From Spiroplasma endosymbiont of Atherix ibis (lineage in GTDB: Bacteria; Bacillota_I; Bacilli_A; Mycoplasmatales; Mycoplasmataceae), in assembly GCF_964020005.1 (NCBI RefSeq), contig NZ_OZ026474.1:806001-870000 (forward strand): a stretch of DNA of 64,000 bases. The letters are read 5' to 3'. Shown one piece after another: positions 1-64,000 of this stretch. A program made the translations under genes and the position numbers. The notes beneath the pieces are model-generated. The model did no database searches. It saw nothing but the letters and a program-made list of their open reading frames with translations, and had not been told where the DNA came from. Position 1 is the first letter of the stretch; each line of letters begins with the position of its first letter.

Positions 1-237
1 AATTTGATCCAATAATTGTATATCTTTACCATCTCGAGCATCAATTGCAGAAATTGATGCAGTTATTTTTGCATTAACAATAACTGATTTTATTAGATCT
101 TGATAATTTAAAGTACCTTTAATATAAACTTTATCAATTGACTTAATCAAATCATGATTTATGTTTAAATTTGAATTTATTTCAAGTTCATTATCTAAAT
201 TAATAACTTTTTTTAGTTCAATTTCTTTTTTAAGCAT
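1..237 (-). CDS. YceD/DUF177 family protein, C-terminus outside window
   Basis: This is the N-terminal 79 codons of a small protein that runs off the left edge. It reads MLKKEIELKKVINLDNEL and contains the beta-rich stretch IKGTLNY...ITASISAIDARD expected just before the Cys-containing part of DUF177 (YceD) proteins. YceD genes usually sit next to rpmF and have no settled function. The ATG overlaps the pheT stop by one base (TAATG), so translation is probably coupled to pheT. The family call rests on a partial sequence. Confidence 0.6.
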   Translation of the reverse strand, partial: MLKKEIELKKVINLDNELEINSNLNINHDLIKSIDKVYIKGTLNYQDLIKSVIVNAKITASISAIDARDGKDIQLLDQI

Positions 238-2648
238 TATCTTACCTCTATTTTTAATTTTGATAAATTACTTAATATTTTATCTCATTCTTTTTGAACT
301 TCTTGATCAGTTAATTGTTTTTCAACACTGTTGAATTCAAATGATACAGATACTGATTTTGAGTTTGAATTTCTTAGTATTTCATCTTGATAAATATCTA
401 TTAGTTCAACTTTGTTTAAAAAATTAACGTCATTTATAATAGTTTTAATAATTTCTGAATATTTATCTTTCAAATTAAGAATAAATGATACCTCTCTTGT
501 TGTTTTTTGGAATTTTGATACTTCTTGAGCTCTAATAAATGAATTTTTAATTTCTTGAAGTGCAGTTATATTTAATTCTAAAACAAAAGTTGAATCCAAT
601 TTTTGTGATTGTTCAAATTTAGGATTTAATTTATAAATAAATCCTAAAGTTTTACCTTTATAAATAATTTTTGCATTAATAAAAGGATGAATATCACTTG
701 ATGTTTTTTCATTCAAATCAAATTGAACTTCTTTTAAATCAAGATTATAAGTTGTTTGTAAAATTGAATCACAAATACCTTTTAAATAAGCATAACTTGA
801 TTTTATTGAAAGATTATAACTTTTTTGATTGATAACATCTCCAGAAATTAATACTGCTAAATGTCTTTGTCTTAAATTATCCATATCATAAATATCTGCA
901 AATTCATATAACTTAACATTTTTATTACCTTTTGAATAATTAAATGAAGCTATTTCTATAATTGATTTAGATAAACTTAATCTAAAAGTTTCTCTTAATT
1001 TACTCAATGGACTCATTAAATTTATTGGTTTTTTAATTTCAAATAAATTTCATCTTTCCACTATTTCACTTGATAAAAGTGAATAAGTTTTAATATTTGT
1101 AAATCCTAGACCTAATAAATAGTTTTCACTTTTTTTTTGTAAACGTAAATCTAGTTTTTTACTCTTAATGTCTGAAAGAATTTCTGGTGGAATTGATTTA
1201 ACATTATCATAACCATAAATTCTAATTATTTCTTCAACAATATCTGCACTATGAACAATATCAGTTCTTAGTTCATCAACTTTAAATATCAATTCTTCTC
1301 CCTTATCTGTAATTTCAAAATCTAATGTTTTAAACAAGTTTTTAATTTCTTTTCCAGTTAATTTAACACCCATTAATTTATGAATATATTCTAATTTAAC
1401 ATTAACCTCTACTTGTTTTTCATTTAATTCTTTCATAACTTCTAATTTACTATTTGATTGATAAATATTGTATTGATCTAATCAATACATAACTCTATTT
1501 TGAGCTATTTTATACAATTTTGAACTTATTGGTTTCATATATCTTTGTAAATCAATTGTTGATATATTAAATTCTTTTTGTTGTTTTCTCATAAAAATTG
1601 GATCTAATGATAAATAAACTATCAATATTTCTTTTGAATCTACTGATGGTAAATATTTTTCATTTATTTCAATACCAAGTGTTGAAATAACTTCTTTATC
1701 ACTTGTCAATTGTAAATTTACACTGTGATTAGAATCTTTATTATTTTTAATCTCTAATTGTGATTTTAATTTAGTTGGATCTAAAAATAATATTGGTTGA
1801 CCAGTTTCAATTGCTATAGAATTTGCTAAATCTAATCAAAAATTATGAGTAGTTTTACAATCATTAAATTTTAATCAAATATCTTGGTTTGAATAAATTT
1901 TATATTCTTTTTCACCAATATTTAAAACATCTTTTACGCTTAAAACTTGCATAGCAACGCTTCTAACAACTTTTTCTACTTCTTTATCAACTTTTAAAGA
2001 TACAGGTGAACTTAAAGAATTTTCTTTAAAAGTATAATTTTTTGTAAAATCATTTAAATCTTTATCAAAATAATTGGCTAATTCTTTTGCCAATTGCATT
2101 GCTCCTAATGCATCACTTCTATTTAAAGTTAAATCTACTTCTCAAACAGCATCTAAAAAACCAATTTCTTCTAATGCTGTATCATTTCCTATTAATGTAT
2201 AAGTATCTTCTTTTGTAAGAATAGGATAAATTCAATCTTTTTCTTTATCTGAAAGAGCTTTTGGATTTAATCCAATTTCTGTTAAAGAACAAATCATTCC
2301 TTCAGACATTTTACCTTTAATTTCTCTATTTTCTAACTTTAAACCATTTGCTATTTTTTTACCTGCTTCTGCTAAAATAACATATTGACCTTCTTTAACA
2401 TTGTTTGCACCAAAAACAATTGGAGAAACTAAATCATCACCTTTATCTACAAAACAAAAATGCAAATGTGTTCCTTCCATTGGTGTAACATTTACTACAT
2501 GAGCAATTTTCAATTTATCATTTAGTGATGAATAATCTTTAAATGAATCAACTTCAAATCCAAGTGAGTTTAATGCAACAGTAATTTGCTCATTTTTAAC
2601 ACCATTTAAGTCAATTAGCTTTTCTAATCATTTTCTTGTTAAATACAT
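237..2648 (-). CDS. pheT: Phenylalanine-tRNA ligase beta subunit
   Basis: PheT (803 aa) pairs with PheS as the alpha2-beta2 enzyme that charges tRNA-Phe with phenylalanine. The reading frame is continuous when TGA is read as Trp, with at least five such codons. The N-terminal tRNA-binding domain is seen at KIAHVVNVTPMEGTHLHF (about residues 45-62). The B3/B4 and B5 regions follow, for example VEEIIRIYGYDNV, and the C-terminal anticodon-binding domain ends SNLSKLKIEVR. The length is close to the Bacillus protein. The start lies 14 bases after the pheS stop, so pheS and pheT form one operon. No in-frame TAA or TAG was found in this long gene, a useful control for the broken genes elsewhere. Confidence 0.97.
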
Positions 2649-2662
2649 ATAATTCTCACTTT

Positions 2663-3709
2663 CTAATCACCAAAAAAATTAAATTGGTCTAAAAATCTAA
2701 TATCATTTTCATATAAATCTCTAATATTTTTTAAACCATATTTTAACATTGCCAATCTTTCAATACCAACTCCTACTGCAAAACCTGTTACTTTTTCAGG
2801 ATCTAACCCATTTGCTTCCATTACTTCTGGTGCTAACATTCCTGAACCTAGAATTTCAATAAATCCTGTGTACTTACAAATTGAACATCCTTTTCCACTA
2901 CAATTAATACATCTTACATCTACTTCAGCTGAAGTAGATGTAAATGGAAAGAAACTAGGTCTCATTCTAATAGTGGCACCTTTTCCAAACAAGCGTTTAC
3001 AGATATATTCTAAAATTCATTTTAAATTAGCAAAACTAATTTTTTCTCCAATTGCAAATAAATCCATTTGCATAAATTGATGTGAATGAGTTGCATCATC
3101 ATCATCACGTCTATAAACGTTTCCATAACTTACAGCAGCCATATTAATGTTTCCTGTTTTTGCTGCTTGTGTTAACATTCTAGCTGTCATATTAGTTGCA
3201 TGTGTTCTTAAAACTGTGTGATTATCAATATAAAAAGTATCTTGCATATCTCTTGCAGGATGTCCTATTGGCATATTTAACTTTTGAAAACAATATTCAT
3301 CTGTTTCAAACTCTGTTCCGTCAACCATTTCATAGCCTAACTCAGTAAATATTGAAGATATTTCATCAATAACTAAGTTTAATGGGTGTTTTGTTCCCAT
3401 TTTTAAGTTAATTCCAGATAATGTTAAATCAATTTTTTCAATTTCTAACACTTTTTTTAGTTTTTCATTTTTAAATTTATTACTTAAATTGCTTAATTTC
3501 TCTGAAATAATTTCTTTTATTTCATTTACTTTTTGTCCTGCTTCTTTTCTTTCTTCATAGGTAGCAGATTTTAAATTTTTAAGAATATCATTTAAAGGAG
3601 AATCTTTTCCTGCAAACTCCTTTTTTAATAATTCTAATTGCTCTTTTGTTTTGATAGTTATTATTTTTTCATTAAAACTCTCTAAAATTTTATTTATTTT
3701 TTGCAACAT
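2663..3709 (-). CDS. pheS: Phenylalanine-tRNA ligase alpha subunit
   Basis: PheS (348 aa) is the catalytic class II subunit of phenylalanyl-tRNA synthetase. Class II motif 2 appears around NVYRRDDDDATHSHQF, and motif 3 at GFAVGVGIERLAMLKYG near the C-terminus. A Cys-rich loop (CINCSGKGCSICKYTG) precedes the conserved GSGMLAPEVM, as in Firmicutes PheS. I chose the ATG that begins MLQKINK because AAAGG lies seven bases upstream; another in-frame ATG five codons earlier has no such site. The stop is TAG. About 160 bases upstream are gene-free, with no recognisable T-box. Confidence 0.97.
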
Positions 3710-3869
3710 AAATACACCTTTCATATAAAAATTTAAGCAATTTAATTATACTTGATAATTTATATAAATTACTTAAAATGGTAATTATTCCTATATTATT
3801 TTAAGATAGCTAATATTAAAAATACAATTTAAAAACTGGTATTTTTAATATTTTATTGATAAATAAGAA

Positions 3870-4960
3870 TTAAAGTGCTATATATTCCAATGAATTAAGA
3901 AGTAGCTCTGATTCAAGTTGAATTTTTAAACAAATTAACTTGGCAAATTTATTTTTACTTGTTATATTTGAAAAATTGAACAAACCTATTGGGTGAATTT
4001 CTTGTCTTTGAAAGATTTTTTCTACAGATAAGTCATTTTCAACTCATAATTTATAAAAATTCTTATTATTAAGGTTATTTAATGCATCAACTCTTTTAAC
4101 ATCTAAGAATTTTGCCATTTTTAAGTCCATTGTATCAGCATTTGTTGTATATTTTTCACTAAACTCTATTGATTCATTTTTATATTTACCGTTCAAATTT
4201 CCTTTTTTAGATACTATAACTCCTTTATATTTTTCAGAAAACTGTTTATCTTTAATTACAAGTCTGTCTAAAGATAATTTGAAAAGAGTTATTTTTAAGA
4301 AGGGTTTTAAAGCTCATAAAATAACAATAATAAAAATAAATTCAGAAGAATCAAAAAGAAAAAACTTTGCATTATCTGTATAGTTAAAAGTCAAAGTATT
4401 GTCTATATAAAAAAATGACTCTTTGTTTTTATACTCAAATTTTAAAAAATTAATATCTTTATTAAAGATTTCATTATCATTTTTAGTTTTTAAGTATTCA
4501 ATTATTGTTCCTTCATTTTTAACTAAAGTTAAATTTGAATTTAAATAAACAAGTGAAACATTTTTTAACTCTTTAAACTTATCATTTGAAGAATAATAGT
4601 AGTTATAAATATCTTTTAAAATATTTGCATTATAAATTGCTTTATTTATATCACTACATTTTTATAATTTGATCGACTAATTAATTTAATTAAAAAAATA
4701 AGTGGAATATTTATAATAACTGAGCAAAGAATTACATAATATATTCATCATCCAAATACTTTTTTATCAATAAGAGCTTTAATAAATGCTCAAGCTCAAA
4801 AAGCTGTTAAAGCAATTAAAATAAATTCAAACATAATTATTATTTTTTTATTTCTTGTTATCTTTTTTATGATATTTTTTAAATCATTATCAGATTTTAC
4901 TGATTCTTTTACTTTACTATATAAATTAGTATCTACTTTTATTTTCATTTTATTTTTCAT
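3870..4960 (-). pseudogene. DUF3137-type membrane protein, frameshifted (copy 1)
   Basis: A two-part reading frame of about 360 codons. The first part starts MKNKMKIKVDTNLYSKVKE with an AGGA site and encodes two hydrophobic segments (around MFEFILIALTAFWAWAF and YYVILCSVIINIPLIF). It stops at a TAA at 4646-4648. The protein continues in the adjacent frame from SDINKAIYNANILKDIYNYYYS to LESELLLNSLEYIAL. One missing A in an A run near 4660 explains the break. The second half matches copies 2 and 3 below (NNKNFYK, HPIGLFNFSN) and the DUF3137 pattern, which has an Ala/Arg-Tyr/Phe-Leu-Thr-Pro segment. Function is unknown. It lies directly downstream of lemA on the same strand. A sequencing error in the homopolymer is possible. 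Confidence 0.75.
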
Positions 4961-5084
4961 ATTTTCATTCCTATATCATTTTCAATGTTATGCACTAATT
5001 GTAAAAATATTTTTAATTGATGAGTATTTAGAAAAAAAATGAAATAACATTTAAAAATTACTTCACCTTTATAACTTTTATTAA

Positions 5085-5699
5085 TTAAAATTTAATTTTA
5101 ACATCTTCTAATTCTTCACTACTAAATTCTAATAAATATTTGTAAACAAAATTTAATTGTCTTGTAGCTGAGTTTAAAGGATAAGATGCAATTGTTTGAT
5201 TAAAAATACTTACATTAGAGTTATAAATTCTTCTAGATGCTGAAATATCATTTTCAGCTTCAGAAACAGCACTCATTAATTCTTGAACTAATTTAGTTGA
5301 TTGTAATTGAGGATAATTTTCTAATCTCATAGTTACATCTTTTGAAACTTTATCTAAAAGTTTCATATTATCATTTAATTCATTAGGACTAACTCCAGTT
5401 CTCATTTGAGTTAAACTTAATAACATTTCTTTTTCAAACTTAATTCTATCTTTTACAGCATCAATAAGTTTTAATAAAATATCTCTTCTTTTTTTAAGTT
5501 GTATATCAATTCCAGATTGTGCTTCTGAAACTTTAATATCATATCTTTTTAATTTATTAATATTTGCTATGTTAACAAATAAAGGTATTATTAAAATAAA
5601 ACTTATATATCAAATAAATTCTCCAAATCCATTTCTTTTTTGTTTAGTATCAGCTAGTTTATTTATATTTTCTTTTTGTAAAATTTGGTTATTACTCAT
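5085..5699 (-). CDS. LemA family protein (copy 1)
   Basis: This 204-aa protein has one N-terminal membrane segment (FIWYISFILIIPLFVNIA, about residues 29-46) followed by a helical domain facing outside. The LemA pattern is clear: a helical stretch with QLKKRRDILLKLIDAVKD, then NYPQLQSTKLVQELMSAVSEAE, and ASRRIYNSNVSIFNQTI. LemA proteins are widespread and of unclear function. The start has a strong AAGGAG ten bases upstream. The DUF3137 copy downstream is on the same strand and probably co-transcribed. A second LemA is present at 52064-52729. Confidence 0.9.
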
Positions 5700-5794
5700 A
5701 ATTTATCTTCTCCTTTTTAAATATTAAATAAATAGTTTTGAGTAACTAAACTCATAACTATTATAAAAAAAAAAAAAAAATTATTGAATTAAGT

Positions 5795-6055
5795 TTGAAT
5801 TACTATTCTATAAAAGAAATAGCATTAAAATTTAACTCAACTACTGGATCAATTGGAACAATAATTAACAAATATAAAAATGCAAAGATAAGTGAAGCAA
5901 AACCTCGTTTGCCTTATAAAATAGATTACAGCATATCTCAAAAGGCAAATGATTTGTTTGTAGGAGTTCTATTCGACTATAATAAAGAATTAATTAAGGA
6001 GAATAATATTTTAAAAAAGCAATGAGCCTCCAATTGCAAAACCAAAAAGAAATAA
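5795..6055 (+). CDS. IS3 transposase OrfA (helix-turn-helix), N-terminus missing or uncertain
   Basis: The short frame contains SIKEIALKFN and GTIINKYKN, the helix-turn-helix and following helix typical of IS3 OrfA, and ends in a Lys-rich stretch. It overlaps orfB. The slippery heptamer A_AAA_AAG lies at 6013-6019, exactly in the zero frame, so a -1 shift would join OrfA (ILKK) to OrfB. The usable start is a TTG with no clear ribosome binding site, and upstream is only poly-A. The true N-terminus may be lost. With TGA read as Trp the unshifted product ends at the TAA at 6053-6055. Confidence 0.7.
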
Positions 6056-6876
6056 TTCAGGAATTATTAATAAATACGAAATATAATCGAACAATAATTT
6101 GCAAAATTTTAAATATCAATAGAACATCAACATATAAAGAAAATAAAACTTTAATGAATTTCCTCAATGATACAAGAATTATGAATTTAGTGATTTCAGA
6201 AATTGAAAAAAATAATTTTCTTAGTGCTTATAGTGCTAAAAGATGATCTTTATATTTTAAATTGAATTATATTGACCCTTTTAGCATAAATCACAAAAAA
6301 TTAGAACGTATATTTAAAAAATTTAATCATATTGCATATTATATTAAGAAACAAACTAAACATGAAATTAAAAAATATAAAGAAACTATTAGAAAAAATT
6401 ATCTTAAAGAAGCAAAAGAAATGGGATTTGAAAACATTTGAACTAGTGACATAACTCAATTTTCAGTTAAAACAAAAAAAGGTTATATTTGCACAGTTCA
6501 AGATAATTTAACTGGAGAAATAATAGGAAAATCTAAAATAATAGATAATCAAAAAACAAATTTTATGCTTGAAGCTGTAAAAATGGCATATAAAAATAAA
6601 AAATATTTAGGTCCAATATTATTACATTCAGATAATGGAAATCAATATACTTCTGAAAAATACATAAATTTATGTAATGATTTGCAAATCATTAGAAGTT
6701 ATTCAAAACCAGGAACACCTCATCATAATGGCAAGCATGAAAGTTTTCATAGTCGTTTAAAAGATGAAACTATAAGAACATGTCATATTGAAAACATTAA
6801 TCAATGCTTAAAAATAGCATGAGCATGATTAGATTTTTATAATAATGATAGAATTAGAATAAATAAAAAATGATAA
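6013..6876 (+). CDS. IS3 transposase OrfB (DDE integrase), frameshift product
   Basis: OrfB has the retroviral-type integrase core. The first Asp is in WTSDITQF, the second in LHSDNGNQYTSEKY, and the Glu in HNGKHESFHSRLKDE, so the DDE triad is intact. Trp is encoded by TGA at several sites. The C-terminus, FYNNDRIRINKKW, is short but ends near the usual family end. Expression is expected through -1 frameshifting at the A6G site at 6013-6019. An internal ATG at 6022 could start a separate OrfB. Catalytic residues look complete, but the truncated OrfA argues against active transposition. Confidence 0.85.
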
Positions 6877-7027
6877 AAAAAAAAAAAAACGTTCCCTCTA
6901 TAGGGGGAACCTTCACATTTCTTTTCTCCTTACTTTTACTTACAAAATTATCTTATCACAAGTAGCATAAAACAAATTTTATTTTTACTAAAATGTTTTT
7001 AAAAAAAATTATTAATATATTTACTTT

Positions 7028-7759
7028 TTATTTTAAAAAAGAAACATATTCTAAAGATTGTAAAAGCAATTCAGCTTCTAATTCAATTTTTTTATAAATA
7101 ATTTTTACTAATTTTTTACTACTATATAAATTAGTAAATTTAAACAATCCAATAGGATAAATTAATTTTGAAACTATTTCTTTTTTTAAAAAGAGGTCAT
7201 CTTTTATACCTATTTTATAAAAATTCTTATTCTCTATTTTTGATAAATTGTCTAATGCATTAGGAGTTAAAAACTTATTTGCTCTAATATCAAGAGAATC
7301 TGCATTTGTTTTATATTTACTATTAAAATCTATTGATTCAGATTTATAATCTCCCGATTTAAACTTTCTTTTTTTATTAAAAATAACAAAACCATTACAA
7401 TTATCTTTTAAATATTGATCTTTTATAATTAATTTATCTCTTGAAACTAAAAATTCTGAAGAATTTCTTATGGAGTTGTAAGCTTGTCGATTAAGATAGT
7501 AATTATCACTAGAATATATTGGATTTTTTATTAAATATTTTACTTCTCTTCCTTTAAAAGTAAATGATAAAAAATTAATGTCTTCATTATCTAATTGACT
7601 CTTATTTTCTAACTTTTTATATCTTTTTTTTAAAAATAAATTTATATTATTTTTTCTTAAAAAAATGACTTTATAATTTTCATAATGAAGTTTTAAATTA
7701 TTAACATCTTTAAATTTTTCATTTTCTGAATAATAATTTAAATAAATTTTTATCCTCAA
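7028..7759 (-). pseudogene. DUF3137-type protein, N-terminus lost (copy 3)
   Basis: This frame of about 243 codons begins at IYLNYYSENEKF and covers only the soluble DUF3137 part. It has SIDFNSKYKTNADSLDIRAN, KFLTPNALDNLSK and YPIGLFKF, and ends ELEAELLLQSLEYVSFLK, matching copy 1. The two membrane segments of a complete family member are missing. Its 5' end overlaps the end of copy 2 in another frame, where the text of copy 2 switches to copy 3. The only start is a TTG without a ribosome binding site. It looks like the downstream half of a deletion fusion. Confidence 0.75.
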
Positions 7760-8627
7760 GTTTTGATAAAATATCTAGAGTTTGTACAGTTAAAAATCTA
7801 TTAGCTTTTATATCAGTAGAATTACAATTTGTATCATATTTTTTATTAAAAGCAATAGATTCAGATTTATAATCTCCTTTTATAAATCCTCTTTTTTCAG
7901 CTATAATAAAACCACTACAATTCTTTTTTAAATTTAAATCTTCAATAAATAATTTATCTCTAGAAATTATAGAAGTTAATTTGTCTTTTTTAAGAGCATG
8001 CAATTGTTTAATTATTCCCATTGTATTATATTCTTCTGTTAAAGAAAACTCCATAGGCATTTTAATTAAAAATTTAGCTTTTCTTCCTTTATAATTAAAA
8101 CTTAAATAATTTAATTTTAACTTTTCTTCTTTTAAAGAATTATTTTGAAAATAAGAATTTTCAAAACGCTTTTTTAGAAAATCATAAATTACTCCATTTT
8201 TTTCTAAAATTTTAATATCATAATTTTCATAAACTAATTTTAAGTCAGTAATATCTTGAAATTCTTTATTTAACGAATAATAGTTAATATATACATCATT
8301 TAATACATTTTTTTGAGCAATTTTTTTATTTACATAATTAGACATTTTTTGTATTTTTTTATAAATTCTTCAATAAATTATAGATAAAATAAACAATAAG
8401 ATAATTGCATATAAAAAATTTAGTAAAATTTTAATAGGTCAGGCTTCTTTAAAAAATAATATAACAAAAGTTATTAAAGAAGCACTAAAAAATATACAAA
8501 AGCTTATTAAAAAAACTAAAAAAAGTACAAAAAGTATTTTAAATTTAACTATTTTATTTACAGCTTTTTTGATTTCTTTATCATCATTTATTATATTTTT
8601 AACATTATTAAATAATTGTTCATTCAT
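7710..8627 (-). pseudogene. DUF3137-type membrane protein, C-terminus lost (copy 2)
   Basis: Starts MNEQLFNNVKNIINDDKE and encodes two hydrophobic segments (ILFVLFLVFLISFCIFF and LLNFLYAIILLFILSII). The DUF3137-like soluble domain follows, up to FLTVQTLDILSKLEDKN. There it diverges into an unrelated tail and stops. The missing C-terminal part (NFYK...PIGLF...LLL.SLEY in copies 1 and 3) should begin exactly at this point. Copy 3 instead continues in a different frame from an N-terminal family position. A deletion between two tandem copies explains this. A truncated protein of about 305 residues could still be made. Confidence 0.75.
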
Positions 8628-8646
8628 TATATTTAATACCTTATTT

Positions 8647-10309
8647 CTATTTTAATAAAACATTATACAAATTTAAAAAACTATTTTCTATAATATTATT
8701 AGAAATGCTTTTTCAATATTTTTTATCAGAATAATTATATTTAGAGTCAAAAAATTCTAAACAAACTTTTCTTTTATTTTTATTATTATCATTCTCAAGA
8801 GTTTTTATTTTTAATTCATTAAATAATTTAGACAAACTTAAATTTTTAATATTATTAATTTTTTTAAAAGATCTCTGTTTAATTAAATTTATTTTTTTTG
8901 GATTTAAAGAAGGAATATATTTTACTGAGTTATAAAAAATCTGAAAATCAGAATTAATATTTGAATTTAACAATTTAATATTTAAAACTTCGTTTTCTAA
9001 TGTAGAATTCTCTTTTCTTATATTATCAATTTTAATAGTTTTTTTATATATATAATTATTTTTTTCTTTAATTTTATTTCTTTCTTCTTTAACTGCAAGA
9101 TCAATTGAGTCATTTATTTCTTTAGATATACTTTTTATATAATTATTCTTGACTTCTTTTATTTTTACAAAGCTTGAATCAACTAATATCAACTGAACAA
9201 TACAAGTTATTATTGTAATTAAAGCTATAGCTTTTATTAAAGAAATTGATAAACCTAAAACTTTTTTCAAAAATAAAGCTGATTTTATAATAATTCTATT
9301 TTCTGTAAGAGGTTTAAATTTTGAATAGAATAAATAAATATTTGCTAAAAAAGATAATGAATCAATAATGCTAAGTGCATTTTCATCAATTTTACTATAT
9401 AGCATATTAGTTTCCACTTTTAAAGCAATATTCATACCAGAAGCAGCTATAGCAACAATATTTCCAGAAGCAAATGCAACTTGACCAATTATAGGTATAA
9501 AAGTCATATCTAATGCGGCAATTGCAGTAAGAGTCAATGATCTCACACCTATATATAAACTTTTTATAACCTCTCATATTTTTACAATTTTTTCATAAAA
9601 ATCTAATTTAATTTTTTTATTAAATAATTCATCAGTATCTTTAATAGATTTAATAATACTCTCATTTGATGATTTAATTTCATATCTTAATTTATTAACT
9701 TTTAAATTATTTTCTAAAATTTGTCTTTCTCTTGTCTCAATTTCTTTTTTATTAATTAGCTGTTTTAAATAATATAAATAATAAAAATTTTCAATAGATT
9801 CATAAACTGTATTTAAATAACCATAAATTAAATCATATTTTTTAACATTATTTAAACTAGATCATGAATCAACATTATCTTTTACATACAAAGCTCTTAA
9901 ATATTCATAATTTTTTTCATCAATTTTTTGATAATTTAAATAAGTATCACTATCTTTTTTCAATACACTTTTAACATTATTTATATCAAAGTTTAATTCT
10001 TCTTAAAGATATTTCATTTTGAACCTCAATTATATTTTATAGTAATGAAGTTGAGCTAGAATATAATTTTGATTTTTTTAAATTTTTAACAGAATTTATA
10101 TAATTATTTGTTGTTTCAATTGAAATATTAGCTCTATTAAAACTATTTTTTATATCTTTTTCATTTGAAAAATTAAATTTTTTACTATAATTTAAAACTC
10201 CCTTTTGAGTTTTTGAAACAACCATTACTGGAGTTACTATACTTGAAGCTCCAATTAATAAAGATCCAAATACACCAAATAAGATTTTCTTATTTACTTT
10301 TTTTCTCAT
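8647..10309 (-). pseudogene. Coiled-coil membrane protein with hydrophobic hairpins, broken near its N-terminus
   Basis: The 5' piece (10309 to 10037) encodes a start MRKKVNKKILFG, one hydrophobic segment (FGSLLIGASSIVTPVMVV) and a polar stretch, ending at a TAA. The same frame runs on for about 15 codons. A long frame resumes one register away, just after a TAA near 10003, with EELNFDINNVKSVLKKD. The rest is open to the TAG at 8647. It has helical stretches, a Gly/Ala-rich hydrophobic region (PIIGQVAFASGNIVAIAASG), a further membrane segment (AIALITIITCIVQLILV) and a long coiled coil. No family is recognised. The break needs both a nonsense and a one-base change, so I call it a pseudogene; two separate genes are the alternative. 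Confidence 0.55.
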
Positions 10310-10402
10310 CTTTTTTATCCTTTTAATTCAAATTTAAACTTATTATATTATAAATGTACATAATAAGTTTTTAAATTTGTTAAAATATTTTTATATTTTA
10401 TT

Positions 10403-11296
10403 CTAAAAAGAAAAATTTATTAAATTAAAACAATCTTTTTTTACAATATTTTCCATTTTTGAATTTACTCTTTCATTTAACATTTTTCTCATGGCAAAAA
10501 GCCCAGGTATAATAGATACTGTATCTACTAATTCAGATTTACTGTTTTTAGTATCATTAAAGTTTTCTAAATCATCATATCTGCCAATAACTTTATAAAG
10601 TGTGAATTTAATTACATTTTTATTAGTTTCCATTCTATAACTTTTCTTTTTTGCATAAAAATCAAAAAAATTATTAAAGTCTATTTGATCAACATTTATA
10701 TCAAAAAACTCTACTTTTACTTTGCAATAAATTTTATTTGTATTTTCATCTAAAAACAGATCATCATAGCTTATTTGAATTATTTGCTCTTTAAATTTAA
10801 ATTTTACAGCATTATTTATTTTAAATTTTTTTATAATTTTGATATCCTCCATTATATTATCAGCCCCAAATTGAATGTCATCAAACTTTGGATCTTTTTG
10901 TTTACTAATACTTATTATAGGTATATAAAAAGTATTAATATCTACTTTAAGTATCTCTATAGTTTCTATTGAATTCTTCATATAAAATTTATTTCAATCA
11001 AAAAACCTTAAAATTTTATAGTTTCTCTCATATCTCTTATTTTTAAAGTTTTTTTCTATTTTTTTAATTAAATAAAAGGAAAAAAATAAAATTACACCTA
11101 TTGTATATATAAAACTAAAATCATATTTTAAAAAGAAAAATAATAACATTATAAAAAATGAAAAGAGTAATGAAAAAATAAGAGAAAAATAAAACTCCAT
11201 GAAAAAGTCATTTTCTCTTTTTAGTTTAAAATTTTTTGCAGATATTATATCTTTTTTTTCTTTTTTCATTTTTTTATCATTATAATTTAACTTCAA
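10403..11296 (-). CDS. Hypothetical two-pass membrane protein
   Basis: An open frame of 297 codons once TGA is read as Trp (FFDWNKFYMKN joins the two halves). The N-terminal 30 residues are very basic. Two hydrophobic segments follow (FYFSLIFSLLFSFFIMLLFF and FIYTIGVILFFSFYLI), then a soluble domain of about 190 residues. The plan of basic N-terminus, two membrane passes and soluble domain resembles the DUF3137 copies nearby, but I see no shared motif. The start is uncertain: TTG at 11296 or ATG at 11269, neither with a good ribosome binding site. It is in line with the lipoprotein upstream and the coiled-coil gene downstream. Confidence 0.65.
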
Positions 11297-11353
11297 AGTT
11301 ATCTTATTATAAAAATTACTTAATAAAAGAAATATAAAATAAATTTTCTCTTA

Positions 11354-13786
11354 TTAAAGATAAATAGATAAATTGTATTTGACTTTTTCATTTTTTTCTT
11401 GATCTGATTTTAAATTGATATTTACATCTATTATAACTTCATTATAGACTTTAAAATTATTTTTTAAGAATTAACAATAGAGTTCTTTTTTAAAACTTAT
11501 TTTTACCATATACATTTCATTTTCTTTAATATAAGAACTATTTTCTACTTGTTTTCATTTTTCATTAGAGTCCTTTTCTTTTACATATCAATTTATTTGT
11601 AAAATATTTAAAAAGTCTTTAACTGTTGTTCCAAAACTAGAATTTAAATAATCTTTAAATTCCTTTATTTCTTTTGTATTTTCTTTTTTTAAAATTTTTA
11701 AGTATTCTTGTGTAATTTCATATTCTAATTTTTGTAAAGTAGAATCACTTGATTCTGATATAAAATCAACTTTATTAAAATTGTTAAGACAAGATAAATC
11801 TATATATTTATTTGTTGATTTAATTGTTAAAAGCTCTAATACTTGCTCTTTTGAAGTTAATAAAGGATTTTTCTTTAATACGAATTCTACTTTTTCATTT
11901 TTAGTTAATAACTCTTTATCTTCTCCTAAACCATTGTTTGGATCTTGACTATTATTTTCTTTCATTTCTCGTGTATACTTTATTTCTATATCTTTTTCAA
12001 AATTTATAAAAGGAGCTTCAACATCAATAAAATCTTTTATTTTATTATTGATATCTTTTTTATAATCTCCTTCTTTTATTTCAATTTTATCAAAAGAAGG
12101 TTTCATAACTTTTAAATCATAATCTATAATATTGTATAAAAATGAATTACCCTCTAAAAAGTCTGAATCTTTTAAGACTACAATATCAAACTTCTCATTA
12201 GGTTTTAAGTATTTATCATTACTTTGAAACTCTAATTTAAAATCTCTATTCTCCTTTAAATTTTTAAAATCAGAAGAAGAGGAAAGAAGTGAATTTATTA
12301 TTTTAGATACCTCTTCTTTTTGTAATCCAGCAGTAATATTAATAGAATTTTCAAGACCAGTAAATAAAAAATTATCTAAGAATTTTTTAATATCTTTAGA
12401 ATTATATTTATTAGTTTTAATTTTAATTGATTTATTATTTTGAAGAAATAAATTAGATTTTAAATTTGCTTTTATAATAATTTCTTCATCCCCTACTATA
12501 AACTCTTTAGATTTTGAAAAATTAAAAGTTAATTCATCTAAAACTTTTGTTTCTTTAAAGACATTTTGGATGTTTTCATATACTTCTTTTTTATAATCAT
12601 CTTTATTAGTATTTCCAATACTAATTTTAATATTTCTAATTTCTTGAGTAATAAAGTCTATATCTAATTTAGGAGTTTCAAGAACTATTTGATTTCCTAT
12701 AATATATTTTGAACTAGAAATGGGTTTAATTTTTATCTTATCTCCAGGATATAAAACAGAATACTTATTTTCTATTTCTATTTTATAATCAACATTTATT
12801 TTAGCTTCTGGAATAAGATAATATAGCAAAGAATTTAGCTGATTTTCGATATCCTCTTTAGAGGTATTAAATTTATAATTTAATTTATAAAAATCTTGTT
12901 TTACATCATTTAAATTAAAAGTTTTTACAATAAATTGTTGATTTTCACCATTAATCATATTTGAATTAGGATCAGCATATAAAGTAACAATATCTCCATC
13001 TTTTAAAAGTTTTGTTTTAGAGTTAATCTCTATATAGAAATCCTTATTAAATTCAGCATTTCTAGAATGTTTTTTAATTTTATTTATTATATTTGATTTA
13101 ACTTTATCTTTTGTTTGATTGTTTCTTGGAATTACATCAGAATAATCTAAAGTTGATAAATCCAACAAAATTAATTTAAACTGTATTGAGCCTCTCAATA
13201 CTTTTGAAAAAGGTATATAGTTTATATAAACTATATCATTTTTAGATCAAATATCTTCTTTTTGAGATTCATAAGTTATTTTAAAATCCATATTATTTTT
13301 TGTATTTATTATAATTTTTTCAATACATGCAGAAAACTTTATTAAAGAAGACTTTATGTATTCTCCAGTTCGAGGTTTACACAAATCAATATTATCTTCA
13401 TAAGTTGTTAAACTTATAAAATCTACAACTTTTCTTATTGGTTTACTTGAATAAATTAATTTTGATGTTTTTATAGCATTTATATATACATCATCATTTA
13501 CTTCAAAAAAATCATTTCCATTATCATTAAATATAATTGCATAATCTACATTTAATTTTGTTCCTAATATTTTATCTTCAATTAATTTTTGAATACTTTT
13601 TTTATAAACTTATTTATTTGATAAAGGTAATGGTTCTTTAATATCTGACTCTATTGTTGATATATCTATCATGTTTTCTTTTTCTGGAAAATAACCCTCT
13701 TTTTCTTGATTAAATCCACAAGAATATAAATTTAGTAATGTGGGTATAAAAAGAAAAAAGGTAAAAAATATAAATAACTTTTTCAT
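11354..13786 (-). pseudogene. Large repeat-bearing lipoprotein interrupted by two in-frame TAA codons
   Basis: The gene starts MKKLFIFFTFFLF with a lipobox ending LYSCG, so the mature protein would be lipid-anchored outside the cell. After 58 codons the frame meets TAA (13610-13612) and continues without shift (VYKKSIQKLIEDKILG) for more than 700 codons. A second in-frame TAA lies at 11471-11473, followed by about 38 open codons to a TAA at 11354. The body has several imperfect repeats of about 100 residues built on a pattern like YKIEI...L..GDKIKIK...I.GN. The family is not recognised. Both stops replace single codons with no indel. The long central part could only be translated by readthrough or a new start. 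Confidence 0.7.
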
Positions 13787-13881
13787 TTCAATAAATATCC
13801 TTCTATCAAAATTCTATAACATTTTTTAAAAAAATAGAAAAATAAAATGTGTATAATTTAGTTATTGAGGATATTAAAATT

Positions 13882-14760
13882 ATGAAATTTTATTTATGTT
13901 TTTATACATTATGTGTAAATATATTTATTAATATTTTTTTAATAATGGCAAGTATTTATCTTTCTATTTATGGTATTAATTATTCTATTAATTACTTAGA
14001 AATAGAAGTAAAAAATTATTTAAATACTTATATAGAAAAAAATAGATATTTTATAAATTATAGTAAAAACAAACAATATCTAGATTTAATATATGCTGAT
14101 TTATATAACAGTCAGATTAAATCTATTGAAAATGATTTGAACTATAATAATTTTAAAAATTGAAACTCATTTTTAGAACTTTCTAATATTAAAATTCTTT
14201 CTAATTCAACTAATTTATACAACACTATTTTAAATTTTATAATGTTACCAACTAAATTTTTAAAATATAATAATCCTAGTATTTTTGAAAATAATGACTT
14301 TCTAGTAAACTATTCAAAAAACTCATTTAAAAAAATTAAATCATACTATAATAAAAATTCCATTATTAATAAAAATTATTGATATCAATAAAATAGTGAA
14401 AATAATTATTATAAATATCTATATGACTCTATAGATTCTTTTTTAAGTTTTTTAGAACAATTAATGCTAAAAAAATTAAATGAAGATGATATAGTTTTTT
14501 TTAATGAAAAAATAACTATTGTTGATGTAAATGACATTCAAAATAGAAAAGAAAACCTTTCTAAATATAGTTTTTATAAAGTTGAATTTAAAAAATATAT
14601 TTTAAACAGTTACATTAATGTAATTTTTCTAATAATAATTTTACCAATTAATTCTTTTTTTGGAATCTTATTATTTTTAATTTTAAAAATCTATATACCT
14701 AAAATTAAATTTCACCCTACATTTAAATTTAAATTTATAAACTCTTTTAAATATCATTAA
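13882..14760 (+). pseudogene. Hypothetical membrane protein with one in-frame TAA
   Basis: Starts MKFYLCFYTLCVNIF with GAGG eleven bases upstream. The first hydrophobic segment is at residues 5-30 and a second at the far C-terminus (NVIFLIIILPINSFFGILLF). A polar helical region lies between. The frame is interrupted only by TAA at 14389-14391 (YWYQ, stop, NSENNYYKY) and otherwise continues to the TAA at 14758-14760. Reading through would give 292 residues with a membrane segment at each end; stopping leaves about 169. It converges with, and slightly overlaps, the extended frame of the nucleosidase-like gene. No family recognised. Confidence 0.6.
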
Positions 14761-16165
14761 AATTATATGGAATTATACCTATTTTTTTTATTAATTTATT
14801 TTTCTCTATTTTAAATACTAATTTTCCTTTTTTAACTTTAGCTTTAAATGATGATAATAAAAGTTCATCATTATTATTTGAATAAAAGTACAATAGAACT
14901 TTATCAAATTTTATATATTATTTAAGTAACTTTTTATTTAATTCATTTAAAAGTTTTAAAATAAAAACTGAAGTTGAAATTTTATTATCATCTATAACTT
15001 CTTTATTTTTGAGATTATATATAAAAAATGAATAATTTATTTCTACTTTAATTATAAGATTACTATTTAAAGTTTTTAAAATATTTGATTTCTCAATTAA
15101 ATTATCAAATATTTTATTACTATAATATTTATATACAAATTTATTTAAATCAAATTTAGATTGTGTAAATAAAAGCGATTCATAACTTAGTTTTATATTT
15201 TTAAAAATATTATCTATTTTATTGCATTTTTTATAAATATAAGAAAAATAATTATTTTCTAAATCTTTAATCTCATCATTTAAAATAAGAAATTCAATAT
15301 TTTGACTAGGTTTTTTATTATCATTCAAAATTAATAATGTATTTTTATTAATAGCTTTTATATTTTTATACTCTTTAATTATATATTTAAGTCAATTGAA
15401 ATTATCACATTTACAAATTTCTATTATGAATGAAAATACACTATCAGATATTTTATTAATATCTCAATTAATATTATTCATAAAGTAAAGAATTATTTTA
15501 TAAAAACTATCTTTAAAAAATTCTATATTTTCAAAGTACTTTAAAATATTATTTGAATTTACTTTATAAATAGGAAAACTATCATGAAAAATATTAAATG
15601 AAACATAATCAATTGCATATTTATATGCTACTTGTGCAATAGCACAACTTTCTGAATTTATTAAAGAAAAATTAATATCAAAACCTGGTTTAATTGAATC
15701 TGATGTAGCAGTTAAAAGTTCTAACTGTTTCATTTTAAAATTTTCTATATTATTTAATTTTGGTGACTTAAAAGAGAATACTTTTTTTTCATTAAATATT
15801 TGATTTAAATTTGTATTTTCAAATTTTGAAAAATCTGCATTTAAATAATAAAAATTTTTAGAAAAAGTAATTTTCATATTATTTGGTAAATTAGTAAATC
15901 TTTTATCAATAAAATCAAAACTTAATAAATATTTTATATTTTTATATTTGTTTAAAATATAAGTTGTTGTCATACTAGCATTTGCAATACCAAAATCCAA
16001 AGTACAAATAATAAAATACTTATTTTTATATTTATAAATTTGTATTACAACATTTTTTCATCAAAACTTATTTATTTTTGTAAAACTAAAAGATTCTTCA
16101 ATTTCAAAATAAACTTTTGAAAAAAATACTAACTCAATAACATTATCTAATTTTTTTATTGCCAT
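14747..16165 (-). pseudogene. MTA/SAH-nucleosidase-like protein with C-terminal extension and one in-frame TAA
   Basis: The first 230 or so residues resemble the nucleoside phosphorylase/MTAN fold. CTLDFGIANASMTTTYIL matches the Gly-rich strand G.GK.NAA.AT, LLTATSDSIKPGF matches GLIASGDQF, and SESCAIAQVAY matches the MEGAAIAQVA motif with its purine-site Glu. The later Asp is kept (IFHDSFPI). The family normally ends near residue 230, but this protein continues for about 180 more residues of unknown type. A TAA at 14918-14920 comes after residue 415. The frame stays open behind it for 56 codons to a TAA at 14747. The stop may be the real end or another in-frame nonsense codon. Start ATG at 16165 has only a weak site (AGAAAAGA). 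Confidence 0.6.
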
Positions 16166-16259
16166 AATTATCAATCTTTTCTAAAATATTTTATAGAAAT
16201 TAATATTTTAAAACAATTAATAAAGCAATAAAAATTAAATAATAATATTTTTTTAGTTT

Positions 16260-16735
16260 CTAAAAAGATTTTATAAAAGTATTTAAATAAATATTTAATT
16301 TCTTTTCAAAATTTGATATTTTAAGAAAAAAATATTTATCAGTATCATAGTAACTATTTTTGTATTCTATTGAACAGTGCAATTTTTCATAAAATAAATA
16401 AACAATCAAACCATTATTAATAATATCTTTAACTTCCATATAAGTCATGTGAATTAAATTATTTAATTTATTTAAATCAGAAATAGCAATATTTATTTGT
16501 TTTGCTTGATCAAATGTTTTTAAAAGTAAGCTTCTTTTTTTTCTATTTTTTCTTTTATATCTTTTTCTTGATTAAAGTTATATTCAACTTTTAGTTGTTT
16601 TTGCATCATAGTAAAGAAGTTATTTATATTTAAAACATTGAAAAAATCTTCAAATTCCCATTTAAATTTAATATCTTCAATTTTAGTTTCTATAAACTTT
16701 TTTTTGAATTTTTTTGTAATCTCTTCTACTAACAT
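16260..16735 (-). pseudogene. Hypothetical protein, frameshifted in an A run
   Basis: The 5' part starts MLVEEITKKFKKKF and ends KIEKKEAYF at a TAA. The second part (SLLLKTFDQAKQINIAISDL...FIKSF) is open in the neighbouring frame. The two join cleanly if one base is changed in the run of eight A (on the gene strand) near 16545. The combined product of about 158 residues is charged and helical with no recognised family. It lies directly upstream of the nucleosidase-like gene, on the same strand. Slippage or a homopolymer error are possible. Confidence 0.5.
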
Positions 16736-16772
16736 AAAAATTCCTCTTATCTCTATAATATTTTATAAAAAA

Positions 16773-16792
16773 ACCTACTCTTAAGAGTAGGT
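16773..16792. terminator. rRNA operon terminator, bidirectional
   Basis: A perfect hairpin (ACCTACTC, loop TTAA, GAGTAGGT) is flanked by A and T runs on both sides. It lies just beyond the 3' end of the 5S gene and upstream of the hypothetical gene at 16735. In the rRNA direction the stem is followed by a U run, as expected of a Rho-independent terminator. Confidence 0.85.
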
Positions 16793-16805
16793 TTTAAAAC
16801 TTTTA

Positions 16806-16910
16806 AACTGGCAGCGCCCTATTTTTGCATTATACTATCGTCGGCGTAGCTGATCTTAACTTCTGTGTTCGGCATGGGAACAGGTGTGACCTCAGCGCTA
16901 TGACCACCAG
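16806..16910 (-). rRNA. rrf: 5S ribosomal RNA
   Basis: Read on the minus strand it begins CTGGTGGTCATAGCGC and contains the conserved CCGAACACAGAAGTTAAG. It ends GGGCGCTGCCAG, which pairs with the 5' end to form helix I. The length of about 105 bases is short but normal for Mollicutes. It is the third gene of the 16S-23S-5S operon, with a terminator directly downstream. Confidence 0.95.
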
Positions 16911-16968
16911 ATCTTAAGTTTTTTTGTCTAAGAGACTAAGTTTTCTTTTGAAAACTAAATCGTACTCT

Positions 16969-16987
16969 CAAAACTGAATACTAGATG
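16969..16987 (-). other. 23S processing stem, 3' arm
   Basis: On the plus strand this segment reads CAAAACTGAATACTAGATG and is nearly complementary to the segment at 20068-20090 in the 16S-23S spacer. Pairing of the two would close a stem around the 23S transcript, the usual RNase III processing substrate. One mismatch is visible. Confidence 0.65.
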
Positions 16988-17018
16988 ATTTTATATATCT
17001 ATACAAGCAATTTGTTTT

Positions 17019-19945
<2,927 letters not shown>

Positions 19946-20067
19946 TATTGCATATATAGATAATCTATAAAATTAATGAAATTTTAGTTTTCTTAGTATT
20001 AATCTAAATTAAATTACTAATACGTTTTATATTGTTTATAAACGTAAGAAAAATAAAATGTCTATTT

Positions 20068-20090
20068 TCATCTAATATTCAGTTTTCAAA
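20068..20090 (-). other. 23S processing stem, 5' arm
   Basis: The plus strand reads CATCTAATATTCAGTTTTC, nearly the reverse complement of 16969-16987 beyond the other end of 23S. Together they can form the long stem that RNase III cuts to release pre-23S. Confidence 0.65.
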
Positions 20091-20143
20091 GAACGATTTT
20101 CTTTACAGAAATTGTTTGGGCAAAAAAGCCCACAAAAACAATC

Positions 20144-20162
20144 TCTGAAAACTAGATAGAAC
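20144..20162 (-). other. 16S processing stem, 3' arm
   Basis: The plus strand reads TCTGAAAACTAGATAGAAC, which is almost the exact reverse complement of 21841-21860 upstream of 16S. The pair brackets the 16S gene and should form its RNase III processing stem. Confidence 0.7.
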
Positions 20163-20228
20163 GAGATATAATCATAAGCTGTTTTATCGTTTCACTCAGC
20201 TTTTTCTCTTAATCTACGAATACTCCAT

Positions 20229-21754
<1,526 letters not shown>

Positions 21755-21840
21755 AATCAATGTGAAAATTTTGATTCATGACTATATCTTGATTCTCAAA
21801 TAATTGAACTTGTATAAATTGTACAAATTAATTGGTTGTT

Positions 21841-21860
21841 GTTCTATCTAGTTTTCAAAG
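21841..21860 (-). other. 16S processing stem, 5' arm
   Basis: The plus strand reads GTTCTATCTAGTTTTCAAAG in the rRNA leader. It is complementary to 20144-20162 after the 16S gene and should form the pre-16S stem with it. Confidence 0.7.
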
Positions 21861-21902
21861 ATCATTTTACGCTAGTTTTTTTCTCAATTAACGACATATA
21901 AG

Positions 21903-21931
21903 AATATATATGATTCAAAACCAATAAGCAA
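21903..21931 (-). promoter_or_regulatory. Candidate rRNA operon promoter
   Basis: On the minus strand TTGCTT (21926-21931) and TATATT (21903-21908) are separated by 17 bases, about 150 bases before 16S and just upstream of the processing arm. The rest of the leader (21755-22112) is AT-rich with no gene. Confidence 0.5.
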
Positions 21932-22089
21932 TACTTTTTTAAAATTTTTTTAAACTTTTTTTTAAATTTTTCTTTGCAGTTAAACTTAACCAAAAAATAA
22001 TTTTTAAATCTTAAAAACCATTTAAAATAGGCATTGTCATTGACAAGAAAGATAATAACATAATAAAAAATAAAAAGTACAAAAAAAAT

Positions 22090-22112
22090 AAAAAAGTTTA
22101 AACTTTTTTATT
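22090..22112. terminator. Terminator-like hairpin after the membrane protein gene
   Basis: The palindrome AAAAAAGTTTAAACTTTTTT directly follows the TAA at 22113 of the membrane protein gene. It lies upstream of the rRNA promoter. The stem is weak (A/T only) but has flanking T runs. Confidence 0.5.
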
Positions 22113-23402
22113 TTATTCATCTCAATCTATTGTTGGTGTAAATTGTTCATCATTTTGATTATTTACAGGATCTAAAATATTATCAATATTTATATCCATA
22201 GTTTTTGTTTTTTGTTTATTCAAATTATTTACAGTATTTGTCTTGCTTAAACCCTGATCTGTTTTAAGTTTTTTTGGAGTCAATTTTCTATTTTGTTTTT
22301 TCATTGCCTCTCAAATTCTGTCAGAATCACCTAAAAAGACTTTTCCTTGGTAATTTTCATCTAATTTAGGAGTTTTTCTAATATTTCTTTGAACATAAGT
22401 TGGATTTACAACATTACCAATTGGTTGATCAAATTCACCAGCTCTTTGTGCAGATCTTCTAGGAACTATAGTTTGTTTATAAGGATCTTTAGGTTCTATA
22501 ATAGTAGGCAATTCTTCTAATTTAGGAATATTATTAACAGGTGCTGCATTTTTCATAACATCATTTGGTTTTCTTGCAATTGAACTATTTTCAATTTCAC
22601 TATATTTATTTTCTTGTAAAATTATATCTTCTGATTTAGAAGATGATTTATTATTTTCTAAAAAATCAACACCTAATGAATTGTTTTTATATGAATCATC
22701 TTCTAAAGGAATGTTTTCTAATGAATTATTATCAAAAAAAGCATTTTCTAAAGAACTATCTTTTTCTTCTTCTATTAACTCTTCTTCATGAAATTTATTA
22801 TTATTAATATCTTCTTTTAACTTAGCAAGTTTATCTACCATATTAAATGTTTTTTCATTTGGAGTAGAAGTAAATTCTGGATTAAATTCAGGAATTTTTT
22901 TTACACTTTCTTTAGAACTTATAGATGACAAATCATTTAAAGCACTTTTTGATAAAACATTGCTTTTTTCTGTTACTTTTTGATCTTTGTTTTTTGAAAC
23001 CAAAAAAATAAATACTATTGAAACTAATAGCAATATTGAACTAATTGATAAAATTATTATATTTTTTAAAAATAAACTTATTACTGATATATTTATAGTT
23101 AATGAAGAATATTTTTGAATTAAACTTATTAAAAAAACTATGCTAATAATTACCAAACTTACAGCCAGTATTGTATACAAAGTTGGAATAGCAATCCCTT
23201 TTTTTATAGATAATCCTAATATTCCAAAAATAAACAATAATAATAATATTAAAATTGAAACTATTTGTAAATTTCTAAGTAATGAAAATCCTAAAACTGA
23301 GTTAAATAAACCAAATTTATCACCAATCATAAAAAATCCAAAAAAACTTAATATTAATGCTGTTAATCAACTTAAAACGCCAAAAAATATATTAATTTTC
23401 AT
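22113..23402 (-). CDS. Hypothetical four-pass membrane protein with acidic tail
   Basis: A 429-aa protein that starts MKINIFFGVLSWLTALILSF with a GGGG-type site upstream. Four hydrophobic segments occupy about residues 1-150 (for example NLQIVSILILLLLFIFGILG and IIILSISSILLLVSIVFIFL). A long polar tail follows. Its middle is very acidic (residues about 190-270), and its end is basic and rich in Pro and Asn. Three in-frame TGA codons are read as Trp; one of them joins the tail MKKQNRKLTPKKL to the body. The tail is probably cytoplasmic. No family recognised. Confidence 0.75.
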
Positions 23403-23537
23403 TTAAATGCCCCTATCTTATATAGCCCTAAAATACATAAATATTTTAGCACTTAAAAAAATGAAAGACAAGTAATAAAATTATAAAAACATGTCACTAA
23501 TAAATTTATTTAGTAGATAATATTTATTTTAAATAAT

Positions 23538-24686
23538 TTATACAACTTTTTTCTCTTTGTGCTCTTTATTTTTTTTATTATTAGTAATTTTTTGTCTAAG
23601 TAAATCAATTATCTTTCCATTAAATATTAATATTACTAAACATAAAATAATAGAAAATGAAGTATCAGATATTCAATGTGTTCTTGAAATTATTTGAGTG
23701 TATTGAACAATATTTAAATGAATAAATCAAATTATAACAACACTTCAGATTTTTCAATTTATTTTTCTATTTCTTCCAATAAAAAAATAAGATGCATATA
23801 TCATTGTAAAAAAAGATATCATATGACCTGATGGAAAATCCAAATTTCATCATCCAGCTTTGCCAGTTCCTAATGGAGCAAAAAGATCTCCAATATTAGA
23901 AAAAAAATTATTTATTTGTCATCATTCTAAATACTCTACTCCATTTACACGTCCTGTTGTTTGATTAATAACTCCTCAACTTTTGATTTTATGACCTGTT
24001 TCTAATCAATATTGTTTTCATAAAGGTTCTACTCTATCTGAGTAAAAAATATTTTCAAAATCAACACTATAAAAATAAGGTCTACCAAAAATTACTTTCA
24101 TTGAAAAAACAACAAAACTGCTAAATATAAAAGCACTAAAAGCTTTAATAGTATCAACTTTATATTCACAAAGAATAGAATAAGGTTTTTTAATAAAAAT
24201 AAATCTTATATATCAAAATGTAATTGCTATAGCAATTGATTCAATTAAAAATAAAACTATAAGTATTATTTGTCTAATATCATATGACTCTAAAAATCAA
24301 CCACTTATTCCAACACCAAAACCATCATCAATTTTTGTTGTAGTTGCAATTCATATAGAATTTGCTGTAATTCAAAAAATTAAAACTGCGATATAAAATA
24401 TTCAAAGAACATACTTTCAACTTTTTTTATCTTTTCTTTCAATTACTTTTATTTCAAAATAAATAGCTATAAACAAAAAGATAAACAAGTATGATTGTGT
24501 CATTCCAATTTCTTCATAAACTCAAGATAACATTTTTAATCAATATATATCCATTCCTTTTGCAAATCATTTATTTATTTCAATATCATAAAAACTTGAT
24601 AATATAAATGATATTATTGAGAAAATTAAAAAGGATAAAAATAAAATTTTTAAAGTTGTATAACTTTTGTTATTTTTATTAAACAT
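23538..24686 (-). CDS. PAP2-superfamily membrane phosphatase
   Basis: This 382-aa integral membrane protein carries the three signature pieces of lipid phosphate/PAP2 enzymes: KVIFGRP, PSGH (in DFPSGHMISFF), and ISRTHWISD with the catalytic His and Asp. It has about six hydrophobic segments. The likely substrate is a phosphatidic acid or lipid pyrophosphate at the membrane surface, though this cannot be fixed from sequence. Many Trp residues are encoded by TGA. The start has GGGGG seven bases upstream. It stands alone between the membrane protein and gapN. Confidence 0.85.
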
Positions 24687-24839
24687 TTTGCCCCCTAATA
24701 TATTGATTATTTCTAAGAAAAACAAAAGACATCATTAGATTTCTAAAAAAATTGTACTAAAAAATAATAGATATATAAAGAATTTATTAAAATATTTAAT
24801 TAATACAATTATATTATACACTAAATTAACTTCATTTTT

Positions 24840-26255
24840 TTAATAATTAATTACTAGTCCTTGATATCTTGTCATACTTAAAAGAGATTCTCTAATGCCT
24901 TGTACACCCTCTCCTGAGTCTTTTATTCCTAGGAAAGGAAAACTATCTGGTCCTCGTTGCGGTCTTGAATTAATATTTACTGTACCTGTTTTTATTCTTT
25001 TAGCTGTTAATAATGCTTTTGAAATGTCTTGACAAAATATACTTGCTTGTAAACCAAATTGTGATTCATTTGCAATTTTAATCATTTCATCTATTGAATC
25101 TATTCTTAAAATTGGTAAAACTGGTCCAAATGGCTCTTCTCATGCTATTCTCATTTCAGTTGTTACATTATCAATTAATGTAGGTCACATTAAGTTTTTT
25201 TGCTTTTTATCTCCAGTAATAATTGAAGCACCCTTATTTTTTGCATCATCAATTAATCCTTGAATAAAATCTACTGATTTTTCATCAATTACAGGAGTAA
25301 TAAAAGCATTATCTTTGGGCATTCCAACACTTAATAAATTAATTTTTGCTTTTAATATTGGTAATAATTTATCAGCTATTTTATTGCTAACAAGAACTCT
25401 TTTAACTGCTGTACATCTTTGCCCTGAATATCCATATGCACCATTTACTATTTCATCTGCATATTTTTCTAAATTTAAATCATCTAATACCAAAGCGGGA
25501 TCTTTTCCCCCTAATTCTAATACCAAGTCAGTTGAACTTCCCATTTTTCTTATTTGATTTCCAATTTCAACACTTCCTGTAAAAGAAATCATATCAATTT
25601 CTGGATTTGAAGTAATAATATCGCCAATTTCTCTTCCTCTACCTGTAATAATGTTAAAAATACCTTTTGGAAAACCTGCCTCTATTACTAGTTTAGACAT
25701 ATAAGTTCCAACTAAACTTCCTGCTGTTGCAGGTTTAAATACTACTGTATTTCCCATTACTAATGCTGGAATAATTTTTGCAAAAGCTAAATTAAAAGGA
25801 TAATTAAAAGGTGAAATTGTAAGTACAACTCCTTTTGCAACTCTTGAAAAAATTCCAATTTTATTTTTAGCACCCATTCCTTCACCAGTTAAAGCTAATG
25901 GTTCCATTCTTTTAGCTTCTTCAAAAGTATAGTCTATAATTTCAATTGTTCTAACAACTTCTGAAAGTGAATCTTTTAAGTTTTTTGCAATTTCTTCTGA
26001 AATTATTTGAGCTATTTCATTTTTATTTTTATCAATTAAATCTCTAAATTTTTTTAAAATAGAAATTCTATCAAGTAATGATACCTCTTCTCAACTTTGT
26101 TGAGAACTTCTTGCAACACTAAAAGCATTATTAATATCCTTAGCAGATAACGCTGTTACTTTTCCTGCTACTGTTAAAATTGCAGGATTAATTATTTCTA
26201 ATCATTGTCCATTGTCTACTAATTCATTATTAATTAAAGCATTATATTGTCTCAT
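24840..26255 (-). CDS. gapN: NADP-dependent glyceraldehyde-3-phosphate dehydrogenase (non-phosphorylating)
   Basis: A 471-aa aldehyde dehydrogenase. The nucleotide-binding and catalytic motifs are present: FNYPFNLAFAKIIPALVMGN, FTGSVEIGNQI, ELGGKDPALV with the general-base Glu, and YSGQRCTAVKRV with the nucleophilic Cys. The C-terminal RPQRGPDSFPFLGIKDSGEG is typical of GapN rather than other aldehyde dehydrogenases. It oxidises glyceraldehyde 3-phosphate to 3-phosphoglycerate and yields NADPH, a major NADPH source in Mollicutes. GAAAGG precedes the ATG. The frame is intact. Confidence 0.9.
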
Positions 26256-26273
26256 TATTAAATTTCCTTTCTT

Positions 26274-27011
26274 TTATTTTAATGAATAAATATTATTCAT
26301 TAAAATTGATCCTGCAATTGCAACATTTAAACTTTCCAATTCTGAATCTGTTTTAATTATTACATTTTTATCTATAGTTTTAGATACTTCCTTTGAAATA
26401 CCTTTACCCTCATTTCCAAGTATTAAAGCTATTTTTTTATCTTTTATTTCACTTAAATTACAGCTTTTTTCTTTTAATAAAGTACCTAAAATTATTATAT
26501 TCCTTTGCTTTAATTTATTTATAAAATTTATTAGTTCTTCATTTTTGAGATTTAAGTCAAAGTGATTAGATTGAGTTGCTCTCAAAACTTTGGAGTTATA
26601 AAAACTTACACAATCATTTGAACAAATTATGTTTTTAAAACCAAAAGCAAATGCACTTCTTATTAAAGTTCCAAGATTTCCAGGATCTTGAATTCCATCT
26701 AATATAAGATAATTTCCTGGTAAATCTTCTTGCTTTATAATTTTGCAAACAGCAAAAATAGATTGATTTGTTTTTAAATCAGATAATTTTTTTGAAACAT
26801 TATCTGATATTTCAACTACATTTGAAAAACTTTTGTACTTTTTAAATAATTTTGTTTCAACTAAAATCATTTCAACTACATTTTTCTTTATAGCTAAATC
26901 AACCATTTTTATTCCTTCAATAAGATATTTATTTGTTTGTTTTTGATTTTTTGTTTCCTTGTAAGATAAAATTTCTTCAATTAAACCATTAGTAACCGAT
27001 GTGATTTTCAT
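26274..27011 (-). CDS. TrmH/SpoU-family RNA 2'-O-ribose methyltransferase
   Basis: A 245-aa SPOUT methyltransferase. The knot motifs are seen: LILDGIQDPGNLGTLIRSA, KVLRATQSNHFDL, ALILGNEGKGISKEV, and ESLNVAIAGSILMNNIY at the C-terminus. An N-terminal substrate-binding domain (about 90 residues) precedes it, as in 23S rRNA Gm methyltransferases such as RlmB. The target RNA is not known. The ATG lies one base after the stop of the gene upstream, which implies coupled translation. Confidence 0.88.
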   Translation of the reverse strand: MKITSVTNGLIEEILSYKETKNQKQTNKYLIEGIKMVDLAIKKNVVEMILVETKLFKKYKSFSNVVEISDNVSKKLSDLKTNQSIFAVCKIIKQEDLPGNYLILDGIQDPGNLGTLIRSAFAFGFKNIICSNDCVSFYNSKVLRATQSNHFDLNLKNEELINFINKLKQRNIIILGTLLKEKSCNLSEIKDKKIALILGNEGKGISKEVSKTIDKNVIIKTDSELESLNVAIAGSILMNNIYSLK

Positions 27012-27012
27012 T

Positions 27013-28116
27013 TTATTCAGTAAAAGCAAAACCTATTTCATATAATTTATTTTCAGGGTTTGCAAATTCCTTTCCTTTGTATTTTGGATTATTAACAGGA
27101 TATCCAAAAACTAGTGAAGCTTTACGTGGTGGATCAAGTAATTTTGCTTGTATTGTTGACATAGCTGATAATTTTTCACCATTTTTTCGCTTCAATCTAT
27201 TTTCTTCCATTAAATCTTCAATATCTTTAACTTTAGTTTGTTTGACTAAAATTCAAATTTTATTTTCTTTATATCATTTAACTATTTTTTTATATTCTTC
27301 AAAAGTAAATTGAGTTGGTTTATCTGCTGCATAAAATCTATTTTTTTCTTTATTTCAACCAATCACAAAATCTCTTCAAATTATATTTCCTATTTTACCT
27401 TTTGTCATTAAGTTTTTTGTTTTTTCAATCATTTCATCAAATTCATGAAAACCATAACCTATAAACGCATTACCATTTCATAAATTAAAATAGTTAATTT
27501 TTTTAGGATTTCAAATTTCTTCAAAGCAAGAAGCAACAACTCAATATCTATTATCAGATATTTTTTTAAAAATTTCAAAACCATATTTACTATTCTTAAT
27601 AACAACTTCTTTTTGAGTAATTTTTATAACTTTGATTTTAAAAGTATTTAAAATCTTTTTTACTTCCTTTTCTGTAAGTTTCATTCTAACTTCTTTGCGA
27701 GTTTTTTGAATAGTTTGTTTAGTTTTATTAATATTTTCCATACTTCTATATTTATTACTTCTAATTATATTAAAAAGATTTAATTCTGAAGTTGGATCTG
27801 GCATAATAACTTCACTTGTTACTATTTCATCTTCTGTTTTAGTTGAATCTTTTAACTCATTTAACTCTTTAATTCTAGCAATAATACTACTTGCGTTTTC
27901 TTTTTTATCTTCTAATCCCTCTATTAAAACTTCAGAATCATTTTTATTTTTTTCAACACTAAATTTATTAATACTTGATTCAAAATGAAAATTGGATTCA
28001 TACAATGAACTAATAGTTTCATTACTTATTTCTTGATAAAAAGAAGGTATTTTAGGATCACCAGGATTTAAGGGCTTATAATTATAAATGCTTTTTAAAT
28101 CTTTTTTTGTTGACAT
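27013..28116 (-). CDS. Hypothetical protein, 367 aa
   Basis: I do not recognise a family. The protein starts MSTKKDLKSIYNYKPLNPGD after AGGGGA. Residues 1-130 are polar and acidic and probably disordered. The C-terminal 200 residues are richer in Trp (mostly TGA) and basic residues, with LLDPPRKASLVFGYPVNNPKY near the end, and look folded. There is no signal peptide or membrane segment. It is co-transcribed with the RNA methyltransferase downstream. A role linked to RNA or nucleotides is only a guess from position. Confidence 0.8.
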
Positions 28117-28145
28117 ATAACTATCCCCTTACATTTTAATATTTT

Positions 28146-28649
28146 TTAATACCCTGTATCTTGTCTATTAAAATTAATCTCATTTTTTTTATTATAAAAA
28201 TTTAAGACTTCATTCCTACTTATATCTAAAATATAAGTTATTGATAAAAATTCATCTAATAACTGATAATATGATTGAGTATTAAAATTTTCTTCTAAAA
28301 TTAAAGCTTTTCTATAAACATTAATGCTTCAAGAATCTATATCACTTGCTTGTGTAATTTTATTATTAAATTTAGAGAAATCAAAATTTAGGTTAGTTCC
28401 TAAACTAATAATAAAATGTAAACAATCAATTAACTCTTCTAATATAATTTTTCTTTCACTTGGACCTTTATTTGATCAATATTTAAATGATCTATATTCA
28501 TTTATAAATTCAGAAATTTCTACTAAAAAAGCTATTATTTTCTTTTTAATTATTATTTCATTTATAACTATTTTTTTTGTTTCCATTATATAGTTATCTA
28601 AAATTATTTGTTTATCTTTTAAATAAATTAAATCGTCTTTTGTTAACAT
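28146..28649 (-). CDS. dUTPase, dimeric (dUTPase_2-like) family
   Basis: A 167-aa all-helical protein. The motif VEISEFINEYRSFKYWSNK and the following LEELIDCLHFIISLG match the metal-binding EXXE and D-containing helices of the dimeric dUTP pyrophosphatase/MazG-like family. The enzyme would hydrolyse dUTP to dUMP, keeping uracil out of DNA. TGA encodes the Trp in the motif. It lies downstream of pgi, behind a terminator, with AGGAG before the ATG. Confidence 0.75.
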
Positions 28650-28682
28650 ATTTTCTTTCTCCTATAAAGTAATTTTAGTTTA

Positions 28683-28712
28683 AAAAAATGATAGTTTGCT
28701 ATCATTTTTTTA
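28683..28712. terminator. Terminator after pgi
   Basis: AAAAATGATAG, loop TTTG, CTATCATTTTTTT lies just after the pgi stop. The stem is followed by a T run in both directions. Confidence 0.8.
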
Positions 28713-28716
28713 TTTT

Positions 28717-29997
28717 TTAAAATCCTGGTTTTTTAAGTAATTTAAACATATTTGTTTTATAAACTTCAACTCCTGGTTGATTAAAGGGATTAATTTCTAA
28801 TAAATACCCACTCAAAGCACAAGCTTTCATAAATCAATAAATTGCATAACCAAACATTTCTGCATCCATTTTTTCAAATTCCAATATTATATTAGGAATT
28901 TCACCTGTGTTTGCATGAGCATCAATTACACCTTCAAGTGCAACTTGGTTAATTTCATGAAAAGATTTACTAGTTAAATAATTTAGTCCATCTAAATCTT
29001 CCTTATTCATTGGTACTTTTAAATCAAGATTGGGTTTTTTAACACTAATTATTGTTTCAAATAAAACATTTTTTGTTCCTTCTTGAATAAATTGTCCTAA
29101 TGAATGTAAATCTTTTGAGAATACACAACTAGTAGGAAATAAACCTTTACCATCTTTCCCCTCTGATTCACCAAATAATTGTTTTCATCATTCTGTAAAC
29201 ATTTGCATTTGCAATTCATAACTAACTAAAGTTTCTGCTTTATATTCTTTTTGAGTATTTAAAATATATCTTGCAACTGCATATTTATATGCTTCATTAT
29301 TAATATTTTTTGTATCTTCCATAGCTTTTTTAGCTCCTTTGAAGATATCATCAACATTAACTCCTGATACTAATAATGGAAAAATACCAACTGGTGTAAA
29401 TACTGAAAATCTCCCTCCAATATCATCTGGTATTGTAAAAGTTTCATAACCCTCAGCTGTTGCTAACTGTTTTAAAGCTCCTTTTGCTTTATCTGTTACT
29501 GCAACAATTCTTTCCTTAGCTACTTCTTTTCCTTTTAAATCAACTAAAAGTTTTTCAAAAACTCTAAATGCAATACCAGGTTCTGTTGTAGTTCCTGATT
29601 TTGAAATATTTACTATTCCAAATTCTTTATTTTTAACATAATTAACTATTTGTTCAGTATAAGTAGAAGATATTGTATTTCCAATATAAATTAATTCAAC
29701 TTTATCATTTGAATATAATCCTCTAATCATTTCATCAGCTGCTCTAGTGCCTAAATAACTTCCTCCAATACCAACAACTAATAAAACATTTATTTTTGAT
29801 CTTAAATTAGTAGCTACTTTTTTCATTTTATTTAATTCATCTTTATCAAAATCAATTGGTCAATTAACTCAACCTAAAAAATCATTTCCTACTCCTGTTT
29901 TATTTTCAATCATTTCATGTATTTTTTTCACTCTTGATTCATCAAATGATTTAATTTCTTTTTCAATTTTTGAATCTTTAAAATTTATTTTTATCAT
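28717..29997 (-). CDS. pgi: Glucose-6-phosphate isomerase
   Basis: A 426-aa enzyme of glycolysis interconverting glucose 6-phosphate and fructose 6-phosphate. Sugar-binding motifs include [45 protein letters not shown] and, near the end, [12 protein letters not shown] with the catalytic Lys region. The length matches Firmicutes enzymes. The start has AAGGAG ten bases upstream. The upstream S1-domain gene ends 20 bases before it and is on the same strand. The frame is intact. Confidence 0.95.
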
Positions 29998-30017
29998 ATT
30001 AATATTGCTCCTTGTTA

Positions 30018-30341
30018 CTATGATTTTACGCTATTTTTTAGATTATCAAATCCACTTTTTGTTTCTTTAATTTTAATTTATGGTGCTTTTAATAATTCTG
30101 GTCTAATTGATTTATAACTTAATTTTACTTAATTCTTATCATTTAAAATATCTATAATTTCAACTTCATATTCTTCATTTAAATTTAAAAACTCATCAAT
30201 ACTTTTAACATAAAAATCTGATATTTCTGAAATATGAATTAATCCTTTTATTACTTTGTCTTCATCGATTACTTAACAAAAAGCTCCATATTTCACTATA
30301 GCAGTAATTTTAGTTTTTACTTTTTGTCCTTTTTTTAACAT
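30018..30341 (-). pseudogene. S1-domain RNA-binding protein (YugI-like) with three in-frame TAA codons
   Basis: The frame starts MLKKGQKVKTKITAIVKYG with AAGGAG nine bases upstream and ends at a TAG at 30018-30020, 107 codons later. It encodes one S1 domain, including GLIHISEISDFYVKSIDEFL and VKLSYKSIRPELL, as in general-stress S1 proteins of Firmicutes and Mollicutes. TAA interrupts it at 30273-30275, 30129-30131 and 30078-30080, each time replacing one codon with no shift. The sites are after GAFC, after DKN, and after LLKAP. Relatives usually carry a polar residue (Glu, Gln or Lys) at such places. As read, only about 20 residues would be made. No indel is present and the flanking motifs are well kept. 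Confidence 0.8.
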
Positions 30342-30430
30342 CCTATTGCTCTCCTTACAAATTAATTATAAACTTAATTTGTAATATCAATAATAATTTT
30401 AAAAAAATTTTTTAAAAAGTAGGTGAAATT

Positions 30431-30670
30431 TTGGAAAAAATTAATTTAGAAGAGAAAGTAAAAGCTACTCTTGAACAATTAAGAATGTATATCACACAAG
30501 ATGGTGGAGATATGGAATTTGTTGCTATCAAAAATAGATTAGTTTATATAAGACTTAAAGGTAATTGTGTTGGATGTGGTTTAACAGAATTGACATTTAA
30601 AGAAGGTGTTGAAGGAGTTCTTATTGAAGAATTTCCTTATGACATTGATGGTGTAGAACTTGTAATGTAG
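30431..30670 (+). CDS. NifU-like iron-sulfur scaffold protein
   Basis: A 79-aa NifU C-terminal domain protein. The CxxC cluster ligand motif is in GNCVGCGLTELTFKEGVE. The helix EEKVKATLEQLRMYI and strand DGGDMEFVAI precede it, as in NifU/NfuA. It would hold or pass on a [4Fe-4S] cluster. The start is TTG with AGGTG five bases upstream. It is transcribed toward the suf operon but is clearly related in function to it. Confidence 0.88.
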   Translation: MEKINLEEKVKATLEQLRMYITQDGGDMEFVAIKNRLVYIRLKGNCVGCGLTELTFKEGVEGVLIEEFPYDIDGVELVM

Positions 30671-30688
30671 AAAAGAGGACTTTATTAT

Positions 30689-31129
30689 ATGGTTTTTTTA
30701 ACTCCAGAAACAGATATTATAATTGCAACATTTAATGGTATTTCAGTAATAACTCTAGTTACAGTATCTTTTATACTTCCTTTTTTAATTAAAAAGTATA
30801 ATGACAAAAAACAAAAAATTGATGCAGGAGAACGTTAACTTTCAGATGCTTTTGATAAATATTTTTCAGATCAGTATCCTAAAAATAATTTTGAATGATA
30901 CGTTGTAGAAATAAAAGCAATTATTAAAAGAAATGAAATTAAAATAATTATTTGTACAAATTGTAAGAAAAAATGTACAAGTAATAAATATATGGAATGA
31001 TTTGAAAATGTTGATAAAACAATACCTGAAGTAAATAATTTCTCTTTTAAAGTAGGAAAAATTAGTTTTAAAATTGAACTCACTACTTTATTTTATTATA
31101 AATGCATAACAAAAAAAGCAATTAATTAA
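30689..31129 (+). pseudogene. Small membrane-anchored protein with one in-frame TAA
   Basis: Starts MVFLTPETDIIIATFNG with AGAGGA upstream, 18 bases after the NifU-like gene. Residues 14-34 form one membrane segment (NGISVITLVTVSFILPFLI). After GER the frame meets TAA (30836-30838) and continues unshifted with LSDAFDKYFSDQYPKNNFEWYVV for about 97 codons to a TAA at 31127-31129. The downstream part has a CTNCKKKC cluster of Cys. The stop truncates the protein to 49 residues, leaving only the anchor. No family recognised. The 3' end lies inside the shared terminator. Confidence 0.6.
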
Positions 31130-31141
31130 TTGCTTTTTTTG
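31111..31141. terminator. Bidirectional terminator between the membrane gene and sufB
   Basis: AAAAAAAGCAATTAATTAATTGCTTTTTTT is a near-perfect palindrome with A and T flanks. It lies between the convergent plus-strand gene and sufB and can serve both. Confidence 0.8.
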
Positions 31142-32554
31142 TTATCCTACAGAGCCTTCCATATCAATTTTTATTAGTTGATTTAGCTCAACTGCATATT
31201 CTAATGGTAATTCCTTTGTAAAGGGTTCTAAAAAACCCATAACAATAATTTCTAAGGCTTGTTGTTCATCTAATCCCCTACTCATTAAATAAAATAATTG
31301 TTCTTCACTTACTTTTGAAACTGTAGCTTCATGTTCAATTTGTGATTGATTGTTATGGACTTTATTTTGAGGAATAGTATCTGAATGTGATTGATTGTCC
31401 AAAATTAATGTATCACATTCAACTCTTGCTTTAGAATTAATTGCATTTGGTCCAATATAAGCTAAACCCCTATAATTTGCAGTTCCACCCTGAAATGTAA
31501 TTGATTTTGAAACTATTTTAGATTTTGTTTCTTTTCCTAAATGAATCATTTTACTTCCAGCATCTTGATAAACACCTTTTTTTGCAACAGCAATAGAGAT
31601 TGTATCACCTTGTGATCTATCACCTTTTAAAATACATGATGGATATTTCATATTTACTTTTGAACCAATATTTCCATCAATTCATTCCATTCTTCCATCT
31701 TCTTCAACAAGACTTCTTTTTGTAACTAAATTTAAAACATTGTCACTTCAATTTTGAACTGTTGTATATCTAACACTTGATCTTTTACCAACAAATATTT
31801 CTACTATAGCTGCATGTAAATTATTTTCTGAATAAATTGGAGCAGTACACCCTTCAATATAATGAAGTTCTGCATCATCTTCAATAACTATTAAAGTTCT
31901 TTCAAATTGACCTGAAGCTTGATAATTAATTCTAAAATAAGCTTGTAAGGGTTTTTCTAATTTAACACCTTTTGGCACATAAATAAAAGTTCCCCCTGAT
32001 CAAACAGCTCCATTTAATGAAGCATATTTATTATCATCATTTTTAACTAATTGTCCAAAATACTTTTTAAACAATTCTGGGTATTTGTTCAAAGCACTAT
32101 CACAGTCTGTAAAAATAACTCCTTGTTTTTCTAACTCTTCATTCATTCTTTCATAAACTGGACGAGCATCTCATTGTGCATTAATACCTGCTAAAAAGTT
32201 TTTTTCTGCTTCAGGAATTCCTAAGCGATCAAAAGTTCTTTTAATATTATCTGGTATTTCATCTCAAGTTTTTACAGTTTTACCAGCACCTTCTGTATAG
32301 TAATAATAATCATTAAAATTAATTCAATTTAAGTCAGGCCCAAAATTTGTTTGAGGTTTTTGTTCAAATATTTTTAAACTTTCTAATCTATAATCTAGCA
32401 TTCATTTTGGTTCATTTTTATGTTTAGAAATCTCTTTTACAATTTCTACATTTAATCCTTTTTGTACTTTATATGTAGAAACTTCTCCCTCATTAAAACC
32501 ATACTTATAATCAGATATTTGTTTTATTTCTTCTTCTTGTTTTAATTTTTTCAT
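31142..32554 (-). CDS. sufB: Fe-S cluster assembly scaffold protein SufB
   Basis: A 470-aa scaffold subunit of the SUF system, which builds iron-sulfur clusters with SufC and SufD. Seen are [40 protein letters not shown] and, near the end, [19 protein letters not shown] followed by [12 protein letters not shown]. The beta-helix core is of normal length. The start follows AAGGAGG, three bases after the sufU stop. The frame is intact, with TGA as Trp. Confidence 0.95.
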
Positions 32555-32557
32555 TTT

Positions 32558-32992
32558 CTACACCTCCTTTTTTAAAATTGATTTAAATCCATCTGCTCCT
32601 AAAAGAGCACAATTTATTCTATTTCCTTGTTTATTTATTTCTCAAAATACAATTAATTCATCTAAAATTAACTCATTATATTCATTTCCCGAAATCATAT
32701 TGTAATAATTTATAAGTTGATCTTGAGCTTCTTTAATATTTAAGCCTTTTATTTTAGAACAAAGTATATCTGTTGAAGCTGTTGAAATAGCACATGCATT
32801 ACCATCAAATCTAGCTTCTACAATATTGTCATTTTCTATTAATAGTTGAACATTTATTTCATCACTGCATGTAGGTGAATCTTGAAACTTTATAATTGCT
32901 TTATTGTTTTCAATTAAACCTTTAAAGTCTGGTTCAGTATAATGTTCTATTATTATTTGTCTTAATTGTATTTTATCATTTTTATCAAACAT
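32558..32992 (-). CDS. sufU: SufU iron-sulfur scaffold/sulfur-relay protein
   Basis: A 144-aa SufU, the zinc protein that accepts sulfur from SufS in Gram-positive-type SUF systems. The three metal-binding Cys are visible in SPTCSDEINV, GNACAISTAST and INCALLGADGF, and the Asp of CSDE is kept. The C-terminal piece after the TGA Trp (WEINKQGNRINC) is needed for the third Cys, which confirms code 4. It lies between sufS and sufB. Confidence 0.92.
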
Positions 32993-33007
32993 TATATTAA
33001 AACCTCC

Positions 33008-34222
33008 TTATATTAATTCATTTATTCAACTATCACAATCTTTTAAAGCCTCTATAAACTTATCAATATCTTTTTTTGTATTGTATATTGAAAAACTTGC
33101 TCTTATTGTTGAATTAACTTTAAACAAATCATTTGCTAATCTAGCACAGTGTTTACCAACTCTAACTGATATATTGTATTTTTTATTCAAAAAAGCACCA
33201 AAATCTTGAGAATTTACATTTTTTAAATTAAATAAAACAATTGGCTGATCATTTTCTATATTGTAAAATTCAAATTTTGATTTATCTATTTGATTTAATT
33301 TACTTCTAAAATATTTTTTTAAATCCTTTTCATAATCAATTAAATTTTGCATTTTTATTGCATTGATTATATCTAAACACTTATTAAAAGCATATATTGC
33401 AGATAAATTTAAAGTTCCTGCTTCAAATTTTTCTGGGATAGGTGCCAATTTATAATTATTAAGTTCAATATTTGTATTATTTCCCCCACCATAAAATATT
33501 GGTTTTAATCATTGCAGGATTTCTTTTTTTGCTCACAATATTCCTAAACCAAATGGTCCATAAATTTTATGCGTTGAAAAAGCTATACAATCAACATCTA
33601 ATTCTCTTACATTTATTATATTATGAGCAATTGATTGAGCTAAATCCAATATTATGATTATTTCTTTATTAAATTTTTTTATTTCTTTTACAATTTCTTT
33701 AACATTATTTAAACCTGCTGTAGTATTTGAATTCATTGCAAATGAAATAACTTTTGTTTTTTTTGTTAATCTATCCTTAATTTTAGAAATATCAATTAGA
33801 AAATTTTCATCTAATTCTAAATAATCTATTTTTAATTTACACTCTTCACTTAAAACTTTTCAAGGCAATAAATTTGAAGAGTGCTCAATTTTTGTTAATA
33901 AAATTTCATCATTTATTTTTAAATAACTTCTCATTCCAAATGCTAATTGATTTAATGAGTGAGTTGTTCCACTTGTAAAAATAATTTCATTTTTATCCTC
34001 TATTACAATAAAGTTAGCAATTTTTTGTCTTGTTTCACTTAACATTTGATTAGCTTTATAAGAATTATCAAACAAATTATTATGAGTATTTGCTCCTATT
34101 TTTAAATCATATTCACTTTGTGCTTTAATAACTTCATCAAATTTAATAGAAGTTGCTGCTGAGTCAAAATAAATTTCATTAGAATTATTTTTAAAATATG
34201 AAAAGTTATCTTTAAAATTCAT
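33008..34222 (-). CDS. sufS: Cysteine desulfurase SufS
   Basis: A 404-aa class V aminotransferase-fold enzyme that takes sulfur from cysteine. The PLP Lys is in AFSTHKIYGPFG and the catalytic Cys in VRVGKHCARLANDL. The N-terminal YFDSAATSIK and FTSGTTHSLN are also typical. At the PLP-ring position it has DLAQS, where most SufS have DGAQS, keeping the key Asp. The ATG overlaps the sufD stop by one base. Confidence 0.94.
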
Positions 34223-34992
34223 TAGATCATTTCCTTTAATTTTTCTTTTAAGTAATTAAGTAATTTTTCATCACTAATTTCTTGAAATATTGGTTCAAAA
34301 TAACCATTAATAATTAATTCCTGAGCTTGTATTTTATTTAAACCTCTTGATAATAAATAAAATACTTGATCTGGATCAAGCATACCAATAGCATTGGCAT
34401 GACTTGCAACAATATCATTTTCATCTATTAATAAAACTGGATCAGAATCTGCTTTTGCTTCTTTATCAAGAACTAATAATCTTAATTCTTGATGAGATTC
34501 AGCTTGATTAGAACCTTTTTTAATATCACTAATACATCTTATAAAACCTTTTGAAGTATCTTTCAAAACTTCATAAGTTTTAATATTTGAATAAGAATTT
34601 CTAGCATTATGAACTGATTTAATAATTGAATTTTTATTAAAGTTTTTATTAACGATTGTTGCATTATAAAATTCAATTGCTGTATTTTCTTCATTCAAAT
34701 TAATTGTAAAGTTATCATCACAATTATAATTTGCTATATTTGATATTTTTAAATTTAATTTTGAGTTTTTACTTAAATTAAAGTTAATATTAAACTCTTT
34801 TTTTGAAATACTTTTTGAAGGAAGAAATAAAATAATTATATTTATTTCAACATCTTTTTCTAAATTTAAATCCACTTTTCCAAATTTATTTTCTAATAAT
34901 ATTATTTTATTTTCATTACTACTAAAAGTAAAACTCGAAGGTAAGTTATTTCTAAAATCTATATATGTTTTATTTAATTCAAAATTAGTCAT
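34222..34992 (-). CDS. sufD: Fe-S cluster assembly protein SufD
   Basis: A 256-aa SufD, shorter than E. coli SufD (about 420). The C-terminal SufBD core is clear: SHQELRLLVLDKEAKADSDP, LIDENDIVASHANAIGMLD and FYLLSRGLNKIQAQELIINGYF. The N-terminal half of larger SufD proteins is reduced, as is common in Mollicutes. It partners SufB on the SufC ATPase. The start overlaps the sufC stop (TAATG). Confidence 0.92.
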   Translation of the reverse strand: MTNFELNKTYIDFRNNLPSSFTFSSNENKIILLENKFGKVDLNLEKDVEINIIILFLPSKSISKKEFNINFNLSKNSKLNLKISNIANYNCDDNFTINLNEENTAIEFYNATIVNKNFNKNSIIKSVHNARNSYSNIKTYEVLKDTSKGFIRCISDIKKGSNQAESHQELRLLVLDKEAKADSDPVLLIDENDIVASHANAIGMLDPDQVFYLLSRGLNKIQAQELIINGYFEPIFQEISDEKLLNYLKEKLKEMI

Positions 34993-35735
34993 TATTTAGC
35001 TAATTCCTTTACTCATGAATAACCTTCTTTATTAATTCTATCCACAATTTCATTTCCTCCACTTGTCACTATTTTTCCTTCAATAATAACGTGAGCATGT
35101 GTAGGTTTTACTTTTTTAAAAAATCTATCATAGTGAGAAACAATAATCATTGCATTTCTTGTTAAATCAACTTGATTAAGATTTTTTGAAACTACTTCTA
35201 AAGCATCAACATCCAAGCCTGAATCAATTTCGTCAATTAAACTAAATATTGGATTTAACATTTTTAATTGCAAAATCTCATTTTTTTTCTTTTCTCCCCC
35301 ACTAAACCCATCATTTACAAATCTTTTTAACATATTTAAATCAAAATCCAAATCTTTTGCTCCTGTTTTAATATCTTTAAAAATTTCTTGTAATTTTTTC
35401 TTTTCTTCATTGTGAGCATTAACAATATATTTTAAAAATTCTAAATTTGATACTCCAGGAATAGTTTGTGGATTTTGCATTGCTAAAAATAGTCCTGCTT
35501 TGCTTCTTTCATCAACACTCTTATCTAAAATTGATTCACCATCAATTAAAATATCTCCTGACGTAATTTCATACTTTGGATGTCCCATAATAGCCATAAG
35601 TAATGTTGATTTTCCATTACCGTTAGGACCCATAAGAGCATGAATTTCTCCTGATTTTACAGTTAAATTAACTCCTTTTAAAATTTCTTTTTCTTCTATA
35701 CTTACATATAGATTTTGTATTTCTAATTTATGCAT
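34992..35735 (-). CDS. sufC: Fe-S cluster assembly ATPase SufC
   Basis: A 247-aa ABC-type ATPase that drives the SufBCD scaffold. Walker A is GPNGNGKSTL, the Q-loop is around QNPQTIPG, the signature is FSGGEKKKNEILQL, and Walker B is LIDEIDSGLD. It is the first gene of sufC-sufD-sufS-sufU-sufB; TAATG overlaps link C-D and D-S. AAGGAG lies about nine bases before the ATG. Confidence 0.96.
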
Positions 35736-35913
35736 TTCAAAAACTCCTTGCCTTATTATTATAATTATTTATCAATAAAAAGAGTATTCATTTTTAAATG
35801 ATTTTGAAGATAAGTTAAAAAATAATTTATTTAATAATTAATTACAATTTAATGTCTTTTTAGTAATTTTTTCTTTATAATTATTTTGATACAAAAACCA
35901 AGGAGTGAATGGT

Positions 35914-38127
35914 GTGAAAAAATTATTAACACTGTTAGGAAGTGTTAGTTTAGTTGCAACAACAGCACAAATGGCTGTTGCTTGTGGTACAAACTATGAC
36001 AAAAAAGATAAAGACGGAAACTCAATTCTTATTCAATTTTTACAATCAATAAATGGAAAAGCAAAAATTAGTACAAATGATATATTAGTTAAACTAATTA
36101 ATGCTGAAAACGGTCCAAAAAATAAAGAAAAACTTACTTTGGATCTTCTAAAAATGATAAATTTATCTATTCTAACAAATTCAGAAAGCAATAAAGATCT
36201 TATAAATGACAAAAACATTTATACAAATTATGATCTAGCAAAAATCTTAAAAGAAAGATGAAATGCTTTAAATGATGCATTTGATAGACAAATATCAAGT
36301 GAAAAAGATAAGTATAAAAAAGACCACGGTAAAAAATGAGAAAAAGAATGAAATAAAATGCTTGTTAACAAGTATAGTATTTATCAAGATGATGTCAAAT
36401 CAATGGACAAAGATTTCCTAGAAAACAAATATAAATCAAATATTTTATTATCAGATGCAAATAATAATGCTTCAAAAACATTATTAGATATTTTAATTAA
36501 CACAGATCAAATGGGTGTTACTTGAATAAGTTCAAATGATATTGTTAAAAAATATACTGCTTTAGAAAGAATCGTTAAAGCATCAGATGCAAGTGACTCT
36601 TCTATTGCAAATTATTTAAGAACAGACTTAGATCAGTTATCTCAAATTAAAAATTCAACACAAGATAATACAAATAACTGAGAAGAAACAAAAATAACTT
36701 CATCAATGTCAGATATTGAATTAGCTAATAAAGCTAAAGAAATTATTAAAATTGATAAAAATAAAATTACAAATGATGCACCAGTTAATTTAAATAACTT
36801 TACAGTTAGTGATACAAATAATTCAAGAGCTGGTTTCTTAAGTAATTCTCAAAGATTCTTTTTAGACAAATGATATAATACGCAAGCTCCACTTGCAATA
36901 AGTGAAGTTGTAATACCTTTTTCTGAAGGTGGATCATTTGATAAAGGATTTACTCAAAATAGTTTTAAATCAAAAGATAAACAAGATGAAACTAAATCTA
37001 ATAGACTTTTAACAGCAGCAATTGATACTAATTTTGGAGATGCTAGTTGAAATCGTTGAATGATAGCAGGAAAAGCTGACTTTAGAGAAGATGCTACTGT
37101 TAAACATTATGATAAATTAATGACTTTAAGTAACTCAACATTTACACAAGATATGAGAACTGCAGTTTATGACTATGTTTTAAGTTATAGTGACAATAAA
37201 AATGGAATAAAATTAGAAGCAACACCTTCAATTGAAACTTTAATTGATCAAATTTCAAGAAAAAAAGGAACTGATAAAAGCTTCTATGCTTACAATGATA
37301 AAGGACAAATATTTTATGTAGATACTTCAGGACTTCACATTGTTAAAATTGATAAATATGAACTTTTAATAAAAGATGATAAATATAAAAAAGGTTATAA
37401 ACAAGAAGGATTAGATGGAACAAAAATAAATTCTAATACAACAAAAGAATTAAATAAATTTAAAAACTTCAATAAACTAAAACCTGAACAAAAAGTTGAA
37501 GAACTTCAAAATATTAGCAATGAAGAAAAAAATAAAGAAGGAAGTTACTATAAAAGTTTAAATTCAACAGTTAAAAATAATTATCTTCATTATTTAGTTA
37601 ATACTTCAATGTTAAAAGGTCTTTCGGGATCAGCTTCTAGTTTTGATATTATGACAGAAGTTAAAGAATGAGCTCAAGTAAGTTCAGCAGCAAGTGACTC
37701 TTCAAATACTTATTGAATGGCTTGTGTATTTGATTATTTCTTTGAAATTTCTAAAGGAACTGAAAAAAATTTATCTCAAGAAAAATTTATACAAAACTAT
37801 GTAGAATTTGGTAAAAGTGATGATGAAACAACACAAGAAATAATAAACAAAACAAAAGAATGATTTGATAGTCAAGTTAAAACAAAACAAAGTTGAATTT
37901 GACAAAGTTCTTCAAGAGCATTTTATAATGCAAATAATAAATGAGCTGATGATATTGAAGCTAAAACAGATGCAAGTGGTTATCCAAAAAAAACTATAAA
38001 AAATACTTGATATGATGGAGAAATTGTTGCAAAAGTAGAGAATAAATTCTGAATACCTACAAACAATAATTTAATTTATATAAATATTGAAAACTCTTAC
38101 TATTTTTATAAAAAAGGAGGTATATAA
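35914..38127 (+). CDS. Large Entomoplasmatales-type lipoprotein (1 of a pair)
   Basis: A 737-aa secreted protein with signal peptide KKLLTLLGSVSLVATTAQ and lipobox ending AVACG, so lipid-anchored on the outer face of the membrane. I chose the GTG at 35914 because AAGGAG lies a suitable distance upstream; an in-frame start three codons earlier is possible. The mature part is rich in Lys, Asn, Asp and Ser, and has many TGA Trp codons. The N-terminal stretch NSILIQFLQSINGKAKIS resembles lipoproteins repeated across Spiroplasma and Mesoplasma genomes. Function is unknown. No in-frame TAA was seen. Confidence 0.88.
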
Positions 38128-38128
38128 A

Positions 38129-39862
38129 ATGAAAAAATTACTAGGAATACTTAGTGCAGTTTCATTAACTGTAGCTTCCCCTTCTTTAGTTGCTGCTTGT
38201 GGTTCAAAAGAAAGAATTAAAAGTCCAAAATTAAATAGAGAATTAGCAAAACAATTATTAGTTTCTATTTCAGGAAATAAAGATTTAGCAAATATTGACT
38301 TTGGTTCAATGTTTACTGATGCAGAAATTGAATCAGTAGTAATTAATATGGTAAATGAACTGCTTTCATTACAATATTCATTTGATTCTACAAATAGTAT
38401 GTATGATAAATTAAGTTTTAAAGAAAAATATAATTCTGATAGTAATGGTATAGAAGAAGCATTTAAAAATAAATATAATTTAGAATCAAGAACAATAGCT
38501 GAAAATAAACTTTTTGAAGAGTATACTAAGTCAATAAAAGGTGATAGACTTGATTATTGAAGTGTTCAAAACAATTATAGTTTAAACATCCAAAAAGATA
38601 CAACTGTAAAATCATTTAATGGAACAGAAGACATCAATGTTTCATCAAAAAATAAATATATTTATTTTAATAGTGGGAATGCTGCTAATAAAGATAAAAT
38701 TTGAAGATTTACAAATGAAAATTTAAAAAATAAAGCAGCACATCTTCCAGAATTAAGAGATCTAACAAGTGAATATAGTGGAATTAAAGAAGAAATCTTT
38801 GGAGTATTAGATAAAAATGATAAATATCATAAAATAAGTTCAAAAACAGCTTTATATTTAAGATTTCAAGAATATTTTAAGTCAAAAATCTTAGAAGAAT
38901 TAAATGAAAATCTACTAACAACAGCTTATTTAAAATCAACAATGTTTGATATTAAAGAAAGTAAAGATAAAGGAAAAAGTCCATATATAAATTCTTCTTC
39001 TGTTTTTGCTAAAACACAAACTTTAAGTGATAGCTCAAGTGAATCATGAAAAACTAATGTTAAAATGGTTTGAACAATGAGATTTGATATTACAGAACCA
39101 AGTAAAATAGACCAAGTAAATAAAGCTTTAAGAGAAAAATCAGATATTATTGATCCAAGTAGTGGAGCATTATTATCTGGAAAATCTATAAGTGAAATTT
39201 ATAAATTAGCTTCTGAAACAGCTAATGTTCTTCCAAATCCAGTAATTGATAATAAATCAGGATATGATTCATACTTTGGATGAAGTGGATATCAAGGTTT
39301 AACAATTTATAATGGAGATAGCTCACTAGGTGATAGTCCTATTTCTGGAAAAGCTTATGAAGCAAATGTTAAATCATGAACAAAAGGAGCAGGAATTGTT
39401 AAAAACGGTTCTAACTTCTTAACAGTTGATTCATCAAATTCAAACTATGCTGATTTAGTTTTAGTTTTACCAGTTTATATGATTGAATTATTAGGAGGAT
39501 CAAATCCAACTAATAGTACATACGAAATAATTGGTAAAAGTCAAGAAGATAAAAAAGCAATGATTTTCAGTAATACAATCGGTAATGATAATGTATATAC
39601 AGATAGATGAAATAATAACAATAATAGAGATCTTCATTCTAAAGATATTCAAGAATTAATAGATAATGAAAATACAGGAAAACAAGCACAAACTGCATTA
39701 CTAAATCAAATAATGTATGGTATTTCAAAAGATTCAACATCAAGTGATTTAGGAAAAACAATAATATACTCAAAATATTTAGATAAAGATGAAGTATACT
39801 ATGCAGGATTGTGAAATAAAATTGGATCATACATCAAAAATGAAAATGATAAAGATGAATAA
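38129..39862 (+). CDS. Large Entomoplasmatales-type lipoprotein (2 of a pair)
   Basis: A 577-aa lipoprotein starting MKKLLGILSAVSLTVASPS with lipobox VAACGS. AAAGGAGG precedes the ATG, which is one base after the stop of the first lipoprotein; the two form an operon. Downstream segments such as LNRELAKQLLVSISGNKD and the Trp/Ser-rich C-terminal half run parallel to the first protein, suggesting an old duplication. Function is unknown. A terminator follows. Confidence 0.88.
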
Positions 39863-39865
39863 AAA

Positions 39866-39900
39866 AATAAAATAAACCTAATTTAAGGTTTATTTTTTTA
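39866..39900 (+). terminator. Terminator after the lipoprotein pair
   Basis: AAATAAACC, loop TAATTTA, GGTTTATTTTTTT directly follows the stop of the second lipoprotein. Confidence 0.85.
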
Positions 39901-39929
39901 TAAAATATTAATGAAATGAGGTTTAAAAA

Positions 39930-40331
39930 ATGGATTGCATATTTTGTAAAATTATTAATAAAGAAATGGATGCAAAAATTATTTATGAAAATGAATATAC
40001 ACTAGCTTTTTTAGATATATTCCCAAATAGTAATGGTCATTCACTTGTAATTCCAAAAAAACATTTTGAAGATTATGAGCAAACTGATGATTTTTACTTA
40101 CAAGAAGTAGCAAAAACTAAAAAAGTTGTTGCAAAGGTATTAAAAGAAAAATTAAAACCTAAAGGGATTAATTATATATCAAATCAAGGTTCTGAATCTT
40201 TTCAAGTAGTATTTCACTACCACGAGCATATTATTCCAAAATATATAAAAGAAAAAGGATATACGTTTAAAATTAACAATGAACCTAGCGATTTATTAGA
40301 TTTGGATATTATTTATAAAAAAATAAATTAA
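39930..40331 (+). CDS. HIT-family nucleotide-binding protein
   Basis: A 133-aa histidine-triad protein. CIFCKIINKEM with the zinc-site Cys pair opens the protein, followed by FLDIFPNSNGHSLVIPKKHF. The triad is HYHEHIIP near residue 100. HIT enzymes cleave nucleotide phosphoramidates or dinucleoside polyphosphates. The ATG has GAGG upstream. A terminator follows. Confidence 0.93.
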   Translation: MDCIFCKIINKEMDAKIIYENEYTLAFLDIFPNSNGHSLVIPKKHFEDYEQTDDFYLQEVAKTKKVVAKVLKEKLKPKGINYISNQGSESFQVVFHYHEHIIPKYIKEKGYTFKINNEPSDLLDLDIIYKKIN

Positions 40332-40333
40332 AA

Positions 40334-40360
40334 AAGAAAACTATTTAGTTTTCTTTTTTT
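40334..40360. terminator. Terminator between convergent HIT and YhaM-like genes
   Basis: AAGAAAAC, loop TATTTA, GTTTTCTTTTTTT. It overlaps the last codons of the minus-strand gene and serves the plus-strand HIT gene; it could work in both directions. Confidence 0.75.
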
Positions 40361-41310
40361 TGATAATGATTTAAATAACTTCTTCCTTCTTCTGAAAGAA
40401 TTCTTGCACTTCAACTGCCCTTTTCCACTTTTGCTAATTCATCATTAATTTTATAAATTCTTGCATCTAAAGCATCTAATGATGAAATTAAAACTGCTTC
40501 AATTAAATTTGGCTCTACAGGTGAACCATACTCATTTTTACCATGACTTGCTAAAATAATATGTTGCAACTTTAAAACATCTTCATTCTCTTTTAAACCT
40601 AACTCTATAGCCTTATTTGAAACAAAAGTATTTCCAATTGAAATATGACCTAATAATTTACCTTGATCTGTATATTCTGATGCATTTTTTCCATCCATTT
40701 CAATAACTTTTCCAATATCATGAAGTATTGCTCCACAATAAACTAATTCTCAATCTACTTCTGCATACTTATATACTTCTTTAATTGCTTTTGCACTCAT
40801 TAGTAAAGAATAACTATGTCAAAATAAACCACCAATAACATTATGATGAATACTTACTGCTGCAGGATAAGATTTAAATTCTGCTTCATATTGTTTTAAA
40901 ATTGATAATGTAATTTTTTTATAATTTTCATTTTTTATAGCTTCTAAAAAATCTATTAATTTACTATAATTTGATGTCACATTTATTGGAGCACTTATAC
41001 TAAACATTTCTTCATTAATATTATAAGTTTCAAAATCATGTTCTTTTATAATTTCATAATAGTTTATTTTTAACTGTAATTGTTGTCTGTAAACATTTGT
41101 TGCTGCTTCAATTTTAACAATTTCTCCTGTTTTTAATTCTTCTACATCTATATCTGTTGAATTTCAAAGTCTTGCTTCAATTCTTCCTGACATATCAATT
41201 AAATTTAAAATTAAATAATTAGATCCATTATTACCTGTTGATAAAATTGTTTTTTCAATTCTAGCTATTAGAGTTACCAATTTACTATCCGAATTTATTT
41301 GATTAATCAT
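40345..41310 (-). CDS. YhaM-like 3'-5' exoribonuclease (OB fold plus HD domain)
   Basis: A 321-aa protein with an N-terminal OB-fold (LVTLIARIEKTILSTGNNGS through GEIVKIEAATNVYRQQLQL) and a C-terminal HD domain. HD metal ligands are in VSIHHNVIGGLFWHSYSL, GAILHDIGKVIEM, and HIILASHGK. This plan matches YhaM, which degrades RNA and single-stranded DNA from the 3' end. The start has GGGGAG upstream. The frame is intact. Confidence 0.88.
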
Positions 41311-41662
41311 ATTTGTTCTCCCCAAAGATAAGTTAATTTTAACAAAAAATAATTAAATATATCAATTATAAAAAAGCATTTTTAATCTTTTTTATAGAAT
41401 TATAATTAAGATATTTAATAAAAAATAAATTGAGATAAATATTTCTAAAATTTATCTCAATGTATAGTGCACTTTATCTAACTTTATTTTCCTAAACATT
41501 TTTAATAAATACAAATTAAAACTTATTTACTTTTAGTAAAAATTTATTCTATTACTCCTTTTCAACTTAATTTTAGTTACTTAATATTTTAGTTTCTGTA
41601 AAATTACAATTTTCTTGTATATAGAAATGAAAAAGCTTAAAAATTATTACAAGTTTGAATTA
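41311..41662. other. Gene-free intergenic region with one hairpin
   Basis: About 350 bases with no credible frame on either strand. It holds one inverted repeat, TTGAGATAAAT / ATTTATCTCAA (41430-41460), without a good U run. Nothing else was seen. Confidence 0.5.
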
Positions 41663-41705
41663 AAAAACACTATTAATTTAAATTAATAATTAATAGTGTT
41701 TTTTA
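41663..41705. terminator. Terminator after the lipoyl/E2-like gene
   Basis: AAAAAACACTATTAATT and AATTAATAGTGTTTTTT form a long stem immediately after the stop of the minus-strand gene at 41706. Confidence 0.85.
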
Positions 41706-43415
41706 TTATATTAGAAATCCAGGATTTCTTAAAATACTTACGAATTCTTTTCCAAACATTATTGCATCTTCTATTTCTAATACATTTTGATTAAATGCAA
41801 ATGATATTTTTACAAAACTTGATAAATTTCCATCTTCTTTAAAATAATTAGATAATGATGAAATATAGATTGATATCAATGAATTATTTGATAATCCAAA
41901 ATTTGCATTATCAATACCTAAGTTTGAAAGATCAAAAATTGATACTTTAATATTATGATTATTCATTTTATTATTTTGAGCTATATCTTTAGAAATATCT
42001 AAAATATTTGAGTCTATTTCAACTTCAACAACAGTATCTTTTATTGAATTATTCTCAACTTTAATTAGTCTTATAAGTGAATCTTTTGAATCTAACTCAT
42101 TATATTTATTTAAAGTTTTTTTAAGAGCTTTTATATAAAATGCATTAAGTTCTAAATCCACTCCTGATTCTTTTAATGGTTCAACCATCAATGTTTGTAA
42201 ACTAACAAGTGCTGTAATATCCAATTTAAATGAAAAAGTAGCTATATTTTTTTTAGATAAAAGAACTGTTTTTTCATTAACTTTTTCATCATTTCGAGAA
42301 TTTTTCAACGATAATAAAGAAATTTCTTTTACTTTTTCATCTAAATTATTAATTTTCTGATTAACTTTTGTTAATAATGAAGTAATTGTTTTTGAACTAT
42401 TTTCTTTTGACTCAGAAATAAATTTATTTATTCTTGTATTTAATTCTTCAAATTTATTATTAAATTTATTTATATCATTTTCAATTTCTCTATTAGAGTC
42501 TTTTATTTTTTGATATAACTTTGAGTTAAAATTATTAATTTTCACATCAATATCTTTAAATTTATTTTTAAATTCTTTTTCGTTTTCTTCAATTACATTA
42601 AATTTATTTTCAAACTTTTCATTACTTTTTATTACTTTATCTATTTGATTAAAATCAACATTAATTAAATTTTTCAACTCTTCTTTTTTATTTTCTTGGT
42701 TATCTAAACGAGTTTGTTGTATTTCTTCATTTTCTTGTATTGCTCTTAAAGCTATTTCTTTTTCTTCAACTAGATTACTTTCTTCATCTTTTTGTAATTC
42801 TTCTGAATTTAAATTTGAATTAACTAAAGCATCTTGATTATTTTCAGTAACTATATCATTTTCATGATTTTCTTCTTTATTTCATTCATCTATAATTGAA
42901 TAAGATAAATTTGAAATTTCTTGAGTTAATAATCCAGGAGCTTTCTCATTTTCTTTAAAATCAATTTCATAGTTTTCTTTCATTGAAATATCTAAATTAG
43001 TTTCTTGCTCTAAATTTTGACTAAAGTTTTGCATTTTTGATAAATCATCATTTTCAAAAGTTATTTCATTTTCCTCATCATTATCAGATCCATTTATTAA
43101 TTTTTCTAAATAGCCAAATTCATTTAAACCTTCTCTTAAAGTGTCATTAATATTTGACGGTTTTTTTAAAAGAACCTTTATTTCTTTATTTGAAAAAATA
43201 TCAAAAACAGTATCCCCATGTGAAACTATTAAAGATTCTATTACATAAATATTTCTAATAACACCATCAATTGTAGATAAAATTTCAAATTTCTCTAATT
43301 GAGTTGAAATTATAGCAAGAACTTGATTTTTTTTAACTGGTTGCCCTTCTTTTACAAAAACATTTTCTACAATACCTTTATATTTTTTAGGATTTTTAAA
43401 CTTAATTTTTTCCAT
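41706..43415 (-). CDS. Lipoyl-domain/coiled-coil/non-catalytic E2-like protein
   Basis: A 569-aa protein of unusual build. Residues 1-75 are a lipoyl/biotinyl-like domain (GQPVKKNQVLAIIST, then LEKFEILSTIDGV with the Lys in the attachment turn). Residues 76-245 are acidic and low-complexity. Residues 247-385 form a long coiled coil. Residues 388-569 resemble the dihydrolipoamide acyltransferase (E2) core: TFSFKLDITALVSL, LELNAFYIKALKKTLNKYNE, KVSIFDLSNLGIDN, and the end FGKEFVSILRNPGF. The catalytic HxxxDG of E2 is replaced by FNQNVLEIEDA, so acyl transfer is unlikely. I infer a structural or regulatory partner of a 2-oxoacid dehydrogenase complex. TGA read as Trp joins the halves at SIIDEWNKEE. 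Confidence 0.75.
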
Positions 43416-43496
43416 AAATAGCCCCTCTTTAATTAAATTATGTTTAAATACTATACTTATTATTTTACACTAGTTTAAGCGTGTATTAAATTTTTT

Positions 43497-44204
43497 TTAA
43501 AGAGCATCAAGTATTATTTTATTATTTTCAGACATATTAAGCAGTCTTTTAAAACATCATTTAAATAAAGGTATTCTATTATAATGTTCTATTTTTAAAC
43601 CTTTACATTGAATAATTAATTGAGAAGCTTGTTTTGCAAAGTCTATCATTTCATTTTTATCTGCGGGCCATATTGGTCCAAATCCTTTATAAAGTAGCAT
43701 TGCATTAGATATTAAATTTAAAAAAACAAGAGTATATTGGCCTAGTGGACTTTCAATTGCAAAATATATAAAAGTTATTAACATATCTTCTATAAATAAT
43801 TCTAAACTAGCTTCTTCAATTAAACTCTCTTCAAAAAACTCTATCATTTTAAGAGTTTTTGACTTATCATCTTTTATTTTCTGAAAAACGTGTTTAAATT
43901 CACCTGTTTCATCTAGGAGCATATAAATTTTTATATAATCTTCTATTTTAAAAGCTCATTTATGAACTTTATTTCTTCTATAATTTTCCTTTGATTCTAT
44001 TATTTTTTCTTCAATAAATTCTCAAATTTTTAAAAAATTAATTAGTTTTTTTCCATAAATTTCTTGTGAATCATCAATTAGATATTCATCATTTGCAATT
44101 AATTCAAATAATTCTTCTTCTGAAAACATACAATCATTATAAAAAGAAATATTTGAAATTATTCTTGTACCTATTGTTGATCAAACTTTTTTATTTTTAT
44201 ACAA
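43497..44204 (-). CDS. Hypothetical protein, 235 aa
   Basis: The frame starts at a TTG with a strong AGGAGG eight bases upstream (MYKNKKVWSTIGTRIISN) and ends NNKIILDAL. It is helical, with no signal peptide. A moderately hydrophobic stretch lies at IEDMLITFIYFAIESPLGQY. I do not recognise the family. It sits between trmFO and the lipoyl/E2-like gene, on the same strand. Confidence 0.7.
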
Positions 44205-44229
44205 AAAAATACCTCCTTATAAACTAATT

Positions 44230-45537
44230 TTATAGTTCAAACTTGGTAAAATTCTTTAAAATTCCTAAAGTATTTTTATAAATAAAATTATTTTTTTCTT
44301 CTTTAGAATTAAACTCTAAATTTTTATCAACTTTTATTAAACCCATATTTGCTTTCATGGGTTTCAATTTTTTATGTTTTGGATTAGTAATATAATTTAT
44401 TAAACTTCCTAAAACTGTTTCTTCAGGAAAAGGTATAAATTTTTTATTATTAATAATACTTATAATTCCTTTTGCTGCAACTAGACCCGTAGCAAAAGAT
44501 TCAATATAACCTTCAACTCCTGTTATTTGTCCAGCAAAGAAAATGTTTTTCTTTCTCATCATTTGTAGCTTTTTATTAAGTATTTTAGGTGAATTTATGA
44601 AGTTATTTTTATGCATAACACCAAATCTTTTAAAAAAAGCCTTTTCAAGTCCTGGAAGGGTTGAAAATACTTCTTTTTGTGCAGATCAAGTTAAATTTGT
44701 TTGAAAACCTACCATATTATATAAATTATCAATAGCATCATCTTTTCTTAATTGAACTACAGAATAAGGTTTAATTCCATTTTCATTTTCAAGATTGTTT
44801 GAAGACATTGCAGATCTTAAAAGTACTTTTTTAGAAATTTTAGCCAATTGTTCAATTGGCTGACATCCTTTAAAAAATATCTCATTTTCAAAATCCTTTA
44901 ATTTAACTTGTTGAGCATTTATTAATTTTTTATGAAAAATATTAAATTCTGGTTCACTTAGAGGAATACAAATATAACTATTATCATTGCTATGTCTAGA
45001 TTTATAATAAACTTTTGTAAAATCAATAGATTGCTTTTCTAAAATTGGTGATGAAGCATCTAAATAAAATAATTTTTGCTTTCCTAAGATTTTTTCGATT
45101 TTTAATTGAAAATTATTAGAAGATAAAGGACCTGTTGCAATTAAAATAATATCTTGATTCTCTTTATCTATTTCTAAAAATTCCTCTTCAAAAATTTCAA
45201 TATTTTTATGTTTTCTTATTCTTTCATCTACAAGTTTAGAAAAACATTCTCTATCAACAGCTAAAGCATCATCTGAAGGTATTTGAGTTTTATAAGCGCA
45301 ATCCAATATAAATGATCCTAATTGCTCAAGTTCCTTTTTTAATATACCTACTGCATTTTGAGTTGAAATACTTCTAAAAGTATTTGAACAAACTAATTAT
45401 GCAAAATTATCTGATTTTTGAATTTCATTTTTTTGAATTTTCTTTTTCTCATAAAGATGAACTTTAATTCCCTTTTCAGCTAACTGTCAAGCTGCTTCAC
45501 ATCCAGCTAAACCAGCTCCAACTACTATAACTTTCAT
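44230..45537 (-). pseudogene. trmFO: TrmFO/RlmFO folate-dependent uracil-5 methyltransferase with one in-frame TAA
   Basis: This flavoprotein makes 5-methyluridine in tRNA (U54) or 23S rRNA using methylene-THF. The frame has [72 protein letters not shown], and FFAGQITGVEGYIESFATG, at normal length (about 435 codons). At codon 47 it reads TAA (45397-45399), between DNFA and LVCSN. Most relatives have FAELVCSN, so the stop sits at a conserved Glu near the active-site region. Everything else looks functional, with no shift. GGAG precedes the ATG, which overlaps the cutC stop. If real, the stop should inactivate the gene. Confidence 0.85.
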
Positions 45538-46199
45538 TATTTTTTCTCCAATAATTCATTTATTTTATTTAAATTTACTGATCCATCTCAACTAGAATAA
45601 TCTCTTACACATGAACCTACATGAATGTTATTTGATATTTTTTTAAAAATTAGAAAATTTTGTTGATTAATTCCCCCACCAATTAAAATTTTAGTTGATA
45701 AATTTAAAGAACATAGTTTATCTATTATTTGTTTGCCTTTTTCAATATCATGTCCACCACTTGTTAGCACATTTGTTATTTTAAGTTCATTTAAAGTTTT
45801 ATAAGCAATTATAAAATCTTTCACTTCATCAAATGCCTTATGAAATGTTATATCCAAATCTACCTTTACTCTAATAACTTGTTTAATAAATTCAACATCA
45901 ATTGTTAAATCTTTATTCAAAGCACCAATAACTATTCCATTAGCTTTAGTTTTTGAAATAAATTTAACTTGCTCTAACATTTCTTTTTTCTCATTTTCAG
46001 TATAAAAAAAATCTCTTGAAGTATTTCTTACAATTATATTAACTGGTAATTTAGATATGTTACAAGCATTTATTATATCTTCATTAGTTGGTGTTAATCC
46101 TCCAACTTTTAATTCTCTACAAAATTCAATTCTATTTGCTTTTGAAATATTTATAAGTTCTATATCTTTCAAATCTTTTGCAATTACTTCTAATAACAT
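45537..46199 (-). CDS. cutC: CutC family protein
   Basis: A 220-aa TIM-barrel protein. RIEFCRELKVGGLTPT near the N-terminus, ITFHKAFDEVKD, NVLTSGGHDIEKGKQI, and ILIGGGINQQN match CutC. The family was linked to copper tolerance in E. coli, but its biochemical role is unsettled. It lies between metK and trmFO with one-base or two-base gaps, so the three share a transcript. Confidence 0.88.
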
Positions 46200-46200
46200 T

Positions 46201-47334
46201 TTATAAATATGCCTCTAATTCTCTTATTTTATCTAATTTTTCTCAATTAAATTCTTTTTTTCCAAAATGTCCATATTTGCTTGTTCTAAAATAAACTGGT
46301 GATTTTAATTCTAATTTATCAATAATTGAACTAACTTTAAAATCAAAATTTTCTTTTAAAGCTTTATACATTACATCCATTGAAACTTTATTTGTTCCAA
46401 AAGCTTCAATAAATATTGAAACTGGCTCTGATTTGCCAATTGCATAACTAACTTGAATTTCTACTTTATCAGCTAATTTAGCAGCAACCATATTTTTTGC
46501 AGCGTAACGACAAATGTAAGCAGCACTTCTATCAACTTTACTTGGATCTTTTCCTGAAAATGCTCCTCCTCCATGACGTGAATAACCACCATAAGTATCA
46601 ACTATTATTTTTCTTCCTGTAAGTCCAGTATCTCCTTTTGGTCCTCCTATAACAAATCTTCCTGTAGGATTTATTAGTACATTAAAATCAGTATTTAAAT
46701 TGTATCTTTTTGCTATTACATCCATAATATTAAATTTAATAAATTTTTCAAATTCCTCTTTATTATAGTTAACATCATGTTGAATTGACATTAAAATGGT
46801 TTCAATTCTTGGATTATTTTCATTTGTATAATCCATTGTCACTTGTGATTTCATATCAGGTTGAGCTCATTTAAATTTTTTTGCCTTTCTCAATTTTGAA
46901 GCAATATGAACTAAATCATGAGCAACTTGAATTGAATATGGCATATATGTTGGTGTTTCATTATTTGCATAACCAAACATAATTCCTTGATCTCCTGCAC
47001 CCATTTCCTTTTGTTCAACACCTATAGCAATATCTGGTGATTGAGTATTTATTTTCACTAAAATTTCACAAGTATTTGGATCAATTCCAGTTTCAGAATT
47101 ATTATATCCAACTCTTTCTAAGACTCATCTTGCAATTGATACATAATCAACTTTAGCTTTAGTTGTAATTTCTCCCCCAATTAATAAGTAATTTTCAGTG
47201 AGAAAAGTTTCACATGCCACTTTTGCATTTGGATCTTGTTTTAAACATTCATCTAAAATAGCATCACTTATTTGATCACAAATTTTATCAGGATGTCCCT
47301 CAGAAACTGATTCACTAGTAAATAATCTTTTCAT
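46201..47334 (-). CDS. metK: S-adenosylmethionine synthetase
   Basis: A 377-aa enzyme making SAM from methionine and ATP. Seen are [74 protein letters not shown] (in two pieces), and ARYAAKNMV-type [16 protein letters not shown]. All ATP-, K- and methionine-site motifs are kept. It is preceded by a structured leader that I take as a SAM riboswitch, and heads the metK-cutC-trmFO transcript. Confidence 0.96.
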
Positions 47335-47364
47335 AATTTTTATCCTCTAAAATAAAAACTTCTC

Positions 47365-47485
47365 CTAACAAAAGAGAATTTTTTTTCTCTCATTGCTGGT
47401 TTCCCCTTAATTTGAGCACCTAATTGAATATGTTGCTACCACTTCATCGAGTTTTTTCTCTCAGCAGTTCTTAATAAGATTTTTA
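47365..47485 (-). promoter_or_regulatory. Probable SAM-I (S-box) riboswitch leader of metK
   Basis: On the minus strand the leader contains, in order, TTAAGAACTGCTGAGAGAAA, CTCGATGAAGTGGTAGCAAC, AGGTGCTCAAATTAAGGGGA, and ACCAGCAATGAGAG. The order and spacing match the S-box: P1/P2 purine block, GATGAA, GCAACC-like, and a TGCTAAATTCC-like segment. A hairpin (GAGAG...CTCTT) with a nearby GGAG lies before the ATG, suggesting an expression platform. The match is imperfect and was made by eye. Confidence 0.55.
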
Positions 47486-47513
47486 AGTTTTCTAAAGTAA
47501 TAATATCAAATAT

Positions 47514-48479
47514 TTATAAACTTTTAATTATTAAATCAAATATTTTTTCTGAATCTTTAGTATTTAAAATATAGTGCTTATATCCTTTAACTTTTTCTAA
47601 AATATATTTGTCTTTATTAAGCTTTGATAAATATTTAGCAATTTTTTTTGAATTACAATAAAAATCATTATTTGAAAGTATTAATAATATTTTTTCTTTT
47701 GATTTATTAAGATTTTTAATGCTAATCCTATTAGATTTTTTTCATAAATAATAATCTTTTACATTAAATAAATTTTTAGTTATATTTTCATCTTCAATTT
47801 TTTTTGCAAAATTACTGTCATCTGTTAAGTCCAAACCATTAATAGAACTTATAAGTTTTGTATTTGCTTTAAATAAAGTTCCTCATCAAAGTTTTAAATA
47901 AAAACCAAAAGTTTTTTGATAAGCATCATTTAATCTTAAAGAACAAGAAATAATTTTATGAACTTTCTCATTATCTGATAAAAAACTTGCTATTGTTGAA
48001 CCAAAACCTTCTCCTAATAAAATAATTTTTGATTTTGAATTTTTTTCACTAATATCTTCAACTATTTCTTTTAAATCAGAAACTGTTCAACCAAAATGAA
48101 ATTGCTTTTCAACTATATTTTCTCCACAATTTCTTTGATCAAAAGAAACTAATGAACAATTACTTTTTTTATTTTTACTTAATCAAATTTGCATTTTATC
48201 GAAGTCTTTTCGATTTCTAAACATATCATGAATTCCAATAATTATATATTCACTATTAGGATTAATTTCTCCAAATCATCTAAGTTCATAACCATCACTT
48301 GTTTTAAACATTTTCTTTTTAATTAATTCACTTTTAATAATTGGATTTCTTTTAGTTTTAAGTTTATTAAAACTAATAATTCTAATTATTAAAGCTAATA
48401 AAAAAATAAAAACAAATGTAGATAATATTGAATAAATAATTATACTCAATAAGCTTCAAACAGCTTCTCAAACTTCCAT
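47514..48479 (-). CDS. Alpha/beta hydrolase-fold protein lacking the usual Ser nucleophile
   Basis: A 321-aa protein with an N-terminal membrane segment (LLSIIIYSILSTFVFIFLLAL). A hydrolase fold follows, like the mollicute lipase/esterase-type proteins: YIIIGIHDMFRNRKDF (oxyanion region), VSFDQRNCGEN, and the nucleophile-elbow position LLGEGFGSTIASF. The elbow reads G-E-G-F-G where the family has GxSxG, so Ser is absent there; a Ser follows two residues later. A late His (KGYKHYIL) could be the catalytic His. It may be non-catalytic. AAGGGGA precedes the ATG. Confidence 0.7.
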
Positions 48480-48504
48480 AAAATCCCCTTCTCTAATTTT
48501 AAAG

Positions 48505-48535
48505 AAAAAACACCTTTCTAAGTGTTTATTTTTGT
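48505..48535 (-). terminator. Terminator after the 121-aa gene
   Basis: On the minus strand AAACAC, loop TTAGAAAG, GTGTTTTTTC follows the TAA of the gene ending at 48545. Confidence 0.7.
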
Positions 48536-48544
48536 AAATACTTA

Positions 48545-48910
48545 TTAATTTTTATTTGATAAATCTAATGCATATACATCAAATTGTCCCATAAATCAAA
48601 ATGCAAATATAACACTTTGTTTTCTAATTATAAACTCTTGACTACCCATAACATTAATTGCTTCATATATAAGATTTCCAGCATCTTGTTCTAAATTAAT
48701 TCTAATATTTTCAAAATCATAAACTGGAGCTCTACCATATATTTCATTTTTACTTTCTAATTCAATTTCTGTTATAACTCTTTTAAACGTATCTTTATAT
48801 TTTAAGGCCTTTGTAAGTTTTTCTTCTATACCCACACAAATATTTTGAATTTCTTTATCTAAAGCAAACAATGTTTCGTGTAAATTTCTAAGTTTATCAT
48901 GTCTTCTCAT
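48545..48910 (-). CDS. Hypothetical protein, 121 aa
   Basis: Starts MRRHDKLRNLHETLFALDKE. It is a helical, charged protein with no membrane segment. TGA Trp near the end joins the tail FMGQFDVYALDLSNKN. I do not recognise it. It stands alone between the hydrolase gene and ymdB, with its own terminator. Confidence 0.7.
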
Positions 48911-49025
48911 ATTTTATGCTCCTAAAAATATCCTTTATCAAAAATATTATACACAAATTTTTATTAAATCTTTTTTCTAATCAATAAGTTAATTAAATAT
49001 TAATTTATTATTCTTTTATATTTTT

Positions 49026-49790
49026 TTACTTAATTTGCAATCTTTCTATAGAAATAGCTTTATTTTCATTATTTACAGATAAAATAACACCACAAAGTAT
49101 ACCTTGATTTTCTGAAGGTTTAAATTTCACTGGTAATCCAGTTTTTTCTTTATATATAACTTCTTCAGGATTTGCACCAATTATTGAGTTAATTGGTCCT
49201 GTCATTCCCAAATCTGTAATAAATGCTGTTCCTTTTGGAAGTATTCTTTCATCAGCTGTTTGTACATGTGTGTGTGTGCCAACAAGAGCTGTAATAATGC
49301 CATCATAATTTCAAGCAAATGCAATTTTTTCTGCACTAGTTTCTGCATGAAAATCAACTATATGAATATCAGAATTATCCTTTTCAATTATTTTGTTCAT
49401 AACTTCATAGGGATTATTTACATGTTCCATAAAACTTTTACCCGTTAAATTTGTTATTCTTATTTTTTTATTTTTTCAACTATATTGATTTGTTCCAACA
49501 CCTAAATTAAAAGAGTTCATATTTGCAGGTCTTAGAAGATCATTAACTTCATTAATATATTCCAATGTTTCTCTTATTTTAAATACATGATTGCCTGTAG
49601 TAATTACATCAACTCCAAGTTTTTTAAGAAATTCATAATGGTTTTTGTTTATACCTTTTCCATGACTTATATTTTCTCCATTAACAACAATAAAGTTAAT
49701 ATTGTTTTTTTTCACAATTGATTTCAAATGTTTTTCTAATATATCTCTTCCTGATTTAGAGTAAACATCTCCTATTATTAAAAAATTCAT
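49026..49790 (-). CDS. ymdB: YmdB-type calcineurin-like phosphodiesterase
   Basis: A 254-aa metallophosphoesterase of the YmdB group. Metal ligands appear in FLIIGDVYSKSGRDIL, VVNGENISHGKGI, ITTGNHVFK, IVDFHAETSAEK and LVGTHTHVQTADE. The Bacillus relative acts on 2',3'-cyclic nucleotides and affects RNA levels. The ATG overlaps the ylxM stop by one base. The frame is intact. Confidence 0.93.
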
Positions 49791-50122
49791 TACAGATTTT
49801 TCTCCACTTCCATTATCAATTGATCAATTGATATTTTACTAATTTTGGCTTTGTCTAAAATTTCTTTTATTTTTGCATTTTTTGCCTTCAAATTTAATTT
49901 ATTTTCTAAATCCAATAATATTGTTGAAGTTTTATTGATACTATCATAAACTGCATTTCTTGAAACACCAAATTCCTCTGAAATTTCTTGTAAAGTTAAA
50001 TCCTCAAAAAAATATAATTCAAAATATTGAGATTGCTTTTCAGTTAATAAATTTTTGTAGCAATCATACAATTCAGCTAAATTAACTGTTTTTTGAATAT
50101 CTTGATTAATCATTTTTATCAT
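49790..50122 (-). CDS. ylxM: YlxM/p13-like helix-turn-helix protein (SRP-associated)
   Basis: A 110-aa protein of the UPF0122 family. The N-terminal helix-turn-helix reads LLTEKQSQYFELYFFEDLTL followed by ISEEFGVSRNAVYDSI. YlxM is usually next to ffh or ftsY and interacts with the signal recognition particle. The start could be 50122 or the ATG at 50113; it overlaps the end of ftsY in either case. Confidence 0.9.
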   Translation of the reverse strand: MIKMINQDIQKTVNLAELYDCYKNLLTEKQSQYFELYFFEDLTLQEISEEFGVSRNAVYDSINKTSTILLDLENKLNLKAKNAKIKEILDKAKISKISIDQLIMEVEKNL

Positions 50123-51092
50123 TTTCCATAAAATTAGATGTTAATTCTCAAATGTAATTATCAACATCAAATTCTTCTATATCATTGACAGTTTCACCTG
50201 TTCCAATTAACTTAACAGGTATATTTAAAATATCTTTAATTGCAAGTGCTATTCCGCCCTTACTAGTACCATCCATTTTTGTAAGAACTATTCCAGTAAC
50301 ATTAGTTGTTTCTGAAAATGCTTTTGCCTGACTTATTCCATTTTGTCCTGTTTGAGCATCAATGACCAATAATCTTTCGTGTGGTCCATCAATTACACTT
50401 TTTTGAATAATTTTAGTCATTTTTTCTAATTCTTTCATTAAATTTTCTTTATTTTGAAGTCTTCCAGCTGTATCAATTAATAGTAAATCATATTTTTCTT
50501 CAGTTGCTTTTTTAATACCATCAAAAACTACACTTGCAGGATCTTTAGAATTATTTTGAGATTTTATCAAATCTACATTTTTAAGTCTTTTATCACATCA
50601 TTCTTGTAATTGCTCAACAGCTCCTGCTCTAAATGTATCTGCTGCTGCAATTAAAACTTTTTTTCCCATATTTGAATAATAATTTGCTATTTTTGCAATA
50701 CTTGTTGTTTTACCTACACCATTTACACCAACCATTATAAAAACATTTAATCTATTATCTTTATAATTTAATTCTGTTTTAAAATTTCTATTATCTGTAT
50801 ATGTTTCATATATTTGTTCTACTAATATTTCTTTTATTTCATTAAAAGAATGTTTAGGTTTTGATTTTTTTTGCACTCTATTAGAAATTTCTAAAACCAT
50901 TTTCATACCCATATCAGTTTTAATTAAAATATTTTCTAATTCTTCAAAAAAATCAGAGTTTGGCTCTTTATAATTTTTACTTAATTTTTTAATATCAATT
51001 GAAAAAGTTAATGTATTTTTATGGTCCTTTTTGTGTTTTTTAATTTGTTTTTTTGACTCTCTTCTTTGTTTTAAATTACTTCAAAATCCCAT
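50106..51092 (-). CDS. ftsY: Signal recognition particle receptor FtsY
   Basis: A 328-aa SRP GTPase that docks ribosomes carrying membrane proteins. The NG domain has G1 VGVNGVGKTTSIAKIA, AAADTFRAGAVEQL, DTAGRLQNKENLMKEL, LTKMDGTSKGG and GTGETVNDIEEF. The N-terminus is short and basic (MGFWSNLKQRRESKKQIKK), as in Mollicutes, with no long acidic A domain. It heads the ftsY-ylxM-ymdB operon. AGAGGA precedes the ATG. Confidence 0.96.
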
Positions 51093-51171
51093 AAAATTTC
51101 CTCTTTTCTCTTAATTAATTGTATAATAAAAATAATATATTATAAATATATTAATGTGTGAGGGAAAAAAT

Positions 51172-52083
51172 ATGAAAAAACTACTATCAGTTTGACTTTC
51201 TTTAAGTTTAGCTGTTTCAGCTGGAGTTACGTCAAGTTTAAAAAATGAAAATAAAAACGCAACTAAATATTCAAGATATTTAACAGCTATGGATGACTTT
51301 TTATATTACAAAGTTGATAATAAAATTGATATAAAGAATTTAACAAATGATAACTTTAAAGAAATTTTAAAAGAATCTTTTTATGTAGATGATTTTGGAA
51401 AAGAATTATTTAATAGTATCAATTTTGAAATTTTAAAAATAGAAAATGCAGAGATAACAGTTCTTTTTAAAGATAAAAAAGATTTAAAAATCTTAAAAGA
51501 AAATATAATACTTAAGTTCAATTTAGTATTATTTAATTACGATAAAATTGACGATTTTATTTATGTAATGAACAATTTTTTAAAAAATAATCTATTAGTA
51601 TTGAAAAAAAATAATTATATTCAATTAGAAATTGAAGATTTACTAAAATCTAAATTTAAAAAAATATTTGACAGATATTCTTCATCATTACTATTTTTAG
51701 ATAATATTAATGAATTTTGAGAGTTTATAGATTTTGAAGAATTAGAAAGTAAGGATCCCAAATATTTAGAAGCTAGTTTTTTAAATGATACAAAATTAAA
51801 CTTTAAATTATTAAGAGATTCAGAATCTTTTGGAAATAAAGAATTTGATAAATATATTAACTTTTCTATAAACGAAGATATATTTAAAAGAGAAATATTT
51901 AATTGAATTAAAAAACATTCTTTTTTTAAAGAAAACATTAAAAACTATGATGATATATTTACAATTGAGCAATTAGAAAAAAACAAAGTTACAATTTCTT
52001 TATCAGATAAATTATTTACAGTTCCAAAATTAATTACTTTAAATAAAATAAAAAGTCATTCTTTTAAAAGAATGACTCTCTAG
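51172..52083 (+). CDS. Hypothetical secreted protein
   Basis: A 303-aa protein with signal sequence MKKLLSVWLSLSLAVSAGVT but no lipobox Cys, so it is probably released or anchored by the uncleaved signal. The mature part is charged and mixed (Asp/Lys/Leu/Phe-rich), with no recognised family. It begins after GAGGG. The stop (TAG) lies beyond the hairpin at 52051-52076, so the last codons run through the terminator stem. An AT-rich promoter-like stretch (TATAAT) lies just upstream. Confidence 0.75.
52051..52076. terminator. Hairpin shared by the converging secreted-protein and LemA genes
   Basis: AGTCATTCTT and AAGAATGACT form a perfect stem around TTAA. It lies inside the 3' ends of both convergent genes. 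The flanks have an A run on the left, but no strong T run on the right. Confidence 0.5.
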
Positions 52084-52729
52084 CTTTTTGTTTAACTTCT
52101 ACAGAAGCTGTAAAAGGAATTCTTGTTGTATATCCCTGTTTTGCAGCAACAATTTTTTTAGTTGGTCAAACTTGAATGTCTTGATTTCATCTTGAAACAT
52201 AATCATTATAATTACTTCTTGCAGCTGATATTTCTCTTTGAGTATAATCATTTTTTTGCATTGCTGCTATAATTGTTTCTTGAGATTTTAAATCTGGATA
52301 TCTTTCAAAAGCAACATTTATTTTTCCATATACTTTATCTAATTGTTCAGATAATTCACTACTTCTTGTAGCATCAAAATTATTTCCTGATCTTAATCCA
52401 GCTACACCTTTCATAACATCTTTATCTAAATTAATTGATTTTTCTAAAAGACCTGCAACATTTTGAAGCACTTGATAACGTTGTTCTAAGTAATTATCTA
52501 CTTCACTTGCTGAAGATTGAATTCTTTGTTCTAATTTTAAAAAATAGTTTTTTGCCCCTATTTTTTTAAAAGTAAATATTAAACCTGGCAAGATTAATAG
52601 TAATCATAAAAATATTTCAAATACTACTGATCCAGCTCCAACTTTAACTTCTAATTGTTTATTTATAACTCTAATATCTTGTCCTTCTTCTTTGAAAGGA
52701 CCATTTTGTTCATCTAATAAATTTGCCAT
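52064..52729 (-). CDS. LemA family protein (copy 2)
   Basis: A 221-aa LemA with one N-terminal membrane segment (VVFEIFLWLLLILPGLIFTF) and the external helical domain: QRYQVLQNVAGLLEKSINLD, FERYPDLKSQETI and QREISAARSNYNDYVSRWN. The domain matches the family better than copy 1. AGGAG precedes the ATG. The broken membrane gene upstream ends 34 bases before it, again pairing LemA with a multi-domain membrane protein. Confidence 0.92.
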
Positions 52730-52762
52730 TTTTTTTCTCCTACAAACTTATTTTATCAAGTT

Positions 52763-54467
52763 TTACTTATTATTATTAATTTTTTCTAACAGTATTCTTT
52801 GATTTTCTGTTAATCCCTCTTCACTTAAAATTGTTGCTAAAATATTATTTGTTTTAACTATTTCAGAGTGATCTATTGAAAGTCTAGAAGTAAATTCATT
52901 TAAAGTGTCAATAATTTTATTTGAATTTATTGAAGTTTTTTCATCATTTAAAGTACTAATTACCATATTTGATTCTTTAATTACTTTATTATATTCATCT
53001 CAAGGAACAGGAACAGAATGCATTCTTCCATCTACCCCTCAAACTAAAACATAATCAACTTTTGGAGTTATACTATAACCTTCAGCAATAACATTTATAT
53101 ATTCATTATTACCATCTTTTTTAATAAAGCTAGTTTTTAGAATACTTGGTGTAACAGAATCTTCATGACCTAAAGTTTTCCTATAATATTTATTTGCAAT
53201 AGCTTCATATTCTCAATTAGATAAATTTTGTTCTTGAGCATTACTTACTGGTATTTTTGTTAATCTTTTTTCTTGGTAAATAGGAATTGCAAGTAAAGGT
53301 GAAAATCCTAAAAAGAAATTATTAAAAGTACCCATATTAAGTGCCATAAAACCACTTTTAATTTTTTCAAAATCAAAATGCTTATATTCTTCTACATTTC
53401 TTTCCAAAGCTAAATAATCAATATAGTTATTAAATAAAATACTTAAATTTGAGACTTTTTTCAATCTAAAATTATTTTTAGAATCAAAATAAGGTGCTTT
53501 AATAAGTTCTATTAATTGCTTTCTCAGCTTTTTTATCCAATTTATATAATTCTTTTTGAAATTCTTTATCACTTAAATCTTTTAAAGATTTAAGTGGTTT
53601 TCGATCAAAATCTAAATTAGGACAATGTTCATTATAATAAAATATAGATGATTTATTATAATAAAAAGGCATTGGTTTAATAACACTAGCATAAAGAATT
53701 TCAGTTCTTGTTCGTGTTTTTGAATTTCCCTGTGAATCAGTATAATTTTCAGTTCAGAATATGGTTAGAGATCCTATATATTCTTTTTTTCTAATTTCAT
53801 GAACTTTTGTTTTTACTATTATAAATGGGTTATTTACAAGTTATCCACTTGATAGATCAACTACAGTTTTATCACTTTCTAAATCTTTTAATCCAATACT
53901 TTTGAAAAAATTAAGTTTAGTATTTTGTAAGTAATTGTCAAATTTAACTAAACCTAATGTACTTTCAATTAGTTTTTTTGATATTCTACTATAAAATAAA
54001 TTATTTAAAGATTTCATTTGTTCTCAAGCTTTTTGAGTTAACTCATTAATTTCTAATTGAATTTTGTTTACTATTGTTGATAAATTCTTTATTAATTTAT
54101 TTATCCTTAAAAAAATTAATAATAAAAAAGATATTAATAATATTACACATATTGAAATAGTTATTGAGATATACAATATAAATTTATCTAAGTCTTTTAA
54201 AAAGTAAAAAGCAATAACTGGTGTTAAAATAGATATTAAACACATAATTATAAGAAATAGTCTCAAACCTTTATATTTACTTATAACTTTTTTTGTACTG
54301 TTTAATTTCTTTTCTTGTTTTTCAATTGATTCTACAGTAATACTGTTCAAATTTTTATCAACTTTTGATATTTTAAAAAGTCTTTCAAACTCTTTTTCAC
54401 AGTTTAACTGATGCTCTGATTGATAAATTTTAAATTCTTTTGCTGGATTATATATAATTTCCTTCAT
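52763..54467 (-). pseudogene. Two-pass membrane protein beside LemA, broken by an in-frame TAA and a frameshift
   Basis: Starts MKEIIYNPAKEFKIYQSEHQ. Two hydrophobic segments follow (LFLIIMCLISILTPVIAFYF and FILYISITISICVILLISFL), then a long soluble part. The frame meets TAA at 53841-53843 (LSSG, stop, LVNNPFIIVKTKV) and continues unshifted for about 110 codons. Near 53510-53570 it shifts by one base (KKAEKAI to ELIKAPYF). The third piece runs to a TAA at 52763-52765. The joined product would be about 567 residues. Topology resembles the DUF3137 copies, but I see no shared motif. No family assigned. Confidence 0.6.
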
Positions 54468-54542
54468 TATTTGATTCCTCCAAAATTAAATAAATTATAT
54501 TATAATTTTTAAAAAAACAACATCTTTTTTATAGTAAAATAG

Positions 54543-54570
54543 AAAAAATTCCAATTTTATGGAATTTTTA
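54543..54570 (-). terminator. Terminator after phoU
   Basis: On the minus strand AAAAATTCCA, loop TAAAAT, TGGAATTTTTTC directly follows the phoU stop and ends the phosphate operon. Confidence 0.8.
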
Positions 54571-55257
54571 TTTTTTAGTTTCTAAATTATTAATAATTGT
54601 TTCTGGAAGTTCTTCAAATTTACCTGTTCTAATAAATTGTAAAGTTTCTTCTATACTAATTAAGGATTCTCCTGCTCTTTCTAGGTTCTTTAATTGTCTC
54701 ACTATTGTAATAATTTTTTTTGATTCAACTTGATTTTTAGCTTCAAAATTTCTTAAAGCCAATGTATTTGAAAGTGTTGAGAATTCTAAACTTAATTGTT
54801 CTTCTACTTTTAGAACTTTCTGATGTTGATCGTTATCATAATTTTCAATTAAAGTTGATACTATATTTAACATTTTATTTACAAGATCAAACATTTTTGA
54901 AATATATTCAATTTCTATTAGTTCAGGATTGTATTTAATTGTAAATGCACAAATATGTTTTGCAACATCAGCAATTCTTTCAATTTCACGACTTATCAAA
55001 ACTCCCCCAACAGCTAATCTTAAATCCCCTGCAACCATTTGCTGTTTTGCAATTTTTCATAAAGCCATTTTTGTAAATGTATTTTGCATATCGTTAATTT
55101 TTAAGTCATTTTCAACTACTTCTTTTGCTAATTCAAAATTTTGTGCTTTTAGAGATTCGAAAGTGTTTGCATACTGAGATTTAGTAACTTCAACTAACTT
55201 AATTAACTCTCGTTTAATAGTTTTAATATCATTGTCTAAAATTTTATTGTATGACAT
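54568..55257 (-). CDS. phoU: Phosphate transport regulator PhoU
   Basis: A 229-aa protein made of two PhoU three-helix repeats. Each has a metal-binding helix pair: ISREIERIADVAKHICAF in the first, and LKNLERAGESLISIEE in the second. PhoU dampens uptake through the Pst transporter. It follows pstB by 11 bases in the same transcript. The frame is intact. Confidence 0.93.
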
Positions 55258-55268
55258 TTTCGTTCCTC

Positions 55269-56150
55269 CTATACGAATCTTCCTGAAATATAATCTTCTG
55301 TTTTTTGATTTTTTGGATTTGTAAATATTTTCTTAGTTCTATCGTATTCAATTAACTCTCCTTGTAAAAAGAATGCTGTATAATCACTCACTCTTGTAGC
55401 TTGTGCCATTGAATGGGTAACTATTACTATTGTATATTCATTTTTTAGTTTTAAAATAAGTTCTTCAACTTTCAAAGTTGCAATTGGATCTAAAGCACTT
55501 GTAGGTTCATCCATTAGCAATATTTTTGGTCTCATAGCTATTGCTCTTGCTATACATAATCTTTGTTGCTGACCACCGCTTAATCCTAGAGCTGAATCCT
55601 TTAAATAATCTTTTACATCTTCTCAAAGTGCAGCTTTTTTTAATGAGTCTTCAACAATTTGATTTAAAGCATTTTTATCTGTAATTCCTTGATTTCTAGG
55701 ACCAAAAGCAACATTATCATAAATTGACATTGGAAAAGGATTAGCTTTTTGAAAAACCATTCCTACTTCTGTTCTTAATTTTACAACATCTGTTCCTTTT
55801 TTATATACATCTTTATTATGAACCTTAATTGAACCATCAATTGCTATATTATCAACTAAATCATTCATTCTATTAATTGATCTTAAAAGCGTTGATTTTC
55901 CACAACCAGAAGGACCAATAAATGCTGTTACTGTATTTTCTTTAACAGCCATATTTATATCAAATAAAGCTTGTTTTGAACCACCATTATAATAAAAATT
56001 AAAGTTTTCAATTTCAATTACATTTGATCTTTGTTTTAATAGCAGTTTTTTATGTTTTTGAAATATTTTTTCTTCTGATATAAGTTCTAATTCATTAGTA
56101 TTATTATATATTATATCATCATCTGCCATTGCTTTTTTATCTAAAGACAT
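55269..56150 (-). CDS. pstB: Phosphate ABC transporter ATPase PstB
   Basis: A 293-aa ABC ATPase. Walker A is [11 protein letters not shown], the signature is [16 protein letters not shown], Walker B is [13 protein letters not shown], and the switch His is in [12 protein letters not shown]. About 45 extra N-terminal residues precede the domain, as in other Mollicutes PstB proteins. The start is four bases after the pstCA stop, with GGAGG in between. The stop is TAG. Confidence 0.96.
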
Positions 56151-56153
56151 TTT

Positions 56154-58277
56154 TTACTCCTCCTTTTGCTTTTGAATTTTTTTAATATTTTTTTTAGAAT
56201 TATTTTTGGCCTCTGCTTTAATTGTTTTAATTACATTATTTCTTACTTTTGAATTTTTATAATAAGTTTTTCACCTATTTACATTGAAATAAGAAATTCA
56301 TTTTTTATATAGTGATATTGTATCTTTTTTAGTTTTTTTAGCAACTTTTTTAATATAAGATATTGTAAATATTGATATAAAAGCTTTAAACTTTAATTTA
56401 AATGGTATTTTCTTATGAACTGGATTTAATTTAATTCCAATATATTTACTTAAAAAATTTAATCCTAGTACTAAGAATATTGTAACAAGTGCTATTTGAT
56501 ATGCAACTCCTAAAGTATGTGGATCGTTTCCTTCTGAAGCCATCATATAAATTTGAGTTGTTAAAGTAGCTCCTGATGAAAAGAAACCTTCTGAAGGCAT
56601 TCTAACTGCTGTTCCTAATGTTAGATATACAGGAGCTGATTCACCTATAATTCTTGCAACAGCTAAAATAGTTCCTGTAACAAGTCCTTTTGTTGAATTT
56701 GGAATAATAATTTTAAACAAAACTCCAGTTTTTGTCATACCCATTCCATATGCAGCTTCTTTATATAAAGAAGGAACAGATGTTATTGAATCTTCAAATG
56801 CTGTAATCATCGAGGGCAAGATAACTATTGTCATTGTTAAACTTGAAGCAAATATAGACATTGGTATTCCCATTGCAACAACAAATAAACTTAAACTAAA
56901 TACACCAAAAACAATACTTGGAGTTGATGCAAGAACATTTATTGAAAACCTAATTACTTTTGCAAATTTGCTTTCCTTATGAGCATATTCTGCCAAATAT
57001 ATTGCTACAATTAATGCTAATGGTATTGCAAATATTATAGTTCCTAAAACTAACAATATTGTTGTAAATAATAATGCAAATATACCACTTCTTTGTCCTT
57101 CAATTTCTATAAATGCCCTACTATCAAAACCACCAATTCCTTTAAACATAACAGTTAATAATATTCAACTTGTAAATACAATAATTATGGCTGTTGAAGT
57201 TATCATAAAGAATTTTAAAACAGCACTTTCTGCTTTTTTTCCAAATCTTTTTTCAGTATAAGTTTGTACTAAAATATTTAGATTGTGACTATCATATTTA
57301 TAATTATTTTTTCTAATTTTAATTTTTTTATGTTTAATATTACTAATTGATTTGCTTTTCTTTTTATTAATATTTCCAATAGCAATAATTAATAAATTAA
57401 TAAGAATAACTATTATAAATAAAACCATACCAATTGCATATAGTGCAGATTCATGAGTTGTTCCATGATTTTCTAGCATTTCTAAACCAATTGTTCCTGC
57501 TAAAGTTCTAATTGATGAAAAAATGAATCCTAAAAAACCATCATCACTATTTAAACCTTTTGTTGAGTTTCCAGCAATCAAAATAACTGCCATAGTTTCA
57601 CCAATAATTCTTGCAACACCAGTAATAATAGCTGTAATAATTTTTGGCATAGCAGAAACTAAAACTACTCCAAAAGTTGTTTTTTCTTTTGTCATTCCTA
57701 ATCCTAATGATGCATACCTGTGACCTTCTGGAACAGCTTCAATAGCATTAATTGATAATGTAATCATTGTTGGCAATGCCATAAATGCTAATGTAAAACT
57801 AGCTGTCATCATATTACCACTTGTTGGAGCTCCAATTGCTACAAAAATTGGTCCGATTTGATCTAATGCAAATAAACCAAAAACAACTGAAGGAATTCCT
57901 GCTAATAATTGAATTACAGTAACTACAAATTTTTTAGTTCTATTTTTTAAATATTCTGTTATAAATAATGAACTAAATATTGTTAAGGGAATCGCAAATA
58001 ATAGTGTAAAAAACATCATCATTAAAGTAGAAAGAATTATTTTACCTAAACCATATTTACCTTCTCCATCTTTTCCAGGAGATCAGTTTCCTGAAAATAA
58101 GAATTTAAAAAATGAAAATTCTTTAAAAACTGGAACTGATTTGTATAAAATAAAGCCTACTAAAACCGTCAATATTAATAAAACAATAGTTGTTATAGAT
58201 AAAATAGATATCTTAGTTGATAAATCCATTTTGGATGCTTTTGCTTTAGGAAGCTTTTTTACTTGTGTTTTAAGCAT
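56154..58277 (-). CDS. pstA: Fused phosphate ABC transporter permease PstC-PstA
   Basis: A single 707-aa permease combining PstC and PstA. The first half has a PstC-type core with FAIPLTIFSSLFITEYLKN, GIPSVVFGLFALD and ARIIGETMAVILIAGN; the second half repeats them as FAIPLALIVAIYLAEYAHK, STPSIVFGVFSLSLF and ARIIGESAPVYLTLGT. The join FTSWILLTVMFKGIGGFDS is one continuous frame with TGA as Trp. About 13 membrane segments are expected. The start overlaps the pstS stop by eight bases. Fused PstCA is known from other Mollicutes. Confidence 0.93.
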
Positions 58278-59478
58278 AATTACCTCCTAATAATTTTTTA
58301 GAAGATGGAGATTGATAATTCATATGTCTTACAAGTCCTTCGTCATCAAAAACTGATTTAGCCTCATCTTTGCTGTTCATTCAATTAAATAATTGAATTA
58401 ATTGTTCTAAATTTTTATTATAGATATTAAAGATTGCTATAAATGGTCTTTTAAAAGTATATGCTGTTGGATTTTTAATAAACTCTTCAGTATTACTTGG
58501 TTTTTCTGCTTCTGGATTTTGTCAATCTTGTCATTGATTATTTATTCATTCTTTTGGTTTATTACTTTTATTAATTGCTAATTTTGTACCATTAATACCT
58601 GCTAATTTAATTGCTCCATTTTCTGTTAATTGTCCTAAAAAAGCATTTGAAACATATCCTATACTTGAAACATTACTCATATTTTCAATCATTGAACCAT
58701 TTGAATTAACTACATTTGATGAATGCATATCTTTAATTCCTGTTAAATCTGAGAAAGCTGTCCTAGTTCCTGAACCATCTTCTCTTGTAAAAGTAACTAT
58801 TTTTGTTTTATTACTTGTTGGAATTTTTTTATATAATTGAGAATAAAATTCTTCATTTTCATAACTTTTTAATACTTCTTTAGCTAATTCTTCTCAATAC
58901 ATATTTCCTGAATAAATTTTAGCTAATAGTTCTTTATTACTTTTTAAATCAAAATTCATTAAATCATTTAATGATATATTTTCTTCATTTCCATAAGTAA
59001 TTACTTCATTTCAATAATTGGGGGAATTAAAAATTACACCAATAGCATCAATTGCAAATTCTAAAGCAATGTATGAAATTTTTTTTGAATTATTATTAGT
59101 TTTTTTAAATTCATTTAAATCTATATCTGAAAAACTACAAACTACAAGATTTGAATCTCTTGTTTCTCCACCACATACATTTAAAAAATTATTTCCTTTT
59201 GATAAAGTAGAATCACTTATATTTTTAGATATAAACCCTGCACTATACATTTCTTTTTCTACACCTCCAACACCAGCTTGACTACCTGTTGAATTATAGA
59301 TAAAATCTTTTTTTTCTGATTCTTGATAATATTTCTTTGTTAATTTTTGCATAAATGGATTAACACTTGTACTTCCACCTAAAATAATTGAATTTTTAGG
59401 TGCAGCAACACTTCAAATTCATAGACCTAATACTACTGACAATAATGCCAATAATATTATGCTTATTTTCCTACTCAT
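58270..59478 (-). CDS. pstS: Phosphate-binding protein PstS
   Basis: A 402-aa extracellular phosphate binder. SIILGGSTSVNPFMQKL opens the mature domain, STGSQAGVGGV follows, and FTREDGSGTRTAFSDLTG carries the phosphate loop. The N-terminal segment (ISIILLALLSVVLGLWIWSV) has no lipobox Cys, so the protein appears held by an uncleaved signal anchor and not by lipid. It heads pstS-pstCA-pstB-phoU. GGGAG precedes the ATG. Confidence 0.93.
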
Positions 59479-59505
59479 AAAGTTTCTCCCAGCTAAAGGC
59501 TAATA

Positions 59506-62457
59506 TTAATTTGTATTTGATAATTTTTTTGCCTCAATAAGTTTAATTTGAACAAGTTTTGTAATACCTTTTTGTTCCATTGTTGCTCCAAATAAAGTAT
59601 CACAATTTTCCATAGTACCCATTCTGTGTGTAACAATCATAAATTGCGTATTTTTTGTAAAAGTTTTAATATATTTTGCAAAACGCTCTACATTAGCAAT
59701 ATCAAGAGGTGCTTCAACTTCATCTAATATAACTAAAGGTATTGGTTTAACTTTTAAAATTGAAAATAAAACTGAAAGTGCAACCATTGATTTTTCTCCA
59801 CCACTTAATAAGTTTAAATTAGCAATTTTTTTACCTGGTGGTGACATTTTTAAATCAATACCTGTATTTAAAATATCATCTGGATTTGTATAAATAATTG
59901 AAGCTGTTCCTCCACCAAATAAAGTTGAAAAAGTATCTGGAATTACTTTATTTACATCAGTAATAATTTTTTTAAACTGAACTATCATTTGTTGATCCAT
60001 ATCACTAATTGCTTCTTTTAAATTTTTTATTGATTCAAGTACATCTTGAGTTTGTTCAATATAATTTTGATATCTTATATTTTCTTCTTTATATTCCTCT
60101 ATTGAATCTAAATTAACATTACCTAATAAATTTATTTCTTTTCTTAAATAATTAATTCTATCTCTAACTTCTGATTCAGTTTCCTTAATGTTTATGCTTA
60201 ATTCTAAAGCTGATTCAAATGTTAAATTATAATTTAAAGATAATCTTGATGTTGCATTTGATTGTTTTTCAAACATTAAAGTACCATCAGAATTTAAACT
60301 AGCATACTTATCTTTTAGTGAAAAAAGCATTTTTCTATCTTGATCAATTATTGAATTTAAATTATTTTGTCTTTCATTTGATTTATCTTTTAAAGATCTA
60401 ATTACATTTATTTGTTGTTGAATTGCATCTTTTTTATTTTCTTGTTCAGATATTTCAGAAATAATTTTAATAATTTGCTCATCAACTGACTGAAACTCTT
60501 GTTCTCCACCATTAAGTTCTTTTCCTGTAATTACTCTAAATTCTTCTCTAACCTCATTGACTTCTTTCTCTATAAATTCTGAAGAATTTCTTGAAGCTCC
60601 AATAAATGTTTGAATTTCAGCTAACTCTTCACGAAGAACTTCTATTTGATTACTAAATAAAGTTACTTCTTTAAAAATTAAATTTTCTTTTTCATCAAGC
60701 TGTTGTTTTTTTAATTCTAAATCCTCTATTTGTTGTGAATCATTTAATATGACTTTTTTATTTTTTCTGCTTCCCCCAACAATAGCTCCATGTGGTAAAA
60801 CTCTTTGACCATCTAAAGTTACAATATGATATTTTTTATTAGTTAACTTTGAAACCTCAATCGCACTATCATAGTTTTCAAAAACTATATAATTTGAAAG
60901 TAAATAATCCAAAATTATTTGGTATTTTTTTTCTATTTTAACTAATTCATTTCCAAATCCTATAAAACCATTTGCTTTTTGAATTATAAATCTAGTTTCA
61001 TTATTTATATAATTGGGTTTTAAATTATCTAAAGGTAAAAATGTAGCATATCCCGCTTTATTATTTTTTAAAAATTCAATTAAAGCTTTTACATCATTTG
61101 TTGATTTAACAACTATACTTTGTAATCCATTTTGAATTACAACAGAAATTGCAGTTTCATAATTTTTATCAACTTTAATTAAATCTTGAACTGGACCAAT
61201 AATACCTGAAAGTGTTTTTTTATTTTCAAGAATAGTTTTTACACCTTCAAATAAATTATCTAAAGAGTTTTTTTTCAATATTAAATTTTCTAAAGTTGAT
61301 TCAGTTTTTGCTAATTGTTTTCTTATTAAATCTAACTCTTGATTTAAATTAAAACGTTTTCCACCAGTTTCATCAAGTAACTCTCTTTTATCAACTTTAT
61401 CTTTTAATAATTTTGCTAATTTTTGTTCTTCTGCTTCTAATCTTATTTCTAATTCCTTAGCTTTATTTTTTAATTCTGATGACTTAAATTCTTTATCATC
61501 AATATCAATTTTGCTTTTTTTAGATTCCAAAGAAATTCTAGAAACTTTTAATTCACTAATTTTTTCAACTATTTTAGTAAAATCTTTATTTAATTTAGAT
61601 AACTCTTTTTCATTATTATAATTTGATTGAGAAATACTGTTAAATTCTTCACTTTTCTTATTTATTTGTTTTTCAAGAGAACTTATTTCAATTTTTAATT
61701 CTGTTTTTTGATCATTTAATTCAATAATTTTTTGTTTATAAAGTTTAATATCATTTACTAATACTGAAACTTCTATATTTTTTAATTCATTAAAAAGTTC
61801 ATTATATGATATTGCTTTTTTAGATTGTTTTTTTAAAGAAGGTAACTTTCTTTCAATTTCATTTATTATGTCATTTAATCTATCTAAATTTTCTTGAGTT
61901 CTTGAAAGTTTTCTAATAGCTTCTTCTTTTCTTTTTTTATAACGAGCTATTCCTGCTGCTTCATCAAAAAGTCTTCTTCTATCTTCTGGTTTTGATTCCA
62001 CAAAATTACTAATTGAACCTTGTGAAATAATAGCTAAACTTGATTTTGTTAAACCAGTTTCTAAAGCAACTTCTTGAATATCTTTTAAACGAACTTTACT
62101 TCCATTTATAAAATATTCTGACTCTTTTGTTGGTATAAAAAATTTTCTTGTAATTGATACTTCATTATAATCTAATGAACTAAATGCTCTATTACTATTG
62201 TCGAATACAAGGGTAACTTCAGCCATATTTAATGGTTTTTTTTCACTACTTCCTGAAAATACAATATCATCCATTGAATCTCCACGTAATGTCTTATATG
62301 ATTGTTCTCCAAGAGCTCACATGATAGCATCGTTTATATTAGACTTACCACTACCATTAGGACCTACAATCCCTGTCATTGAAAAATCGAAATTTAAATT
62401 TGTTGGTTCAGCAAAAGATTTGAACCCATATGCTTCAATTTTTTTTAAGAATATCAT
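59506..62457 (-). CDS. smc: Chromosome partition protein SMC
   Basis: A 983-aa SMC ATPase that organises the chromosome with ScpA and ScpB. Walker A is GIVGPNGSGKSNINDAIM near residue 30. Two long coiled coils flank the hinge (SGIIGPVQDLIKVDKNYE around residue 400). The signature is NLLSGGEKSMVALS, and Walker B is LVILDEVEAPLD. The protein is shorter than Bacillus SMC (1186 aa) through shorter coils, as in Mollicutes. GAGG lies before the ATG. The frame is intact. Confidence 0.96.
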
Positions 62458-62561
62458 TTATGTTTACCTCGTGTAATCGTATATAGCCATCCTATATAAC
62501 AAAATCATTATATAGATTTTAATTAGTTTATACAATTTTTTAATAATTTTATAAAGTTAAA

Positions 62562-62584
62562 AAACCCTTTATTTATTGGGGTTT
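62562..62584. terminator. Terminator-like hairpin at the end of rnc
   Basis: AAAACCC...GGGGTTTT overlaps the last codons of rnc and is followed by a T run in the rnc direction. It separates the plsX-rnc transcript from smc. Confidence 0.65.
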
Positions 62585-63282
62585 TCAACTTTACTTATTT
62601 TTTTAATTTTTGACAAAGCATTTTTAGCAGCTTCTTGTTCTGCTTTCTTTTTATTACTTCCCATACCTGTTCCAAATACCATTCCATTAAGTATTACATT
62701 AACAGTAAATGAAGTTGTATTATTTTTAAACTTTTTACATCCAACAATTACATACTGAATTTCACTTCTCATTTCTAACTGTATTAATTCTTGTAATTCA
62801 GATTTAAAATCATGAGCTTTATCCAAAAATTGATCAATTATATAATTACTAAAAACAGTTTTTTCTAATCAGTTATTTAAAACTTCATCTTCTTGATCTA
62901 AAAATATAGCTGCTGTCATAGATTCAAATATATCTGAAAGTATTGAATCTTTTTCATAACCTTTTGAGTCTAACTCTCCCACACCAAGCCTAATAAATTT
63001 ACCTAAGCCTATTTTTCTTGAAATTTCAGCTAAAGTGCTTTGTTTAACAATTGAACTTCTATATTTAGTTAATAAACCTTCATTGGATTTTGGAAACATT
63101 TTATAAAGATACTCACTAACTTTCATTTGTAAGATAGCATCTCCCAAAAATTCTAATCTTTGATAATTTTTAGTACGCCTGTTTTCATTCGAAAAAGAAT
63201 TATGAGTTAAAGCCTCAAAATAATAATTTTTTTCTCTAACTTTAATTGAAAATTCTTTTAAAAGAAAATTTATTATATCCAT
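62569..63282 (-). CDS. rnc: Ribonuclease III
   Basis: A 237-aa RNase III. The signature QRLEFLGDAILQMKVSEYLY carries the catalytic acidic residues, and ILSDIFESMTAAIFLDQ the second set. A C-terminal dsRNA-binding domain follows (FVN-type core, GTGMGSNKKKAEQEAAKNAL). It processes the rRNA stems present at 16969-21860. The ATG overlaps the plsX stop by one base. Confidence 0.96.
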
Positions 63283-64000
63283 TATTCAGTTAAGGCCTTT
63301 TTGACTTTATTGACAACATCATTTTTAATTGCATTATAAGTCATTTTCAATGTTGCATAAAAAGCTATTTTGTCACTAGAACCATGTGATTTAAAAGCAA
63401 TACCATTTGCTCCTAATAATATTGCTCCTGCATGATTTTTGTAATCAAACTTTGCTTTTACTTCTTTAAACGCTTTTTTCAATCTTAGTGCTGCTAATTT
63501 TCTAAATAGAGTTTTTGTAATTGCTGATTTAATTTCATTAAGTAAAGCTTTACCCATACCTTCTGCGGCTTTTAAAGCAATATTTCCTGTATATCCATCA
63601 GTTACAATAATATCTACAATACCATTTGCCAAATATCTAGATTCAATGTTTCCAACAAAATTAATATCTTTATTTTCTTCTAATAATTTATATGTTTGTT
63701 TATTTAATTCTAATCCTTTTGATTTTTCTTCCCCAATATTTAATAAAGCAACTTTAGGATCTTCTACACTATTAACAGCTTTTGAATATGCTGTTGCCAT
63801 AATTGCAAAATTCACTAAATCCTCTGGGTCACACTCTAAATTTGCACCAACATCTAATAAAAGAGTAATTTTTCCTTTAACTAATGTTGGAATAACTGGC
63901 ATAAATCCTGGTCTTTCAATTCCCTCAAGTTTTTTTATAATAAAGTGACAACCTGCTATAAATGGAGCTGTTGCTCCACCAGTAGTTATACCATCAGCTT
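63282..64000 (-). CDS. plsX: Phosphate acyltransferase PlsX, N-terminus outside window
   Basis: The 3' part of plsX runs off the right edge. The enzyme converts acyl-ACP or acyl-CoA to acyl-phosphate for phospholipid synthesis. Seen are [66 protein letters not shown] and [19 protein letters not shown]. Only about 239 codons are in view. It is translationally coupled to rnc. Confidence 0.95.

Follow-up and report, generated by a model that had tools for sequence, protein, structure and literature searches.

A short S1-domain gene in the genome of the Spiroplasma endosymbiont of Atherix ibis is very probably a young nonsense pseudogene, one of many marks of decay in an eroding Spiroplasma genome whose mutation spectrum runs AT-ward and is rich in G:C>T:A changes. 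The gene lies in the window analysed here, a stretch of 64,000 nucleotides, where its frame occupies positions 30341..30018 on the minus strand; 107 codons precede the original terminal stop, a TAG at 30018..30020, when TGA is read as Trp, and the translation is MLKKGQKVKTKITAIVKYGAFC*VIDEDKVIKGLIHISEISDFYVKSIDEFLNLNEEYEVEIIDILNDKN*VKLSYKSIRPELLKAP*IKIKETKSGFDNLKNSVKS* (asterisks mark stops). The first-pass annotation, which gave no strand, had described an S1-domain frame that starts behind a good ribosome-binding site, ends in TAG and is cut three times by TAA without an indel, and translation, Pfam and orthologues all bear this description out: the three TAA codons are the sole interruptions, and there are no indels in the frame. 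The ribosome-binding site, AGGAGAG (30349..30355, minus strand), stands 5' of an ATG at 30341-30339, and the 25 nucleotides upstream of the frame, including AAGGAGAG, match those of two close relatives (L005 and L006) exactly.

As for family, Pfam recognises a single S1 domain (PF00575, 41.6 bits) over residues 3-77 of the 107, and the best NCBIfam match is to CvfD (NF040579, 73.9 bits). An intact orthologue scores 74.5 bits against the same model, and neither it nor the interrupted frame reaches the cut-off of 117 bits. Judged from its sequence, the encoded protein thus seems nearest in kind to CvfD/YugI/GSP13, the single-S1-domain proteins of Firmicutes, with which it shares length, S1 fold and top-scoring family, rather than a formal member of that family; it differs from them in that the copy studied here carries three stops and in that even its intact Spiroplasma orthologue falls under the model cut-off.

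An intact orthologue is present in each of the 19 other Spiroplasma genomes covered by a genus-wide search, at identities of 48 to 83%, and none of these orthologues contains a stop; the three stops occur in this genome alone, and the loss is specific to its lineage. A scan of genome contigs brought up nothing but distant S1 relatives. On the minus strand, the first bases of the stops are 30275, 30131 and 30080. At codon 23 (30273..30275) all 19 relatives have Glu, encoded by GAA or GAG, and at codon 71 (30129..30131) all 19 have Gln; codon 88 (30078..30080) is a variable site at which the five closest relatives have either Glu or Asp. In the closest relative of all (G008), the three codons are GAA, CAA and GAA, which supports the earlier suggestion of a recent loss by single-base changes. 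Additionally, the frame contains no ATG, GTG or TTG in phase beyond codon 16, so restart of translation behind the stops is unlikely.

How well has the remainder of the frame been kept? The first-pass annotation called it otherwise well preserved, which holds only in part. Besides the stops, the copy carries 13 private amino-acid changes that are absent from five relatives, and when invariant columns are defined on those five relatives, 10 of 79 are broken here, stops counted; the same test applied to each relative in turn finds 0, 2, 3, 2 and 5 broken columns. The premise that scattered substitutions are missing, on which the supposed oddness of the stops rested, therefore fails. The excess of nonsynonymous over synonymous changes (N:S) depends on how changes are polarised. 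Under strict polarisation with two outgroups, 11 nonsynonymous changes and 2 synonymous ones fall on the branch leading to this genome, whose 11 amino-acid changes compare with 0 on the sister branch leading to G008; with G014 as the lone outgroup the ratio is 12:8, and under loose polarisation it is 13:10 against 6:6, in which case the two branches do not differ. Even so polarised, the 13 nonsynonymous changes observed are more than intact genes would predict (5.0; P=0.002). Relaxed selection on the frame thus has moderate support from these comparisons, with the N:S excess hanging on the polarisation rule. In simulations of neutral decay with 10-20 substitutions at the lineage's fourfold-site rates, at least three stops arose in 3-15% of runs; in other words, a count of three is nothing extreme in a copy free of selection, though it lies at the simulation's upper end (P 0.03-0.15).

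The S1 gene is not alone. We sampled 304 kb of this genome in stretches (the window plus L055-L066), together with the corresponding regions of G008 and G014. Internal stops are found in 13 of 202 genes that are intact in both relatives, or about 6% of the conserved genes sampled, whereas the reverse count in G008 is 1 of 206 (P=0.0007); the stops G008_B_65750, G008_B_69669 and G008_A_83290 were dropped as start-site or overlapping-frame artefacts. Nearly all internal stops of the sample are TAA, and a frameshift is present in only three of the broken genes. Clean stops without frameshifts had been considered odd for an AT-rich genome, but nonsense with few frameshifts turns out to be the rule for broken genes across the part of the genome that was sampled. 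In the window, six genes are broken relative to G008. Besides the S1 gene, these are a conserved 150-codon gene (30689..31117, plus strand) that gave no match in a family search and has one in-frame TAA (30836) where relatives have Ser; trmFO (44233..45537, minus strand), whose codon 47 (45399), Glu in relatives, is here an in-frame TAA, the same type of event as in the S1 gene; a MAG1210-family gene (52766..54467, minus strand), with both a frameshift and an in-frame TAA (53843) where the relative has Glu; and two genes split by frameshifts, at 3873-4960 and 16263-16735. The named broken genes of the sample are ung, trmFO, dusB, rlmN, rsmB, proC, guaA, an FtsX-type permease and an acyltransferase-like gene. 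For the most part these are of a dispensable type (ung, trmFO, dusB, rlmN, rsmB and proC); guaA, damaged by a frameshift and a TAA, is not obviously dispensable and counts against a picture of purely dispensable loss.

The substitutions that separate this genome from its closest relative show a shift in spectrum. This branch carries 467 nonsynonymous G:C>T:A changes, the G008 branch 124; for synonymous G:C>A:T the counts are 961 and 535, while synonymous A:T>G:C changes are fewer here (2021 versus 2764). Asp-to-Tyr replacement, which involves the same change of base in a neighbouring codon, is raised too, with 29 GAT>TAT changes against 5 in reverse. Among 32 TAA codons with a single-step origin, 21 arose by G:C>T:A (15 from GAA, 3 from TCA and 3 from TAC), compared with an expectation of 14% from fourfold-site rates. 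We read this over-representation as suggesting that the stops are younger than the average substitution and record the recent spectrum. Relative to that of its closest relative, the spectrum of the lineage is AT-ward and rich in G:C>T:A.

Repair genes may account for part of this shift. The gene for uracil-DNA glycosylase, ung (G000:C1:30335-31003, L056, outside the window), has an in-frame TAA at codon 35 that is unique to this genome among the 20 searched; the other 19 have an intact gene. The interrupted copy additionally carries a Pro-to-Thr change in its HPSP motif, which all eight relatives that were checked keep whole. Loss of Ung would raise C>T, but it does not explain the G>T excess. 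Loss of 8-oxoguanine repair was considered as a source of G>T and rejected: Fpg is present without obvious damage, and MutY/Nth was found in none of the 20 genus genomes searched. Fast-evolving Spiroplasma without mutS/mutL have been described in work on S. poulsonii (PMC8208695), and high substitution rates with reduced repair, as reported there for the genus, are a likeness to the present case; what differs is that here the comparison is with a close relative and brings out a broken ung and a G:C>T:A shift.

Might the S1 stops simply be wrong bases, with an intact gene in the culture? Damaged template DNA could mimic what we see, namely many single-base stops, skewed toward one change class, in otherwise similar genes, and N:S in trmFO does stay low around its lone stop. 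Sequencing errors, however, would not spare RNA genes, and across 2514 G/C sites of 23S rRNA and tRNA we count 2 G:C>T:A changes, whereas the fourfold-site rate would, without selection, predict about 36. The stops are also commoner in genes of lower conservation (18 in 36.0k codons versus 7 in 39.2k), and ung is damaged beyond its TAA. A base-call or assembly error, one of the causes raised at first, is on this evidence very unlikely.

Readthrough, another cause put forward, fares slightly worse. If UAA were occasionally decoded as an amino acid, in most cases Glu, a full-length S1 protein would be made, and the idea that TAA encodes Glu was prompted by the excess of Glu at stop sites (11 of 22 stops). 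From other bacteria, moreover, conserved in-frame stops under purifying selection have been reported (PMC7918605). The S1 gene does not behave in this way, in that its stops are confined to one genome rather than conserved across species, and private amino-acid changes have accumulated in the frame, also beyond the first stop, where purifying selection would be expected. No suppressor tRNA was found: the 28 distinct tRNAs include none with a UUA anticodon, and the single Glu tRNA has UUC. RF1 is intact, and TAA is the normal stop, terminating 45 of the 53 window ORFs of at least 100 codons. The Glu bias at stops accompanies the general G>T excess seen in GAT>TAT; the second S1 stop stands where all relatives have Gln, not Glu; and a search for a common sequence context around the TAA codons found none. 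The tRNA set, the intact RF1, the use of TAA as a stop and the general G>T excess together are the grounds for rejecting TAA as a Glu codon and make recoding of the S1 frame highly improbable. The same low probability attaches to a leakier version, in which near-cognate tRNAs would partly insert Glu or Gln at UAA, the TAA-containing genes, S1 among them, would still give some protein of full length, and this would be why a TAA in place of a Glu codon is tolerated. A clean in-frame TAA in a mollicute, then, need not imply recoding. Nor is it at all plausible, and here we consider the chances slimmer still, that the 22-residue leader peptide, or else the transcript, retains a function in its own right. 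The start codon and ribosome-binding site are indeed the same as in relatives, but a recent loss would leave the leader unchanged anyway; 22 residues reach no further than the beginning of the S1 fold, and two further stops with many changes downstream show that the remainder has been free to decay.

We favor, instead, decay of the gene in the following manner. A dispensable CvfD/YugI-type S1 gene would have been freed from selection in the lineage of this genome, and would then have gained three nonsense changes, relative to the GAA, CAA and GAA of G008, along with roughly twelve amino-acid changes; the loss would be so recent that indels need not have appeared yet. The lineage shows an excess of G:C>A:T over its closest relative and a still more marked one of G:C>T:A, with the result that stops arise most commonly by GAA>TAA. 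The S1 gene belongs to a group of genes that are disappearing mostly through point nonsense, with relaxed selection plus altered DNA repair, ung itself being broken, as the probable driver. We infer that no product is made from the frame.

On its own, the S1 gene is one more pseudogene and quite ordinary; it is the genome-wide pattern that is of moderate interest. Together with the genome sample, it clearly illustrates the early erosion of a bacterial genome with intact close relatives, proceeding mostly by one class of point change, in which ung is broken while several tRNA and rRNA modification genes fall together. In a cultivable genus, one can test directly in what order genes are lost and how the loss of repair relates to the mutation spectrum.

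The RNA-modification genes deserve separate mention. trmFO, dusB (L055:18829-19824, in-frame TAA), rlmN and rsmB (window-continuation positions 75812-76882 and around 79551, L060) are each interrupted by TAA and are being lost together. RNA-modification genes of this sort have repeatedly been lost in Mollicutes, and trmFO is a pseudogene in S. citri (PMC4014445, PMC7226160). The S. citri gene is an example of the nonsense pseudogenes of eroding host-associated genomes, and it resembles the present case in three respects: the genus is the same, the type of loss is the same, and trmFO is broken here too. Unlike the S. citri case (PMC7226160), the present one draws on a sample of about 200 genes and is marked by mainly TAA point stops, a G:C>T:A bias and few frameshifts. 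Elsewhere in the sample, the FtsX-type permease (own_B 136697-140800, L060-L066) spans 1372 codons and carries five in-frame TAA codons with no frameshift in the alignment. Closer to the S1 pseudogene, an intact NifU-like gene (30431-30670) separates it from the TAA-broken gene at 30689-31117.
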